Below, piece by piece: positions 1-57,746 of a DNA stretch of 57,746 bases. A program made the translations under genes and the position numbers. The stretch's first letter is position 1; each line of letters opens with the position of its first letter. Under the pieces are notes generated by a model. It had not been told where the DNA came from, did not search any database, and saw nothing but the letters and a program-made list of their open reading frames with translations. Source of the DNA: Salinisphaeraceae bacterium (GTDB taxonomy: Bacteria > Pseudomonadota > Gammaproteobacteria > Nevskiales > Salinisphaeraceae); the NCBI GenBank assembly GCA_002683405.1, contig NYTH01000008.1, positions 118,040 through 175,785 of the forward strand, in the 5' to 3' direction.

Positions 1-383
1 ATCGGTCGACGCAGTAGCCCGGCCGGTAATCGGGGCTCGGCAATGCCGAATCGATTGGTTCGCCAGCAGCCGGCGCGCGCCAACGGCGCAAACATCAGCT
101 GGCCCGAGATGCCCGAAGAGAGTATCGGCACATGAAAAACCTTGCCGACGCCGCGCGTCAGATCACACAGATGCAGGGGGTCAGCCTCCGCCCCGAACGG
201 TAGATAAAGGCCGATGTGCCGGGCGGCGGGAAACCACGGTGTCCGAATAAGGCGCTGCAGAGCCAGGCGGCTGGCTTCATCGCGATAGGCGCGCGGGAGC
301 GCCGCTCGCGCGCGGCGAAGTCGCGCCCGCTGCGCTGCGGGATCGTCTGAGGGGGTATTCAGGGGTGCGTTCGAGTCGATCAA
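1..383 (-). CDS. ygfA: 5-formyltetrahydrofolate cyclo-ligase, 5' part (runs off the left edge)
   Basis: The family converts 5-formyl-THF to 5,10-methenyl-THF using ATP, in cytosolic one-carbon metabolism. About 127 N-terminal codons are present; the C-terminal end lies outside the window. After a basic, arginine-rich helix the translation shows the family core LYLPFGAEADPLHL, then a segment around VFHVPIL. The start is inferred as TTG at 383..381, because no ATG or GTG fits and a GGGAG ribosome-binding site sits 9 nt upstream. That site lies in the 3' strand of the 6S RNA directly upstream. The order ygfA / 6S RNA / zapA is a classical gammaproteobacterial arrangement and supports the call. 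The exact start is inference. Confidence 0.8.
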   Translation of the reverse strand, partial: MIDSNAPLNTPSDDPAAQRARLRRARAALPRAYRDEASRLALQRLIRTPWFPAARHIGLYLPFGAEADPLHLCDLTRGVGKVFHVPILSSGISGQLMFAPLARAGCWRTNRFGIAEPRLPAGLLRRP

Positions 384-392
384 AGCCGGCAA

Positions 393-566
393 CTCCCGCC
401 TGTGCCGTCGGCCGCCTTAGACCTTGAGCAAAGCTCAAGTGGGGACAACCACATCAGCTTAGGCTTTCCGCAGCCAGGGCGGACATGCTCACCACTAACG
501 CTTTATGACCCCGGGGTTGGTAATTAGGCTCAATGGTACCCGGGGGCCGTCGAACACGGCAGGAGA
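393..566 (-). ncRNA. ssrS: 6S RNA
   Basis: 6S RNA mimics an open promoter and sequesters sigma-70 RNA polymerase in stationary phase. Seen here: an outer closing helix pairing CTCCTGCC at the 5' end (about 566-557) with GGCGGGAG at the 3' end (400-393). An internal block GTGGTGAGCATG followed by CGGAAAGCCTAAG is very like the conserved 6S core downstream of the central bubble. There is also an ACTTGAGC/GCTCAAG hairpin near 431-450. It lies between zapA and ygfA, its usual place. Length is about 174 nt against about 184 nt in E. coli. Ends are set from the closing helix and may be off by several nt. Confidence 0.85.
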
Positions 567-589
567 GCCGAAGCTCATCCTACGCCGCG

Positions 590-904
590 TCAGCGGTTGG
601 CTTCAAGCACTGATTCGATCTGCAGCTGTAGCTGCTTGAGGCGATCACCGGCCTCGTCGTCCACTTTCCGGCGCTTGCTCCGGTTCTGCTGTTCGAGCAG
701 CTCGCGCGCCATGTTCAGGGCGGTCATCACCGCCAATCTTTCGGACCCCAGCGACTGCCCCTTCTTTTTCAGGCCGGCCATGCGGGCGCTGAGATATTCG
801 GCCGATTCGAGCAGCGACTCCCGCTCGTTCTCCGGGCAGAGCACCTGGTAGTCACGGTCGAGAATACGCACCGTCAATTCGGTGCTCCGGGTCTGATCAC
901 TCAT
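590..904 (-). CDS. zapA: Cell division protein ZapA
   Basis: ZapA binds FtsZ at midcell and bundles protofilaments to stabilise the Z ring. The 104-residue product has the family layout: an N-terminal globular head with VRILDRDYQVLCPENE (about residues 12-27), then a long helix ending in a coiled coil rich in K, E, Q and L. The segment ERLAVMTALNMARELL is typical of ZapA. It overlaps the upstream small coiled-coil gene by 4 nt (ATGA), so the two are probably translationally coupled. It is followed by 6S RNA and ygfA on the same strand. Length matches the family. Confidence 0.93.
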   Translation of the reverse strand: MSDQTRSTELTVRILDRDYQVLCPENERESLLESAEYLSARMAGLKKKGQSLGSERLAVMTALNMARELLEQQNRSKRRKVDDEAGDRLKQLQLQIESVLEANR

Positions 905-1107
905 GCTTCCTGGGCCTCGGCTTCTTCTTCGAGCGCGACGATACGCTGGACCACGGCCTGCAGCCGATGGCGCATGTCCTCCTGCTTCTTGAGCAGCGCG
1001 TCGTGATGTTTGAGCAGGGCCTCATGCCGGTGCGCCAGGTCGCGATAGCTGGCCAGCAGCTCCGACACGCGGTCTTCGAACTGGTAGATGTCAAAATCGT
1101 CCGCCAT
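901..1107 (-). CDS. Small coiled-coil protein of the TIGR02449 type (ZapB-like), upstream of zapA
   Basis: A 68-residue, highly charged, almost wholly helical protein beginning MADDFDIYQFEDRV, with heptad-like L/A spacing to the end. Small coiled-coil proteins of this size directly upstream of zapA are common in gammaproteobacteria and are grouped as TIGR02449. A role in division next to ZapA is inferred from position and the ATGA overlap. An alternative reading frame covers the same bases but has no sensible composition. The leader has a good sigma-70-like promoter (1142-1170). Confidence 0.8.
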   Translation of the reverse strand: MADDFDIYQFEDRVSELLASYRDLAHRHEALLKHHDALLKKQEDMRHRLQAVVQRIVALEEEAEAQEA

Positions 1108-1141
1108 CGCTGAGCGACTCCGCTAACAAAATCGGTCCGCG

Positions 1142-1170
1142 AGTATAGCCCGGGGCGCCTGTGCTGATAA
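1142..1170 (-). promoter_or_regulatory. Sigma-70-like promoter for the coiled-coil/zapA/6S/ygfA unit
   Basis: On the minus strand a -35 TTATCA (1170-1165) and a -10 TATACT (1147-1142) are separated by 17 nt. The start codon of the first gene lies about 35 nt downstream. Matches are 4/6 and 5/6. Predicted only. Confidence 0.45.
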
Positions 1171-1236
1171 ATTGGGGCGGGTTCGCGGCTGCAGCGCATC
1201 GTGACTCATGAAAATAAGCGTTCAGGGAGAAAACAG

Positions 1237-1506
1237 ATGAATTCACCGGACCAGAGCACCGGCGCGCGCGCCTACTGGCGCGCGAATCTGCGATTGCTGG
1301 CCAAGCTGATCCTGATCTGGGCGTTCGTGTCCTTCGGTCTGGGCATATTCCTGGCGGGATGGCTCGACCAGTTCCGGATCGGCGGCTATCCGCTGGGTTT
1401 CTTCTTTGCCCAGCAGGGCGCCATCTATGTGTTCATTGCGCTGATCTTCGTTTACGTGCGTCGCATGAACCGTCTCGACAGGCAGTACGGCGTGAACGAG
1501 GAATAG
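1237..1506 (+). CDS. DUF4212 small membrane subunit paired with a sodium symporter
   Basis: An 89-residue protein with two hydrophobic helices (about residues 24-46 and 57-77) and a conserved YWRANLR stretch near the N-terminus. This is the pattern of DUF4212 proteins, which are encoded immediately before VC_2705-type sodium:solute symporters. The large symporter gene begins 6 nt after the stop, so the two form an operon and probably a two-component transporter. I chose ATG 1237 because AGGGAGA lies 6-9 nt upstream. An in-frame GTG at 1201 lacks a ribosome-binding site. Confidence 0.85.
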   Translation: MNSPDQSTGARAYWRANLRLLAKLILIWAFVSFGLGIFLAGWLDQFRIGGYPLGFFFAQQGAIYVFIALIFVYVRRMNRLDRQYGVNEE

Positions 1507-1512
1507 ACGGTC

Positions 1513-3297
1513 ATGGATACACAAACCTGGATTTATCTGGTGGTGGGGGCGTCCTTCGCTTTGTATATCGGCATTGCCATCTGGTCGCGCGCCGGCAGCA
1601 CGAGCGAGTTCTACGTGGCGGGCGGCGGTGTGCATCCGGTTGCCAACGGCATGGCCACGGCGGCCGACTGGATGTCCGCCGCATCGTTCATTTCCATGGC
1701 GGGACTGATCGCGTTCCTGGGTTACGACGCGTCGGCCTACCTGCTCGGCTGGACCGGGGGCTATGTGCTGCTGGCCCTGCTGCTCGCGCCGTATCTTCGC
1801 AAGTTCGGCAAGTTCACCGTGCCGGAATTCATCGGCGAGCGCTTTTATTCACGCACGGCGCGCGTGGTGGCGGTGGTCTGCCTGATCGTGGCGTCCGTCA
1901 CCTACGTCATCGGGCAGATGAAGGGCGTGGGCGTGGCGTTCGGCCGGTTTCTGGAGGTGCCCTTTGATGTGGGCGTGTTCATCGGCATGGGCATCGTGTT
2001 CTTCTACGCCGTTCTGGGCGGCATGAAGGGGATTACCTACACGCAGATTGCGCAGTACTGCGTGCTGATTTTCGCCTTCACGGTGCCCGCCATTTTCATC
2101 TCCATCCAGCTGACCGGCTGGCCGCTGCCGCAGGTCGGTCTGGGCGCCACCATGGCTGACGGCAGCGGCGTCTACCTGCTCGACAAGCTGGACGCCGTGA
2201 TCACCGATCTCGGCTTTGCCGAATACACCGCGCACAAGGGCAGCGACGTGAACATGGCGCTGCTGACGCTGTCACTGATGATCGGCACCGCGGGGCTGCC
2301 GCACGTCATCATCCGCTTTTTCACCGTGCCCAACGTGGCAGACGCGCGGCGTTCGGCGGGCTGGGCGCTGGTGTTTATCGCCATCTTGTACACCACCGCG
2401 CCGGCGGTGGGCGCCATGGCGCGGCTGAACCTCATGAACACCGTACAGACCGGCCCCGTGGGCGAGCCCGAGAGCAACCTGGCCTACGATCAGCGGCCGG
2501 ACTGGTTCCGGACCTGGGAGGGCACCGGCCTGCTGCGCTTCGAAGACAAGAACGAAGACGGCCGCATTCAGTACTACGATGACAGCAACCCGGCGTTCGC
2601 GGACCGCGCCGAATCGCTGGGCTGGCAGGGCAACGAGATGACGACCGTGGATCGCGACATCATGGTCCTGGCCAATCCGGAAATAGCCAGCCTGCCCAAC
2701 TGGGTCATCGCACTGGTGGCGGCCGGGGGACTGGCGGCCGCGCTGTCCACGGCCGCAGGACTGCTGCTCGCAGTCGCTTCGGCCATTTCCCATGATCTGC
2801 TCAAGGGCATGTTCATGCCGCGGATCAGCGAGAAGCAGGAGCTGAGGGCCGGGCGCATCGCCATGGCCGGCGCGGTCTTGCTGGCGGGCTATCTCGGCCT
2901 GAATCCGCCGGGCTTTGCCGCGCAGGTGGTGGCGCTGGCATTTGGGCTGGCGGCTTCATCGCTCTTCCCGGCGCTGATGATGGGTATCTTCAGCAAGCGG
3001 GTGAACCGGGCGGGCGCCATTACCGGCATGCTGGCCGGCCTGAGCAGCACGCTGCTGTACATCTTCCTGTACAAGGGCTGGTTCTTTGTGCCCGGCACCA
3101 ACCTGTTGCCGGATGACGCAGCCCACTGGATTCTCGGCATTCAGCCGGAGTCCTTTGGCGCGGTCGGGGCCCTGCTCAATTTCGTCTTTGCACTGCTGGT
3201 GTCGCGGCTGACAGCGCCGCCGCCTGACGACATTCAGGAGCTGGTGGAAAACGTGCGCGTGCCGCGAGGGGCTACCGTGCCGGGCCAGTCGCACTGA
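1513..3297 (+). CDS. Sodium:solute symporter, VC_2705 subfamily (ActP-like)
   Basis: A 594-residue inner-membrane protein with about 13 hydrophobic helices and solute:sodium symporter hallmarks (GGVHPVANGMATAADWMSAA near the N-terminus; AALSTAAGLLLAVASAISHD later). The subfamily is related to acetate/short-chain carboxylate carriers; the substrate is not evident here. A hydrophilic loop at about residues 315-390 contains DKNEDGRIQYYD (345-356), which has the acidic spacing of an EF-hand calcium loop. It follows the DUF4212 gene with a 6-nt gap. A strong terminator follows at 3318-3347. Confidence 0.9.
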   Translation: MDTQTWIYLVVGASFALYIGIAIWSRAGSTSEFYVAGGGVHPVANGMATAADWMSAASFISMAGLIAFLGYDASAYLLGWTGGYVLLALLLAPYLRKFGKFTVPEFIGERFYSRTARVVAVVCLIVASVTYVIGQMKGVGVAFGRFLEVPFDVGVFIGMGIVFFYAVLGGMKGITYTQIAQYCVLIFAFTVPAIFISIQLTGWPLPQVGLGATMADGSGVYLLDKLDAVITDLGFAEYTAHKGSDVNMALLTLSLMIGTAGLPHVIIRFFTVPNVADARRSAGWALVFIAILYTTAPAVGAMARLNLMNTVQTGPVGEPESNLAYDQRPDWFRTWEGTGLLRFEDKNEDGRIQYYDDSNPAFADRAESLGWQGNEMTTVDRDIMVLANPEIASLPNWVIALVAAGGLAAALSTAAGLLLAVASAISHDLLKGMFMPRISEKQELRAGRIAMAGAVLLAGYLGLNPPGFAAQVVALAFGLAASSLFPALMMGIFSKRVNRAGAITGMLAGLSSTLLYIFLYKGWFFVPGTNLLPDDAAHWILGIQPESFGAVGALLNFVFALLVSRLTAPPPDDIQELVENVRVPRGATVPGQSH

Positions 3298-3317
3298 CTG
3301 CGAGAGGCCGCGCGAAC

Positions 3318-3347
3318 GAAAAAGCCCGCCGGATGGCGGGCTTTTTC
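3318..3347. terminator. Bidirectional rho-independent terminator
   Basis: A GC-rich stem GCCCGCC / GGCGGGC with a 4-nt loop is flanked by A5 on the left and T5 on the right. It can therefore end transcription of the symporter from the left and of the protease gene from the right. It sits between the two convergent stop codons. Confidence 0.9.
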
Positions 3348-3381
3348 GTGGGTTACCGCGGGTTTCGCGGCCGCTGCGCGC

Positions 3382-4797
<1,416 letters not shown>

Positions 4798-4948
4798 GTG
4801 AAGCTCCTCGATCTGTATTGATGCAGGCGCCGGGCCCGTGACGCGCTGCACGTCGACGGTCCGGTGCCGGTCTGATTGCTCAGACCATTTTTTCGCGCGC
4901 GAGTTTCGAAACGGCGGGCCGGATCGCTGCCGGCCCGAGCGGCCCGGT

Positions 4949-5575
4949 TCAGAGCAGGCGCTGATTCATGGTGTAGGTGCCCACGATGCTGGCTTCGGCC
5001 AGCACATGGCCCTTGATGGCCTCGAGCACCGCGGGGCCGTCGAATTCGCCGCTTACGTTCACCCGGTCGATATCCAGGGCAAACAGCTTGAAGTGATAGT
5101 GGTGCATGAGGCTGTCGTTCCACGGGGGCGCCGGGCCGTCGTAGCCGAAGTACTTGCCGCCCATGTCCGGGTCTTCGGCGAACCAGTCGGTAAAGCTATT
5201 CAGACCCTGGCGGGCGACGTCGGGGCCCGGCGGCTGTATCTTTCCGCCGGCGGTTACCTCGGCCGAGCATTCACCTTCCTCGATCCGGGTGAGATGCGCG
5301 GGAATATCCACCATGGCCCAGTGATAGAAGTCCACGCGCGGCAGGTCCTCCGGGACTTCCCTATCTTCCTGGTTCACGTCGTCCGGCTTGCTCGGCACGT
5401 CCGGGTCCACGCAGACGAGGGCGAAGGACCGGGTGCCCTCCGGCGCGCCGGACCAGGCCAGCTGCGGATTGCGGTTCTGGGACAGCTTGAAGTGGTTTTC
5501 CGCATCCGGTGCGCCGAACGCGTACGGCTCGGGAATGCGCTCGCCGTCGGCAAAAGCAGTGCTTGTCAGGTCCAT
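4949..5575 (-). CDS. YbhB/YbcL-family PEBP (Raf kinase inhibitor-like) protein
   Basis: A 208-residue member of the phosphatidylethanolamine-binding protein fold. Seen: the ligand-pocket motif around FALVCVDPDVPSKPDD, the VDFYHWAMVDIP strand, and the C-terminal HHYHFKLFALD. There is no clear signal peptide, so probably cytosolic. The bacterial role is poorly defined. ATG 5575 is preceded by AAAGGAG with ideal spacing; upstream in-frame starts lack one. It lies 34 nt downstream of sohB on the same strand and may be co-transcribed. Confidence 0.9.
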   Translation of the reverse strand: MDLTSTAFADGERIPEPYAFGAPDAENHFKLSQNRNPQLAWSGAPEGTRSFALVCVDPDVPSKPDDVNQEDREVPEDLPRVDFYHWAMVDIPAHLTRIEEGECSAEVTAGGKIQPPGPDVARQGLNSFTDWFAEDPDMGGKYFGYDGPAPPWNDSLMHHYHFKLFALDIDRVNVSGEFDGPAVLEAIKGHVLAEASIVGTYTMNQRLL

Positions 5576-5609
5576 TGATGGCTCCTTTGATTGTCGTCCT
5601 GCGGAAATA

Positions 5610-6641
5610 TCAACGCGGCAACCATGCCGGTAAATGCCGGCGCAGGGCAACGGCGGCATTCTGCGCCACCCGGTCGGTCAGCGACGGGCGCGTCTTGTAG
5701 CTGACCGTGAACACCTGGCGCTCATCGCGGGCCGCAGCCAGCATGTAGTCGTCGCTGGTGCTGATGCTGTCCACGAGCTTGAGCTCCAGCGCTTTGCTGC
5801 CGTACCAGTGCTCGCCCGTGGCCACCGCGTCCACGTCCAGCTCGGGCCGGTTGTCGGCTACGAAGCGCTTGAAGAGGCCGTGCGTTTCCTCCAGCTCCTC
5901 GCGGAACTTGGCGCGGTCAGCATCGGTATTTTCGCCGAAAACGGTCAGGGTGCGCTTGTGGTCACCGGCGGTGTGCATTTCGTAGTCGATGTTCTTTTCC
6001 TTGAGCAGCCGGTTGAAGTTGGGCATCTGGCCCACCACGCCGATGGAGCCGATGATGGCGAAGGGCGCGGCGATGATGCGGTCCGCCACGCAGGCCATCA
6101 GGTAGCCGCCGCTGGCGGCCAGCTTGTCCACGGCGGCCGTGAGCTTGACGCCGTTGTCCGGCAGCCGGCGCAGTTGCGAGGCGGCCAGGCCGTAGCTGTG
6201 CACCATGCCGCCCGGCGATTCCAGGCGAATGAGCACTTCATCGTCGGATTCGGCCACCTGCAGGATGGCGTTGATTTCCTCGCGCAGATTGTCCGCGGCG
6301 GAGGCCTTGATGTCGCCGTCGAAGTCGATCACGAACAGGCGGTTGCCGCGATGTTTCTTGCCCAGCTTTTCGGCCTTCGCTTCCTGCTTGGCCTTGGCCT
6401 TGAGTTTCTTGTGCAGGCTCTTGAGTTCGGTCTTGCCCAGCATTTCGTGATGCAGGGTGTCGGCCATGCGCTGGAGGCGTTCGTTGATGTTGCGTACTTC
6501 CAGGCTTTCCTGGCTCATCTTCTTGAGCTGCTGTACGGAACTGGCAATCCAGGCGAACACGACGCCGATAGCCACGACCACGGTCACGGCCTTGGCAAGG
6601 AACAGGCCGTAGTCCACGGCGAGCTGAATGAGTGTGTCCAT
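5610..6641 (-). CDS. sohB: Inner-membrane S49 peptidase SohB
   Basis: SohB is an SppA-related membrane peptidase facing the periplasm. The 343-residue product has an N-terminal transmembrane helix (about residues 14-34), a charged lysine-rich linker (70-100), and the S49 fold. The Ser/Lys dyad is visible: Ser177 in KLAASGGYL and Lys229 in GDHKRTLTVFGENTD. Length agrees with E. coli SohB. Its neighbours, a PEBP gene downstream and hemH upstream, share the strand. Confidence 0.93.
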   Translation of the reverse strand: MDTLIQLAVDYGLFLAKAVTVVVAIGVVFAWIASSVQQLKKMSQESLEVRNINERLQRMADTLHHEMLGKTELKSLHKKLKAKAKQEAKAEKLGKKHRGNRLFVIDFDGDIKASAADNLREEINAILQVAESDDEVLIRLESPGGMVHSYGLAASQLRRLPDNGVKLTAAVDKLAASGGYLMACVADRIIAAPFAIIGSIGVVGQMPNFNRLLKEKNIDYEMHTAGDHKRTLTVFGENTDADRAKFREELEETHGLFKRFVADNRPELDVDAVATGEHWYGSKALELKLVDSISTSDDYMLAAARDERQVFTVSYKTRPSLTDRVAQNAAVALRRHLPAWLPR

Positions 6642-6685
6642 AAAGAGGGCTTTTTCGTTCGAATGCGGCGGCCTAGTGTAGTGCG

Positions 6686-7672
6686 CTAGAGCCAGCCGGT
6701 GAGTTCGCGGCGGGCCACCCGGGCCAGCGCCGCCACATGTTCGGGCGAGTCGTTCAGCGCGGGAATATAGTTCAGCCGCTCGCCGCCGGCTTCCTCGAAA
6801 TTCTCGCGGTTTTCCATGGCGATTTCCTCGAGTGTCTCCAGACAGTCGGCGGAAAACCCTGGGCAGATCACGTCCACCGTCTTGACGCCGGCTTCACCCC
6901 AGGCTTCCAGCGTCTTGTCGGTATAGGGCTGCAGCCAGGGCTCGCGCCCGAACCGGCTCTGGAAGGTCAGGGCCCAGCGGTCGGAGGGTAGACCCAGCTG
7001 CTCGGCCAGGAGTTCCGCCGTGTGGCGGCACTGGTCGGGGTAGGGGTCGCCCTTGTCGGCATAGCGCTGGGGAATGCCGTGGAAGGACATCATGAGCTTT
7101 TCGCCGCGCTCGTGATCGCGCCAGAAGCGGCGAACCGACTCGGCGAGTGCGGCAATGTACGAGGGCTCGTCGTGATAGCCCATGCAGCTGCGAACGCTCG
7201 GCTGCACGCGATAGTGCCGCAGCACGTCGGCCAGCTTGTCGACCGTGGTGGCGGTGGTACTGGCGGAATACTGCGGGTAGAGCGGCAGCAGCAAGACGCG
7301 ACTGACTCCGGCATCGGTCAGCGATTTCAGCGCGCTGGCGATGGACGGATTGCCGTAGCGCATGCCCAAGGCCACGTGGACATCGTCACCCAGCGCCTTT
7401 TGCAGCGCTGCGGCCTGTCTGCGGCCGATATCGAGCAGGGGCGAGCCGTTGTCGGTCCACACCTTGGAATACGCTTTGGCCGATAGCCGGGGCCGGATCA
7501 GCAGGATCACGCCATACAGCAGCGGCAGCCAGAACCAGCGCGGCGCTTCCACCACCCGCGGGTCGGACAGGAATTCGGCCAGATAGCGGCGGACGGGGCC
7601 GGTTTCGGGCGCGTCAGGGGTGCCAAGGTTGGTCAGCAGCAGACCAACCTTCTTGTTGCTTGCAGCTCTCAC
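6686..7672 (-). CDS. hemH: Ferrochelatase
   Basis: Inserts ferrous iron into protoporphyrin IX, the last step of heme synthesis. The 328-residue product has the family motifs LLLTNLGTPDAPE near the N-terminus, the metal-binding His in MMSFHGIPQRY, the TFQSRFGREPWL stretch and the acidic ETLEEIAMEN motif. The start is read as GTG 7672, which overlaps the stop of the upstream symporter (GTGA) and gives the expected N-terminus. The longer open frame reaching 7984 is only an antisense-like extension inside the symporter gene. Confidence 0.93.
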   Translation of the reverse strand: MRAASNKKVGLLLTNLGTPDAPETGPVRRYLAEFLSDPRVVEAPRWFWLPLLYGVILLIRPRLSAKAYSKVWTDNGSPLLDIGRRQAAALQKALGDDVHVALGMRYGNPSIASALKSLTDAGVSRVLLLPLYPQYSASTTATTVDKLADVLRHYRVQPSVRSCMGYHDEPSYIAALAESVRRFWRDHERGEKLMMSFHGIPQRYADKGDPYPDQCRHTAELLAEQLGLPSDRWALTFQSRFGREPWLQPYTDKTLEAWGEAGVKTVDVICPGFSADCLETLEEIAMENRENFEEAGGERLNYIPALNDSPEHVAALARVARRELTGWL

Positions 7673-9336
7673 GGATTGATATTGCCGGTCTTCAGACGTT
7701 CGACATAGTCCCGGTAGGCCGCCATGGCCCGGGAGCCGAGCAGCACGATGATCGGGAGGTTGATGGCCACCATGAAGCCCAGGGCGATGGTGGACAGGCT
7801 GTCCAGCTCGCGCGCGGTGTCGACAATGCCGATACAGGCCACGAACAGCAGCGCGCAGTAGACAAGCCGATAGGGTAACACCGCCGCGTTCCCCGCGAGG
7901 TAGATCACCCCTTGCTCGCCGTAATAGCTCCAGGTGATGGCCGTGGAGATGGCGAACAGCCAGACCGCCAGCGTGACCATCCACTGACCGAGGCCGTCGG
8001 CCGCGCTGTCAAACGCCTTGGCCGTCAGCGTGGAGGCGGTGTAGTCGACAAACAGGCCGGCCTCTGCAAAGCCGGGCTGACTGAGTGCCTCCATCCGGCC
8101 CCAGTCGATTACGGGGCCGTTTTCCGAATCGACTACGTCGCCGAACAGGCGCTGCCGGTTGCCGGTGGATTCGGCGACCACGAAGACCTTGCTGCCGGGG
8201 GCGAGCGACTCCCGGCTGCCGGCGGGCAGGGTGGATGAGTCGAGCGTCCAGCCCGCGCCGGTGTCGGTGAAGGCCGGCGGGGTGTCCCACTGTCCGGCGG
8301 GCGCGCGATTCCAGACGCCGCTGGACAGAATGACCAGCGCGGTAATGGTGCAGACGACCAGCGTATCGATGAACGGCTCCAGACCGCCTACCACGCCTTC
8401 GGTCACCGGCTCGCGGGTCCGTACTGCCGAGTGGGCTATCGGCGCGCTGCCCATGCCGGCCTCGGACGAAAACAATGCCCGCTTCATGCCGAAGATGAAG
8501 GCGGCCCCGACGCTGGCACCCACGAACGCGCCGCCGGCCTCCGCCGGCGAAAAGGCGCTGACAAAAATTAGCCGGAAGATACCGGGTAACTGGTCGGCGT
8601 TGACGAACAGCACGAATACCCCGGCGCCCACGTAAATGAAACACATGAACGGCACAAGCGTGGCGGCAATGCGACCGATGCGCTTGATGCCGCCGACGAT
8701 GACCAGACCGACAATCACGGCGAGCACGGCGCCGGTAATCCACGGCGCCACGCCGAAGTATTCGCGCGTCGTGTCGCCGACACTCCAGGACTGGAACATG
8801 TTGCCGCCCGTAAACGCGAACAGGATCAGCGGGATGCAGAACAGCCCGCCGACAAAGCCGCCCAAGCCCTTGAGCCGGGGCGACAGCTCGGTAAAGCCGT
8901 GGCGGGCCACCCACATGGTGCCGCCGTGCGGGTTGTCCTTGTCATCGGTGTTGCGATAGAGCATGGACAGCAGCACTTCGGTGGCCTTGATGGCCATGCC
9001 GAAGAAACCCACGACCCACATCCAGAACACCGCACCCGGCCCGCCCAGCTCCACCGCAATGGCCACCCCCGCGATGTTGCCCAGCCCGACGGTGGCGGAT
9101 AGAGCCGCAGAGAGCGCCTGGAAATGGGATATGACCCCGGCGCCTTCGCCGCTGGTCCAGCGGCCGCTGATCAGCCCGAAGCCGTGCGTGAGCGAGCGGG
9201 ACTGGATGAATCCGCTCCACAGCGTGAACAGCACGCCCACCAGCAGCAGGCAGACCAGCACCGGCACCGACAGCATGACGCCATTGATGGCATCCAGTAC
9301 GGCAAAGAAATCGTCACCCACGAGTCGGTCCCCCAT
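7669..9336 (-). CDS. AGCS-family sodium:alanine/glycine symporter
   Basis: A 555-residue inner-membrane carrier of the alanine/glycine:cation symporter family. Seen: the N-terminal FTLWSGFIQ segment, the signature region around GLGNIAGVAIAVELGGPGAV, EAGMGSAPIAHSA, and about ten hydrophobic helices. Residues about 340-448 form a hydrophilic insertion between membrane segments, making it longer than the usual 450-480. ATG 9336 is given. A GTG at 9321 has a better-placed GGGGGA 7 nt upstream and may be the true start. It lies 18 nt after the NSS gene and overlaps hemH by 4 nt. Confidence 0.9.
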   Translation of the reverse strand: MGDRLVGDDFFAVLDAINGVMLSVPVLVCLLLVGVLFTLWSGFIQSRSLTHGFGLISGRWTSGEGAGVISHFQALSAALSATVGLGNIAGVAIAVELGGPGAVFWMWVVGFFGMAIKATEVLLSMLYRNTDDKDNPHGGTMWVARHGFTELSPRLKGLGGFVGGLFCIPLILFAFTGGNMFQSWSVGDTTREYFGVAPWITGAVLAVIVGLVIVGGIKRIGRIAATLVPFMCFIYVGAGVFVLFVNADQLPGIFRLIFVSAFSPAEAGGAFVGASVGAAFIFGMKRALFSSEAGMGSAPIAHSAVRTREPVTEGVVGGLEPFIDTLVVCTITALVILSSGVWNRAPAGQWDTPPAFTDTGAGWTLDSSTLPAGSRESLAPGSKVFVVAESTGNRQRLFGDVVDSENGPVIDWGRMEALSQPGFAEAGLFVDYTASTLTAKAFDSAADGLGQWMVTLAVWLFAISTAITWSYYGEQGVIYLAGNAAVLPYRLVYCALLFVACIGIVDTARELDSLSTIALGFMVAINLPIIVLLGSRAMAAYRDYVERLKTGNINP

Positions 9337-9354
9337 CCGGCCGGTGAGCCGGTA

Positions 9355-10713
9355 TCAAAGCAGCGCGATCAGCCAGACGGCCAGCGCGAGAAGATCGTTT
9401 TTCAATATCCAGAAAATGCCCGCCGGGACGGCCAGGCGCAGCATCCAGAGCCAGGCGGTGGCCAGCGGGAAGCCGTTCCTGTCGCCCCGGGCCAGGGCGA
9501 CGGCGCGCGGGCCGATGATCCAGCCTACACACAGGGCCGTCAGCATGCCGCCCAGCGGCAGCAGGAAGTCGGTGAGTTTGACCATCCAGTCGAGAAACGG
9601 GACGCCGTTGATGACGAACACGTCGCTCGCGCCCTGCGACAAGGCGGACGGAATGCCCACGGCAAAACAGACCAGCGCCGCAACAATCGTGGCCCGGCGC
9701 CGGGTCAGATACCACTCGTCGATGAGGTAGGTGACCACGACTTCCAGCAGGGATACGGCCGATGTAAGCGCCGCGACCGTCAGCAGAAGAAAGAATATGA
9801 CGCCGAAAATAACACCGGCCGGCATGCTCGCGAACACGGCGGGCAGGGTAATGAAGGCGAGCTTGGGTCCGCTTTCCGGGTTGAAGCCGAACGCGAATAC
9901 GGCCGGCAGGATCATGAAACCGGCCAGTATAGCGATCCCGGTGTCCAGGCCTGCCACGCTCAGCGACGAGCGCGGCAGGTGCTGCTGCTCATTCAGATAG
10001 GATCCGTAGGTCAGCAGCGCGCCCATGCCCAGCGACAGCGAAAAGAACGCCTGGCCGATGGCGGCGGTGAAGGTGTCGGCGCTGACGCGGCTCCAGTCCG
10101 GCAACAGATAGAAATTCAGGCCCTGGGCGGCGCCGGGCAGCGTGATGACGCGGAAGACCAGCACGATCAGCAGCGCGAACAGGAGCGGCATGAGCAGCTT
10201 GGAGACTCGCTCGATGCCGTTGCTGATGCCGCCGATCACCACGCCCGCCGTGGCGACCATGAACAGCGCCGCGCAGCCAAGTGGCAGATAGCTGCCGCTG
10301 ATGAAGCCGCCGAACGCCTGGCCCAGCGCCTGCGGATCCGTGCTGGTCAGTTGCCCGCTGGCGGTGAAGACCACGTACGCGAGTGTCCAGCCGGCCACCA
10401 CGATGTAAAACGACAGAATGATGAAGCCGGTGAAAATGCCCAGCATGCCCACCAGCGGCCAGGCACCGCCAGCCAGCGCACGGAAGGCGCCCACCGGACT
10501 GCGGCGGGCGCCGCGACCTACGGCCAGCTCGGCCATGATCAGCGGCACGCCCAGCGCGAGAATGCAGGCCAGGTAGATCAGCAGGAAGGCGCCGCCGCCG
10601 TTTTCCCCCGTCACATAGGGAAATTTCCAGATGTTGCCCAGCCCCACCGCGGAGCCGGCGGCGGCCATGACGAAACCGAATCTCGAGCCCCAGTTCTCTC
10701 TCGCCTGCGGAAT
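9355..10713 (-). CDS. Sodium-dependent transporter of the NSS (LeuT) family, probable AUU start
   Basis: A secondary carrier of the neurotransmitter:sodium symporter family, 452 residues with 11-12 helices. The helix-1 motif AAAGSAVGLGNIWKFPY, which forms the Na1/Na2 and substrate site, is complete. No ATG, GTG or TTG lies upstream of Met16, yet the frame continues through ENWGSRFGFV, which belongs to the conserved N-terminus of this family. The best start is ATT at 10713..10711, with GGGGGA 7 nt before it, the same signal seen before GTG 9321 in the next gene. Starting at ATG 10668 would remove the conserved N-terminus. The transported amino acid is not predictable. Confidence 0.88.
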   Translation of the reverse strand: MPQARENWGSRFGFVMAAAGSAVGLGNIWKFPYVTGENGGGAFLLIYLACILALGVPLIMAELAVGRGARRSPVGAFRALAGGAWPLVGMLGIFTGFIILSFYIVVAGWTLAYVVFTASGQLTSTDPQALGQAFGGFISGSYLPLGCAALFMVATAGVVIGGISNGIERVSKLLMPLLFALLIVLVFRVITLPGAAQGLNFYLLPDWSRVSADTFTAAIGQAFFSLSLGMGALLTYGSYLNEQQHLPRSSLSVAGLDTGIAILAGFMILPAVFAFGFNPESGPKLAFITLPAVFASMPAGVIFGVIFFLLLTVAALTSAVSLLEVVVTYLIDEWYLTRRRATIVAALVCFAVGIPSALSQGASDVFVINGVPFLDWMVKLTDFLLPLGGMLTALCVGWIIGPRAVALARGDRNGFPLATAWLWMLRLAVPAGIFWILKNDLLALAVWLIALL

Positions 10714-10878
10714 GGCGCTGTCCCCCGTGGCAGATAAAGCGCCTAGTGTACCGGCATGGCGGCCGCGCGAGCAGCGGGAGATGGGGCCGGCGGCGGTTTA
10801 CCGGACTGCAGGGAGGCGTAACAGCGGGCTGAGCGGCTGCCGCTAGATGGGGGGTTAGCAGGTCTTTTGGGCAAGCTT

Positions 10879-10952
10879 TCTTCGCCGGGCTCGTGGTGAG
10901 GGGAGCGGGCCGTTCGGGCTGAGCGCCGTTGAAGTCCGAACCGAACAAAGGC
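10879..10952. repeat. Degenerate copy of the composite palindromic repeat (copy 1)
   Basis: The left arm CTTCGCCGGGCTCGTGGTGA resembles the CTTCGACAGGCTCAGGGTGA arm of the better copies. The right arm, from CCGTTCGGGCTGAG through GAAGTCCGAACCGAACAAAG, matches their right arm with a few changes. It is an older or decayed member. Confidence 0.6.
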
Positions 10953-11003
10953 TGGAGGTTGGAATTTGGCGGGCTTTTGGGGTTGATGGTGTTCCGAGGG
11001 CAC

Positions 11004-11092
11004 CCTTCGACAAGCTCAGGGTGAACGGGATGGGGGGTGCCTACCTGTATCCGTTCGGGCTGAGCCTGTCGATGTCCGAACTGAACGAAGCC
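11004..11092. repeat. Composite palindromic repeat, copy 2
   Basis: Left arm TTCGACAAGCTCAGGGTGAA, a GGGGTGCCTACCTGTAT centre, and right arm CCGTTCGGGCTGAGCCTGTC followed by GATGTCCGAACTGAACGAAG. The two arms are imperfect inverted repeats of each other, so the unit can form a long hairpin. About 89 bp. Confidence 0.8.
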
Positions 11093-11210
11093 CGGTGTTT
11101 ATGACAACCTGGCCAGCGCGCCGGAATCCGCGCTGCGCGCTCCTTCCGGCCTACGGGAAGAATTTCGAAGGCCGAATGAAGCCGGGTGCAGTCGTCGTGC
11201 GACAGGCTTT

Positions 11211-11298
11211 CTTCGACAGGCTCAGGGTGAACGGGGTGGATGGTGTCTACCTGTGTCCGTTCGGGCTGAGCCTGTCGAAGTCCGAACTGAACGAAGCC
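11211..11298. repeat. Composite palindromic repeat, copy 3
   Basis: The best preserved copy: CTTCGACAGGCTCAGGGTGA, a centre containing GGTGTCTACCTGTGT, then CCGTTCGGGCTGAGCCTGTC and GAAGTCCGAACTGAACGAAG. It aligns end to end with the unit at 11004-11092 and lies 36 bp downstream of the thiolase stop (thiolase is on the minus strand). Confidence 0.8.
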
Positions 11299-11333
11299 AG
11301 ACAGACTCTCGATTCCGCCCGCAAATTCGCCGA

Positions 11334-12623
11334 TCAGTCCGCCCGCTCCACGATAGCCGTGACGCCCATGCCGCCGGCCGCACAGATCGATATCAGGCCG
11401 CGTCCGCCGCCATTGTCATCGATGATCTTGGCCAGGGTGCCGAGAATCCGTGTGCCGGTCGCGGCAAAGGGATGGCCCACCGCCAAACTGCTGCCCTTGA
11501 CGTTCAGCTTGCTGCGGTCGATTTCGCCCAGCGCATCGCTCAGGCCGAGCCGGTCGACGCAGTATTGCTTCGATTCCCAGGCCTTGAGCGTGCAGAGCAC
11601 CTGCGCGGCGAAGGCCTCGTGAATCTCGTAGAAGTCGAAATCCTGGAGGGTCAGCCCGGCGCGTTCCAGCATGCGCGGCACGGCGTAGGCGGGCGCCATG
11701 AGCAGCCCCTCGTCGCCATTGACGAAATCGACGGCGGCGGTAGTGCTGAACTCGGTGAGATAGGCCAGGACCGGCAGGCCGTTGGCCTGGGCGTATTCCT
11801 CGGACGCCAGGAACACGGCCGAAGCGCCGTCGGTCAGCGGTGTGGAGTTGGCCGCGGTCAGCGTGCCGCTTTGCTTGTCGAAGGCGGGCTTGAGCTTGGC
11901 CATGGCCTCCACGCTGGTATCGGCGCGCAGATTGTCGTCACGCTTCACACCCGCGTGCTCGACCACCAGATCATCGAAGAATCCGTTGGTATAGGCCTCC
12001 GCAGCCTTGTGATGGCTGGCGACAGCCAACTCGTCCTGCGCTTCCCGGCTGATCTGCCAGTGCTTGGCCATCAGCTCGCAATGCTCACCCATCGATAGCC
12101 CGGTTCGCGGCTCGGCTACGGCGGGGAAGTCCGGCACGATGTGGCCGGGCCGAATTCTGGCCAGCGCCTTGAAACGTTCACCGGCGCTGCGGGCGCGATT
12201 GGCTTCCAGCAGGATTTTGCGCAAGCGGTTATTCAGCGCGATCGGTGCGTCCGACGTGGTGTCCGTGCCCGCCGCGATGCCGCATTCAATCTGACCGGTC
12301 GCAATCTTGTTGCCCACCAGAATGGCGGTCTCCAGGCTGGTTCCGCAGGCCTGTTGCACGTCATACGCGGGCGTGGTGGGCGCGAGGCCGCTACTGAGTA
12401 CGGATTCGCGCGTCAGGTTGAAATCGCGCGAGTGCTTGAGCACGGCGCCGGCCGCCACTTCGCCCAGCTGTTTACCGGCCAGCTCGTATTTGTTCACCAC
12501 TGCCGTCAGTGCGCCGGTCAGCAGGTCCTGGTTGCTCTGTTTGGCGTAGCGACCGTTGGAGCGGCAGAAGGGGATACGCGCGCCGCCAACGATGGCGACT
12601 TTTCGAAGACTGGATGCCGGCAT
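11334..12623 (-). CDS. fadI: Acetyl-CoA C-acyltransferase (FadI-like thiolase)
   Basis: A 429-residue thiolase that cleaves 3-ketoacyl-CoA or condenses acyl-CoA. Catalytic residues are visible: Cys93 in QQACGTSLE, His384 in VGHPFAATG, Cys414 in ICAAGGMG; YEIHEAFAAQ is also present. Length and the N-terminal VAIVGGARIPFCRS fit FadI-type enzymes better than FadA. ATG 12623 has AAGGAGAG just upstream. No fadJ partner is in the window, so the substrate range is open. It is transcribed away from groES. Confidence 0.88.
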   Translation of the reverse strand: MPASSLRKVAIVGGARIPFCRSNGRYAKQSNQDLLTGALTAVVNKYELAGKQLGEVAAGAVLKHSRDFNLTRESVLSSGLAPTTPAYDVQQACGTSLETAILVGNKIATGQIECGIAAGTDTTSDAPIALNNRLRKILLEANRARSAGERFKALARIRPGHIVPDFPAVAEPRTGLSMGEHCELMAKHWQISREAQDELAVASHHKAAEAYTNGFFDDLVVEHAGVKRDDNLRADTSVEAMAKLKPAFDKQSGTLTAANSTPLTDGASAVFLASEEYAQANGLPVLAYLTEFSTTAAVDFVNGDEGLLMAPAYAVPRMLERAGLTLQDFDFYEIHEAFAAQVLCTLKAWESKQYCVDRLGLSDALGEIDRSKLNVKGSSLAVGHPFAATGTRILGTLAKIIDDNGGGRGLISICAAGGMGVTAIVERAD

Positions 12624-12775
12624 GGGGCTCTCCTTGGATTAGGGATGGAATGCGGCGCCGGCTTTGATACTGCCTGACGCAAACAGGAAATATATCTTTC
12701 AGGATAAACGTCAGCATGTTGCAGAGCAACATTCGGTTGCCGGCGAGCGTCCTGTAAAAAAAATCTTCCGGAAGG

Positions 12776-12800
12776 CTTGAAAAGGATTGCAGGCCCCCCA
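12776..12800 (+). promoter_or_regulatory. Sigma-32-like heat-shock promoter of groESL
   Basis: CTTGAAA (12776-12782) is followed after 11 nt by CCCCCCA (12794-12800), resembling the sigma-32 consensus CTTGAAA / CCCCAT. It lies just upstream of a CIRCE element and about 120 nt before groES. The -10 match is imperfect. Confidence 0.55.
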
Positions 12801-12803
12801 CAC

Positions 12804-12830
12804 TTGGCACTCGACGGAGGAGAGTGCTAA
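12804..12830 (+). promoter_or_regulatory. CIRCE operator (HrcA binding site)
   Basis: TTGGCACTC, nine spacer bases, then GAGTGCTAA. This matches the consensus TTAGCACTC-N9-GAGTGCTAA at all but one base. It lies upstream of groES and predicts repression by HrcA, whose gene is not in this window. Confidence 0.93.
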
Positions 12831-12917
12831 CAATGCCTCCGCAGTGCATTAGGGGCCGACCCTCCGGGGCGGCGTATTTTGTGGTTTTCGCCAGATTTTA
12901 ACGAGGAGAAGGGTGGT

Positions 12918-13205
12918 ATGAAGATCCGTCCCTTGAATGATCGCGTCGTTGTGAAGCGGCTCGAAGAGGAAAAGACTTCCGCCGGGGGCATTGTCATCCC
13001 CGACAACGCAACCGAAAAGCCCCAGCAGGGCGAAGTCGTTGCGGTGGGCGCCGGCAAGCTGCTGGCCGACGGTAACGTCAAGGAACTGGACGTGAAGGTG
13101 GGCGACAAGGTGTTGTTCGCCAAGTTCGCCGGCACCGACGTCAAGCTGGGTAATGACGAAGTTATCGTGATGCGCGAGGAAGACATCTTCGCGGTACTGG
13201 GCTGA
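12918..13205 (+). CDS. groES: Co-chaperonin GroES
   Basis: The heptameric lid of the GroEL chamber in the cytosol. The 95-residue product begins [14 protein letters not shown] and has the mobile-loop region [16 protein letters not shown] (about 17-32) that contacts GroEL. ATG 12918 is preceded by a GAGGAGAAGG ribosome-binding region. groEL begins 60 nt downstream. The upstream CIRCE and sigma-32-like promoter indicate heat-shock control. Confidence 0.97.
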
Positions 13206-13259
13206 ACCAGCCCGCTGTCCGTAATACATCCAACTGAATTCAAAGCGATAAAGGGGTAG

Positions 13260-14918
<1,659 letters not shown>

Positions 14919-14947
14919 TCATCCCGTCAGCCATTCGGCAGACGAGA

Positions 14948-14975
14948 GCCCCGCCAATCGGCGGGGCTTTTTTTT
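14948..14975 (+). terminator. Rho-independent terminator of groESL
   Basis: A perfect 8-bp stem GCCCCGCC / GGCGGGGC with loop AATC is followed by eight T. It starts about 30 nt after the groEL stop. Confidence 0.93.
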
Positions 14976-15024
14976 GAGACAAGCGCCTAGAACAGTCGAT
15001 TAAAGGTTAATGTTCAAATCTTGA

Positions 15025-15951
15025 TCAGGGGCGTAAACGAAATGCATCGTAGGTAGCCTGTAGACCCTCACGAAGGCTCAAGTTGGAACGCCATCCGAGC
15101 TTATTGAGTCGAGACACATCCATGAGTTTGCGTGGCGTACCATCGGGTTTGCTGGTGTCGTATTCAAACATCCCCTCGAAGCCGGTGACTTCGGCGATCA
15201 GTTCGGCCAGTTCCCGGATAGTGAGATCATCGCCAACGCCAATATTGATAATGTCTTCGCTGCTGTAGGTCTGCATCAGAAAAATACAGGCATCTGCCAT
15301 TTCGTCGGCGTGCAGGAATTCTCGCCTGGGTCGACCGCTTCCCCACAGGACCACCGTGTCTTCCTGGCGAATTTTCGCCTCGTGACATTTGCGCATCAAC
15401 GCGGGCAGGACGTGGCTCGACTCTAGGTCGAAGTTATCATCCGGCCCGTAAAGATTGGTGGGCATCACGGAAATGGCGTCGAAGCCGTACTGCTGGCGAT
15501 AGGCCTGACAGAGTTTGATACCCGCAATTTTCGCGATGGCGTACCACTCGTTTGTGGGTTCCAGGGGACCGGTCAGCAGGGCGTCCTCCCGCAAGGGTTG
15601 TTCGGCCAGTCGGGGATAGATGCACGAAGACCCCAGAAAGAGCAGCTTCCTTGCACCCGATGTGTACGCGGCCTCGATTACATTGTTCTGAATGTGCAGA
15701 TTGTCCTGGAGAAAGTCGACGGGAAACTGGCTGTTGGCCTGGATGCCGCCCACCCGGGCCGCCGCCAGGAAGACATATTCGGGCTTTTCCTGCTCAAAAA
15801 ATTCGCCCACGGCACGGCGGTCAGTGAGCTCAAGTTCCCGGTGCGTTTTAACAACGAGGTTCTCGTAACCCAGTACGCTCAACTGTCGGATCAATGCCGA
15901 GCCCACCAGGCCCCGATGGCCAGCGACGTATATTCTTGCGCCCTTGTTCAT
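15025..15951 (-). CDS. fcl: GDP-L-fucose synthase
   Basis: Epimerises and reduces GDP-4-keto-6-deoxymannose to GDP-L-fucose with NADPH. The 308-residue short-chain dehydrogenase has the Rossmann motif [10 protein letters not shown] (about 10-19), [14 protein letters not shown], and the Tyr/Lys pair in [10 protein letters not shown]. It is the last gene of the leftward uxs-gmd-fcl unit, 5 nt behind gmd. Its product probably feeds surface polysaccharide synthesis. Confidence 0.94.
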
Positions 15952-15956
15952 GACGA

Positions 15957-17045
15957 TTACTCGTGGCGCGCTCGCGCGGCAAAACCCTGACCCTGCAGGG
16001 CAGCATCCCGCTCGGCTTCGAGGAGGTCGGCGGTGACCATTTCCTCGACCAACTGGGAAAAGCTGGTTCGCGGATGCCAGCCAAGATTCTGCTGTGCCTT
16101 GGCGTAGTCCCCCAGGAGGCTTTCAACCTCGGTCGGACGGTAGTATCGGGGGTCGATCTGAACAATCACTTCGCCCGTGTGACTGTTTACTCCCTGCTCG
16201 GCTTCATTTCGGCCCTTCCAGGCAAGCGGCAGGCCGATTTTTTCGGCCGCCAGGGAGACGAATTCCCGGACCGAGTGCTGTTCGTTCGTCGCCACCACAT
16301 AATCGTCCGGCGTTTCCTGCTGGAGCATGAGCCACATGGCTTCCACGTAGTCACGTGCATGGCCCCAATCTCGCAGCGCATCAAGATTTCCCAGATACAA
16401 TTTTTGCTGTAGCCCCAGCTTCACGCGCGCCAGAGCCCGCGTGATCTTGCGTGTCACGAAAGTCTCGCCCCGTAACGGCGATTCGTGGTTGAACAGAATG
16501 CCGTTGTTGGCGTGAAGGTTGTAGGCCTCGCGGTAGTTGACCACGATCCAGTAGCCGTAGAGCTTGGCGGCCGCATAGGGTGAGCGCGGGTAGAACGGCG
16601 TGGTCTCGGTTTGCGGCGTTTCCCGAACTGCCCCATACAGCTCTGACGTGGAGGCCTGATAGAACCGCGTTTTCTGTTCGAGATGCAGCACGCGAATTGC
16701 CTCCAGCAGCCTCAGCGTGCCCAGCGCATCGGCGTTGGCGGTGTACTCGGGTGTTTCAAACGACACCTGGACGTGGCTCTGAGCGGCCAGGTTATAGATT
16801 TCGTCTGGCTGTACGTCCTGGACGATACGAATGAGATTCGTGGCGTCGGTCAGGTCCCCGTAATGCAGCACGAATCGCTGATGCTCTTCGTGCGGGTCCT
16901 GGTAAAGATGATCCACGCGGTCGGTGTTGAACAGCGAGGCCCGACGCTTGAGGCCGTGGACCTCATAACCCTTGTCGAGCAGCAGTTCGGAAAGGTAAGC
17001 GCCATCCTGTCCGGTGACGCCGGTTATCAGAGCTTTCTTCGTCAT
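15957..17045 (-). CDS. gmd: GDP-mannose 4,6-dehydratase
   Basis: Converts GDP-mannose to GDP-4-keto-6-deoxymannose, the step before Fcl. The 362-residue product has the [13 protein letters not shown]-like nucleotide motif ([17 protein letters not shown]), the active-site STSELYG, the [10 protein letters not shown] pair, and the [15 protein letters not shown] loop diagnostic of this enzyme. It overlaps the upstream uxs gene by 4 nt (ATGA) and lies 5 nt before fcl. Confidence 0.96.
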
Positions 17046-18022
17046 CGGTCCGGCCAGGTAGAGGGTTGCGGGGCTGATATGAGCGAATGAAAGTACTCGA
17101 TCGTGCGCGGCAGGCCGTCGTCCAGTGTTACTTCGGGCCGCCAGCCAAGGACTTTTCCCGCCAGCGTGATATCCGGACAGCGTTGTTTCGGGTCGTCTTC
17201 CGGCAACGGTTTAAAAATCAGCGGTGATGACGAGTCCGTCAGTTCGATGACCTTTTCCGCAAGCTCCCGAATGGTGAATTCTCCCGGATTGCCGATGTTC
17301 ACCGGGCCGGTGAAATTATCCGGCGTATCCATGAGGCGAATCATGCCGTCAATCAGGTCGTCCACATAACAGAACGAGCGAGTCTGCTGGCCATCGCCGT
17401 ACAGGGTGATTGCTTCATTGGACAGGGCCTGCATGATGAAATTTGATACAACACGTCCATCCTGAGGGTGCATGCGCGGGCCGTAGGTGTTGAAAATTCG
17501 CATGACCTTGATCGGCAGTTGATACTGTCGGTAATAATCGAAGAAGAGGGTTTCCGCGCAGCGTTTGCCCTCGTCGTAACAGGAGCGTGAACCAATCGGA
17601 TTCACGTTGCCCCAGTAGACCTCCGGCTGGGGATGAACGTCGGGATCGCCGTATACCTCGCTGGTGGAGGCCTGGAGAATCCGCGCGCCCGTACGCTTGG
17701 CCAGCCCCAGCATGTTGATGGCACCGTGCACGCTCGTCTTGGTGGTCTGAACCGGGTCGTGCTGATAATGCACCGGCGAGGCCGGGCAGGCGAGATTGTA
17801 GATTTCGTCCACCTCCACGTAGAGCGGAAAGCAGACGTCATGTCGCATGATTTCGAAATAGGCATTGCCCATCAGGTGAGCGACATTGGCCTTGCGGCCA
17901 GTAAAAAAATTGTCTACGCAGATGACGTCATGGCCAGCCGTGAGTAATCGCTCGCACAGGTGCGAGCCGAGAAAGCCGGCACCGCCAGTCACGAGCACAC
18001 GCTTTCGAAGAATATCTTTCAT
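17042..18022 (-). CDS. uxs: UDP-glucuronate decarboxylase (UDP-xylose synthase)
   Basis: Oxidises and decarboxylates UDP-glucuronate to UDP-xylose. The 326-residue short-chain dehydrogenase shows [18 protein letters not shown], the family-specific [23 protein letters not shown], and [13 protein letters not shown] with the catalytic Tyr/Lys. The substrate precursor could come from the ugd gene at 41-42 kb. The start ATG 18022 has only a weak ribosome-binding site; 19 codons of open frame lie upstream but look non-coding. It heads the unit followed by gmd and fcl. Confidence 0.92.
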
Positions 18023-18107
18023 ACGGTCTTGCTTTTCGACAATTAGAAAGGCTTTGCAGCGCAGCCGAGGTGGCTGCACGGCACGCTTGGTATCGGCGAT
18101 GCTGCGG

Positions 18108-18119
18108 CACTATATAGTG
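18108..18119. promoter_or_regulatory. Perfect 12-bp dyad overlapping a possible promoter of the uxs-gmd-fcl unit
   Basis: CACTATATAGTG is a perfect palindrome 85 nt upstream of uxs. On the minus strand it contains TATAGT, a plausible -10, with only a weak -35 (CTGCAA) 17 nt before it. Operator function is a guess from position. Confidence 0.3.
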
Positions 18120-18179
18120 AGCATTCGAATATTGCAGTTCAGAGCAGTGCGCCAGCGCGATCGCCGACCATGTTGACCA

Positions 18180-18593
18180 TTGGGCCTGCCAGCCCGACGA
18201 TACCGGATCGCACGCAACCCGGAGTGGGCTGATTCGCGATCTCGGGTCTTCAGCCCGATCAAGTGGATGCCCGATTGGCGCGGCTTTTTTGTTCACCCTG
18301 CATCGAAGACCAGCACGGCCGCGTCGGGTTTCGGGGAAGAGCACTACTGGGTGATTGAGCAGGCTCGCGATGCGGGTCTGTTCGGCGATTCGGATCAGAA
18401 CGTTGAACAGCTGCTGGCTACCATGCGGTGGCAGGACCGACTCAAGCGAATACTGGATGATGAAAGCAGTAGCCGGGTGGCCCGGGCGCGCCATGTCATG
18501 AGTGAATCAAGCACGCTTCCGCCGGTCGTGCGGCAGCATTACACCTGCAAGTACTTCAAGCCTATGCTGCCTCGTGGAAGGCGGCGGTCGTGA
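18180..18593 (+). CDS. Unrecognised possible ORF coupled to the downstream glycosyltransferase
   Basis: 137 codons from a TTG, with no clear ribosome-binding site. The product is not recognised; it has a tryptophan-containing segment (KWMPDWRGFFVHP) and a charged helix-like part (LATMRWQDRLKRILDDE). Codon positions look fairly coding-like (G/C-rich third positions). Its TGA overlaps the next start codon as TGATG, the coupling style used elsewhere in this window. It may be a real small gene, the tail of a decayed one, or chance. Confidence 0.3.
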   Translation: MGLPARRYRIARNPEWADSRSRVFSPIKWMPDWRGFFVHPASKTSTAASGFGEEHYWVIEQARDAGLFGDSDQNVEQLLATMRWQDRLKRILDDESSSRVARARHVMSESSTLPPVVRQHYTCKYFKPMLPRGRRRS

Positions 18594-19762
18594 TGCAGTC
18601 GACTTCACCGTCAGTCAATCTCGTATTCGACCGCTTCAAGCCGGATGGTGGCACCGAGCGGCTGGCATTGAATACGGTGGAAGCCTTGTCCGGTCACTCG
18701 ATCCGAATCGCAGTATGCGCGCGCGAGTGGCGGGGCCCGATGCGGGACAACATCGAGTTTATCCGCTGCAGGCCGCTGCCGTTCGGGCGAGCGTGGCGTC
18801 TGCGCCGCTTCGTCGCGGATGCACTGCCGCAGTTGCGGGCTCGCGGCGGTCTGGTGCAGGCACATATCATGTTTCCGGGCGCAGACATCTACCGGGCCGA
18901 CGGCGGGGCACACGCCCAATGGCTAACGCAACGCCGGCGAATACAGTCCGCCGCGAGGCAGGCCTACGACATCGCTACGCCCTACCACCGCACAAAGCTG
19001 GCGATGGAGGCAGAGATGCTTTCACATCCGGACCTGCGGTACGTAATCTGCAACTCTGAAATGGTCAGGGCCGATATTCGCAGGCACTACCCCGGGTGCC
19101 AGGCGGAACTGGTGCTCGTCGAACCCGGTATCGACCTGGACCATTTTCGCGTCGTGGATGCTGATGCTCGCCGACACGCGGCGCGGAAGGCTTTGGATCT
19201 GGAGGCCGATGCGACTGTCCTGCTGTTCATCGGCACGGGATTCGAGCGTAAGGGTCTGGTGACCGCCATCGCGGCATTGGCCGAGTGGGGAGAGCACCGG
19301 GCACAGCTTGTGATAATCGGTCGGGATCGTGACCGCTGGCGCTATTCGAAACTGGCGCGGCAGATGGGGGTCCACGGCCAGCTGCGTTTCGTCGGCCCGG
19401 TCGACGATGTTCGCCCCTGGCTGCATGCCGGCGACGCGCTTATTCATCCCGCCCTGTACGAGCCCTTCGGGCTGGTGGTTGTTGAAGCCATGGCGGCCGG
19501 GCTACCGGTACTGTCATCACCCACCACTGGGGCGGCCCGGGCCATGGTGCGCGAGCAGCAAACAGGCTGGCTGATCGACGCGCTGGATGTACATGGGTAC
19601 GCGAAGGCGCTGCGCGGGCTGACCTCACGCAGCAGCCAGCAGATAGCAAGCCAGCGGATGGCTTGCGAAAAAGCAGCGACGCCATATGGCCTGCAGCGCA
19701 TGAGCATTGATCTGATGCAGATATACCGTCAATGCCTGCTCCCGACGCCGAAAGCCCCATGA
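18593..19762 (+). CDS. Glycosyltransferase family 4 (WaaG-like)
   Basis: A 389-residue retaining GT-B enzyme. Seen: the N-terminal acceptor-site loop DRFKPDGGTERLAL, the LLFIGTGFERKGL strand opening the nucleotide-sugar domain (near residue 212), and the EPFGLVVVEAMAAGLPVLSS signature with the E-x7-E pair. It resembles WaaG, which adds the first hexose of the LPS outer core; donor and acceptor are not determined. ATG 18593 overlaps the preceding TGA; GTG 18590 is an alternative. It converges on an FkbM methyltransferase gene. Confidence 0.88.
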   Translation: MQSTSPSVNLVFDRFKPDGGTERLALNTVEALSGHSIRIAVCAREWRGPMRDNIEFIRCRPLPFGRAWRLRRFVADALPQLRARGGLVQAHIMFPGADIYRADGGAHAQWLTQRRRIQSAARQAYDIATPYHRTKLAMEAEMLSHPDLRYVICNSEMVRADIRRHYPGCQAELVLVEPGIDLDHFRVVDADARRHAARKALDLEADATVLLFIGTGFERKGLVTAIAALAEWGEHRAQLVIIGRDRDRWRYSKLARQMGVHGQLRFVGPVDDVRPWLHAGDALIHPALYEPFGLVVVEAMAAGLPVLSSPTTGAARAMVREQQTGWLIDALDVHGYAKALRGLTSRSSQQIASQRMACEKAATPYGLQRMSIDLMQIYRQCLLPTPKAP

Positions 19763-19827
19763 GTACGCCTGTCGGCTTCCAGGGCCCGGGCTCCGACGGA
19801 ATTCAGCGGGCGATCGATCAGGGCGCG

Positions 19828-20598
19828 CTAGCTGCCGGCGTCTCGCGGCTCGAATACGAAGTTGTTGCAGTATTCCTCGGCTTCCCAGTATTTGCCTGGC
19901 CCTGGTGGCTGGTGCTGTTCGGCCGAAAATGTCTCGACGGGGGCGAGCGTGTTGTTATGAAAGAAATATCCGGCGTAATCAAACTCGGCAAAAAAACGGA
20001 ATAATTCAGTCACGTCGCCGGACCCGAGGTGGCGGGCCTCGCACTCCACCAGCACCTTCGGTCTGTATCGCTGCAGCAGTTTCGAGCCCCCTTCGAAGAC
20101 TTTCAACTCGTGGCCCTCGACATCGCACTTGATGAAAGCCGGTGTTCCGGCGCCCCGGTTCGACCAATACTCGTCCAGGGTGCTGACGTCTATCGTCACG
20201 GTCTCATGATCGATATTTTCTACCACCTTGGCCTCGAACGACGCGCTCGGCGAGGAACCCTTGCGACCCCGGGGAATGTTGAGGCAGAGCGAGCCGGGTC
20301 GCGAGGACAGGCCTATGCCTTCAATGGTCAGCCCCGGTGCGCGCGTGCTGGAGAGCGTGCTTTTCAGGTAGTCGGAAAGCATGGGTTGCGGTTCGAACGC
20401 GAACACCTGTCCGGTACGGCCTACCTGCTTCATCAGCCAGTACAGATAGGCGCCCTTGTGCGCGCCGATATCAATCGCGGTTTTTCCGCGCAGGTCGAGA
20501 CGCCTTATGTAGTCGATTTCGGCTCGATCCTTCCTGCCGTAGCGCTGCCCCCTTAACCAGAACTTCGTTTTGCCAATCAAGCCGTTCTCCTCGTTCAC
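19828..20598 (-). CDS. FkbM-family SAM-dependent methyltransferase
   Basis: A 256-residue protein with the SAM-binding AIDIGAHKGAYLYWL (motif I), the FAFEPQP strand, and the FIKCDVEGHELKVFEG motif typical of FkbM enzymes, which O-methylate sugars or other small groups. Its position among polysaccharide genes suggests a methyl decoration of a surface glycan. GTG 20598 is chosen as start; further in-frame codons upstream to 20778 are arginine/proline-rich and look non-coding. The ribosome-binding site is weak. Confidence 0.82.
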   Translation of the reverse strand: MNEENGLIGKTKFWLRGQRYGRKDRAEIDYIRRLDLRGKTAIDIGAHKGAYLYWLMKQVGRTGQVFAFEPQPMLSDYLKSTLSSTRAPGLTIEGIGLSSRPGSLCLNIPRGRKGSSPSASFEAKVVENIDHETVTIDVSTLDEYWSNRGAGTPAFIKCDVEGHELKVFEGGSKLLQRYRPKVLVECEARHLGSGDVTELFRFFAEFDYAGYFFHNNTLAPVETFSAEQHQPPGPGKYWEAEEYCNNFVFEPRDAGS

Positions 20599-21022
20599 AT
20601 TCGAGCCTGAAGTCGCTCGCCGGACCGGTGCCGCTCGGCCGGGCAAGCGAGCCAGCCAGCCCTGCGGGCGGGCCCGCCGGTCCGTGTTCTGCGCAGTCTG
20701 ACGGACGCAGTCGAATTCGCCAGCGTACCGGATGTCATGACGGCTGCCGTGCCGGTTCGTTCGCCCGAACGGCGTCATTCGAGGTTATGGACCGGTCAAC
20801 GCCCGTGCGCACACCGCGGTCCGGGATCATTCGGGCGCTGTCACCTGTAGGCAGGCTCTCCTCGTCATTTTCGCACGGTCGTACCGGGAAAATCCCGCTT
20901 GTCCCACGGTCGGGCGCACATCACGGTCAACCTTCCGATACGCCCTGGCTTGTCTTCGACAGTCGGCCCTCTCTAACCTGCGGGCTCACCGCGCGCGAGC
21001 GCGGCTCAAAACCGGAACCAGT
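20599..21022. other. Intergenic region between the FkbM gene and glnE
   Basis: 424 bp between divergent genes. I see no RNA gene, repeat or convincing promoter. Open frames crossing it have no ribosome-binding site. Confidence 0.5.
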
Positions 21023-23746
21023 ATGGATTTCGACAGCCAGCTCAAGCATGTCCAGCGTTGCAGTGAATTCTGCCGGGAATGGATCGGGAACAATCCGTCG
21101 ACGTTTGATCAGTTGCATCGTGAAGGCTACCTCGACGGTCCGGCGCCGGATATTGCCGGACTGGTCAACAGCATCGAGTCCGAGACTCTCGAAGAAACCG
21201 ATTTCATGTCTCGGCTGCGGCAGGCCCGTCATGCCGCTCTCGTAACGATTGCCTGGCGGGACCTGTGCGAGCTGGACGAGTTGTCGGACACGCTCGACAG
21301 CCTCACCGATCTGGCGGCTGCCTGTATCGACTCGGCGCTGCGCTCGGCGGCCTTCTCGCTCGACATGTTCCCCGACTCGCTGATCGTGCTCGGCATGGGA
21401 AAGTTGGGCGGGGGCGAACTCAATTTCTCGTCCGATATCGACCTGATTCTGGCCCACGCCAGTCTGGACGATGAAGATAAAGAAGCCGAGCTGGCAAAAC
21501 GTTGCCGCAAACTGGCGCAACGCCTGGTCAAGAGTCTGAATGAGCAGACCGCTGACGGTTTTGTCTATCGCGTCGATACGCGCTTGCGGCCGTTCGGCGA
21601 GGCCGGGCCACTGGTCGCCAGCCTGGACGCTATAGAGCATTACTATCAGGTGCATGGCCGTGAATGGGAACGGTACGCGCTGATCAAGGCAAGACCTGTT
21701 GCCGGCAACATCAGGGCGGGGCAGGCGCTGCTGCAGCGGCTCCGACCCTTTGTCTACCGGCGTTATCTGGATTTCAGCGCCTATGAATCGATGCGCGAGA
21801 TGAAGGCGCTGATCGAAAAGCAGGTGCGCCAGCGGGACATGCAGGACAACATCAAGCTGGGTGCCGGCGGCATTCGGGAAATTGAATTCATCGCGCAAGC
21901 GTTCCAGCTTATTCGTGGTGGACACGAACCCGCCTTGCAGAATACCCGGCTGCGCCCCGTGCTGAGCAAGCTCATGGAGGCCGGGCACCTGCCCGAGCGC
22001 GTCGTCAGTGAACTGGAAGGGGACTACCTCTACCTCCGGCGCCTGGAAAACCGAATCCAGATGTGGGCGGATCGTCAGACGCATGATCTGCCGGACGATG
22101 AACAGGCTCGAGATGCCCTCGTGTGCGCCATGGGTTCTGACACCTGGGCGGAGTTGACCAAGGAACTTGACCACGTCCGGCGCCGGGTCCACGAGCATTT
22201 CGAGCAGGTTTTCGTGGCGCCGCAGATCGATGATAGCGGTGATAGGCCCACCCGCGAGTTGCGCAAGGCCTGGGATCTGCAGGATGAGCAGGGCGCGGCG
22301 CTGCTTCGGGCGCAGGGTTTTGATGATGCCGAAGCCGCATGGCGGAGTCTGCTGGATCTGCAGCAAGGCAGTCTTTATTCCAGCCTCGGTGACCGTGGAC
22401 GGCGTCGCCTGGCCGAACTCATCCCACTGCTTGTTCAGGCCGTTGCGGCGCAGCCCGAGCCACGCGACATGCTAGACCGTATGTTGCGCGTGCTGAACAG
22501 GATTGTCGGCCGCACGACGTATGTTGCGCTTCTGGTCGAGAATCCGGCGGTGTTGTCCCGGCTGGTGACTCTGTGCGCGGCCAGTCCCTGGATTTCGGGA
22601 CAGATCGAATCAGCACCGGTCCTGCTTGACAGCCTGATTGACCCACGGGTGCTGTACCGACCCCCGCGCGCCTCGGAGCTGGAAGAGATTCTTCGCAATG
22701 ACCTTGCGAGTGTTGCGGCCGCGGATCTGGAGTCACGCATGGATACGCTTCGGCGTTTCGTGCAGGAGCAGACGCTCCGCGTTGCGGCGGCGGACGTCAC
22801 TGACTCCATGCCTTTGATGACGGTGAGCGATCATCTCACCGATCTGGCAGAAGTGACGCTGCGCGTAGCGCTCGAAGATGCCTGGAATCAAATGGTGGCC
22901 CGGCACGGTCAGCCCGTGAACCCTGACGGCAGGGTCTCGCCCTTTGCGGTCATCGGCTACGGCAAACTGGGCGGATTCGAACTGGGCTACGGTTCCGACC
23001 TCGATCTGGTCTTTCTGCACAGGGGAACCGAGAGCGCGGACACGGATGGCGAGAAGCCCCTGAGTCACTCGGCCTTTTTCCTGCGTCTCGCGCAGAGAGT
23101 GATTCATCTGCTTTCCACGCAAACCGGTGCCGGACGCGCCTACGAAATCGACACGCGCCTGCGGCCCAGCGGTCGTTCGGGACTTTTGGTTGTCAGTATT
23201 GATGCCTTCAGGCGCTATCAGTTCGAAAAGGCCTGGACCTGGGAGCATCAGGCGCTGGTGAGAGCCCGCTTTGTGGCCGGCGATCCGGTGCTGGGCGAAG
23301 CATTCATGCAGGTGCGGAAAGAGGTTCTGTCGATGCTGCGGGATCGCAGTGATCTCCAGCAACAGATCACAACGATGCGCGAGCGCATGCGGGGCGAGCT
23401 GGACCGGTCGACCAAATTGTCCTTCGACCTGAAGCAGGGGGCGGGCGGCCTGATCGATATCGAATTCCTGTCGCAGTATGCGGTGTTGCTGCTGGCGCGT
23501 GATTGCGAGCCTCTCCTGCTATTTACCGACACCATTCGCACGCTGGAGACACTCGAATCGGCGGGCTATCTCAGTTATGAGCGCACACACGAACTGACCC
23601 ATGCCTATCGCAGCTATCGCAGGGCGATTCATGATGCAGCGCTACGCGAGATCGCCCGGCACGCCCCCGTAGAGGCGATGGCGCAGGAGCGAGGCCAGGT
23701 ACAGCAAGCCTACCGGGACATGCTGGAGAAGTCCTGGCCGGATTGA
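21023..23746 (+). CDS. glnE: Bifunctional glutamine synthetase adenylyltransferase/deadenylyltransferase
   Basis: Adds and removes AMP on glutamine synthetase in response to PII. The 907-residue product has two nucleotidyltransferase domains. The N-terminal one has GMGKLGGGELNFSSDIDL (about 124-141) and DTRLRPFGEAGPL. The C-terminal one has GYGKLGGFELGYGSDLDLVF (about 645-664) and DTRLRPSGRSGLL. Both Asp pairs are intact, so both activities are expected. Length is slightly below E. coli (946). In pseudomonads glnE lies beside ilvE and waaF; here about 8.7 kb of glycosyltransferase genes separates them. Confidence 0.96.
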   Translation: MDFDSQLKHVQRCSEFCREWIGNNPSTFDQLHREGYLDGPAPDIAGLVNSIESETLEETDFMSRLRQARHAALVTIAWRDLCELDELSDTLDSLTDLAAACIDSALRSAAFSLDMFPDSLIVLGMGKLGGGELNFSSDIDLILAHASLDDEDKEAELAKRCRKLAQRLVKSLNEQTADGFVYRVDTRLRPFGEAGPLVASLDAIEHYYQVHGREWERYALIKARPVAGNIRAGQALLQRLRPFVYRRYLDFSAYESMREMKALIEKQVRQRDMQDNIKLGAGGIREIEFIAQAFQLIRGGHEPALQNTRLRPVLSKLMEAGHLPERVVSELEGDYLYLRRLENRIQMWADRQTHDLPDDEQARDALVCAMGSDTWAELTKELDHVRRRVHEHFEQVFVAPQIDDSGDRPTRELRKAWDLQDEQGAALLRAQGFDDAEAAWRSLLDLQQGSLYSSLGDRGRRRLAELIPLLVQAVAAQPEPRDMLDRMLRVLNRIVGRTTYVALLVENPAVLSRLVTLCAASPWISGQIESAPVLLDSLIDPRVLYRPPRASELEEILRNDLASVAAADLESRMDTLRRFVQEQTLRVAAADVTDSMPLMTVSDHLTDLAEVTLRVALEDAWNQMVARHGQPVNPDGRVSPFAVIGYGKLGGFELGYGSDLDLVFLHRGTESADTDGEKPLSHSAFFLRLAQRVIHLLSTQTGAGRAYEIDTRLRPSGRSGLLVVSIDAFRRYQFEKAWTWEHQALVRARFVAGDPVLGEAFMQVRKEVLSMLRDRSDLQQQITTMRERMRGELDRSTKLSFDLKQGAGGLIDIEFLSQYAVLLLARDCEPLLLFTDTIRTLETLESAGYLSYERTHELTHAYRSYRRAIHDAALREIARHAPVEAMAQERGQVQQAYRDMLEKSWPD

Positions 23747-23799
23747 TGCGCCGCCGGCGGGCAAGATTCGCTGAGGGGGCTCGCAGGGCGAGTCTGGCG

Positions 23800-24639
23800 T
23801 CACTCGCCGGTCGGTGTGAGTTCCTGGGTCGAAAAACCCATCACCGCCCTTTGTTCATGCTCGGTCCACAGCCAGGACCATCCGTGGCAACCGAAAGGGA
23901 CGCCACCCAGTAGTCGGCTTGCTTCCAGGGGAGCCCGCTCGATGGCGAAATGCAGCGCGGTACGCCAGTCCGGCCGGCTGAGCGGTAGCCCGTTCAGGCG
24001 GGCATGCAGACTCCAGAACAGATCTTCGGCGCCATGGATGCGCGGCTGATGACGAAATTTGTCCAGTTCGCCGCGGTCTGCCTGCAACACCTGACTAAAG
24101 GTCTTCACGCGGCGTAGAGAAAATCCGCCATTGCCTACCGCATTGGCTGATATCAACGATCGCCAACCACGGGGCGCCCGCGCGCCGAGGTACCGCGCCA
24201 GAGTCTGCTTGGCCGTTTTGCGCAGGCGCTTGGCGTTGAGCGGCGGCGCGTACATCCAGGCCTCGGTAAACGGCGCACCCAGAAGATCGAAATTCTGGCC
24301 ACACCAGTATTCGAGGCGGTCTTCAAAGCACCAGGCGTCCAGCTGATGAATCAGCAAGAATTCGTGGGTCGCGAAGCGATCATAGAATTCGGGGCTCAGC
24401 ATGAGCCGGTTGTAGTCGAGATTGCTGCGGAAGTAGTCGGGCGGGAAGCTTTGTTGCGACATGTCGCAGGCGCGGGCCAGCGGAGTCAGGTCGAGGCCTT
24501 CGGGTTTGGCAATGATGCGCGGCCAGGCATGGAGCACTCCGTTCAATTGCCGCAGTGAGGCGGTCTCCGCTGCGGTCAGCTCCGCCTTGTACATGGGCAC
24601 GATCACGGCCGCTCTGTCCGGGTCGGTCACGCTGTTCAT
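23800..24639 (-). CDS. DUF5672 family protein (probable glycosyltransferase)
   Basis: A 279-residue protein with the DUF5672 pattern: AVIVPMYKAELTAAE at the N-terminus, the LIHQLDAWCFEDRLEYWC centre, the FDLLGAPF stretch, GNGGFSLRRV, and the C-terminal PFGCHGW. The family is found in glycan loci and resembles GT-A enzymes, but its reaction is not established. The gene overlaps the upstream glycosyltransferase by 4 nt (ATGA) and ends the four-gene leftward block. Confidence 0.82.
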   Translation of the reverse strand: MNSVTDPDRAAVIVPMYKAELTAAETASLRQLNGVLHAWPRIIAKPEGLDLTPLARACDMSQQSFPPDYFRSNLDYNRLMLSPEFYDRFATHEFLLIHQLDAWCFEDRLEYWCGQNFDLLGAPFTEAWMYAPPLNAKRLRKTAKQTLARYLGARAPRGWRSLISANAVGNGGFSLRRVKTFSQVLQADRGELDKFRHQPRIHGAEDLFWSLHARLNGLPLSRPDWRTALHFAIERAPLEASRLLGGVPFGCHGWSWLWTEHEQRAVMGFSTQELTPTGE

Positions 24640-25499
24640 GGTCCGTGGTGAATCTTGCCGGGCATCCCTAGCGCGGTTTTGAGCGTCTTGCGGAGCTGGC
24701 GCCAGGGATGCAGATATCGGCTGTGGTCGGTGTAGGCGGTGTTGATCAATGCCGGATTGATGAACAGCTTTTTGCCCGCAGCTCTCAGCGTCTGGTGAAA
24801 AGGCACGTGCTCGCAGACGGGGCGGCCGTTTACCCAGCCGATGTAGCGGGCTATTTCAAAACAGTCTTTTCGGTACACAGCCAGGCCGCCAAAAGCGGAG
24901 TCCACCGGGATCCAGTCGGCGGTAGCGCGCAGGGTGATCCGCCTCGCGTCGACGGCCAGGTGGGCGGCTTCGCGCGGGTCATGCAGATACGGTCTCATAA
25001 GAGCGGCCTCGGCGTGGCAGTCCCCGGGACACCACACCGGATGTCGCAGCGCCCAGATATCGTAATACGGCCCCTGCTGATTCGCGGCGCAGACATCCCA
25101 GTCGGAGCGTGACCAGCAGGTCTCGATGGTTTGCGCTGTTACAAGATCATTGACGTTGTCCAGGTCGGCCACAATGACGTACTGAACATCCGAGTAGCCC
25201 GGCTCGTTCCGGATGGCATGAACATACTGATTGCGCGCGTTGGCGATCCGGTTGGTGCGCTCGGGCCAGTCCGCTTCGGTGGCGCCCAGGCTGAGGCTGT
25301 CAAAATCGGGTACGCGTTGCGACAAGTCGGCCAGGACTGCGGCCGTTTCGTCGGCCGAGTCCGATTCAATGATGAGCCAGTGCACGCGTTTGAATTGTCG
25401 AAGCGCGTCGCGTAGGCGTTCGATATCACCAATGATTGTAGTGGCTACGTCGCGAGCCACACCGGTGACCAGAATCTCGGATGCGTGCGGTTGTGTCAT
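24636..25499 (-). CDS. Putative GT-A glycosyltransferase
   Basis: 287 residues. The N-terminal third has a GT2-like layout: an ILVTGVARDV strand, LIIESDSADET, then VIVADLDNVND, which could be the DxD-type metal site (about residues 109-119). A later WIPVDSAFGGLAVYRKDCF resembles acceptor-side motifs of fungal Cap59/CMT1-type mannosyltransferases. The specific family is not certain. It sits between the HlpA-like gene (63 nt upstream) and the DUF5672 gene (4-nt overlap), so it likely modifies the LPS core or a surface glycan. Confidence 0.65.
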   Translation of the reverse strand: MTQPHASEILVTGVARDVATTIIGDIERLRDALRQFKRVHWLIIESDSADETAAVLADLSQRVPDFDSLSLGATEADWPERTNRIANARNQYVHAIRNEPGYSDVQYVIVADLDNVNDLVTAQTIETCWSRSDWDVCAANQQGPYYDIWALRHPVWCPGDCHAEAALMRPYLHDPREAAHLAVDARRITLRATADWIPVDSAFGGLAVYRKDCFEIARYIGWVNGRPVCEHVPFHQTLRAAGKKLFINPALINTAYTDHSRYLHPWRQLRKTLKTALGMPGKIHHGP

Positions 25500-25562
25500 T
25501 TGCTGTGGCTTTCCTGGCCCCTGTGAAACAGCGCGCTCCGGACGAGCCCGCTATGAGGCGGA

Positions 25563-26498
25563 TCAGTTGTCGGCGCCTTCTACCATGGAGCGATAGAGCG
25601 CTTTGACTCGCCTCCACCGCTTCGGCAGTCCGGTCGGATCATAGATGCGCTGCTGCAAATAATTATCGAGTTGATCGTCGCGCATCGTGCGTGGCGGATG
25701 ATTGAGCGGAAAAGCCGGCAATTTCAATCGCAGATCATCGAGTGGCGGCGCCTTGGTATGCGTTCCCTGATCGCCGAATCCTATATTTCGGACCATGTTG
25801 GCCCGCGGTAATACCGCCAGGCCGTTATTGCGCCACAGCGTAAGCTGCCAGGGAAAATCCCAGGCATCTACCCGCTGACTCCCCGTGCTGCGGTATCGTC
25901 CGGCCCAGTATTTGCGGGCCCGTCGCTCTGCGCGACTGTGGCCGGGCCACTGATCGGCGCAGAGGCGTTCCCAGTCGCTGCAGTCGTGGCGATATTGCTG
26001 CCAGGCGCGTCGCCAGGTGGCCCAGCCCCAGCACAGTGGATAGCGGCTGAACGCGTAGTCATGGCTGAAGAGGCGGCCGGGCAGACCGCGGTTACCGCCG
26101 CTGATCTGATAGACGCGCTCGTCATGCTCGAACCGGTCGAGCAGCCCATCCATGAACCGGAAAAGCCCCTCGCCGGGAAGACAGTCGTCTTCAAGAATGA
26201 TGGCTCTGTCCACCTGCGAAAAGACCTGATCCAGTCCGCTTCGCACTCTGCTGCTGCAGCCCATGTTGTGCTCGGAAAATAGTGGCACGACGCGATCGGC
26301 ATGGGTTTTCAGCCCGCCTGCCAGCGTCCGGACGGCATCGCAAAGCGGCGCATCATCCGGTTGGCTGGCGCGAGGGCCGTCGGCGATCAGATAGATTTGC
26401 TCGAAATGATGCCTTTCCAATGCCTTTACGACACGAGCCAGCGGCTCCGGACGATTGAAAATCACCAGTACAAGCGGCGATTTGACGGTTGTCGTCAT
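25563..26498 (-). CDS. Glycosyltransferase-like protein (HlpA-like)
   Basis: A 311-residue protein with LVLVIFNRPEPLARVVKAL at the N-terminus, LIADGPR, and AIILEDDCLPGEGLFRFM, where EDD is the likely metal-binding DxD equivalent. The middle part CWGWATWRRAW is characteristic of the group often annotated as hemolytic protein HlpA-like, which are GT2-like enzymes in polysaccharide loci. There is no signal peptide. It follows the membrane protein gene by 12 nt and belongs to the same leftward unit. Confidence 0.78.
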   Translation of the reverse strand: MTTTVKSPLVLVIFNRPEPLARVVKALERHHFEQIYLIADGPRASQPDDAPLCDAVRTLAGGLKTHADRVVPLFSEHNMGCSSRVRSGLDQVFSQVDRAIILEDDCLPGEGLFRFMDGLLDRFEHDERVYQISGGNRGLPGRLFSHDYAFSRYPLCWGWATWRRAWQQYRHDCSDWERLCADQWPGHSRAERRARKYWAGRYRSTGSQRVDAWDFPWQLTLWRNNGLAVLPRANMVRNIGFGDQGTHTKAPPLDDLRLKLPAFPLNHPPRTMRDDQLDNYLQQRIYDPTGLPKRWRRVKALYRSMVEGADN

Positions 26499-26510
26499 GG
26501 CGCGGCCAGC

Positions 26511-27203
26511 TTACGGACTGGATTGTGTGTCGACTTCACGCCCGCCGGGCCACGCTCGATAGAGGGTCAGCGTACCGATGTACAAAAACCAGATGTAATA
26601 CGTGAAAAGCTCACGGAATTCGCCGATGTTGGGCGCCAGATAATGATTTTGCGGCGGATGATGATCACCGATGTAGTGCGCGACATCCGCGAACAGCATC
26701 GAGGCGATCAGGGACAGATTGAACAGGCGCGACGGTCGGAAATACCGGATCCAGACATTGTCGCTTTTCCGGCCGAGCCAGGGGAATACGAGAAACATGA
26801 GCACCAGAAGAATATCCGACGTGTCCTTCATCAGGTCACTGTTGTCGCCTTGATTGTGAATGTTGAAACCCGGTCGGGTCGCCATGTCCCAGCCGTTGAT
26901 CCACCACCAGTGGTGCGTGCCGTAGTCGAGCTCCTCAAGCAACACGAAGACCGCGCCGGCTGCCACGAAGCCGAACAGAGATCTCGCCAGCCAGTCAATG
27001 CTGCCTTTCGCGCCGTAGAAGGCACAGCCGAGGATGCCGAGCAGCAGCAGATTCTGAAAGTTCTCCAGCAGACCGAACTCGCGGTTGAACTCCGGCGCGG
27101 TCAGCGCCATGAGTACGGGTATTTCGGAGAGATACAGGCCCAGTAGCGCAGCGCAGACTGCGACCGGAAGAACCCAGAAAATAATGTGAGAACTGATTTT
27201 CAT
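26511..27203 (-). CDS. Polytopic membrane protein of unknown function
   Basis: 230 residues with about six hydrophobic helices. A conserved-looking block joins LLEELDYGTHHWWW to the following FNIHNQGDNSDLMKD. Glu-Glu, aromatic and HN motifs of this kind recur in uncharacterised membrane proteins near glycosyltransferase genes, but I cannot name the family. Met at 27203 is taken as start because the preceding 32 in-frame codons look like a non-coding leader. It heads the block of three glycan genes. Confidence 0.7.
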   Translation of the reverse strand: MKISSHIIFWVLPVAVCAALLGLYLSEIPVLMALTAPEFNREFGLLENFQNLLLLGILGCAFYGAKGSIDWLARSLFGFVAAGAVFVLLEELDYGTHHWWWINGWDMATRPGFNIHNQGDNSDLMKDTSDILLVLMFLVFPWLGRKSDNVWIRYFRPSRLFNLSLIASMLFADVAHYIGDHHPPQNHYLAPNIGEFRELFTYYIWFLYIGTLTLYRAWPGGREVDTQSSP

Positions 27204-27402
27204 GTCGGGTAGACTCGTGTCCGGATGACGGGTCGAAGGGGCCGGGCCGTGGGCCGTACATCGAAGTGCGCGCGATGATAGAGATTCGAGATCAGGCAAT
27301 AAAGCTTTGAAGGTAATATACTAAGTCCTTATCCAGCTCGTTTCGTTCCGCCGGCGCCCAGCCATGGCTTGGCGGCTCAAGGTCCCGACTTTTCACAAGC
27401 CC

Positions 27403-28515
27403 ATGCGAGTGTGCATAACCCATCTCAGGCATGCTCAGAGAGGCGGTGCCGAGCGCTACCTGAATTACCTTGCGAAGGGGTTATGCCTCAGAGGGCACGA
27501 GGTGACTGTGCTGTGCCGCACGCATGGTTCCCCGCCCCATCCGAACGTGAAATTCGAGACATTGCGCGGGCTGTCGCTGGGCTCCGGATTTCGGCATGCA
27601 AGTTTTGCCCGGGCCTCGGCACGTTACCTGAGCCGCTATGAGGACTAGCACGACGTCGTGCTCGGGCTGGGCCGCACCCCGCTTCAGGATGTACTGCGCG
27701 TGGGTGGAGGCTGCCACGAGACTTTTCTCGAGGCCGGCGATATCCGAACGCGATCAATGAAGGACCGGACATACATCCGCCTGGAGGCCGAGTCTCTTCT
27801 GGCGCCCGAAAACAAGAGGGTGGTGGCGAACAGCCACATGGTTGCTGAGGACCTCAAGCTACGCTATGGCCTGCCCGGCGAGAAACTCCAGGTGATTCAC
27901 AACGGCGTCGATCTGACGCGATTTAGCTTCGGTAATTTGCGTGCACCTGCTAGCGCCTTGCGCAAGTGCCTTGGGTTCGGGAAAGACGATATCGTTTTCT
28001 GTTTTGTCGGGACGGGATTCGCCCGCAAGGGGCTTGATCTGGTTCTGAAAGCATTTTCCGCACTGCATGCTCGCGATAGTCGCTGTCACCTGCTTGTGGT
28101 GGGCGAGGATTCGGCTGCAGACCGTTATCACGCCCTTGCAAGGAAAATCGGCTGTAGCGACCGCGTTCGGTTTCTCGGGGGCCGCGATGATCCGGAAGTC
28201 TGCATGGCCGCCGCCAACGTGTTTGTGCTGCCCACGCGCTACGACCCGTTTGCCAATGTGACGCTCGAGGCGCTGGCCTGCGGGCTTCCCGTTATCACTA
28301 CCCACGGCAACGGCGGCAGTGAAGTTTTGAATGATGAGGCAGGCACCGTCATAGATCATCGCAGCGAAGCATCGCTTGAGCAGGCCATGGCGGGATGGTG
28401 CAGCGGCACGCGGCTGCAGGTCGGGCGACAAAGCGCCAGGGCAATCGCGGAGCAACACGCGATCGATCAGAAAATTGACCAGATGGTGGCGCTGCTCGAG
28501 TGGGCGGCGAATTAG
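27403..28515 (+). pseudogene. Family 4 glycosyltransferase interrupted by an in-frame amber codon
   Basis: The two halves lie in one frame: 27403-27645 encodes MRVCITHLRHAQRGGAERYL and the start of a GT-B N-domain, and 27649-28515 continues with HDVVLGLGRTPLQDV, RVGGGCHETFLEAG, the FVGTGFARKGLDLVLKAF strand and YDPFANVTLEALACGLPVIT. They are separated only by TAG at 27646-27648, after codon 81. Similarity is to WaaG/RfaG-like core glycosyltransferases, and read-through would give about 370 residues. A GTG restart at 27658 would lose much of the acceptor domain. Best read as a single-base nonsense mutation, unless suppressed or a sequence error. Confidence 0.8.
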
Positions 28516-29547
28516 ATGAGCCGCGGCTCCGGAGTCGAGGTTGCGGTCATCGGATACGGCGATGCCCACACGCCGAGTACGCGGTTCCGGTTTCTCATGC
28601 TGCGCGAGTTGCTCGCCGAGCAGGGGGTGCGTCTGAGCGTGTGCTACGCCAGTCAAGTCAAGGCGCGCGATGCCTCCGTCATGCGATTGCTTTCCGATAG
28701 TGATGTCATCGTGAATCAGAAAGCGCTTCTTTCCCGACGCTGGCTGACTCGTTTGAAATCCTTGGACAAGCCGATCGTATTTGATCTGGACGATGCCGTC
28801 TGGACCCGTCCGGGCAAACCTTACGGCTGGCTCACGTCGCGCAGAGTGGCACGGCGCCTTTCAGGCTGGGCACGATCGGCAGATTGCGTGACTACAGCCA
28901 GCGAGTATCTGGCGCAGCGCATGATCGGGTTTGGTGCCCGCAAGACGCGCGTTGTGCCCATGGCCCTTGACGATGCCGATCCGACCCCGTCGGCCACACG
29001 TCCGGCCAGGACCGATCGGATTCGCGTCGGATGGCTCGGTGCGCCGGGCAATCTGCCCGGGCTGATAAGCTTGTCGACAACTCTTCGCTCGGTCATGAGA
29101 GCACGACCTGAAGCTGAACTGGCGGTCTTCTGCGGAGAGCGACCGGAGCTTGATTGTGAGTTCGATTGGGTGGAGTACCGCAAGGGCGGTGATAAGGCCT
29201 TTGCAGCCAGCCTCGATATCGGGCTGCTACCCTTGCCCGACGACGAATACTCGCTCGGAAAATCACCCATAAAGGCTTTGCTCTACATGCGCGGCGGAGC
29301 CGCGGTGATCGGAAATTTTGTCGGCGCGTCTAACGATATCTGTGGCGGCGGTCGCGGTCTGGCCGCCCATGGTCCGGGCGAGTGGGAAGCCGGCTTGCTG
29401 GAACTGATCGATGATGAATCCGCAAGGCGAACCATTGCCGAAAAGGGTCGCTGCTTCGTGCAACGGGCGCATCAGGCGCGTGCAGTCGCCCGAAGCATGA
29501 GCCAACTCTATCGAGAACTGGCCACGCGTCGGGCCCTGCCGGGCTGA
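28516..29547 (+). CDS. Glycosyltransferase, GT4-like
   Basis: A 343-residue GT-B type protein. Seen: the VAVIGYGDAHTPSTRFRFL N-terminus, the PIVFDLDDAVW motif found in a group of sugar transferases related to SpsA-like/GT4 enzymes, VTTASEYLA, and a nucleotide-domain strand RVGWLGAPGNL. The C-terminal LLPLPDDEYSLGKSPIKALLY holds the usual donor-site segment. ATG follows the previous stop with no gap, so translation may depend on the upstream, amber-interrupted gene. The specific sugar is unknown. Confidence 0.78.
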   Translation: MSRGSGVEVAVIGYGDAHTPSTRFRFLMLRELLAEQGVRLSVCYASQVKARDASVMRLLSDSDVIVNQKALLSRRWLTRLKSLDKPIVFDLDDAVWTRPGKPYGWLTSRRVARRLSGWARSADCVTTASEYLAQRMIGFGARKTRVVPMALDDADPTPSATRPARTDRIRVGWLGAPGNLPGLISLSTTLRSVMRARPEAELAVFCGERPELDCEFDWVEYRKGGDKAFAASLDIGLLPLPDDEYSLGKSPIKALLYMRGGAAVIGNFVGASNDICGGGRGLAAHGPGEWEAGLLELIDDESARRTIAEKGRCFVQRAHQARAVARSMSQLYRELATRRALPG

Positions 29548-29571
29548 AAGTCTTCATTACGGAACCAGCAT

Positions 29572-30408
29572 ATGAAACGGGACAATCCATCGCCGGCCGA
29601 GGCAGTATCGCCGCCGCTGAATCTCCCGCTATCGATCAGCATTATTGCCATGAACGAAGAGGCCAGGCTGGGTCGCTGTCTGGAGAGTGTGTCGGGCCTT
29701 GGGCGGGAAATCATTGTTGTCGATTCGGGATCAACGGACGAAACGCAGCAAATTGCGGAGCATTACGGTGCCCGGTTTATTCACAACGACTGGCCCGGGC
29801 ACGTGGCCCAGAAGAATGTGGCCTTGTCCTACTGCACCCAGCCCTGGGTTCTTTCGCTGGATGCAGATGAGGCGCTTGACAAAGAACTGAGCCAGGCTGT
29901 CCGCGGAATCATCGAGGCCGATGGGCCGAAGGCGGGTTACGAGATGAACCGGCTCACCTGGTTTCTGGGCGACTGGGTCTGGCACGCCTGGCAGCCGGAA
30001 TGGCGCCTCCGGCTGGTTCGTCGCGAGGGTGCCGAGTGGCGAGGCATGGATCCGCACGACTATCTGACAATACCGGGCCGCAGCGGCCGTATAAGCGGCT
30101 ATCTGCTGCATTTTTCATTCTGGAATCTGGAGCATTTTTCAAGGAAGATCGTGGACTACGGGGTTATCTCCGGCGACAGTCTCACGGATCGCGGCAAGAA
30201 GCCGGGCCTGCGTCAGCTGCTAGGGTCACCCTTGGCACGCTTTATCAAGACCCTCCTGCTCAGGGGCGGGTGGCGAGATGGCTGGAGGGGGGTATTGATC
30301 GCCTACATGACGCTCATGTCCGGTGTCCTCAAATACGGCTTCGCCATGGAGGCGCAAATGCCGGGCGCCCGTCGCACACTGGAAGAAATCAGAAAAAAAG
30401 AATCATGA
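29572..30408 (+). CDS. waaE: LPS core glycosyltransferase family 2 (WaaE/KdtX-like)
   Basis: A 278-residue GT-A enzyme. [20 protein letters not shown] and [10 protein letters not shown] mark the nucleotide-binding half, and [11 protein letters not shown] is the DxD site. The middle [14 protein letters not shown] region and C-terminal membrane-associated helices match WaaE/KdtX, which adds beta-glucose to inner-core heptose in several species. ATGA overlap with hldD supports a core-LPS role. The acceptor in this organism is inferred only. Confidence 0.85.
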
Positions 30409-31358
30409 TCGTAGTCACCGGAGCAGCCGGCTTTATCGGCAGTAACATTGTGGCCGGACTCAACGCACGCGGCCGCACCGATATTCTCGTGGTCGACGAC
30501 CTGCGAGATGGCCGCAAGTGCCTGAACCTGGCCGATCTGGATTTCGCCGACTACATGGAATACGACGAGTTCCTGGCCTGTCTCGGCGATGTGAGCCAGC
30601 CGTGGGTCATTGAAGCGGTGTTCCATCAGGGCGCCTGCTCGGACACGACCGAGTGGGATGGCCGCTACGTCATGGAGAATAACTACCGCTACTCCCGTAG
30701 CCTGCTGGAGTACTGCGCGGCGCGGGAAATTCCCTTTATCTATGCCTCCTCGGCATCGGTTTACGGTGGCGGCGAAATTTTCGTGGAGGAGCGGCGCCAT
30801 GAGCGGCCGCTGAACATGTACGCCTTTTCGAAGTTCGCGTTTGATCAGTACGTGCGCGCCAGTCACGAGCGGCTGGCGCACACCCAGGTGGCTGGACTGC
30901 GTTACTTCAACGTTTACGGGCCGCGCGAATCTCACAAGGGCAAAATGTCCAGCGTGGCCTATCATTTCCACAATCAGATTGGTGAATCGGGCGAGTGCCG
31001 CCTGTTTGAAGGCTCCGACGGTTACCCCGACGGCGGTCAGCGGCGTGATTTCGTGTACGTCAAAGACGTGGTCGAAGTGAATCTGTGGCTGTTCGATAAC
31101 CCGAGCGTATCCGGCATCTTCAATTGCGGCACCGGGCGCAGCCAGACTTTTTCGGACGTCGCCGACGCCGTGATTGCCTGGCACGGGCGTGGCGAGAAGC
31201 GCTTCATCCCGTTCCCGGAAGAGTTGGTAGGCCGCTACCAGAGCTTTACCGAGGCTGATCTGTCTGCCCTGCGTAACGCCGGCTACACAGCCGAATTCAG
31301 CACGGTGGAGCAGGGCGTGCCGGATTATCTGGACTGGCTCGCCCGCCAGTCGAGTTGA
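30405..31358 (+). CDS. hldD: ADP-L-glycero-D-manno-heptose 6-epimerase
   Basis: Epimerises ADP-D-glycero-D-manno-heptose, the last step in making the donor for WaaC/WaaF. The 317-residue SDR protein starts [16 protein letters not shown], has the family motif [13 protein letters not shown], the [10 protein letters not shown] strand, and the Tyr/Lys pair in [14 protein letters not shown]. Length is typical. The start overlaps the waaE-like stop and its own stop overlaps the waaF start (TTGA). The open frame continues upstream to 30000 but only as a shadow in the waaE-like gene. Confidence 0.96.
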
Positions 31359-32392
31359 CCGGCGTGGCCGAGCAACCGGCGCTGGTCGTCGGGCCCGCCT
31401 GGGTGGGGGACATGGTCATGGCGCAAAGCCTGTTGGTCTGCCTGCGTCAGCAAACCCCCGAGCGTCCCATCGACGTGCTGGCGCCCGGCTGGTGCAAAGG
31501 GATTATCGAGCGTATGCCCGAAGTACGCCGCGCCATCGAGCTGCCCAGCCAGCACGGCCGGTTTGACTGGGCCATGCGGCGGCGGCTGGGCGCCGATTTG
31601 CGTCAGCACGGCTTCGGCCAGGCCTATATTCTGCCGCGATCCCTCAAGGCGGCCATTCCCGCCTGGCTGGCGCGGATTCCGCGGCGCACCGGTTATCTCG
31701 GCGAGATGCGTTTTGGTCTGATCAACGATGTCAGGTCCAAGGACGCCGCGACGTTCCGGCACACGGTTCGGCGCTTTTTGTATCTGGCGGACAAGCGGGC
31801 CATCGATCCGCAGTGGACGCCGCCCAGCCCGTCGTTGCGGATCGACTTTGAGCGACAGCGTGACCTACTCGAGCAGTTCGGAATCGCATCTGAGGAGCCG
31901 GTCGTCGCTCTCTTGCCGGGCGCGGAATATGGGCCGGCGAAGCAGTGGCCGGCGCGCCATTTTGCTGACCTCGCCGCCGGTCTCGGGCGCGCTGGCGTGC
32001 GATGCATCGTGCTCGGCTCGCCCAAGGAGCAGGCGCTGGGTGAGGCGATCGTCTCTGACTCGGGCGGCGCGGCGCTGAATCTATGTGGCCGCACGAGTCT
32101 GCCGGATGCAGTCGATCTGATTGGCGCGTGCCGCGCCGCAGTCAGCAACGATTCCGGTCTGATGCACGTGGCCGCCGCCGTGGGCGTACCGGTAGTGGCT
32201 CTTTACGGTTCGTCGTCCAGCGAACGTACACCGCCGCTGACCGAGCAAGCGGTGGTGATGACGCGCGCGCTGACCTGCCGGCCGTGTTTCGAAAGGCGCT
32301 GTCCCTACGGCCATACCGCCTGCCTGAGCCATATCAGGCCCGATACCGTGCTGGCGGCGGTGGCTGCCCACCTGCCGGCTGTGGTCAAATAA
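31355..32392 (+). CDS. waaF: ADP-heptose:LPS heptosyltransferase II
   Basis: Adds the second heptose to the LPS inner core. The 345-residue GT9 enzyme has the N-terminal [16 protein letters not shown], the donor-site [39 protein letters not shown], and the C-terminal cysteine cluster [18 protein letters not shown] seen in WaaF. TTG 31355 overlaps the hldD stop; GTG 31364 is an alternative start. WaaC is not in the window. Confidence 0.94.
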
Positions 32393-32480
32393 GCGCCCAC
32401 AAGAAAAAGCCGACCGCGCGCTCCGGGCCCTGAGCCGGCCGGCGCCGGTCCAATGAACCCCTGTATTCGTGGAGTAGAAC

Positions 32481-33398
32481 ATGACGTCCATGGCGGATCG
32501 CGATGGTCTTATCTGGCTGGATGGTGAGATGGTGCCCTGGCGCGAGGCGCAGGTGCATGTGCTCACCCACACGCTGCATTACGGCATGGGGGTGTTTGAA
32601 GGCGTACGCGCCTACAACACGGAAAAGGGCACGGCCATCTTCCGCCTGGCGGAACATACCCGGCGGCTGTTCAATTCGGCCAAGATCCTGAACATGCCGA
32701 TGCCCTTCGGCGAGCAGACCATCAGCGATGCGCAGCGGCAGGTCGTGCGGGAAAACAATCTGGAGTCGGCCTACATCCGCCCGATGTGCTTCTATGATTC
32801 GGAAGGCATGGGGCTGCACGCCAAGGTCAACACCCGCGTCATGATCGCCGCCTGGACCTGGGGCCAGTACCTGCAGGGCGAAATGAGCGAGGGCATTCGC
32901 GTCAAGACCTCGTCGTACACCCGGCACCACATCAACAGCGCCATGTGCAAGGCCAAGGCCAACGGCCACTATTTCAACTCCATGATGGCGGTCAGCGAAG
33001 CCGCGGCCGACGGCTATGACGAGGCGCTGCTGCTGGACACGGACGGCTACGTGGCCGAGGGCAGCGGCGAGAACATCTTCCTGGTGCGCGACGGCAAGCT
33101 GTTTACGCCCGACCTGACCTCGGCTCTGGACGGCATCACCCGGCGCACCATCATGACCTACGCGGCCGAACTGGGTATCGAGTGCCGCGAAAAACGCATC
33201 ACGCGCGACGAAATCTACGTGGCCGACGAAGCCTTCTTCACCGGCACTGCCGCCGAAGTCATGGCCATCCGTGAGCTGGACCACCGCAAGATCGGCAGCG
33301 GCCGGCGCGGACCCATTACGGAACAGCTGCAGGCGCGCTATTTCGACCAGGTCATGGGCCGCCGTGACGACCACCCGGAGTGGCTGACGCTCGTCTGA
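32481..33398 (+). CDS. ilvE: Branched-chain amino acid aminotransferase
   Basis: Class IV PLP aminotransferase that interconverts branched-chain amino acids and 2-oxo acids. The 305-residue product starts with DGLIWLDGEMVPWREAQ and has HTLHYGMGVFEGVRAY, the PLP lysine in KAKANGHYFNSM, the ESGEN-type EGSGENIFLV loop, and FFTGTAAEV. Length matches IlvE. It stands 88 nt after waaF and 1 nt before kdkA, an LPS-linked placement also known in pseudomonads. Confidence 0.95.
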   Translation: MTSMADRDGLIWLDGEMVPWREAQVHVLTHTLHYGMGVFEGVRAYNTEKGTAIFRLAEHTRRLFNSAKILNMPMPFGEQTISDAQRQVVRENNLESAYIRPMCFYDSEGMGLHAKVNTRVMIAAWTWGQYLQGEMSEGIRVKTSSYTRHHINSAMCKAKANGHYFNSMMAVSEAAADGYDEALLLDTDGYVAEGSGENIFLVRDGKLFTPDLTSALDGITRRTIMTYAAELGIECREKRITRDEIYVADEAFFTGTAAEVMAIRELDHRKIGSGRRGPITEQLQARYFDQVMGRRDDHPEWLTLV

Positions 33399-33399
33399 G

Positions 33400-34125
33400 G
33401 TGTCGGATCATCTGGAGCTCAAGCAGGAGGGGCGGGACTGGCTGCTGGCCAACCCCGCCCAGGTCGAGAATATTCGCTCGGAGCAGTTCGATACCGGGTG
33501 GTGGTCGGAAAAAAAACGTCTGATCGGCGGGGCGCCCGGGCGCGGCACCAGCGTCTTTCTCGATGCCGGTGATCGCGAATGGGTGCTGCGGCCCTATCTG
33601 CGGGGCGGGCTGTTTGCCCGTGTGGTGCACGAGCACTACCTCTGGCTGGGCGCCGAAAACTCCCGCCCGTTTCGCGAACTGCGCCTTCTGAACCTGCTCT
33701 GGAATGCCGGCCTGCCGGTCGCCGAACCGGTGGCCGCGCGGGCCCAGCGGCGCGGTCTGGCCTACCGGGCCGATCTGATCACGGTGCGTATTCCCGGCGG
33801 GCGACCGCTGGCGGACGTGCTGGAAAAGACGCCTCTGCCGGCCGACTGCTGGCGCGATCTGGGCGCCATGATTGCCCGCTTCCACCGCGAGGGCGTCTAT
33901 CACCACGACTTGAACGGCCGCAACATCCTGCTTGATGACGGCGGCAGCTTCTGGCTGATCGACTTTGATCGCTGCGGTATTCGCAAGCCGGGTCGCTGGT
34001 GTCAGGCCAATCTGCAGCGTCTGAAGCGATCCATGGATAAGTTCTCGGCCCGCATGACCGGGTTTCATTTTCTCGCCAGCGACTGGCAGGCGCTGCTGAC
34101 CGGCTATCGCGCCTTCGAGGATTAG
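33400..34125 (+). CDS. kdkA: 3-deoxy-D-manno-octulosonic acid (Kdo) kinase
   Basis: Phosphorylates Kdo of the LPS inner core at O-4 using ATP. The 241-residue product has a protein-kinase-like fold: WVLRPYLRGGLFARVV near the N-terminus, the catalytic HHDLNGRNILL loop (about 168-178) and the LIDFDR metal motif. This pattern fits KdkA rather than the heptose kinase WaaP. GTG 33400 begins 1 nt after the ilvE stop. The stop codon's last two bases form the first bases of the adjacent 267-bp palindromic element. Confidence 0.9.
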   Translation: MSDHLELKQEGRDWLLANPAQVENIRSEQFDTGWWSEKKRLIGGAPGRGTSVFLDAGDREWVLRPYLRGGLFARVVHEHYLWLGAENSRPFRELRLLNLLWNAGLPVAEPVAARAQRRGLAYRADLITVRIPGGRPLADVLEKTPLPADCWRDLGAMIARFHREGVYHHDLNGRNILLDDGGSFWLIDFDRCGIRKPGRWCQANLQRLKRSMDKFSARMTGFHFLASDWQALLTGYRAFED

Positions 34126-34390
34126 GGCGTGTAAACAACTGCCACGGCGTCGCGTTGCTGCCCAAAATTGTGCCAGGCAAGACGCGTGGCGCGGACCCTA
34201 GCCATTCTAGGGCCAAGCCGCGTAACGCCGCATGGTGCAATTTTGCGCGCAACCCTTCGGGCCGGGATCATTTTTCCCCGATACGGCGTTGTCGCTCGCA
34301 TATGTAGCTGTGCTACACCGCGCTCGCGACGCCTTGTCTCGGGAAAAAATGGTCTCCGGCGCGGCGTCGTGCCAATTGTTTACACGCCCT
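34124..34390. repeat. 267-bp nested palindromic (MITE-like) element
   Basis: The ends AGGGCGTGTAAACAACTG (34124) and CAATTGTTTACACGCCCT (to 34390) are inverted repeats with one mismatch. Pairing continues inward with CACGGCGTCGCG against GCGCGGCGTCGTG. Inside lie two further arms. The first pairs CAAAATTG with CAATTTTG and contains CGCGG...CCGCG and CCCTAG/CTAGGG. The second pairs GATCATTTTTCCCCGA with TCTCGGGAAAAAATGGTC and contains GGCGTTGTCGC/GCGACGCC. It has no ORF and fills the gap between the convergent kdkA and lpxL genes. Confidence 0.85.
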
Positions 34391-34395
34391 GGCGC

Positions 34396-35328
34396 CTAAC
34401 GCCTGGCCGCAGCCCTGTAGGGGTCGTTCTGCTCGCTGAGCCTGAAGCGCCGGTGCAGCCAGAAATATTGCTCGGGATACTCCAGCACGGTTTGCTCGAT
34501 CAGGTGGTTGATACGCAACGCATCGGCCGCGTCGTCGCCGCTGGGAAACTGCTCCAGCGGGGGATGCACGACCAGTCTGTATCCGCCACCGGGTTTGCGT
34601 AGCGTGAAGAACGGCAGCACCACGGCGCCGCTCATGGCCGCCAGCCGGCTGGTCGCCAGATTCGTATTGGCCGGTTTGCCGAAAAACGGCAATACGGCGC
34701 TGAACTTGTTGTGCGCATTCTGATCCGCCGCATACCACACCGCGCGGCCGGCCTTGAGGGCCCGCAGAAAATCCTTGAGACGATCGTAGCGGATGCTGGA
34801 TTCGCCGATCAGATGGTCCCGTCGTCGCCGCATGACGCGATCGATGACGGGATCATGCGGCGGTTTGTACATGGCGGTGGTGACGACGCCTTCCTCTGCC
34901 AGCTTGATGCGCGCCAGGCGCGTGCCCAGCTCAAGCGACGTGAAGTGGGCGGACAGCAGGATGATGCCCCGCCCGGTGGCCGCCGCGTTGCGCAGATGTT
35001 CGACCCCCTCGATCTCGCCCAGGTCCTGCATGTCGGCATCGTGGCGCCACCAGGCGAACAGGGTTTCCATGGCGCCCATGCCCACGGATTCGAAGTGTCG
35101 GCGCAGCAACCGCTTGCGCTCGGCCGGCGTCAGTTCGGGGAAACAGTAGGTCAGGTTGACGCGGGCAATGCGGCGCCGCTCCGGCAGCAGCCTGTACACC
35201 AGCCGGGACAAGGTTCTGCCGATCTGCAGCAGCCAGGGCAGTGGTAGATGCGCGAGGGTCCGGGCCAGTCCCACGAGGATCCAGCTGGGCCAGTGCCGGG
35301 GGTGGCGCAGATCGGGGTCTGATTGCAT
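34396..35328 (-). CDS. lpxL: Lipid A biosynthesis lauroyl acyltransferase LpxL (HtrB)
   Basis: Transfers a fatty acid from acyl-ACP onto Kdo-lipid IVA at the inner membrane. The 310-residue product has an N-terminal hydrophobic segment, the HX4E catalytic motif in LLSAHFTSLELG, the RYDRLKDFLRALKAG region and FFGKPANTNLATSRLA. Length is typical. LpxL and LpxM cannot be separated with certainty from sequence alone. It is divergent from hldE and convergent with kdkA. Confidence 0.9.
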   Translation of the reverse strand: MQSDPDLRHPRHWPSWILVGLARTLAHLPLPWLLQIGRTLSRLVYRLLPERRRIARVNLTYCFPELTPAERKRLLRRHFESVGMGAMETLFAWWRHDADMQDLGEIEGVEHLRNAAATGRGIILLSAHFTSLELGTRLARIKLAEEGVVTTAMYKPPHDPVIDRVMRRRRDHLIGESSIRYDRLKDFLRALKAGRAVWYAADQNAHNKFSAVLPFFGKPANTNLATSRLAAMSGAVVLPFFTLRKPGGGYRLVVHPPLEQFPSGDDAADALRINHLIEQTVLEYPEQYFWLHRRFRLSEQNDPYRAAARR

Positions 35329-35494
35329 GAAGTGACGAACAGGCGCTTGAACTGTCTGCCTCTACACATCGTGCTCGGGCGTTTGTATGATGCGCGAAAG
35401 TCCTTGTTTTAGGAAGTCTTGCAGGCCGCTTCGCCTGCGATTAGCCGGTGCCGGTCTGCGGGTTTCCCGGCGCAAAGCCAAAGGGAATTCAACC

Positions 35495-36925
35495 ATGCTG
35501 AGTGTGCCTTCCTTTACACAAGCCCGCGTGCTTGTGGTGGGAGACATCATGCTGGACCGCTACTGGCACGGCGATACCGGGCGTATCTCGCCGGAGGCGC
35601 CCGTGCCGGTCGTGCGCATCGGCCGCGAGGAACGCCGGCTGGGTGGTGCGGCCAACGTGGCGCTCAACCTGGCTTCCGTGGGCGTGCAAGTCACGCTGCT
35701 GGGTATTGTCGGTGATGACGAGGCCGGCCGGCAGGTGGAGCAGATGCTCGAGCAGGCCGGCGTGCAGGCACAGCTTCTGCGCAGCCCCAGTCACCCGACG
35801 ATCGCCAAGCTGCGGGTCATCAGCCGCAATCAGCAGCTTATCCGGCTGGACTTCGAGCAGCGCTTCGACACGCAGGACGCCTTTGACGAGTCGGCGCTGA
35901 CGCGTCTGTTCGACACGGCGCTGCCGGGGCAGGGCGCCGTCATTTGTTCGGACTACGGCAAGGGTAGCCTGGCCGGGGTGCAGGATCTGCTGCGACGCGC
36001 GCGCGAGGCGGGCGTGCCCGCACTGGTGGACCCCAAGGGCGATGACTGGGACCGCTACCGGGGCGCCGCCCTGATTACGCCCAACCTGTCCGAGTTCGAG
36101 GCCGTGGCGGGCGCGGCTGATTCCGAACAGGCGCTGCGCGACAACGCGGCGGCCCTGCGCGAGCGTCTGACGCTGGACGCGCTGCTCGTGACCCGCAGTG
36201 AGCAGGGCATGACGCTGTTCAGTGAAGACCCGCCGGCCCATTTTCCCGCCTTCGCCAAGGAAGTGTTCGATGTGACCGGCGCGGGCGACACCGTCATCGC
36301 GCTGTTCGCAGCCGCGCTGGCCGCCGGGCAGGATCGCCGCGCCGCCGCCGGGCTGGCCAATCTGGCCGCGGGCGTGGTGGTGGCCAAGCTGGGCACCGCC
36401 ACGGTCAGCCCGCCCGAGATGCGCCGTGCCGCCCGTCAGCGGCATCACGCCATTGGCGGCGTCATGAGCGAGGACGATCTGCTGGCCCTGCGCGAGGAAG
36501 CGCGCGAGCACGGCGAGCGCGTGGTCATGACCAACGGCTGTTTCGATCTGTTGCATCCCGGCCACTTGCGCTACCTGGAAGCCGCTCGCGAACGGGGCGA
36601 CTGGCTCATCGTCGCGGTCAATGACGATGCATCGGTCACGCGCCTCAAGGGCGAGGGTCGCCCCGTGAACGACCTGGCCAGCCGAATGGAAATGCTGGGC
36701 GGATTGACCGCCGTGGACTGGGTTGTTGCCTTTTCGGAAGACACCCCCGAACGACTGATCTGCCGCGTTCAGCCCGATGTGCTGGTCAAGGGCGGCGATT
36801 ACGACCCCGAGACCATCGCCGGCGCAGACTGCGTGCGGGCAGCCGGCGGTCGCGTGGAGGTGCTGGATTTCGTGGAAGGACATTCCTCCACCCGCATCAT
36901 CGAGCGCATGCGGCGGGATAGCTGA
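35495..36925 (+). CDS. hldE: Bifunctional heptose-7-phosphate kinase / heptose-1-phosphate adenylyltransferase
   Basis: Makes ADP-D-glycero-D-manno-heptose in two of its steps. The 476-residue product has an N-terminal PfkB kinase domain (RVLVVGDIMLDRYWHG; GGAANVALNLAS; DVTGAGDTVIALFAAAL) and a C-terminal cytidylyltransferase-type domain (VVMTNGCFDLLHPGHLRYL with HPGH; near residues 345-363). Both active sites are intact. ATG 35495 is supported by AAAGGGA upstream; earlier in-frame ATGs give an arginine-rich leader. It is coupled to waaA by TGATG. Confidence 0.96.
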   Translation: MLSVPSFTQARVLVVGDIMLDRYWHGDTGRISPEAPVPVVRIGREERRLGGAANVALNLASVGVQVTLLGIVGDDEAGRQVEQMLEQAGVQAQLLRSPSHPTIAKLRVISRNQQLIRLDFEQRFDTQDAFDESALTRLFDTALPGQGAVICSDYGKGSLAGVQDLLRRAREAGVPALVDPKGDDWDRYRGAALITPNLSEFEAVAGAADSEQALRDNAAALRERLTLDALLVTRSEQGMTLFSEDPPAHFPAFAKEVFDVTGAGDTVIALFAAALAAGQDRRAAAGLANLAAGVVVAKLGTATVSPPEMRRAARQRHHAIGGVMSEDDLLALREEAREHGERVVMTNGCFDLLHPGHLRYLEAARERGDWLIVAVNDDASVTRLKGEGRPVNDLASRMEMLGGLTAVDWVVAFSEDTPERLICRVQPDVLVKGGDYDPETIAGADCVRAAGGRVEVLDFVEGHSSTRIIERMRRDS

Positions 36926-38193
36926 TGCGGTTTGTCTACTCGCTTTGCCTGTACTTGCTCAGTCCGCTGGTATTCCTCTATTTTTTCTGGCGGGGGATAC
37001 GCGAGCGCGTGTACTGGCGCGGCTGGCTGCAGCGTTTTGGCTGGGGGCGGCGGCGACCGCCCGGCAGTCTGTGGGTTCACGCGGCGTCGGTGGGGGAGGT
37101 TCAGGCGGCGGTGCCGCTGATCCGGTCGCTGCAGGGCGCCTATCCGGATCGGTCGGTTACGCTGACCTGCTTCACGCCGACGGGGGTGGCGCAGGCTGCG
37201 CGGCAGTTCGACGAGTCGGTTGACTGTCGTCTTCTGCCGCTGGATCTGCCGGGCGCCATGGCGCGGTTCATCAAGCGCCAACGTCCGGATTTGCTGGTCA
37301 TCATCGAAACCGAAATCTGGCCGAATCTGCTGGCGGCCTGCCGCAAGCGCGCCGTGCCGGTGGTGTTTGCCAACGCCCGGATGATGCCGCGGTCGTTGCG
37401 ACGCTATACCCGAGGACCGCTGGCCTCCCTGTTCGGCCAGGCGCTGGCGGGCGTCGATCGCATCGCGGCGGCCAGTGAGGACGACGCCGAGCGCTTCATG
37501 ACCCTGGGCGTGCCGGAAAACCGCGTGGAGGTCACGGGCAATCTGAAGCTGGATTTCCAGGTGGACGAGACCGTGCGCCGCCAGGGTCTGGCCTGGCGCG
37601 AGTCCTGGGGCGGGAAGCGGCCGGTGTGGGTGGCCGGCAGCACCCACGAAGGCGAAGAACGGCGCGTGCTGGACGCCCACCAACGCCTGCTCAAGGACTT
37701 TCCCGAATTACTGATGGTGCTGGTGCCGCGGCATCCGGCGCGTTTCCACGCCGTGGCCGATCTCTGCCGCGGGCAGAAGCTCGAAACCGCGCGCCGCAGC
37801 GAGAATCACCGGGTGAAGCAGTCGACCCGCGTGCTGCTGGGCGACACGCTGGGTGAACTGCTTGACCTCTACGCCGCGGCCGACGTGGCGCTGGTGGGCG
37901 GCACACTCGTGCGCGGCATCGGGGGCCACAATCTGCTGGAGCCGGCGGCCCTGGGCGTGCCCGTAATCGTCGGGCCGCATCAGGGCGGATGGGCCGAGGT
38001 GGCCGGCTGGCTGCGCGAGGCGGGCGCGCTGATTACCTGCTCGAGCGTTGACGAGATCGTGGAGGCGATGCAGGAAGCGCTGCGGGATAACGAGGGTCGG
38101 CGCGCGGCCGGTCTGGCTGCCAGGCAGGCGGTGGAAGTTCGGGCCGGCGCAACCGCCAGGACGCAGGCCCTGATTGCCGAGGTGCTCGCCTGA
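36925..38193 (+). CDS. waaA: 3-deoxy-D-manno-octulosonic acid transferase
   Basis: Adds Kdo to lipid IVA at the cytoplasmic face of the inner membrane. The 422-residue GT-B enzyme has an N-terminal membrane anchor (about residues 4-22), the catalytic Glu in HAASVGEVQAAVPL, the FIKRQRPDLLVIIETEIWPN segment and GGHNLLEPAALGVPVIVGPH. The number of Kdo residues added cannot be read, but the kdkA gene nearby fits a single phosphorylated Kdo. The start overlaps the hldE stop (TGATG). Confidence 0.95.
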   Translation: MRFVYSLCLYLLSPLVFLYFFWRGIRERVYWRGWLQRFGWGRRRPPGSLWVHAASVGEVQAAVPLIRSLQGAYPDRSVTLTCFTPTGVAQAARQFDESVDCRLLPLDLPGAMARFIKRQRPDLLVIIETEIWPNLLAACRKRAVPVVFANARMMPRSLRRYTRGPLASLFGQALAGVDRIAAASEDDAERFMTLGVPENRVEVTGNLKLDFQVDETVRRQGLAWRESWGGKRPVWVAGSTHEGEERRVLDAHQRLLKDFPELLMVLVPRHPARFHAVADLCRGQKLETARRSENHRVKQSTRVLLGDTLGELLDLYAAADVALVGGTLVRGIGGHNLLEPAALGVPVIVGPHQGGWAEVAGWLREAGALITCSSVDEIVEAMQEALRDNEGRRAAGLAARQAVEVRAGATARTQALIAEVLA

Positions 38194-38222
38194 CGGCGTG
38201 ATGGATGAGCGCCGGCTCTTGA

Positions 38223-38657
38223 TCAGCCGCGCTCGCCTCGGTAGACCGTCCAGTTGCTGGCTGTTTCCCGCAGCCGTATTTCGTGGAGCAGGTCGCCGTA
38301 GACCTCGGCGAGCGTGTCCCAGAAGCGGACTACCAGATTTTCTACCGTGGGGTTGATGTCGGCGGTCAGCGCGCAGTCGTAGTTCAGATGCCGCTGATCC
38401 ACCAGGTCGATGATCCGCCTGCGAATGACGTCACGCAGATCGGCCAGATTGACAATCACACCGGTCACCGGATCGATCGGCCCCTTCAGGGCGACCTCCA
38501 GATCGAAATTGTGGCCGTGGCCGTGCGGGCGCGCGCAGGGGCCGTACAGACGGTGATTCTCCGCCTCGCTGAGCGCGTCGGACCAGAGCCGGTGGGCGGC
38601 GGAAAAGCTCTCGCGCCTGACGAGACTGACAATTGGACGGGTCTTCGGGTCTGACAT
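38223..38657 (-). CDS. queD: 6-carboxy-tetrahydropterin synthase (QueD/PTPS family)
   Basis: Converts dihydroneopterin triphosphate to 6-carboxy-tetrahydropterin, an early queuosine precursor. The 144-residue product has the zinc histidines in FSAAHRL and HGHGHNF, and the CxxxHGH motif (CARPHGH) typical of the QueD branch. The C-terminal VEVRLRETASNW-like strand (HEIRLRETASNW) is also present. It is convergent with waaA, and no other queuosine gene is in the window. Confidence 0.88.
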   Translation of the reverse strand: MSDPKTRPIVSLVRRESFSAAHRLWSDALSEAENHRLYGPCARPHGHGHNFDLEVALKGPIDPVTGVIVNLADLRDVIRRRIIDLVDQRHLNYDCALTADINPTVENLVVRFWDTLAEVYGDLLHEIRLRETASNWTVYRGERG

Positions 38658-39271
38658 AAGGCGGGGATGGTAGCCGTAACGCCTGGCTTAGGCGAACCGA
38701 CATGATAGCGAGGTGCGCCGGGTTGGGCTGACCGGTGGCGGGCGCGAACAAGTCAGGAGAGGCAAATCAGTGAGCGGTCGTGCAGCCAGTACGGTTGAAG
38801 CTGCTACAAGGCGATGTGCGTCAGGAGGTTTGTCTGCTGCGGATGTCGTGCTAATCACTTGGCCGAATGGGCTGCGGTGTCCTAATTGATCTGCGTGCGT
38901 GAGCCGCTAGCGCGGGAACACAGCTTGCCCGCGTGAAAGTAGGCTCCGGAGTTCGAACGTCCTGGGAAGGGGATCTGTCCGTGAATCGCTCTAAGCTGGC
39001 GATTGTGCATCTGCGCAACGTCCGTCGATCGATCCGGCCGGCCGCTTTGTATCAGTCGCATGGCCCCGGGTTAGTAAAAAGCCATGGAGTAGGAATTTTC
39101 TGCTTGATTGATGGCGTCGGAAACGGTGAGGAGGCCGTTATGGCGTGTCTGGAGAGAACCTTGTTCCGTTTTCCTCCCGGTCCGCGTCTTGCGTGGTCGC
39201 GAGACACGCGCTGGAGGAGGGATTTCCCGCTTGACTGTTGGCGCCGGAATTCTTTTTTTTTGGGCGGGAAA
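38658..39271. other. 614-bp gene-poor interval with a decayed direct repeat
   Basis: No convincing gene. An open frame from about 38933 runs into the tRNA-Val gene and has no ribosome-binding site. The right half contains a direct repeat (39085-39123 and 39212-39250) and an inverted pair GCGTGTCT / AGACACGC. A run of nine T follows at 39252-39261, just beyond the 3' end of tRNA-Val. Confidence 0.5.
39085..39250. repeat. Pair of imperfect direct repeats about 127 bp apart
   Basis: The core 33-mers at 39091-39123 and 39218-39250 agree at 26 positions, sharing GCTTGA, TTGGCG/ATGGCG and CGGAA blocks. The similarity extends a few bases left (TGGAGTAGG against TGGAGGAGG). It lies downstream of tRNA-Val. 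Confidence 0.55.
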
Positions 39272-39346
39272 TGGTGGGCGGTGCTGGGTTCGAACCAGCG
39301 ACCCCTGCCGTGTGAAGACAGTGCTCTACCACTGAGCTAACCGCCC
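39272..39346 (-). tRNA. tRNA-Val(CAC)
   Basis: A full cloverleaf: acceptor GGGCGGT / ACCGCCC, anticodon arm CTGTC-TTCACAC-GGCAG with anticodon CAC, and T-arm GCTGG-TTCGAAC-CCAGC. Discriminator A and an encoded CCA follow. Reads the GUG valine codon. 75 nt including CCA, with its own strong promoter. Confidence 0.96.
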
Positions 39347-39357
39347 GCTGCGCGCGG

Positions 39358-39386
39358 ATATTAAGAGTTGGCGCAACACGGGTCAA
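39358..39386 (-). promoter_or_regulatory. Sigma-70 promoter of tRNA-Val
   Basis: On the minus strand TTGACC (39386-39381) and TAATAT (39363-39358) with a 17-nt spacer, followed by a GC-rich discriminator directly before the tRNA. Both hexamers match consensus at 5 of 6 positions. Confidence 0.8.
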
Positions 39387-39482
39387 CGACAGCGGCCACT
39401 TCGGTTGGCCGGCAACCGGCCGATTTGTTTATAGTCCGCCCAGCGCGCAGCGCGCGTTCAGTCAGCAAGCAAGAGGATGTCG

Positions 39483-40562
39483 ATGCAGTTCATAGACCTG
39501 GCCGCCCAGTATCATCGGATCAAGGACGACGTGGATCGCCGCATGGCCGCGGTACTCGAACACGGCCAGTACGTCATGGGCCCGGAAATTGACGAGCTTG
39601 AGCAACGGCTGGCCGACTACACGGGGGCCAAGCATTGTGTTGCGCTGTCCAGCGGCACCGATGCGCTGCTGGTCGCGATGATGGCGCTGGAGATTGGCCC
39701 CGGCGATGAAGTCATCACGACGCCGTTCACGTTCATCGCCACGGGCGAGATGATTGCGCTGATTGGCGCCAAGCCGGTTTTTGTCGATATCGACCCGGAC
39801 ACCTACAACCTGGATCCGGCCCTTGTGGAGCAGGCCATCACCGACCGGACCCGCGCCATCGTGCCGGTCAGCCTGTACGGGCAGTGCGCCGATATGGACG
39901 CTCTCAACGACATCGGCGCCCGGCACGGCATCCCGGTTATCGAGGATGCCGCACAGAGTTTCGGCGCCACCTATCGCGGCAAGCGGTCCTGTGGCCTGTC
40001 ACGTCTGGCAGCCACGTCCTTTTTTCCGGCCAAGCCGCTGGGCTGTTACGGCGACGGCGGGGCGGCGTTCACCGATGATGAGGGGTTGGACAAGCTGATG
40101 CGCGAGCTGCGCAACCACGGCCAGGATCGCCGCTACCACCATCCGCGCATCGGACTGAACGGCAGGCTGGACACGCTGCAGGCCGCCGTGCTGCTGGCAA
40201 AAATGGACATATTCGAGGACGAGGTGATGGCGCGCGGCCGCATTGGCGCCCGCTACACCGAAAAGCTTTCGGGGGCGGTCAAGACGCCGACGCTTCGGGA
40301 GGGCAACACGAGCGTCTACGCGCAGTACACCATCGAGGTGGATGACCGGGACGCGGTCATGGACAAGCTCAAGGCCGCCGGCGTGCCAACGGCCGTGCAT
40401 TATCCGGTGCCGCTGAACAAGCAGCCGGCGCTGAAGTGTCCGGCGGCGGTCCCCGTGTCCGACGCTGCCTCGGACCGGGTGATGAGTCTGCCGATGCATC
40501 CCTACCTGAAGGAGAGCGAACAGGACGAGGTGATTGCCGCCGTGATTGACGCCGTAAGCTGA
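39483..40562 (+). CDS. DegT/DnrJ/EryC1/StrS sugar aminotransferase
   Basis: A 359-residue PLP enzyme that transaminates a nucleotide-linked keto-sugar. Seen: ALSSGTDALLVAMMAL, DEVITTPFTFIATGE, VIEDAAQSFGATYRG, and the PLP lysine in SFFPAKPLGCYGDGGA. It resembles WbpE-type enzymes that make 2,3-diaminouronates, but the substrate is inferred. ATG 39483 is chosen because AAGAGG lies 6 nt before it; ATG 39477 would abut the ribosome-binding site. No other gene of such a pathway adjoins; ugd lies about 0.5 kb downstream past two tRNAs. Confidence 0.88.
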   Translation: MQFIDLAAQYHRIKDDVDRRMAAVLEHGQYVMGPEIDELEQRLADYTGAKHCVALSSGTDALLVAMMALEIGPGDEVITTPFTFIATGEMIALIGAKPVFVDIDPDTYNLDPALVEQAITDRTRAIVPVSLYGQCADMDALNDIGARHGIPVIEDAAQSFGATYRGKRSCGLSRLAATSFFPAKPLGCYGDGGAAFTDDEGLDKLMRELRNHGQDRRYHHPRIGLNGRLDTLQAAVLLAKMDIFEDEVMARGRIGARYTEKLSGAVKTPTLREGNTSVYAQYTIEVDDRDAVMDKLKAAGVPTAVHYPVPLNKQPALKCPAAVPVSDAASDRVMSLPMHPYLKESEQDEVIAAVIDAVS

Positions 40563-40601
40563 CATTCTGCCCGCGGCGATCAAATTTCTTCTTCGAAACT
40601 G

Positions 40602-40630
40602 TTGTGGGGGCGGGCCGCCATCCCTATAAT
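40602..40630 (+). promoter_or_regulatory. Sigma-70 promoter of the tRNA-Ala/tRNA-Glu unit
   Basis: TTGTGG (40602-40607), 17-nt spacer and a consensus TATAAT (40625-40630), followed by a GC-rich discriminator, as in stringently controlled stable-RNA promoters. The leader to tRNA-Ala is about 70 nt. Confidence 0.8.
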
Positions 40631-40709
40631 TCGCCCCTCGCCGCGATGGGGCACTCGTGCTTCGATGTGGCGAATGCCCGAGGTGCTGCGGCGCCGGGGC
40701 GTGAATATC

Positions 40710-40785
40710 GGGGCCATAGCTCAGTTGGGAGAGCGCAACACTGGCAGTGTTGAGGTCGGGGGTTCGAATCCCCCTGGCTCCACCA
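40710..40785 (+). tRNA. tRNA-Ala(GGC)
   Basis: Acceptor GGGGCCA / TGGCTCC, D-arm with GCTCAGTTGGGAGAGC, anticodon arm CAACA-CTGGCAG-TGTTG with anticodon GGC, T-arm GGGGG-TTCGAAT-CCCCC, then A and an encoded CCA. 76 nt. It shares a promoter with the tRNA-Glu gene 98 nt downstream. Confidence 0.97.
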
Positions 40786-40883
40786 GATTAGGATAGAGCG
40801 GGTAATATCCGCCCACACTTGCGGCAGCGCCTGGTGGCGCCGCCACGGCAAGACCGCAACACAGATTCAGGTTTGTTAAGCGT

Positions 40884-40959
40884 GTCCCCATCGTCTAGAG
40901 GCCTAGGACACCGCCCTTTCACGGCGGTAACAGGGGTTCGAATCCCCTTGGGGACGCCA
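40884..40959 (+). tRNA. tRNA-Glu(UUC)
   Basis: Acceptor GTCCCCA / TGGGGAC, anticodon arm CCGCC-CTTTCAC-GGCGG with anticodon TTC, T-arm AGGGG-TTCGAAT-CCCCT, discriminator G and encoded CCA. 76 nt. Likely co-transcribed with tRNA-Ala. Confidence 0.97.
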
Positions 40960-41049
40960 TTCTTCATCACCTGCTTCGCGCAGCGCCGGTCCTGGCGTCT
41001 GTTACTCTCTCCAGGGCGCGAAGGCGCCTAGCTTCACAAGGCTTCTATT

Positions 41050-42408
41050 GTGCGAATCACCATATTCGGAACCGGCTATGTGGGGCTGGTTACGGGCGCC
41101 TGTCTGGCCGAAAGCGGCAATCACGTGCTCTGCGTGGATATTGATCAGGCAAAAATTGCTCGCCTCGAGCAGGGCGAAATTCCCATCTACGAGCCTGGTC
41201 TGGAAAACCTGGTGGTCGATAACCACAAGGCCGGTCGGCTGACGTTCACCACGGATATGCAGCAGGCCGTCGACCACGGCAAGCTGCAGTTCATCGCTGT
41301 GGGCACGCCGCCGGGCGAGGACGGCAGCGCCGATCTTCAGTATGTGCTTCAGGTGGCCCGGACCATTGGCGAGCGCATGAGCGACTACCGGATGGTCATC
41401 ACAAAATCGACCGTCCCGGTCGGCACGGCTGACAGGGTGCGCGAAACGCTGCAGGCGGCCCTGTCCGAGCGCGGCGCCCACTGCGAATTCGACGTGGCCT
41501 CCAATCCCGAATTTCTGAAGGAGGGCGCCGCGGTCGAAGATTTCATGAAGCCGGATCGCGTGGTGATCGGCGTGGATAACCCGCGTGCGGCCGAGCAGCT
41601 CAAGGCGCTCTACGCGCCCTTCAATCGCAGTCGTGATCGCTGCGTGGTCATGGATATCCGGTCGGCCGAGCTGACCAAGTACGCGGCCAACATCATGCTG
41701 GCCGCCAAGATCAGCCTGATGAACGAGCTGTCCCAGGTTGCCGACCGGGTCGGGGCCGATATCGAGCAGGTGCGCGCCGCTATCGGCGCAGACCATCGCA
41801 TCGGCTACCACTTCATTTATCCCGGCTGCGGTTACGGGGGCTCCTGTTTTCCCAAGGACGTCCGGGCGCTGGCGCGCACGGCATCGGCGCTGGGTTACGA
41901 AACCGAGATGATCAACGCCATCGAAGCCGTCAACAACCGTCAGAAGGAAACCGTCTTCCAGAAGATCAAGGCGCATTTCGGGGACCTGTCGGGTCGGACG
42001 ATCGCCCTTTGGGGCCTTGCCTTCAAGCCCAATACGGATGACATGCGGGAAGCGCCGAGTCTGACGCTGCTCGCGCAGCTCTGGGCCGAAGGCGCCGTGG
42101 TTCGCGCCCATGATCCCGAGGCGCGGGAGCAGACCCGGCTGGCGGTCGGTGATCGTGACGATCTGATTCTCTGTGAAACGGCCGACGAAGCGGCCGACGG
42201 CGCTGACGCGCTGGTGGTGCTCACCGAGTGGCACATCTACCGGAACCCCGATTTTGACGATCTGGCCAGCCGGATGCGCCAGCCGGTATTGTTCGACGGC
42301 CGGAACATTTACAACCCCGGCTACGTCATCGGCGCAGGGTTTGCCTATTACGGCATTGGCCGGGCCAGTCGCGATATCACGGCCAGCCAGAAAGCCATCG
42401 CAGGCTGA
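41050..42408 (+). CDS. ugd: UDP-glucose 6-dehydrogenase
   Basis: Oxidises UDP-glucose to UDP-glucuronate with two NAD+. The 452-residue product has [19 protein letters not shown] (NAD site), the [12 protein letters not shown] loop, [19 protein letters not shown], and the catalytic Cys266 in [11 protein letters not shown]. It starts with GTG. The product can feed the uxs enzyme at 17-18 kb or uronate-containing glycans. It follows tRNA-Glu by 90 nt and precedes fmdB. Confidence 0.96.
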
Positions 42409-42486
42409 AAAAAGTTGCGGAGCAGGTCTTGCGGTGCGGCCGGGCCAGCCCCATTTTTCCGGCAGCATCCGGTGTGAGGGAGAACA

Positions 42487-42825
42487 ATGCCGATTTACGA
42501 ATATGAATGCGTCGCCTGCGGCCACGAACTGGAGGAGTTGCAGAAGCTTTCCGACGGCCCGCTGCGCAAGTGCCCCGAGTGCGGCAAATTGAAGCTGCAG
42601 CGCAAGGTCTCGGCCGCCGGTTTTCGCCTGTCGGGGAGCGGCTGGTACGAAACCGACTTCAAGAAGGACGGCCAGAAGAACCTGGCGGGCGACAAGGACG
42701 GCGACAAGAGCAAAAAGGAGTCGTCCACCAAGAGCGAATCCAAGACGGATGCGAAGAAGGATGCGAAGAAGGCGTCCGGCGGCGACAAGGCCAAACCGGC
42801 CGGCAAGAAGGATTCAGCTGCCTGA
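42487..42825 (+). CDS. FmdB-family zinc-ribbon protein
   Basis: 112 residues. The N-terminal MPIYEYECVACGHELEELQK and CPECGKLKLQRKVSAAGF supply the CxxC...CxxC zinc ribbon of FmdB-like proteins. The C-terminal half (about 58-112) is lysine/aspartate-rich and low in complexity, typical of such proteins just upstream of aspS. Function is not established. A clear AGGGAGA ribosome-binding site precedes ATG. A hairpin terminator lies between it and aspS. Confidence 0.9.
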   Translation: MPIYEYECVACGHELEELQKLSDGPLRKCPECGKLKLQRKVSAAGFRLSGSGWYETDFKKDGQKNLAGDKDGDKSKKESSTKSESKTDAKKDAKKASGGDKAKPAGKKDSAA

Positions 42826-42854
42826 GGGCCCGTCGCCCGGCGCAGTGTCTCACG

Positions 42855-42892
42855 GGCCGCGCATGCGTTAGTATGCGCGGCCTTCGTATTTT
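42855..42892 (+). terminator. Probable rho-independent terminator/attenuator between fmdB and aspS
   Basis: A perfect 10-bp stem GGCCGCGCAT / ATGCGCGGCC with an 8-nt loop, followed by TTCGTATTTT. The T-tract is interrupted, so termination may be partial. Confidence 0.65.
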
Positions 42893-42919
42893 CAGACCCT
42901 TTCAAGAACAAGCGAATTC

Positions 42920-44704
42920 ATGCGTAGTCACTATTGCAGCGATGTCGCCGGCGTAGCGCTGGGCGATCAGATCACCGCCTGTGGATGGGTCCACCGCCGT
43001 CGTGACCACGGCGGCGTCATATTCATTGATCTGCGGGACCGCAGCGGCCTGCTGCAGCTGGTTTTCGACCCCGACTACGCCGATATCTTTGCGATCGCCG
43101 AGAGCCTGCGGCCGGAGTTCGTGCTGAAAGCCACCGGCAAGGTGCGTGAACGGCCGGAAGGCACGATCAACCCGAAATTGCCGACCGGGCGCATTGAAGT
43201 ACTGGTCACCGAGCTCGAATTGCTCAATCGGGCCGATACTCCGCCTCTGCAGATCGACGAAACCGATCATGTGGGCGAAGAGGCTCGTCTGCGCTATCGC
43301 TACATCGAGCTTCGCAAACCGCGCATGCAGCAGCATCTGATGCTGCGCGCCGAGGTGACCCGCAGTCTGCGCCGCTATCTGGACGAGGCCGGATTTCTCG
43401 ATATCGAAACGCCGATTCTCACCAAGGCGACGCCCGAAGGCGCGCGCGACTATCTGGTCCCCAGCCGGACTCACCCGGGCTCGTTCTTTGCCCTGCCGCA
43501 ATCGCCTCAGCTGTTCAAGCAGCTGCTGATGATGTCCGGGCTGGACCGCTACTACCAGATTGCCCGCTGCTTCCGTGACGAGGACCTCCGAGCCGATCGC
43601 CAGCCGGAGTTCACCCAGCTCGATATCGAATTTTCCTTCTCCGACGAGTCGGAGATCATGGCCGTCAACGAGGCCATGATGCGTCAGCTGTTTGCGGATG
43701 TGCTGGACGTTCAGTTGCCCGACCCGTTTCCACGCATGACCTATGCCGAGGCCATGCGGCGTTTCGGCTCGGACAAGCCGGATTTGCGCATCGACCTGGA
43801 GCTGGTCGACGTGGCGGATCTGGTGGCCGACGCCGAGTTCAAGGTTTTTTCCGGCCCGGCCAACGATCCGGGCGGGCGCGTGGCCATGCTGCCGGTACCG
43901 GGCGGCAGTTCGCTGACGCGCAAGCAGATCGACGACTACACCGACTTCGTGGGTCGCTACGGCGCGAAGGGTCTGGCGTACATCAAGGTGAACGATCCCG
44001 CGCAGGGACGCGAGGGTCTGGCTTCGCCGATTCTCAAATTTCTGTCTGATGCGGCCGTTGACGGTATTTTGCAGCGATCGGCAGCAAAAGCGGGCGATTT
44101 GATCTTCTTTGGTGCTGATCGTGCATCGGTGGTCAACGACGCGCTCGGCGCGCTGCGGGTCAGGCTCGGCCAGGATCTGGGCCGAATCGAGGGCGACTGG
44201 GCGCCCCTGTGGGTCATCGACTGGCCCATGTTCGAGTGGGACGACAAGGAAAAGCGCTGGGACGCACTGCATCATCCCTTTACCGCGCCGTCCGTGGACG
44301 ATCCGGCGGCCCTGGTCAGCCATCCGGGTGAGGCCTTGTCCCGCGCCTACGATCTCGTGCTCAACGGCACTGAACTGGGTGGCGGGTCGGTTCGTATTCA
44401 CCGGCCCGACATGCAGACCGCTGCCTTTCAAGTGCTGGGCATCGGCGCCGAGGAGGCCGAGGAAAAGTTCGGTTTCCTGCTGGAGGCGCTGCGCTACGGC
44501 GCGCCGCCGCACGGCGGCATCGCGTTTGGCGTGGATCGGCTGGTCATGCTCATGGCAGGCGCGTCGTCCATTCGCGAAGTCATCGCCTTTCCCAAGACGC
44601 AGACCGCAACGGACCTGCTCACCGGCGCGCCGGGTCTGGCCGACAATCGGCAGCTCAAGGAGCTTGGCATCCGACTGCGCCAGACGGAGAAGCCGTCCGA
44701 ATAG
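42920..44704 (+). CDS. aspS: Aspartate-tRNA ligase, probably non-discriminating (Asp/Asn)
   Basis: Charges tRNA-Asp with aspartate. The 594-residue product has the N-terminal OB-fold anticodon domain, the class II motif 2 region [20 protein letters not shown], the bacterial GAD insertion (about 280-420) and motif 3 [15 protein letters not shown]. His30 in HRRRDHGG, with Gly81 in RPEGTIN, is the combination associated with enzymes that also charge tRNA-Asn; discriminating enzymes have Leu and Lys there. This implies a GatCAB amidotransferase elsewhere. Start ATG 42920 has a weak ribosome-binding site. Confidence 0.96.
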
Positions 44705-44800
44705 AGCAGACCGGCCCGTCGCGGGGCGCGCCGGGGCTTGTGATATTCTCGGGGCATCCCACATTCACCAGTATCGGGCTTTTCGCAGACGGAACCGGAC

Positions 44801-45901
44801 ATGGCCGAAAGCGCACTTGCACTCAAGGATTTTGCTCAGCTGGACGACGCCAGGTGCGACGCCCGTATCCGGGCAGCCAAGCAGGCGCTTGGGGAGCGCT
44901 GCGTCATCCTGGGCCATCACTATCAGCGCGACGAGGTCTTCGCACACGCGGACATCACCGGTGATTCGCTGAAGCTTTCCGCGCAGGCCGCCGAATGCGA
45001 CGCCGAGTACATCGTCTTCTGTGGCGTGCACTTCATGGCCGAGGTGGCGGATGTGCTCTCGCGCGATGATCAGACGGTCATTCTCCCGGACATGGCGGCC
45101 GGTTGCTCCATGGCCGACATGGCAAACCTGCGAAATGTCGAACGTGCCTGGCGGGAGCTGGCCGAAGTGCTGGACCCGGACGAGCACATCACGCCGATCA
45201 CCTATATCAACTCTGCGGCCGACCTGAAGGCCTTTTGCGGGCGTCACGGCGGAATAGTCTGCACGTCCAGCAACGCCCGCGGCGTACTGGACTGGGCGTT
45301 CGAGCGTCGCGAGAAGGTGCTGTTCTTCCCGGATCAGCATCTGGGTCGCAACACCGGTCACGACATGGGAATCAGTCTGGACGACATGGTCGTCTGGGAT
45401 TTCGATAAACCCATGGGCGGGCTCACCGCGGAGCAGATTCGCGACGCAAGGATGATCTTGTGGAAGGGCTTTTGTTCGGTGCATCAGATGTTCCACCCGA
45501 ACCACATCAAGAAATTCCGCGAGGAGCACCCCGAGGGTCGCGTCATCTCGCACCCTGAGAACGCCTTCGAGGTTTGCCAGAATTCGGATGTGGTGGGCTC
45601 GACCGAAACCATCCTTAAAACGGTGCGGGCGTCGGACCCGGGCACGCACTGGCTGGTGGGCACAGAGTTGAACCTGGTCAATCGTCTCCACAACGAGATG
45701 GCGCCCAGGGGGGTCAAAGTCCAGTTCATGTCGCCGGTGGTTTGCATGTGCGCAACCATGTTCCGGACCGACCCGCAGCATCTGGCCTGGGTGATGGACA
45801 ACCTGGTCGAAGGCCAGGTGGTCAACCAGATCAAGGTGCCGGCGGACGAGGCCAGACAGGCCAAGGCGGCACTGGACCTGATGCTGGAGATCACGGCCTG
45901 A
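44801..45901 (+). CDS. nadA: Quinolinate synthase A
   Basis: Condenses iminoaspartate with dihydroxyacetone phosphate to quinolinate in de novo NAD synthesis, using a [4Fe-4S] cluster. The 366-residue product shows the early ILGHHYQRDEV motif, the cluster cysteines in FCGVHFMAE, CTSSNA and the C-terminal VCMCATMF, and SHPENAFEV. Length fits the family. It is followed by a strong terminator, so it is probably monocistronic. Confidence 0.95.
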   Translation: MAESALALKDFAQLDDARCDARIRAAKQALGERCVILGHHYQRDEVFAHADITGDSLKLSAQAAECDAEYIVFCGVHFMAEVADVLSRDDQTVILPDMAAGCSMADMANLRNVERAWRELAEVLDPDEHITPITYINSAADLKAFCGRHGGIVCTSSNARGVLDWAFERREKVLFFPDQHLGRNTGHDMGISLDDMVVWDFDKPMGGLTAEQIRDARMILWKGFCSVHQMFHPNHIKKFREEHPEGRVISHPENAFEVCQNSDVVGSTETILKTVRASDPGTHWLVGTELNLVNRLHNEMAPRGVKVQFMSPVVCMCATMFRTDPQHLAWVMDNLVEGQVVNQIKVPADEARQAKAALDLMLEITA

Positions 45902-45928
45902 CCCTACTGCTTGACGCACAGTCTGAAC

Positions 45929-45963
45929 CGGGCTGCGTACGATGTGCGCGGCCCGTTTTGTTT
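45929..45963 (+). terminator. Rho-independent terminator of nadA
   Basis: A 9-bp stem CGGGCTGCG / CGCGGCCCG (one G-T pair) with a 9-nt loop, followed by TTTTGTTT. It starts 28 nt after the nadA stop. Confidence 0.85.
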
Positions 45964-45992
45964 CCACTCAACGAATAAACGGTAGCCAGCGC

Positions 45993-46619
45993 ATGAGCAA
46001 CAGCGACGAAGCGCGCAATATTTTCCGCCACGAAGGCCAGGTAGACCGCGAGAACCGCGAGCGCGCCAACCGCCACAAGGGACTGACGCTGTGGTTTACC
46101 GGGCTGTCTGGGTCCGGCAAGTCGACGGTGTCGGTCGCGCTGGAGGAGCGTCTGCACGCGCTGGGCTGCGCGACCTACCGGCTTGACGGCGACAACGTAC
46201 GCACCGGCCTGAATCGTGATCTTGGCTTCACGCCGGAAGACCGTATCGAGAACATCCGCCGCATTGGCGAAGTAGCCAGGTTGTTCCGGGACGCCGGCAT
46301 CATCAATCTGGTGGCCTTCATTTCCCCCTACCGCCAAGACCGGCAGATGGCCCGCGCCCTTTCGGATCGCGGCGATTTCGTCGAGGTGTTTGTCGACTGC
46401 GCGCTGGATGTCTGCGAATCGCGCGACCCGAAAGGCCTGTACAAGAAGGCACGCGCCGGCGCGATTCCCAACTTCACGGGCATAAGCGCGCCCTACGAGC
46501 CACCGGAGAATCCCGAGGTCCACCTGCGCACGGACACGCAGAGCCTGGATGATTGTGTGGAGGCCGTGCTCGGCCACCTGGTCGAAAAAGGCTACATTGA
46601 TCAGTCGCTGATCGACTGA
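45993..46619 (+). CDS. cysC: Adenylyl-sulfate kinase
   Basis: Phosphorylates APS to PAPS in sulfate activation. The 208-residue product has the P-loop [10 protein letters not shown] (about 34-43), the [17 protein letters not shown] motif and the NPYRQDR-like [11 protein letters not shown] segment with the downstream [10 protein letters not shown] motif. No cysDN partner is present. An alternative is supply of PAPS for sulfated glycans. ATG 45993 begins the product; an in-frame ATG 17 codons earlier lies inside the terminator hairpin. Confidence 0.94.
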
Positions 46620-46633
46620 GCCGCCGGATGTGC

Positions 46634-46663
46634 TTCGAAGGTCGCCGGCGGCTGCGTTACAAT
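46634..46663 (+). promoter_or_regulatory. Possible sigma-70 promoter of glyA
   Basis: TTCGAA (46634-46639), 18-nt spacer, TACAAT (46658-46663), 40 nt before the glyA ATG. It overlaps a GC-rich hairpin after cysC (GCCGCCGG...CCGGCGGC) that lacks a T-tract. Confidence 0.4.
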
Positions 46664-46703
46664 ATCCGGCTACCTGCCCACGCCAGCAAAGGACCGTGTA
46701 CGG

Positions 46704-47999
46704 ATGTTTGACCTGTCTGCCTCTCTGGAGTCCTGCGATCCGGATCTTGCCGCTGCCATACAGGCGGAGAACCGGCGCCAGGAAGACCACATCGAGCTGA
46801 TTGCCTCGGAAAACTACGCCAGCCCCGTCGTGATGGCGGCGCAGGGTTCCCAGCTCACGAACAAGTATGCCGAAGGCTACCCGGGCAAGCGCTATTACGG
46901 CGGCTGCGAGCATGTCGATGTGGCCGAGCGGCTGGCCATTGAGCGGGCCTGCGAACTGTTCGGCTGTGACTACGCCAACGTCCAGCCTCATTCGGGCGCC
47001 CAGGCGAATGGCGCCGTGTTCATGGCGCTCGTGTCTCCTGGCGATACCGTGCTGGGCATGAGTCTGGCGCACGGTGGCCATCTGACCCACGGCGCGGCGC
47101 CGAATTTTTCCGGCAAGCACTACAACGCGGTTCAGTACGGGCTGAATGAGGACACGGGCGAGATTGACTACGAGCAGCTTGAAACACTCGCGCGGGAGCA
47201 CCGGCCCAAGCTGATCATCGGCGGATTCTCGGCGTATTCGCAGGTCGTCGACTGGGCGCGCATGCGCCGCGTGGCCGATGAGGTGGGTGCCTTTTTCCTG
47301 GTCGATATGGCCCATGTGGCCGGGCTGGTGGCTGCAGGCGTTTATCCCAGTCCACTGCCGCACGCCCACGTGGTGACCACCACCACTCACAAGACGCTTC
47401 GGGGGCCGCGGGGCGGTCTCATCCTGTCCGCCTGCGGCGACGAGAAGCTGTACAAGAAATTCAATTCGGCCGTGTTCCCCGGCCTGCAGGGTGGCCCGCT
47501 GATGCACGTCATCGCAGGCAAGGCAGCCGCGTTCAAGGAAGCGCTCGAGCCCGGCTTCAAGGATTACCAGCAGCAGATCTGCCGCAACGCGCAGGCCATG
47601 GCAAAAGTGTTTATCGATCGTGGCTACGACGTGATTTCCGGCGGCACGCAGAACCATCTGATGCTCGTGAGCCTCATCAAGCAAGACATCACCGGCAAGG
47701 ACGCTGAGGAGTCACTGGGGCGGGCGCACATCACGCTGAACAAGAACGCGGTGCCGGGTGATCCCCGGTCGCCTTTCGTCACCAGTGGTCTGCGTATCGG
47801 TACCCCGGCTGCCACGACGCGCGGCTTTGGTGAATCGGAAATGACCGACGTGGCGGGCTGGATTTGCGACGTGCTGGATGCACTTGCGGGCGAGGGCGAT
47901 GCCGAGCCGGTGATTGAAGCTACACGCGCCCGGGCCGCCGCGCTATGCGGCCGCTTCCCGGTGTACGGGTCGGCGCAAGCGGCCGCGGCCAACGGCTGA
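46704..47999 (+). CDS. glyA: Serine hydroxymethyltransferase
   Basis: Interconverts serine and glycine with THF, the main source of one-carbon units. The 431-residue PLP enzyme has [20 protein letters not shown], the [19 protein letters not shown] stretch and the PLP lysine in [17 protein letters not shown] (near residue 229). Length is slightly above the usual 417-420. It precedes nrdR, a common pairing in gammaproteobacteria. Confidence 0.97.
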
Positions 48000-48050
48000 G
48001 TGGCGGTCACGCGCCGTTGTTGCGGGCGCCGGCCGGTCTGACGCGCGACC

Positions 48051-48560
48051 ATGCATTGCCCATTCTGTGACGAGGACGCCACCCGCGTTGTCGACTCTCG
48101 CCTGGCCGCGGAAGGCAGCCAGGTCCGACGGCGGCGCGAGTGTCCGAAGTGCAGTTCGCGCTTCACGACGTTCGAGGTCGCCGAGCTCGTCATGCCCCGA
48201 ATTCTCAAGAGTGACGGCACGCCTGAACCGTTCGACGAGAACAAGCTCCGGCGCGGGATTACGCGGGCGCTGTACAAGCGGCCGGTGACATCGGAAGCCA
48301 TTGACGAGGCGATCAACCGCATCGGTCACCGCCTACGATCCGAAGCCGAGCGGGAAGTTGATGCCCGCAAGTTGGGCGACTGGGTCATGGAGGAGCTGCG
48401 GGCGCTGGATCAGGTTGCCTACGTGCGGTTTGCGTCCGTGTACCGGCGTTTCGAGGACGTCAACGCCTTCCGCGAGGAAATCGACCGTCTTGAATCCACG
48501 CCCGATCCCAGCGCGGTCCGCCGGCAGCTATCACTGATCGACAGCGACCGGAATCAGTGA
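48051..48560 (+). CDS. nrdR: Transcriptional repressor NrdR
   Basis: Represses ribonucleotide reductase genes in response to ATP/dATP. The 169-residue product has the N-terminal zinc ribbon (CPFC and CPKC, residues 3-34) and an ATP-cone (about 49-139) containing [19 protein letters not shown]. Length is a little above the usual 150-160. The TGA overlaps the ribD ATG (TGATG), placing it first in the riboflavin operon. No NrdR box is recognised in the window. Confidence 0.96.
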
Positions 48561-49666
48561 TGGATCCGGCGGCCCAGGCGCGCTATATGGCGCGTGCGCT
48601 GCGGCTGGCCCGGCGGGGCTGGTGTACTACCACGCCGAACCCTCGTGTGGGCTGCGTACTGGTCAGTCAGGGCGAAATCATTGGCGAGGGCTGGCACGAA
48701 AAAGCCGGGGAAGGCCACGCGGAAGTCCGCGCCCTGGAAGAGGCACGGCGGCGCGGCCGCGATACCGCCGGCGCTTCGGCGTTCGTGACGCTCGAGCCCT
48801 GCTGCGTGCAGGGTCGTACGCCAGCCTGCACCGCAGCGCTCATCCGGGCCGGCGTCAAGCGCGTCTATCTGGGCGCGACGGACCCCAACCCCCGCGTGAA
48901 CGGCGGCGGCATTGCGCAGCTTGAAGCCGCGGGTATCGAGGTGGTGCAGGGCCTGCTGAGCGCCGAATGTGAATCGCTGAATCCGGGCTTTTCACTCCGG
49001 ATGACGCTCGGCCGCCCGCGCTTTCGGGTGAAGGTTGCGATGTCGCTTGATGGCCGCACCGCGGCCGCCAACGGTGAAAGTCAGTGGATTACCGGGCCGG
49101 CAGCGCGACAGGAGGTGCACCGGCTGCGGCGCGAGAGCTGCGCCGTGCTGACCGGCAGCGGCACGCTTCGGGCGGATGATCCGCAGTTGACGGTGCGACA
49201 TGTCAGCGCGGCCCGACAGCCGGCGCGTGTGCTGCTGGATACCGATCTGCAGGCTGCGCCCGGGTCCCGTCTGTTCGACGGCGGCGCGCCCTGCATCGTC
49301 TTTACAGGCAGCGACAACGCGGGCCGCAGACAGGCGCTGGAACGCATTGGCATCACCGTAATCCAGGTGGCGCGCGGCGAATCGGGGCTGCATTTGATGG
49401 AAGTGGCCCGGCAGCTGGGCGATCTGGCCTTCAACGAGGTGATGGTGGAAGCGGGTGCCGAACTTGCCGGCGCCTTTGTCGAAGCCGGGCTCGCGGACGA
49501 GCTGATCATCTACCTGGCGCCACAGCTTATCGGCGACGGCGGCCGCGCCATGCTTTCGCTGCCCGGCCTGCAAGGTCTGGCTGACCGAATTTCCCTCGAT
49601 ATTCGGGACATTCGAGCCGTGGGTGAGGATTGGCGTATCATCGCGCGGCCGCGGCGTCCGGCCTGA
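48560..49666 (+). CDS. ribD: Riboflavin biosynthesis deaminase/reductase RibD
   Basis: Deaminates the pyrimidine made from GTP, then reduces its ribose. The 368-residue product has the N-terminal deaminase zinc site (GHAEVRALEEA; TLEPCCVQGRTPACT) and a C-terminal reductase domain (VAMSLDGRTAAANGESQWIT). Both are complete. It is coupled to nrdR by TGATG and lies 37 nt before ribE. Confidence 0.96.
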   Translation: MDPAAQARYMARALRLARRGWCTTTPNPRVGCVLVSQGEIIGEGWHEKAGEGHAEVRALEEARRRGRDTAGASAFVTLEPCCVQGRTPACTAALIRAGVKRVYLGATDPNPRVNGGGIAQLEAAGIEVVQGLLSAECESLNPGFSLRMTLGRPRFRVKVAMSLDGRTAAANGESQWITGPAARQEVHRLRRESCAVLTGSGTLRADDPQLTVRHVSAARQPARVLLDTDLQAAPGSRLFDGGAPCIVFTGSDNAGRRQALERIGITVIQVARGESGLHLMEVARQLGDLAFNEVMVEAGAELAGAFVEAGLADELIIYLAPQLIGDGGRAMLSLPGLQGLADRISLDIRDIRAVGEDWRIIARPRRPA

Positions 49667-49703
49667 TCGCCCGGCATGTAATCAAGAACCGATGGCAGAA
49701 ACG

Positions 49704-50309
49704 ATGTTCACAGGAATTGTTCGCGGACAAGGCGTTATTCAGGCCAGCCGGACGTTGGGCGGCGATACGCGACTGGAAGTCGATCGCAGGGGCGTGGACC
49801 TGGGACCCGTCGCTCTGGGAGACAGCATTGCCGTGAACGGCTGCTGCCTGACCGTGGTCGAGTTCGACGCTTGCTCGTTCTGCGCGGACGTATCTCGTGA
49901 AACACTCGACCTGACCACGCTGGGCGCGCTTGAGGTGGGCAGTGCGGTCAACCTCGAGCCGGCGTTACGCGCGGGCGACGCGCTGGGCGGTCATCTGGTC
50001 AGCGGCCACGTGGATGGCCTGGCCGAACTGGTGGGGCAACGCGATGATGCGCGTTCGCGCCGCTTCGAATTCAGGGCGCCCGATGCGCTGGCGCGGTATG
50101 TCGCGCGCAAGGGCTCGGTGTGCCTGGACGGCGTCAGCCTGACGGTCAATGACGTTAACGGCAGCCTGTTCGGTATCAACGTCGTACCGCATACGCTTGA
50201 GGTCACGACGCTGGGCGCCCTGGTACCGGGGCAGTCGGTCAACCTGGAGATCGACACCATAGCCCGCTATGTGGAGCGGCTCATGACAGCAGAAGAAGGA
50301 ATGAACTGA
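49704..50309 (+). CDS. ribE: Riboflavin synthase, alpha chain
   Basis: Converts two molecules of 6,7-dimethyl-8-ribityllumazine to riboflavin. The 201-residue product begins with the canonical [12 protein letters not shown] and has two lumazine-binding repeats, each with a [13 protein letters not shown]-type or [15 protein letters not shown] motif. An ATG at 49692 is an alternative start. The TGA overlaps the ribBA ATG. Confidence 0.96.
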
Positions 50310-51430
50310 TGGCCTTCAGCCCAATCGAGGACATTATCGAGGACATCCGGCAGGGACGGATGGTCATCATGCTGGATGACGCGGATCGCGAGAACGAGGG
50401 TGATCTGATACTGGCGGCCGAGCACGTCACGCCGGAACACATCAATTTCATGGCGCGTTTCGGGCGCGGCCTGATCTGCCTGACGCTGACCCGTCAGCGC
50501 TGCCAGCAGCTCAATCTGCCGCTGATGGTCACCGGCAACCAGGAAACGCATCAGACCAATTTCACGGTATCGATCGAGGCAGCCGAAGGCGTGACCACCG
50601 GCATATCGGCGCATGACCGCGCCGCGACGGTGCGCGCCGCCGCCGGCAAGAAGGCCGCGCCGGCTGATCTGGTCCAGCCGGGGCACATCTTTCCGCTGAT
50701 GGCGCAGCCCGGTGGTGTCCTGGCGCGCGCCGGCCACACCGAGGCGGGCTGTGATCTGGCGCGCATGGCCGGTCTTGAGCCGGCGTCGGTCATCGTCGAG
50801 ATCCTCAACGAAGACGGCAGCATGGCGCGGCTGGAGGATCTTGAAGCGTTCGCGGCCACGCACGACATCAAGCTGGGCACGGTGGCCGATCTGATCCGGT
50901 ACCGGATTGCGCACGAACGCACCGTGTTCCGCGTGACGCAAACGCAGGTGGAAACCGACTTCGGCCCTTTCGATCTGTACTCGTTCGAGGATGAGGTGGA
51001 CAAGGTTGTGCATCTGGCGATGGTCAAGGGTGAGGTCAATCCGGATGATCCCACGCTGGTGCGCGTCCACGTGCGCAACACGCTGTCCGACATGCTGAAT
51101 ATTCATCACGCCGACTTCAGCTGGCCACTGCGCAGCGCCATGGAGCGCATCGAGCGCGAGGGCAGTGGCGTGATCGTGGTCCTGCGCAAGGCTGAGACAC
51201 CGCGCGAGCTGATCGAGCGGATCAGGACGCTCGAGGGCGGCGCCGCGAGCGAAAGCGGCGTGAGCTACGACGACATGGACGACGACCGCGTGCTGCGCAC
51301 CTACGGCATCGGCGCCCAGATCCTTACCGATCTGGGTGTGCGTCGCATGCGCGTGCTGTCGCAGCCGCTGCGAATGAACGCGATCTCCGGATTTGGCCTG
51401 GAAGTCGTCGAGTACGTCGATCACGACTAG
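50309..51430 (+). CDS. ribBA: 3,4-dihydroxy-2-butanone-4-phosphate synthase with degenerate GTP cyclohydrolase II domain
   Basis: Makes the four-carbon precursor of riboflavin. The 373-residue product has an intact N-terminal RibB domain ([51 protein letters not shown]). The C-terminal RibA-like half (about 207-373) has lost the zinc-binding cysteines: the place of the usual C-x10-C-x-C is taken by [17 protein letters not shown]. It is probably inactive as cyclohydrolase, the form called RibBX in some gammaproteobacteria, so a separate ribA is expected elsewhere. Confidence 0.93.
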
Positions 51431-51526
51431 GCGCGCGCCGCGTTTAGCGACTCGTTTCGGCCCGTTCGGCGCTACGGGACGTGCGATAATGGCCCGATCA
51501 ACTGACGGGTCAGCAGGAATTCTCTG

Positions 51527-52009
51527 ATGGAACACGAAGGCGACTTTGATCTGGACGACGCCCGTATCGCCGTGGTGGCGACACGCTGGAACGACGTCGT
51601 GGTAGACCGCCTCGTCGACGGCGCGCTGAGTGTGCTCGGCGACTGCGGACTGGACGAAGGCAGTATCGATGTCTTCCGCGTACCGGGGGCCTTCGAATTG
51701 CCGGTGGTCTGCGACCGGCTCGCGGATGGCGGCGACTACGACGGCATCGTCGCGCTGGGCGCCGTTATTCGGGGCGAGACCCCGCACTTCGACTACATCT
51801 GCCAGGAAACCACCCGGGGCCTGGGGGCCGTGGCGCTGGAGTACGGCCTGCCGGTCGGCTTCGGCCTGATCACGGCGGATACGGTCGAACAGGCCGACGC
51901 CCGCTCGCAACCCGATGACGAGAGCAACAAGGGCGTAGAAGCCGCCAGCGCGGTGGCCGAGGTCATCAGCCTGTTGCGGCAGATCGAAGACGACAGCGGC
52001 GATAGCTGA
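51527..52009 (+). CDS. ribH: 6,7-dimethyl-8-ribityllumazine synthase
   Basis: Condenses the RibB product with the RibD-derived pyrimidine. The 160-residue product has the AVVATRWNDVVVDRLVDGAL strand, DVFRVPGAFELPVV, and ALGAVIRGETPHFDYICQET with the catalytic His. A good AGGAA ribosome-binding site precedes ATG. It lies 96 nt after ribBA and 8 nt before nusB. Confidence 0.97.
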   Translation: MEHEGDFDLDDARIAVVATRWNDVVVDRLVDGALSVLGDCGLDEGSIDVFRVPGAFELPVVCDRLADGGDYDGIVALGAVIRGETPHFDYICQETTRGLGAVALEYGLPVGFGLITADTVEQADARSQPDDESNKGVEAASAVAEVISLLRQIEDDSGDS

Positions 52010-52017
52010 AAACACCC

Positions 52018-52515
52018 ATGATCGAGTTCGGTCCCGAACCGCAAGCGGATGACGACGACGAAGCCCCGCCGCGCGACAAGCCGTTGTCCGCGCGCCAGCG
52101 GGCCCGTCGCGCGGCCATGCAGGCCTGCTACCAGTGGTTGCAGAGCGATAGCGAAACCGGTGACCTGATCCTGCAGTTTGATCGGGCGGGATACCTGAAG
52201 GGTGCAGACCGGGGTTACTTTCGCAAGACGGTACGCTTCTGTCTCGACGACACCGAGGCACTTTCCCCGCATTTCGAACCGTTTCTCGACCGGCCTGCCG
52301 ACCAGCTGGATCCGGTCGAGCACGCCATCCTGATCGTGGCGACCTATGAGCTGCTGCACCGACTGGAAATTCCCTATCGCGTGGTGTTGAACGAGGCGCT
52401 GGATATCGCGCGCGAATTCGGTGCCGAAGATGGCCACCGCTTCGTCAATGGCGTGCTCGACAAGGTGGCGCGGCAGACGCGCAGCGTGGAAGTCGGCATG
52501 CCGCGATCGGGGTAG
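52018..52515 (+). CDS. nusB: Transcription antitermination factor NusB
   Basis: RNA-binding factor that joins S10 at boxA to allow read-through of rRNA operons. The 165-residue product has an acidic N-terminal extension, then the NusB fold beginning ARQRARRAAMQACYQWL, followed by LDPVEHAILIVATYELLH and the VVLNEALDIAREFG helix ending in GHRFVNGVLDKVAR. Placement after ribH is standard. It starts 8 nt after the ribH stop. Confidence 0.96.
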   Translation: MIEFGPEPQADDDDEAPPRDKPLSARQRARRAAMQACYQWLQSDSETGDLILQFDRAGYLKGADRGYFRKTVRFCLDDTEALSPHFEPFLDRPADQLDPVEHAILIVATYELLHRLEIPYRVVLNEALDIAREFGAEDGHRFVNGVLDKVARQTRSVEVGMPRSG

Positions 52516-52538
52516 CCGGTCCGCGGGCCGATATCCGC

Positions 52539-53516
52539 GTGAGCGAATTCGACTTCATCCGGCAGTTGCTGGCAGACCTGCCGGGGCTGCGGGACGATGT
52601 CGTGCTGGGGCCGGGTGATGACGCGGCCCTGCTGCAGCCGCCGCCGGGCGACCAGCTGGCCATGACCACCGATACGCTGATCGCCGGCCGGCATTTTCCA
52701 GATGATGCCGACCCCGCGTCAGTGGGCTGGAAATCGGTCGCGGTCAACATCAGCGACCTGGCCGCCATGGGCGCGCGACCGGCCTGGATCACCATGACGG
52801 TTTCGACCCCCGATGCTCGCGGTATCGACTGGCGCGCTTTCATGTCGGGGGTGGCCCGCGCGCTGCAGGCCTACGGCGTGAGCCTGGTGGGCGGCGATCT
52901 CACGCGCGGCCCGTGGGCCATTACAGTATGCGCGCTCGGGTTTATCAGGCCAGGCCAGGCTCTGCGGCGCGACGGTGCCCGACCCGGCGACGTGATTGCC
53001 GTCACCGGCACGCTCGGGGATGCGGCCCTGGGTCTGTCCGTATGGCAGTCACCGCACGCCATGGATGATCCCGCGGACGCGCCGGCACGTGATTTTCTCA
53101 CGCGGCGACTGCACTGGCCGGAGGCTCGCGTGCAGGCGGGTGTGGCGCTGACGGGGCTGGCTACGGCGGCCGCCGACGTCTCCGATGGCCTGGCAGCAGA
53201 CCTCGGCCATATCCTGACCGCCAGCGGCGTGGGCGCCGAGGTTGACGCCGCCTGTCTGCCGCGCTCACCTGCGCTATCCCGCCTGTGCCGCGACACCGGG
53301 GCGCGGCAGCGCTTTCAGTTGAGCGGGGGCGATGACTACGAGTTGTGCGTGACCCTGCCCGAAGAGCGGCTTGCCGAGGCGGTTGAACGCGTGGATGTGC
53401 CGCTGACGGTGATTGGCCGGGTGACTCGGGGCAGCGGTTTGCGGGTCCGGGACGGGCAGGGCGCGTTGATCGAGCTCGAACGGGCCGGCTACGATCATTT
53501 CGCCGGATCCGACTAG
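52539..53516 (+). CDS. thiL: Thiamine-monophosphate kinase
   Basis: Phosphorylates thiamine monophosphate to the diphosphate cofactor. The 325-residue product begins SEFDFIRQLLA and shows VVLGPGDDAALL, MTTDTLIAGRHF, the VNISDLAAMGARP motif and VSLVGGDLTRG. The start is GTG with a weak ribosome-binding site. It ends the nrdR-rib-nusB-thiL run, and its TAG overlaps the TAG of the convergent ankyrin/TPR gene (shared CTAG). Confidence 0.95.
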   Translation: MSEFDFIRQLLADLPGLRDDVVLGPGDDAALLQPPPGDQLAMTTDTLIAGRHFPDDADPASVGWKSVAVNISDLAAMGARPAWITMTVSTPDARGIDWRAFMSGVARALQAYGVSLVGGDLTRGPWAITVCALGFIRPGQALRRDGARPGDVIAVTGTLGDAALGLSVWQSPHAMDDPADAPARDFLTRRLHWPEARVQAGVALTGLATAAADVSDGLAADLGHILTASGVGAEVDAACLPRSPALSRLCRDTGARQRFQLSGGDDYELCVTLPEERLAEAVERVDVPLTVIGRVTRGSGLRVRDGQGALIELERAGYDHFAGSD

Positions 53517-54769
53517 CGCTGCGCGGCCCCACAGGCGGGCTTATAGTCCAGCGCGCAGGCGCGCTGACGATCCTCTCGCGCCGCGTTCTCATCGCCCAGC
53601 CGCGAGAGTGTCTCTCCCAGCAGGTAGTAGGCCTTGCCGTAGTCGGGCTTGATCTTGATCAACCGCTGCAGCATTTCGCGCGCCCGACCGTGTTCACCCA
53701 GTCCGGCGTAGAGATTGGCCATCCACTCGAGCGCGCTGGCATTGCCGGGGTCGAGCTGTAGCGAGCGCAGCAGATCGGCCTGCGCCTGGGCGTCCTGGCC
53801 ACTGCGGTGATACGCCAGGCCTCGGTAGTAGTAGCCGCGCGAGGATTCCGGTTCCAGCGCCACGGCCTCGTCAAAGGCGCTGATGGCCTGATCGTAGTCC
53901 TCGGCCTGAAGCAGCGCATAACCCTGGTTGATGCGTGCGTCGGCCGCCATGCGCTCGTAGCCGCGCGCGCCATGCGACTGCAGCAGGTCCGCGATGGCCA
54001 GGTGGTTTTCCTGCAGCGCGATGCGCAGCGGTGTCCATCCCTCGTTGACGGCATTGGGGTCCGCGCCCCGTTCCAGCAGCGCGGCCACGGTCCGGGGGTG
54101 GTTGCCCACCACCGCCTGAAACAGCGGCGTGCGGCCGTTGATATTGCGATGTTCGATGTCTGCCCCCTCGCGCAGGAGATAATCGACCATCAGCGTGTGA
54201 CCGGCGCGCGCCGCCATGTGAAGCGGTGTGTGTCCTTTTTCGTCGGCCTTCTGCAGGTCGGCCCCCTGAGCCACGAGAATGCGCGCAATCTCGGTATTGC
54301 CCTGCCAGGTCTGCCAGGCCGCCAGCCACAGGGGCGTCTGCTGCCACTGATTGGTGATGTCCACGCGCGCGCCCGCCTGCAGAAGTCGACGCACGATGGC
54401 GGGATGGTGCTGTTCGGCGGCAAGATGCAGCGGCGAGAGCCCGCTGATATCGTCCTGGGCATCCAGGTCGGCATTGGCGTCGATCAACTGCTGGACAATG
54501 TGGCCCTGGCCGGCGCGCGCCGCCACGGCCAGCGGAGTGCGTCCGGCCTCGCTGCGGGTATTCACGTCCGCGCCGTATTCGAGCATGTCCCGCAGTACCG
54601 AACTGTCGCCGCGTAGCGCTGCGTAGTGCAGGCAGGTCCAGCCGGCAAGGTCATCGTCGTTGGCATGCACCGCCATCTGGGCCAGGCAGCGCAGATCGTA
54701 GCGGGGCGTGACCATGACGGCGGTCACGCCGCAGGCGATCAGTATCAGAATGAACAGGCGGAGCACCAT
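53513..54769 (-). CDS. Ankyrin-repeat plus TPR protein, membrane-anchored or exported
   Basis: 418 residues. An N-terminal hydrophobic segment (about 3-21, MVLRLFILILIACGVTAVMV) could be a signal anchor. Residues about 42-270 hold seven ankyrin repeats (for example GWTCLHYAALRGD, GHTPLHMAARAGH, GRTPLFQAVVGNH). Residues about 277-410 hold three to four TPR-like helices (INQGYALLQAEDYDQAISAF). No enzymatic domain is seen, so it is probably a protein-interaction scaffold in the envelope. ATG 54769 has AGGA upstream. The combination of the two repeat types in one chain is less common. Confidence 0.85.
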   Translation of the reverse strand: MVLRLFILILIACGVTAVMVTPRYDLRCLAQMAVHANDDDLAGWTCLHYAALRGDSSVLRDMLEYGADVNTRSEAGRTPLAVAARAGQGHIVQQLIDANADLDAQDDISGLSPLHLAAEQHHPAIVRRLLQAGARVDITNQWQQTPLWLAAWQTWQGNTEIARILVAQGADLQKADEKGHTPLHMAARAGHTLMVDYLLREGADIEHRNINGRTPLFQAVVGNHPRTVAALLERGADPNAVNEGWTPLRIALQENHLAIADLLQSHGARGYERMAADARINQGYALLQAEDYDQAISAFDEAVALEPESSRGYYYRGLAYHRSGQDAQAQADLLRSLQLDPGNASALEWMANLYAGLGEHGRAREMLQRLIKIKPDYGKAYYLLGETLSRLGDENAAREDRQRACALDYKPACGAAQR

Positions 54770-54882
54770 GGCGCGGTCCTGCGGGGCGTTCGGCGGTGTT
54801 TCAGGCAGACACGATAGCCTATACGCACCATTATCGCGCGCCTGTCGGAACGGGTGGCGGGCGTGGCCGGCTGCTGCGGCGG

Positions 54883-54911
54883 TTAAGCCGCGGGCCCATA
54901 AACGCTAAGAT
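54883..54911 (+). promoter_or_regulatory. Possible sigma-70 promoter of cysS
   Basis: TTAAGC (54883-54888), 17-nt spacer, TAAGAT (54906-54911), about 55 nt before the cysS ATG. Hexamer matches are moderate. Confidence 0.4.
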
Positions 54912-54965
54912 ACGCGGCCGTCCGGCCGCGCCGGTCCTTGTCCAAGTGTTCAAAGAACGTTCTAC

Positions 54966-56348
<1,383 letters not shown>

Positions 56349-56358
56349 GGGGGTAGGC

Positions 56359-57222
56359 TCAGGCGGCTGGGGTTTCCCGCAGTTCGCAAGCCAGCAGCGT
56401 ATTTTCGAGCAGCATGGCTACGGTCATGGGGCCGACGCCGCCGGGCACCGGGGTGATCCAGCTCGCACGCTCACGGGCAGCGTCGTAGCTGACGTCGCCC
56501 TGCAGTCTGCCGTCTTCGCCCCGGTTCATGCCGACATCGACAACGGTGGCTCCGGGCCGTACCCATTCGCCCGGCACCAGGTCCGGCTTGCCGACCGCGA
56601 CAACCAGTAATTCGGCCTGCCTGACCTGGCTTTCCAGATCTTCCGTGAAGCGGTGACAGACCGTGACGGTGCAGCCCTTGAGCAGCAGTTCCAGCGCCAT
56701 GGGGCGGCCGACGATATTGGAGGCGCCCACGATCACGGCGCGACGCCCGCGGAAGGTTTCGCCGGCGGCCTCGAGCAGCCGGATAATGCCCAGCGGGGTA
56801 CAGGAACGGATCAGCGGGGCGCGTTGGGCCAGTCGGCCGACGTTATAGGGGTGAAAACCGTCCACATCCTTGAGCGGGTCAATCCGGTCGATCACCGCCG
56901 AGGCATCGAGCTGTTTGGGCAGGGGAAGCTGGACCAGGATGCCGTCAATGGCATCGTCCTGATTGAACCGGTCGATGGTGGCGAGCAGTTGCTCCTGACT
57001 GACGGCGGCGTCCAGGTACACCGGTTCCGAATGCAGCCCCGCAGCGGCGCAGGCCTCGATTTTCTTGTTCACGTAGATGCCGGACGCAGTGTCTCCGCCC
57101 ACCAACACCACAGCCAGGCCGGGTCGGCGTCGTCCCGCCTTCAGACGATCGTCGATCCGGGCCTGGACAGCATCACGAACCTGCCGGGCCAGTTTCTTGC
57201 CGTCGAGTAATTGGGCGGGCAT
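56359..57222 (-). CDS. folD: Bifunctional methylene-THF dehydrogenase / methenyl-THF cyclohydrolase
   Basis: Oxidises 5,10-methylene-THF to methenyl- and 10-formyl-THF using NADP+. The 287-residue product starts [15 protein letters not shown] and has the catalytic lysine in [36 protein letters not shown], the [18 protein letters not shown] nucleotide site and [21 protein letters not shown] 57222 has GAGGA upstream; 16 earlier in-frame codons look non-coding. It is followed upstream by a tRNA-type promoter reading the other way. Confidence 0.96.
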
Positions 57223-57380
57223 GCGTCCTCGTGGGTCCTGGGCCTGCGGGGCGCGAATTCTTACATGCACATGCCGCTCTGGCCACCTTCGCGGCTAAGT
57301 GCTGCAGAATCTATCGGGCGGACGGCGCGTCGCGGCGCCGGATGCAGCGTTGACGCTGGACACCAAGCATGGCGCGACGG

Positions 57381-57409
57381 TTGGCGGCAGCGCAAGTCGG
57401 ACTTAGAAT
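57381..57409 (+). promoter_or_regulatory. Sigma-70 promoter of the tRNA-Pro-like region
   Basis: TTGGCG (57381-57386), 17-nt spacer and TAGAAT (57404-57409), then a GC-rich discriminator. Transcription would run into the tRNA-Pro-like copies that begin 53 nt further on. Confidence 0.6.
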
Positions 57410-57461
57410 ATGCGGCGCCGACGCTCGATGCGCAAAGGCCGCCGACATTGCAACGAGTTTT

Positions 57462-57554
57462 CGGTGTATAGCGCAGTCTGGTAGCGCGTCTGCTTTGGGG
57501 CGACGACCGCCCGGAGCGAGCACGGCTCGCTCAGGTCGACGCGCCCGTAGCAGG
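57462..57554 (+). pseudogene. tRNA-Pro(UGG)-like 5' half interrupted by a 49-nt hairpin, copy 1
   Basis: Nucleotides 1-37 of a tRNA-Pro are complete: acceptor CGGTGTA, T8/A9, D-arm GCGC-AGTCTGGTA-GCGC, stem TCTGC and loop TTTGGG with anticodon TGG. At the 37/38 position a 49-nt segment (57500-57548) intervenes. After it the expected A38 and GCAGG (39-43) resume. Beyond 57554 no T-arm, acceptor 3' strand or CCA follows, so this copy cannot fold as a full tRNA from what is seen. The insert contains AGCGAGC-ACG-GCTCGCT and an outer GGGCG/CGCCC pairing. Confidence 0.65.
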
Positions 57555-57652
57555 ATGCGAAGGGCCGGGGTTCTTGGCGAGGCAGGAAGCCGAGCCTAGC
57601 ACCGGACTGCTCCCGAGTGTGTCGGCGGGATGTGAGCGGAGAAGGTTTCAGA

Positions 57653-57746
57653 CGGGGTATAGCGCAGCTTGGTAGCGCGTCTGCTTTGGGGCGACGACCG
57701 CCCGGAGCGAGCACAGCTCGCTCAGGTAGGAGCGCCCGTAGCAGGA
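57653..57746 (+). tRNA. tRNA-Pro(UGG)-like 5' half with the same insert, copy 2 (cut by the right edge)
   Basis: Acceptor CGGGGTA, D-arm GCGC-AGCTTGGTA-GCGC, TCTGC and TTTGGG with anticodon TGG. The same 49-nt insert (57691-57739; 4 differences from copy 1) follows, then A38 and GCAGG. The sequence ends there, so whether a true T-arm and CCA follow is unknown. The call as a tRNA gene, rather than a second broken copy, is open. Confidence 0.35.

What the first reader, a model, noticed from the sequence alone, without database searches (positions are those of the whole stretch)
57462..57746. Two tandem tRNA-Pro(UGG)-like 5' halves, each interrupted at position 37/38 by a near-identical 49-nt hairpin
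Both copies carry a perfect tRNA-Pro 5' half down to anticodon TGG and G37. A 49-nt segment (45/49 identical) with a 7-bp GC hairpin and a closing GGGCG/CGCCC follows, then A38 and the 3' anticodon stem GCAGG. Position 37/38 is the usual site of archaeal and eukaryotic tRNA introns. Known bacterial tRNA introns are group I and far longer than 49 nt. Copy 1 has no T-arm or CCA after the junction. Possible readings: a small mobile or satellite element that targets the tRNA-Pro anticodon loop and leaves half-copies; an undescribed short intron; tRNA-half decoys or regulatory RNAs; or an assembly artefact. A tRNA-type promoter lies just upstream, in the folD neighbourhood where tRNA genes are often found.
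Basis: partly seen in the sequence, partly recalled or inferred. Interest (0 to 1): 0.82.

Follow-up and report, generated by a model that had tools for sequence, protein, structure and literature searches.

The report
Tiny self-targeting insertions in essential genes
The two odd half-tRNA copies belong to a widespread family of very small mobile DNA units that insert at one exact point inside essential bacterial genes, carry a spare gene end so that the gene still works, and hold a short stretch complementary to the insertion point, which suggests nucleic-acid-guided targeting by an enzyme not yet found.

Summary
They are the first hairpin of a three-hairpin element, E (57500-57605), in a 191-bp unit present twice; copy 2 is cut by the contig end. 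The "3' anticodon stem GCAGG" is E's second hairpin. The intact tRNA-Pro(UGG) lies on another contig that synteny places next.

Covariance models find such units in 14 of 85 genomes of the order and 11 of 369 of the class, at tRNA genes, mnmG, murG, YhhQ-like and other conserved genes. Layout: gene part ending GG | E | guide | leader | second copy of that gene part ending GG | rest of the gene. A congener's empty mnmG site shows a true insertion that brought a foreign gene start. In 13 of 30 type-1 units the guide is exactly complementary (7 nt or more) to sequence across the insertion point (16 of 832 cross pairs); all 10 named tRNA-Pro units tested also match.

Layout and insertion are well supported. 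Guide-directed insertion by an unknown trans-acting recombinase, resembling half of an IS110 bridge/seek RNA, is inference. Y1, IS110, reverse transcriptase, TnpB and resolvase families are each missing from some or all of 14 carrier genomes.

The parts
57381..57409 (+). Promoter-like site (TTGGCG-17-TAGAAT) upstream of the array
   Evidence: Consensus match; no evidence of function
57462..57499 (+). Copy 1 of the tRNA-Pro(UGG) 5' part, ending TTTGGG (orphan gene part before E)
57500..57605 (+). Element E, copy 1 (three hairpins; starts GCGA)
   Evidence: R2 match 57498-57607, 79.1 bits; alignment A2; covariation
57500..57542 (+).
57543..57565 (+). Hairpin 2 (GGA loop); contains the GCAGG that was read as a tRNA 3' stem
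57566..57605 (+). Hairpin 3 (CTTGGCGAG ... CGAGCCTAG); one mismatch in its lower stem in this copy (my reading)
57607..57614 (+). Guide CTGCTCCC, complement of GGG^AGCAG of the intact tRNA-Pro
57615..57652 (+). Leader carried by the unit
   Evidence: by position
57653..57690 (+). Copy 2 of the tRNA-Pro 5' part
57691..57746 (+). Element E, copy 2, cut by the contig end
   Evidence: 52 of 56 positions as copy 1; R1 match

Best explanation
The window shows two tandem copies of a 191-bp member of a family of minute integrative units. Each unit is E (three hairpins, about 106-120 nt in the commonest type, starting GYGA), then a guide, then a leader with a copy of the target gene's near end up to GG. 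Shown: units insert directly after GG inside a conserved gene, so that the unit-borne gene end replaces the displaced one and the gene downstream stays whole; an intact site remains, and tandem copies occur. Shown for a large part of the type-1 units: the guide is complementary to target sequence across the insertion point, including right-hand sequence that is not part of the unit. Inferred: E is transcribed from the host gene's promoter and folds as RNA; the gene part before E (same sequence as the left target) and the guide after hairpin 3 (complement of the right target plus the GG core) act as two arms of a target-reading RNA, like the target-binding half of an IS110 bridge/seek RNA. An unidentified recombinase supplied in trans would join a circular or otherwise excised unit at the GG core.
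For: Family, structure and covariation. Anchored repeat of the gene part ending GG in 34 of 82 units, 28 of 38 outside G044. Empty site: G056 against G017, 111/119 upstream and 558/600 downstream, unit-borne end only 43/60 against 54/60 for the orphan. Guide: exact match of 7 nt or more across the junction in 13 of 30 units against 16 of 832 cross pairs; 8 of 21 target groups, permutation maximum 4 in 5000; right half 14 of 30 against 32 of 828; 10 of 10 named tRNA-Pro units, nine beating all 200 shuffles and one with 2 of 200. Three different E bodies with matching guides at the same mnmG site. [quoted passage not shown]
Against: No enzyme found: Y1 8/14, IS110 8/14, RT 5/14, TnpB 0/14, resolvase 3/14 carrier genomes. 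17 of 30 type-1 units, among them tRNA-Ser(GCT) and D-loop units, have no exact 7-nt match, and the own genome's D-loop subfamily has no recognisable guide. Most G044 copies (38 of the 44 examined) show no anchored repeat. G.U pairs are rare for an RNA, 52 of 2181 cells. No transcript or transposition data. Six of the 13 guide matches are units on which the idea was formed.
Confidence: 0.5

Rival explanations
1. Units are passive: they arose rarely, spread between species by DNA uptake and ordinary homologous recombination in the conserved gene, and multiply in tandem by unequal crossing-over. E is kept for another reason, e.g. as an insulator or processing signal in front of the gene.
For: No enzyme common to carriers; the shared block at the left junction in G017 is 31 nt; tandem arrays fit unequal crossing-over.
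Against: In the own genome similar E bodies sit in many different tRNA genes, which needs movement to non-homologous places; the guide's right half knows sequence outside the unit.
Confidence: 0.2
2. A tyrosine-type integrase of unlinked islands or phages moves the units as ordinary att-site cassettes; the guide is an antisense regulator or a by-product.
For: tRNA genes and conserved gene ends are classical integration sites, leaving one partial and one complete copy (passages of PMC9897764). Tyrosine recombinases were not tested; the Xer type is nearly universal (recalled).
Against: Many unlike target sequences within one genome; units of 85-349 bp without any gene seen; guide complementarity is unexplained.
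Confidence: 0.13
3. The folded form is single-stranded DNA, moved by an HUH (Y1) transposase in the manner of IS200/IS605 or REP elements, with base pairing in DNA.
For: Hairpins with conserved mismatches, few G.U pairs, YGAR tandem-GA motif stable in DNA (recalled).
Against: No Y1 match in G044, which has most copies, nor in G061, G041, G057, G079, G033.
Confidence: 0.08
4. A short spliced or self-splicing intron in the tRNA.
For: The guide is complementary to the joined exons, as a group I internal guide with P10 would be (passages of PMC3984707); site 37/38.
Against: The gene part is duplicated and the gene is whole downstream; no Rfam intron match on E; the same element lies antisense to genes.
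Confidence: 0.03
5. Assembly artefact at a contig end.
For: The window ends inside the repeat and the first 63 nt of C17 are 17% GC.
Against: Units at the same tRNA-Pro site in independent genomes; covariation.
Confidence: 0.02

Closest known systems
IS110/IS1111 elements with bridge RNA or seekRNA
   Same: Short structured RNA-like element; a segment with the left-target sequence 5' and a top-strand complement 3', both including a core dinucleotide; target varies with the guide (passages).
   Different: No transposase gene in any unit read; PF02371 missing in 6 of 14 carriers and only a fragment in the own genome; the left arm is host gene sequence, not element; no donor-binding loop recognised; the unit carries a gene end.
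tRNA-targeting genomic islands, ICEs and prophages (tyrosine integrases)
   Same: Insert in tRNA and conserved genes, leave a partial copy and restore a complete one (passages of PMC9897764).
   Different: About 150-200 bp instead of about 9 kb and more in that paper; no integrase gene; guide; many different targets per genome.
IS200/IS605 and REP/RAYT elements
   Same: Small structured non-autonomous repeats with hairpins and a fixed short sequence before the end (recalled).
   Different: Y1 absent from 6 of 14 carriers, including the one with most copies; long gene-end repeat; guide to both sides.
Group I introns
   Same: Guide complementary to joined exons; tRNA targets (passages of PMC3984707).
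   Different: No Rfam match, gene restored at DNA level, guide near the 3' side, much shorter (size recalled).
OMEGA systems (TnpB/IscB)
   Same: Guide at the 3' end of a structured element (TnpB; recalled).
   Different: TnpB/Cas12f zinc-ribbon family in 0 of 14 carriers; gene end carried; IscB not tested.

Membership tests
IS110/IS1111 (bridge RNA or seekRNA) | DEDD/IS110 transposase encoded by the element or present in the genome | tested here: not met
   No ORF in units; PF02371 in 8 of 14 carriers, own genome only a 40-position fragment with a stop. PF01548 not tested.
[quoted passage not shown]
   Top-strand complement met in 13 of 30 and 10 of 10 tRNA-Pro units; the other arm is the host flank itself, so it matches trivially.
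IS110/IS1111 (bridge RNA or seekRNA) | Donor-binding loop / recombination through a circular junction | not tested
   No circular junction data.
IS200/IS605 or REP/RAYT (HUH Y1) | Y1 transposase available in the genome | tested here: not met
   PF01797 absent in G044, G061, G041, G057, G079, G033.
OMEGA / TnpB | TnpB nuclease | tested here: not met
   PF07282 in 0 of 14 carriers; rings in 6 of 14 control genomes.
Group II intron or other retroelement | Reverse transcriptase available | tested here: not met
   PF00078 in 5 of 14 carriers, none in the own genome.
Serine recombinase element | Resolvase-type recombinase available | tested here: not met
   PF00239 in 3 of 14 carriers, none in the own genome.
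Tyrosine-integrase island | Integrase encoded in the element | tested here: not met
   Units of 85-349 bp in 34 measured; no integrase-sized room. Integrase in trans not tested.
Group I intron | Rfam group I covariance model and splicing to a functional RNA | tested here: not met
   No intron match on E; splicing not testable here.
Any described RNA family (Rfam 15) | Match over a family's cut-off | tested here: not met
   Window end and six own-genome loci: no match on E; only tRNA families reach the cut-off.

The most novel reading that the evidence does not exclude
A new class of guided integrative element: a 150-200 bp unit without any gene of its own, whose RNA, made from the host gene's promoter, has two target-reading arms around a three-hairpin body and directs an unidentified host or trans-acting recombinase to a GG inside essential genes, while the unit supplies a new, sometimes foreign, gene end so that the insertion does no harm.
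Probability: 0.4. Interest if true: 0.95.

Novelty: categorically new. Interest (0 to 1): 0.87.

Why it matters
If true, these would be among the smallest site-specific integrative elements (from my own knowledge), with guides that differ from target to target and no gene of their own. They swap the ends of essential genes (tRNA, mnmG, murG) between lineages without killing the gene. The guide/target pairs are natural reprogramming experiments across many genes, and the unknown recombinase would be a candidate for a new guided DNA-insertion tool. They may also break assemblies, produce false tRNA halves and mislead start-codon annotation in essential genes.

Tried and rejected
Rfam on the window end and six own-genome loci: nothing on E. 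BLAST of one unit-bearing stretch (L003:150-420) against plasmids and phages: no match. One weak match, L114 at 34.7 bits. A tRNA-Pro unit pattern in viral contigs: none.

Search for the enzyme: Y1, IS110, RT, TnpB, resolvase; none is present in all 14 carriers. Some of these genomes are incomplete drafts (G065 is 79% complete), so single absences are weak; G044 (98% complete, 2 contigs) and the own genome (99%) weigh most. The RT of G044 looked promising because its domain starts about 1.3 kb after three tandem units, but it belongs to a group II intron in tRNA-Gly. An ORF between two inverted units in G044 is an IS3-type transposase by my reading of the translation, taken as a nested insertion. 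Target-primed reverse transcription and fold-back synthesis were considered on paper only and dropped: fold-back gives inverted gene ends, and reverse transcription leaves the guide without a role.

Papers: eight searches of the held library listed nothing that I recognised as describing such units; only titles and abstract starts were seen. Most subscription papers and bioRxiv preprints are not in it, so absence from print is not shown. PMC9897764, PMC11208160, PMC3984707 and PMC11187229 were seen in passages; the rest in listings.

Rows dropped: 82 of the 103 matches went into; left out were two duplicates (L155) and 19 other, mostly weaker matches, many of them the inverted partners in G044. 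From the loci I added eight. In one search I left out six own-genome type-2 units, the two L104 units, L107, one tandem copy (L093:730) and one relic (L151:1501); units whose repeat scored below 15 had already been left out (for example L179). 30 remained. Eight of the 30 were in view when I formed the guide idea and gave 6 of the 13 matches; the 22 others gave 7, two of them at mnmG, whose site was already in view. In the 21 groups the two YhhQ-like units count as two groups. L178 and L185 of the guide test and L221 and L235 appear to be the same loci. GG before E (33 of 34) is biased because the R2 seed was mostly chosen with GGG in front. Fisher values treat related units as independent and are not quoted. 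One search used shuffles of single letters as control; the tRNA anticodon stem is self-complementary, which helps any copy of its 3' strand to match.

Full report
1. The observation. The window is G000:C8:118040-175785 and its last base is the end of contig C8. Two tRNA-Pro(UGG)-like 5' parts (57462-57499, 57653-57690) are each followed by the same insert (57500-57605; 57691 to the contig end), period 191; the inserts match at 52 of 56 positions. ARAGORN finds no tRNA-Pro in the window. An intact tRNA-Pro(UGG) lies at the start of contig C17, followed by tRNA-Arg(TCT), tRNA-His and tRNA-Lys. In G123 the order is cysS and folD (both by my reading of the translations), a unit in tRNA-Pro, then tRNA-Arg(TCT), His, Lys. 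The window has cysS and folD just before the units (my reading), so C17 very probably follows C8. The first 63 nt of C17 are 17% GC, and its tRNA has two A.C mismatches in the acceptor stem (pairing by my reading), probably an error at the contig end.

2. The insert is a family. BLAST with the window end and with one copy, then a covariance model (R1), gave 16 matches at E<=1 in the own genome. They lie at or beside tRNA-Arg(CCT), tRNA-Arg(CCG), tRNA-Thr(CGT), tRNA-Ser(TGA), tRNA-Ser(GGA, two in tandem), tRNA-Phe and tRNA-Pro(CGG), two tRNA-Gly loci (tRNA by Rfam; isotype by my reading) and murG. GTAGCAGGA belongs to hairpin 2, which in other members reads e.g. GAGGCAGGAAGCCTC.

3. Structure. 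A model with three hairpins shows strong covariation. On 100 distinct sequences 95.6% of cells pair; 452 cells have changes on both sides against a mean of 108 in shuffles and 27-50 when partners are slid by 1-3 columns. That alignment was fitted to the model; the 16-sequence seed, aligned without structure, gives 62 against 18.4 in shuffles and 4-12 when slid. Hairpins 1 and 3 share a YGAR/YGAR tandem-GA motif, and hairpins 2 and 3 a GGA loop (my reading). G.U cells outnumber A.C cells 52 to 12, which favours the strand of the model; the model itself leans that way, and G.U is only 52 of 2181 cells, low for an RNA.

4. Layout. In 34 of 82 units examined the sequence before E is repeated downstream of E, ending at the same GG; outside G044 it is 28 of 38, in G044 6 of 44. 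Many G044 copies are inverted pairs between genes. So the order is: orphan gene part ending GG, E, guide, leader, gene part ending GG, rest of the gene. Where I looked, the downstream gene is whole: tRNAs by ARAGORN, proteins by Pfam. Measured units are 85-349 bp, 25 of 34 of them 145-200 (the longest include tandem pairs). Tandem copies are common. Further targets are tRNA-Leu, tRNA-Ser(GCT) and tRNA-Pro; mnmG, murG in two genomes, a PfkB kinase, Vut_1/YhhQ-like genes in two genomes and the 3' end of a class-II DAHP synthase; and mutL, 5S rRNA and rnpB by my reading of the sequence. When E lies antisense to the gene, the restored part is the gene's 3' end.

5. It is an insertion. MnmG was sought in all 85 genomes of the order. 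Of the 30 loci returned, 29 could be read at the site and 7 of these carry a unit or relic there (G017, G052, G081, G031, G033, G025, G041); G061 carries one outside that set. Congener G056 has the empty site: upstream of GG it is 111/119 identical to G017 and downstream 558/600, while the unit-borne 60 nt are 43/60 identical against 54/60 for the orphan. The unit therefore came in at GG and brought a foreign mnmG start with its own leader. In another genus G080 is empty. G031, a relic with most of E deleted, has an orphan close to G080 (50/55) and a unit-borne end that is not (42/55) but resembles that of G081 (50/55); G052 and G081 share the unit-borne allele (53/55). For G052 itself the orphan is no closer to G080 than its unit-borne end (40/54 against 42/55), so there this measure does not show foreign origin.

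6. The guide. After hairpin 3 lies a stretch complementary to the target across the insertion point, e.g. GTCGATCCGCGC for GCGCGG^ATCGAC (G025), AAAAAACCAT for ATGG^TTTTTT (G057), CTTCAACCAC for GTGG^TTGAAG (G065) and CTGCTCCC for GGG^AGCAG (window). 13 of 30 type-1 units have an exact match of at least 7 nt spanning the junction, against 16 of 832 guide-target pairs from different groups; one unit per target group, 8 of 21, permutation mean 0.67 and maximum 4 in 5000. Seven of the 13 come from the 22 units not in view when the idea was formed. The right half alone, which lies outside the unit, matches in 14 of 30 against 32 of 828. At tRNA-Pro, a scan of the collection of 84,980 species genomes for the left half plus GYGA gave 17 loci: 10 with a whole unit, one cut by the contig end, six chance matches in other sequence. 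All 10 guides match, over 10-20 nt with 1-4 mismatches; nine of ten beat all 200 shuffles, and L227 had 2 of 200 as good. They vary together with the target allele (ACCTGC, ATCTGC, GTCTGC). One of the ten, in a Desantisbacteria MAG (L220), has quite different hairpins.

7. What does not fit. 17 of 30 type-1 units, among them tRNA-Ser(GCT) and D-loop units, lack an exact 7-nt match, and the own genome's D-loop subfamily has no recognisable guide. G044 D-loop units carry a guide that pairs at most with the left TTGG (my reading), as if inserted off target.

8. Distribution. R2 at E<=1e-6: 14 of 85 genomes of the order, own included, with 41 copies in G044; 11 of 369 of the class, own included, where at most 10 candidates per genome were scored, so this is a lower bound. 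Named carriers at tRNA-Pro include Salinisphaera halophila, S. shabanensis, Natronospira sp. and several MAGs. A contig of the same length (33,487) links S. halophila to G012, so the own genome is probably in the family of Salinisphaera but in another genus.

9. Enzyme. In 14 carriers: Y1 8, IS110 8, RT 5, TnpB 0, resolvase 3. None is common to all. No longer unit with a gene was seen in the loci I read. Tyrosine recombinases, IscB and DDE transposases were not tested.

10. Mechanism. The gene part before E equals the left target, and the guide after E is the complement of the right target plus the GG core. This is the order described for the ISEc21 seekRNA (top-strand match 3' of the bottom-strand match; [quoted passage not shown] I infer that E RNA reads the target in this way for a recombinase supplied in trans. 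It works like half of a bridge RNA; it is not shown to be an IS110 element, and the transposase test for membership was not met.

11. Verdict. The finding is real and much larger than first seen. Family, layout, structure, insertion and guide complementarity are shown; transcription, guided insertion and the enzyme are inferred.

Noticed in passing
L246:3448-5944 (G044) and L247:4158-7307 (G052): Group II introns with an RT, apparently in tRNA-Gly (anticodon region by my reading in G044), each holding a whole tRNA-Gly(CCC) copy between the D1-D4 and D5 matches.
   Followed up: partly
L220, unit ending about 200 nt before the intact tRNA-Pro (Ca. Desantisbacteria MAG CG1_02_49_89): A unit, with what looks like a second one upstream, at the same tRNA-Pro site and with a matching guide but quite different hairpins, in a record labelled as another phylum; contamination of the MAG is not excluded.
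   Followed up: partly
L097, L098, L100, L102, L164, L170 and other G044 loci: In G044 many E copies form convergent inverted pairs between genes, with recurrent flanks, like a larger MITE-like repeat.
   Followed up: partly
L157:1776-3213 (G044): An IS3-type transposase (my reading of the translation) lies between two inverted E copies.
   Followed up: no
L011:149-614 and 1662-2000 (C17); also beside tRNA-Pro on C41 and C39 (L012, L007, L091): Tandem repeats of 127-130 bp (GGAGGAAATTCCGGC-type) follow tRNA genes on C17, and similar sequence lies beside the other two tRNA-Pro genes; not related to E as far as seen.
   Followed up: no
L011:1-63: First 63 nt of contig C17 are 17% GC against 61% for the next 500 nt and run into a tRNA-Pro with two acceptor mismatches: likely a chimeric contig end.
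   Followed up: partly
L109, L113, L114, L118 (IMG/VR contigs): A hairpin-3 look-alike (CTTGGTGAGCC..GGCGAACCTAG and similar) recurs behind genes in GC-rich phage contigs without hairpin 1; R2 scores only L114 weakly.
   Followed up: partly
L112:600-800 (IMG/VR contig): Several hairpin-3-like repeats lie between tRNA genes of an AT-rich phage contig (tRNAs by my reading).
   Followed up: no
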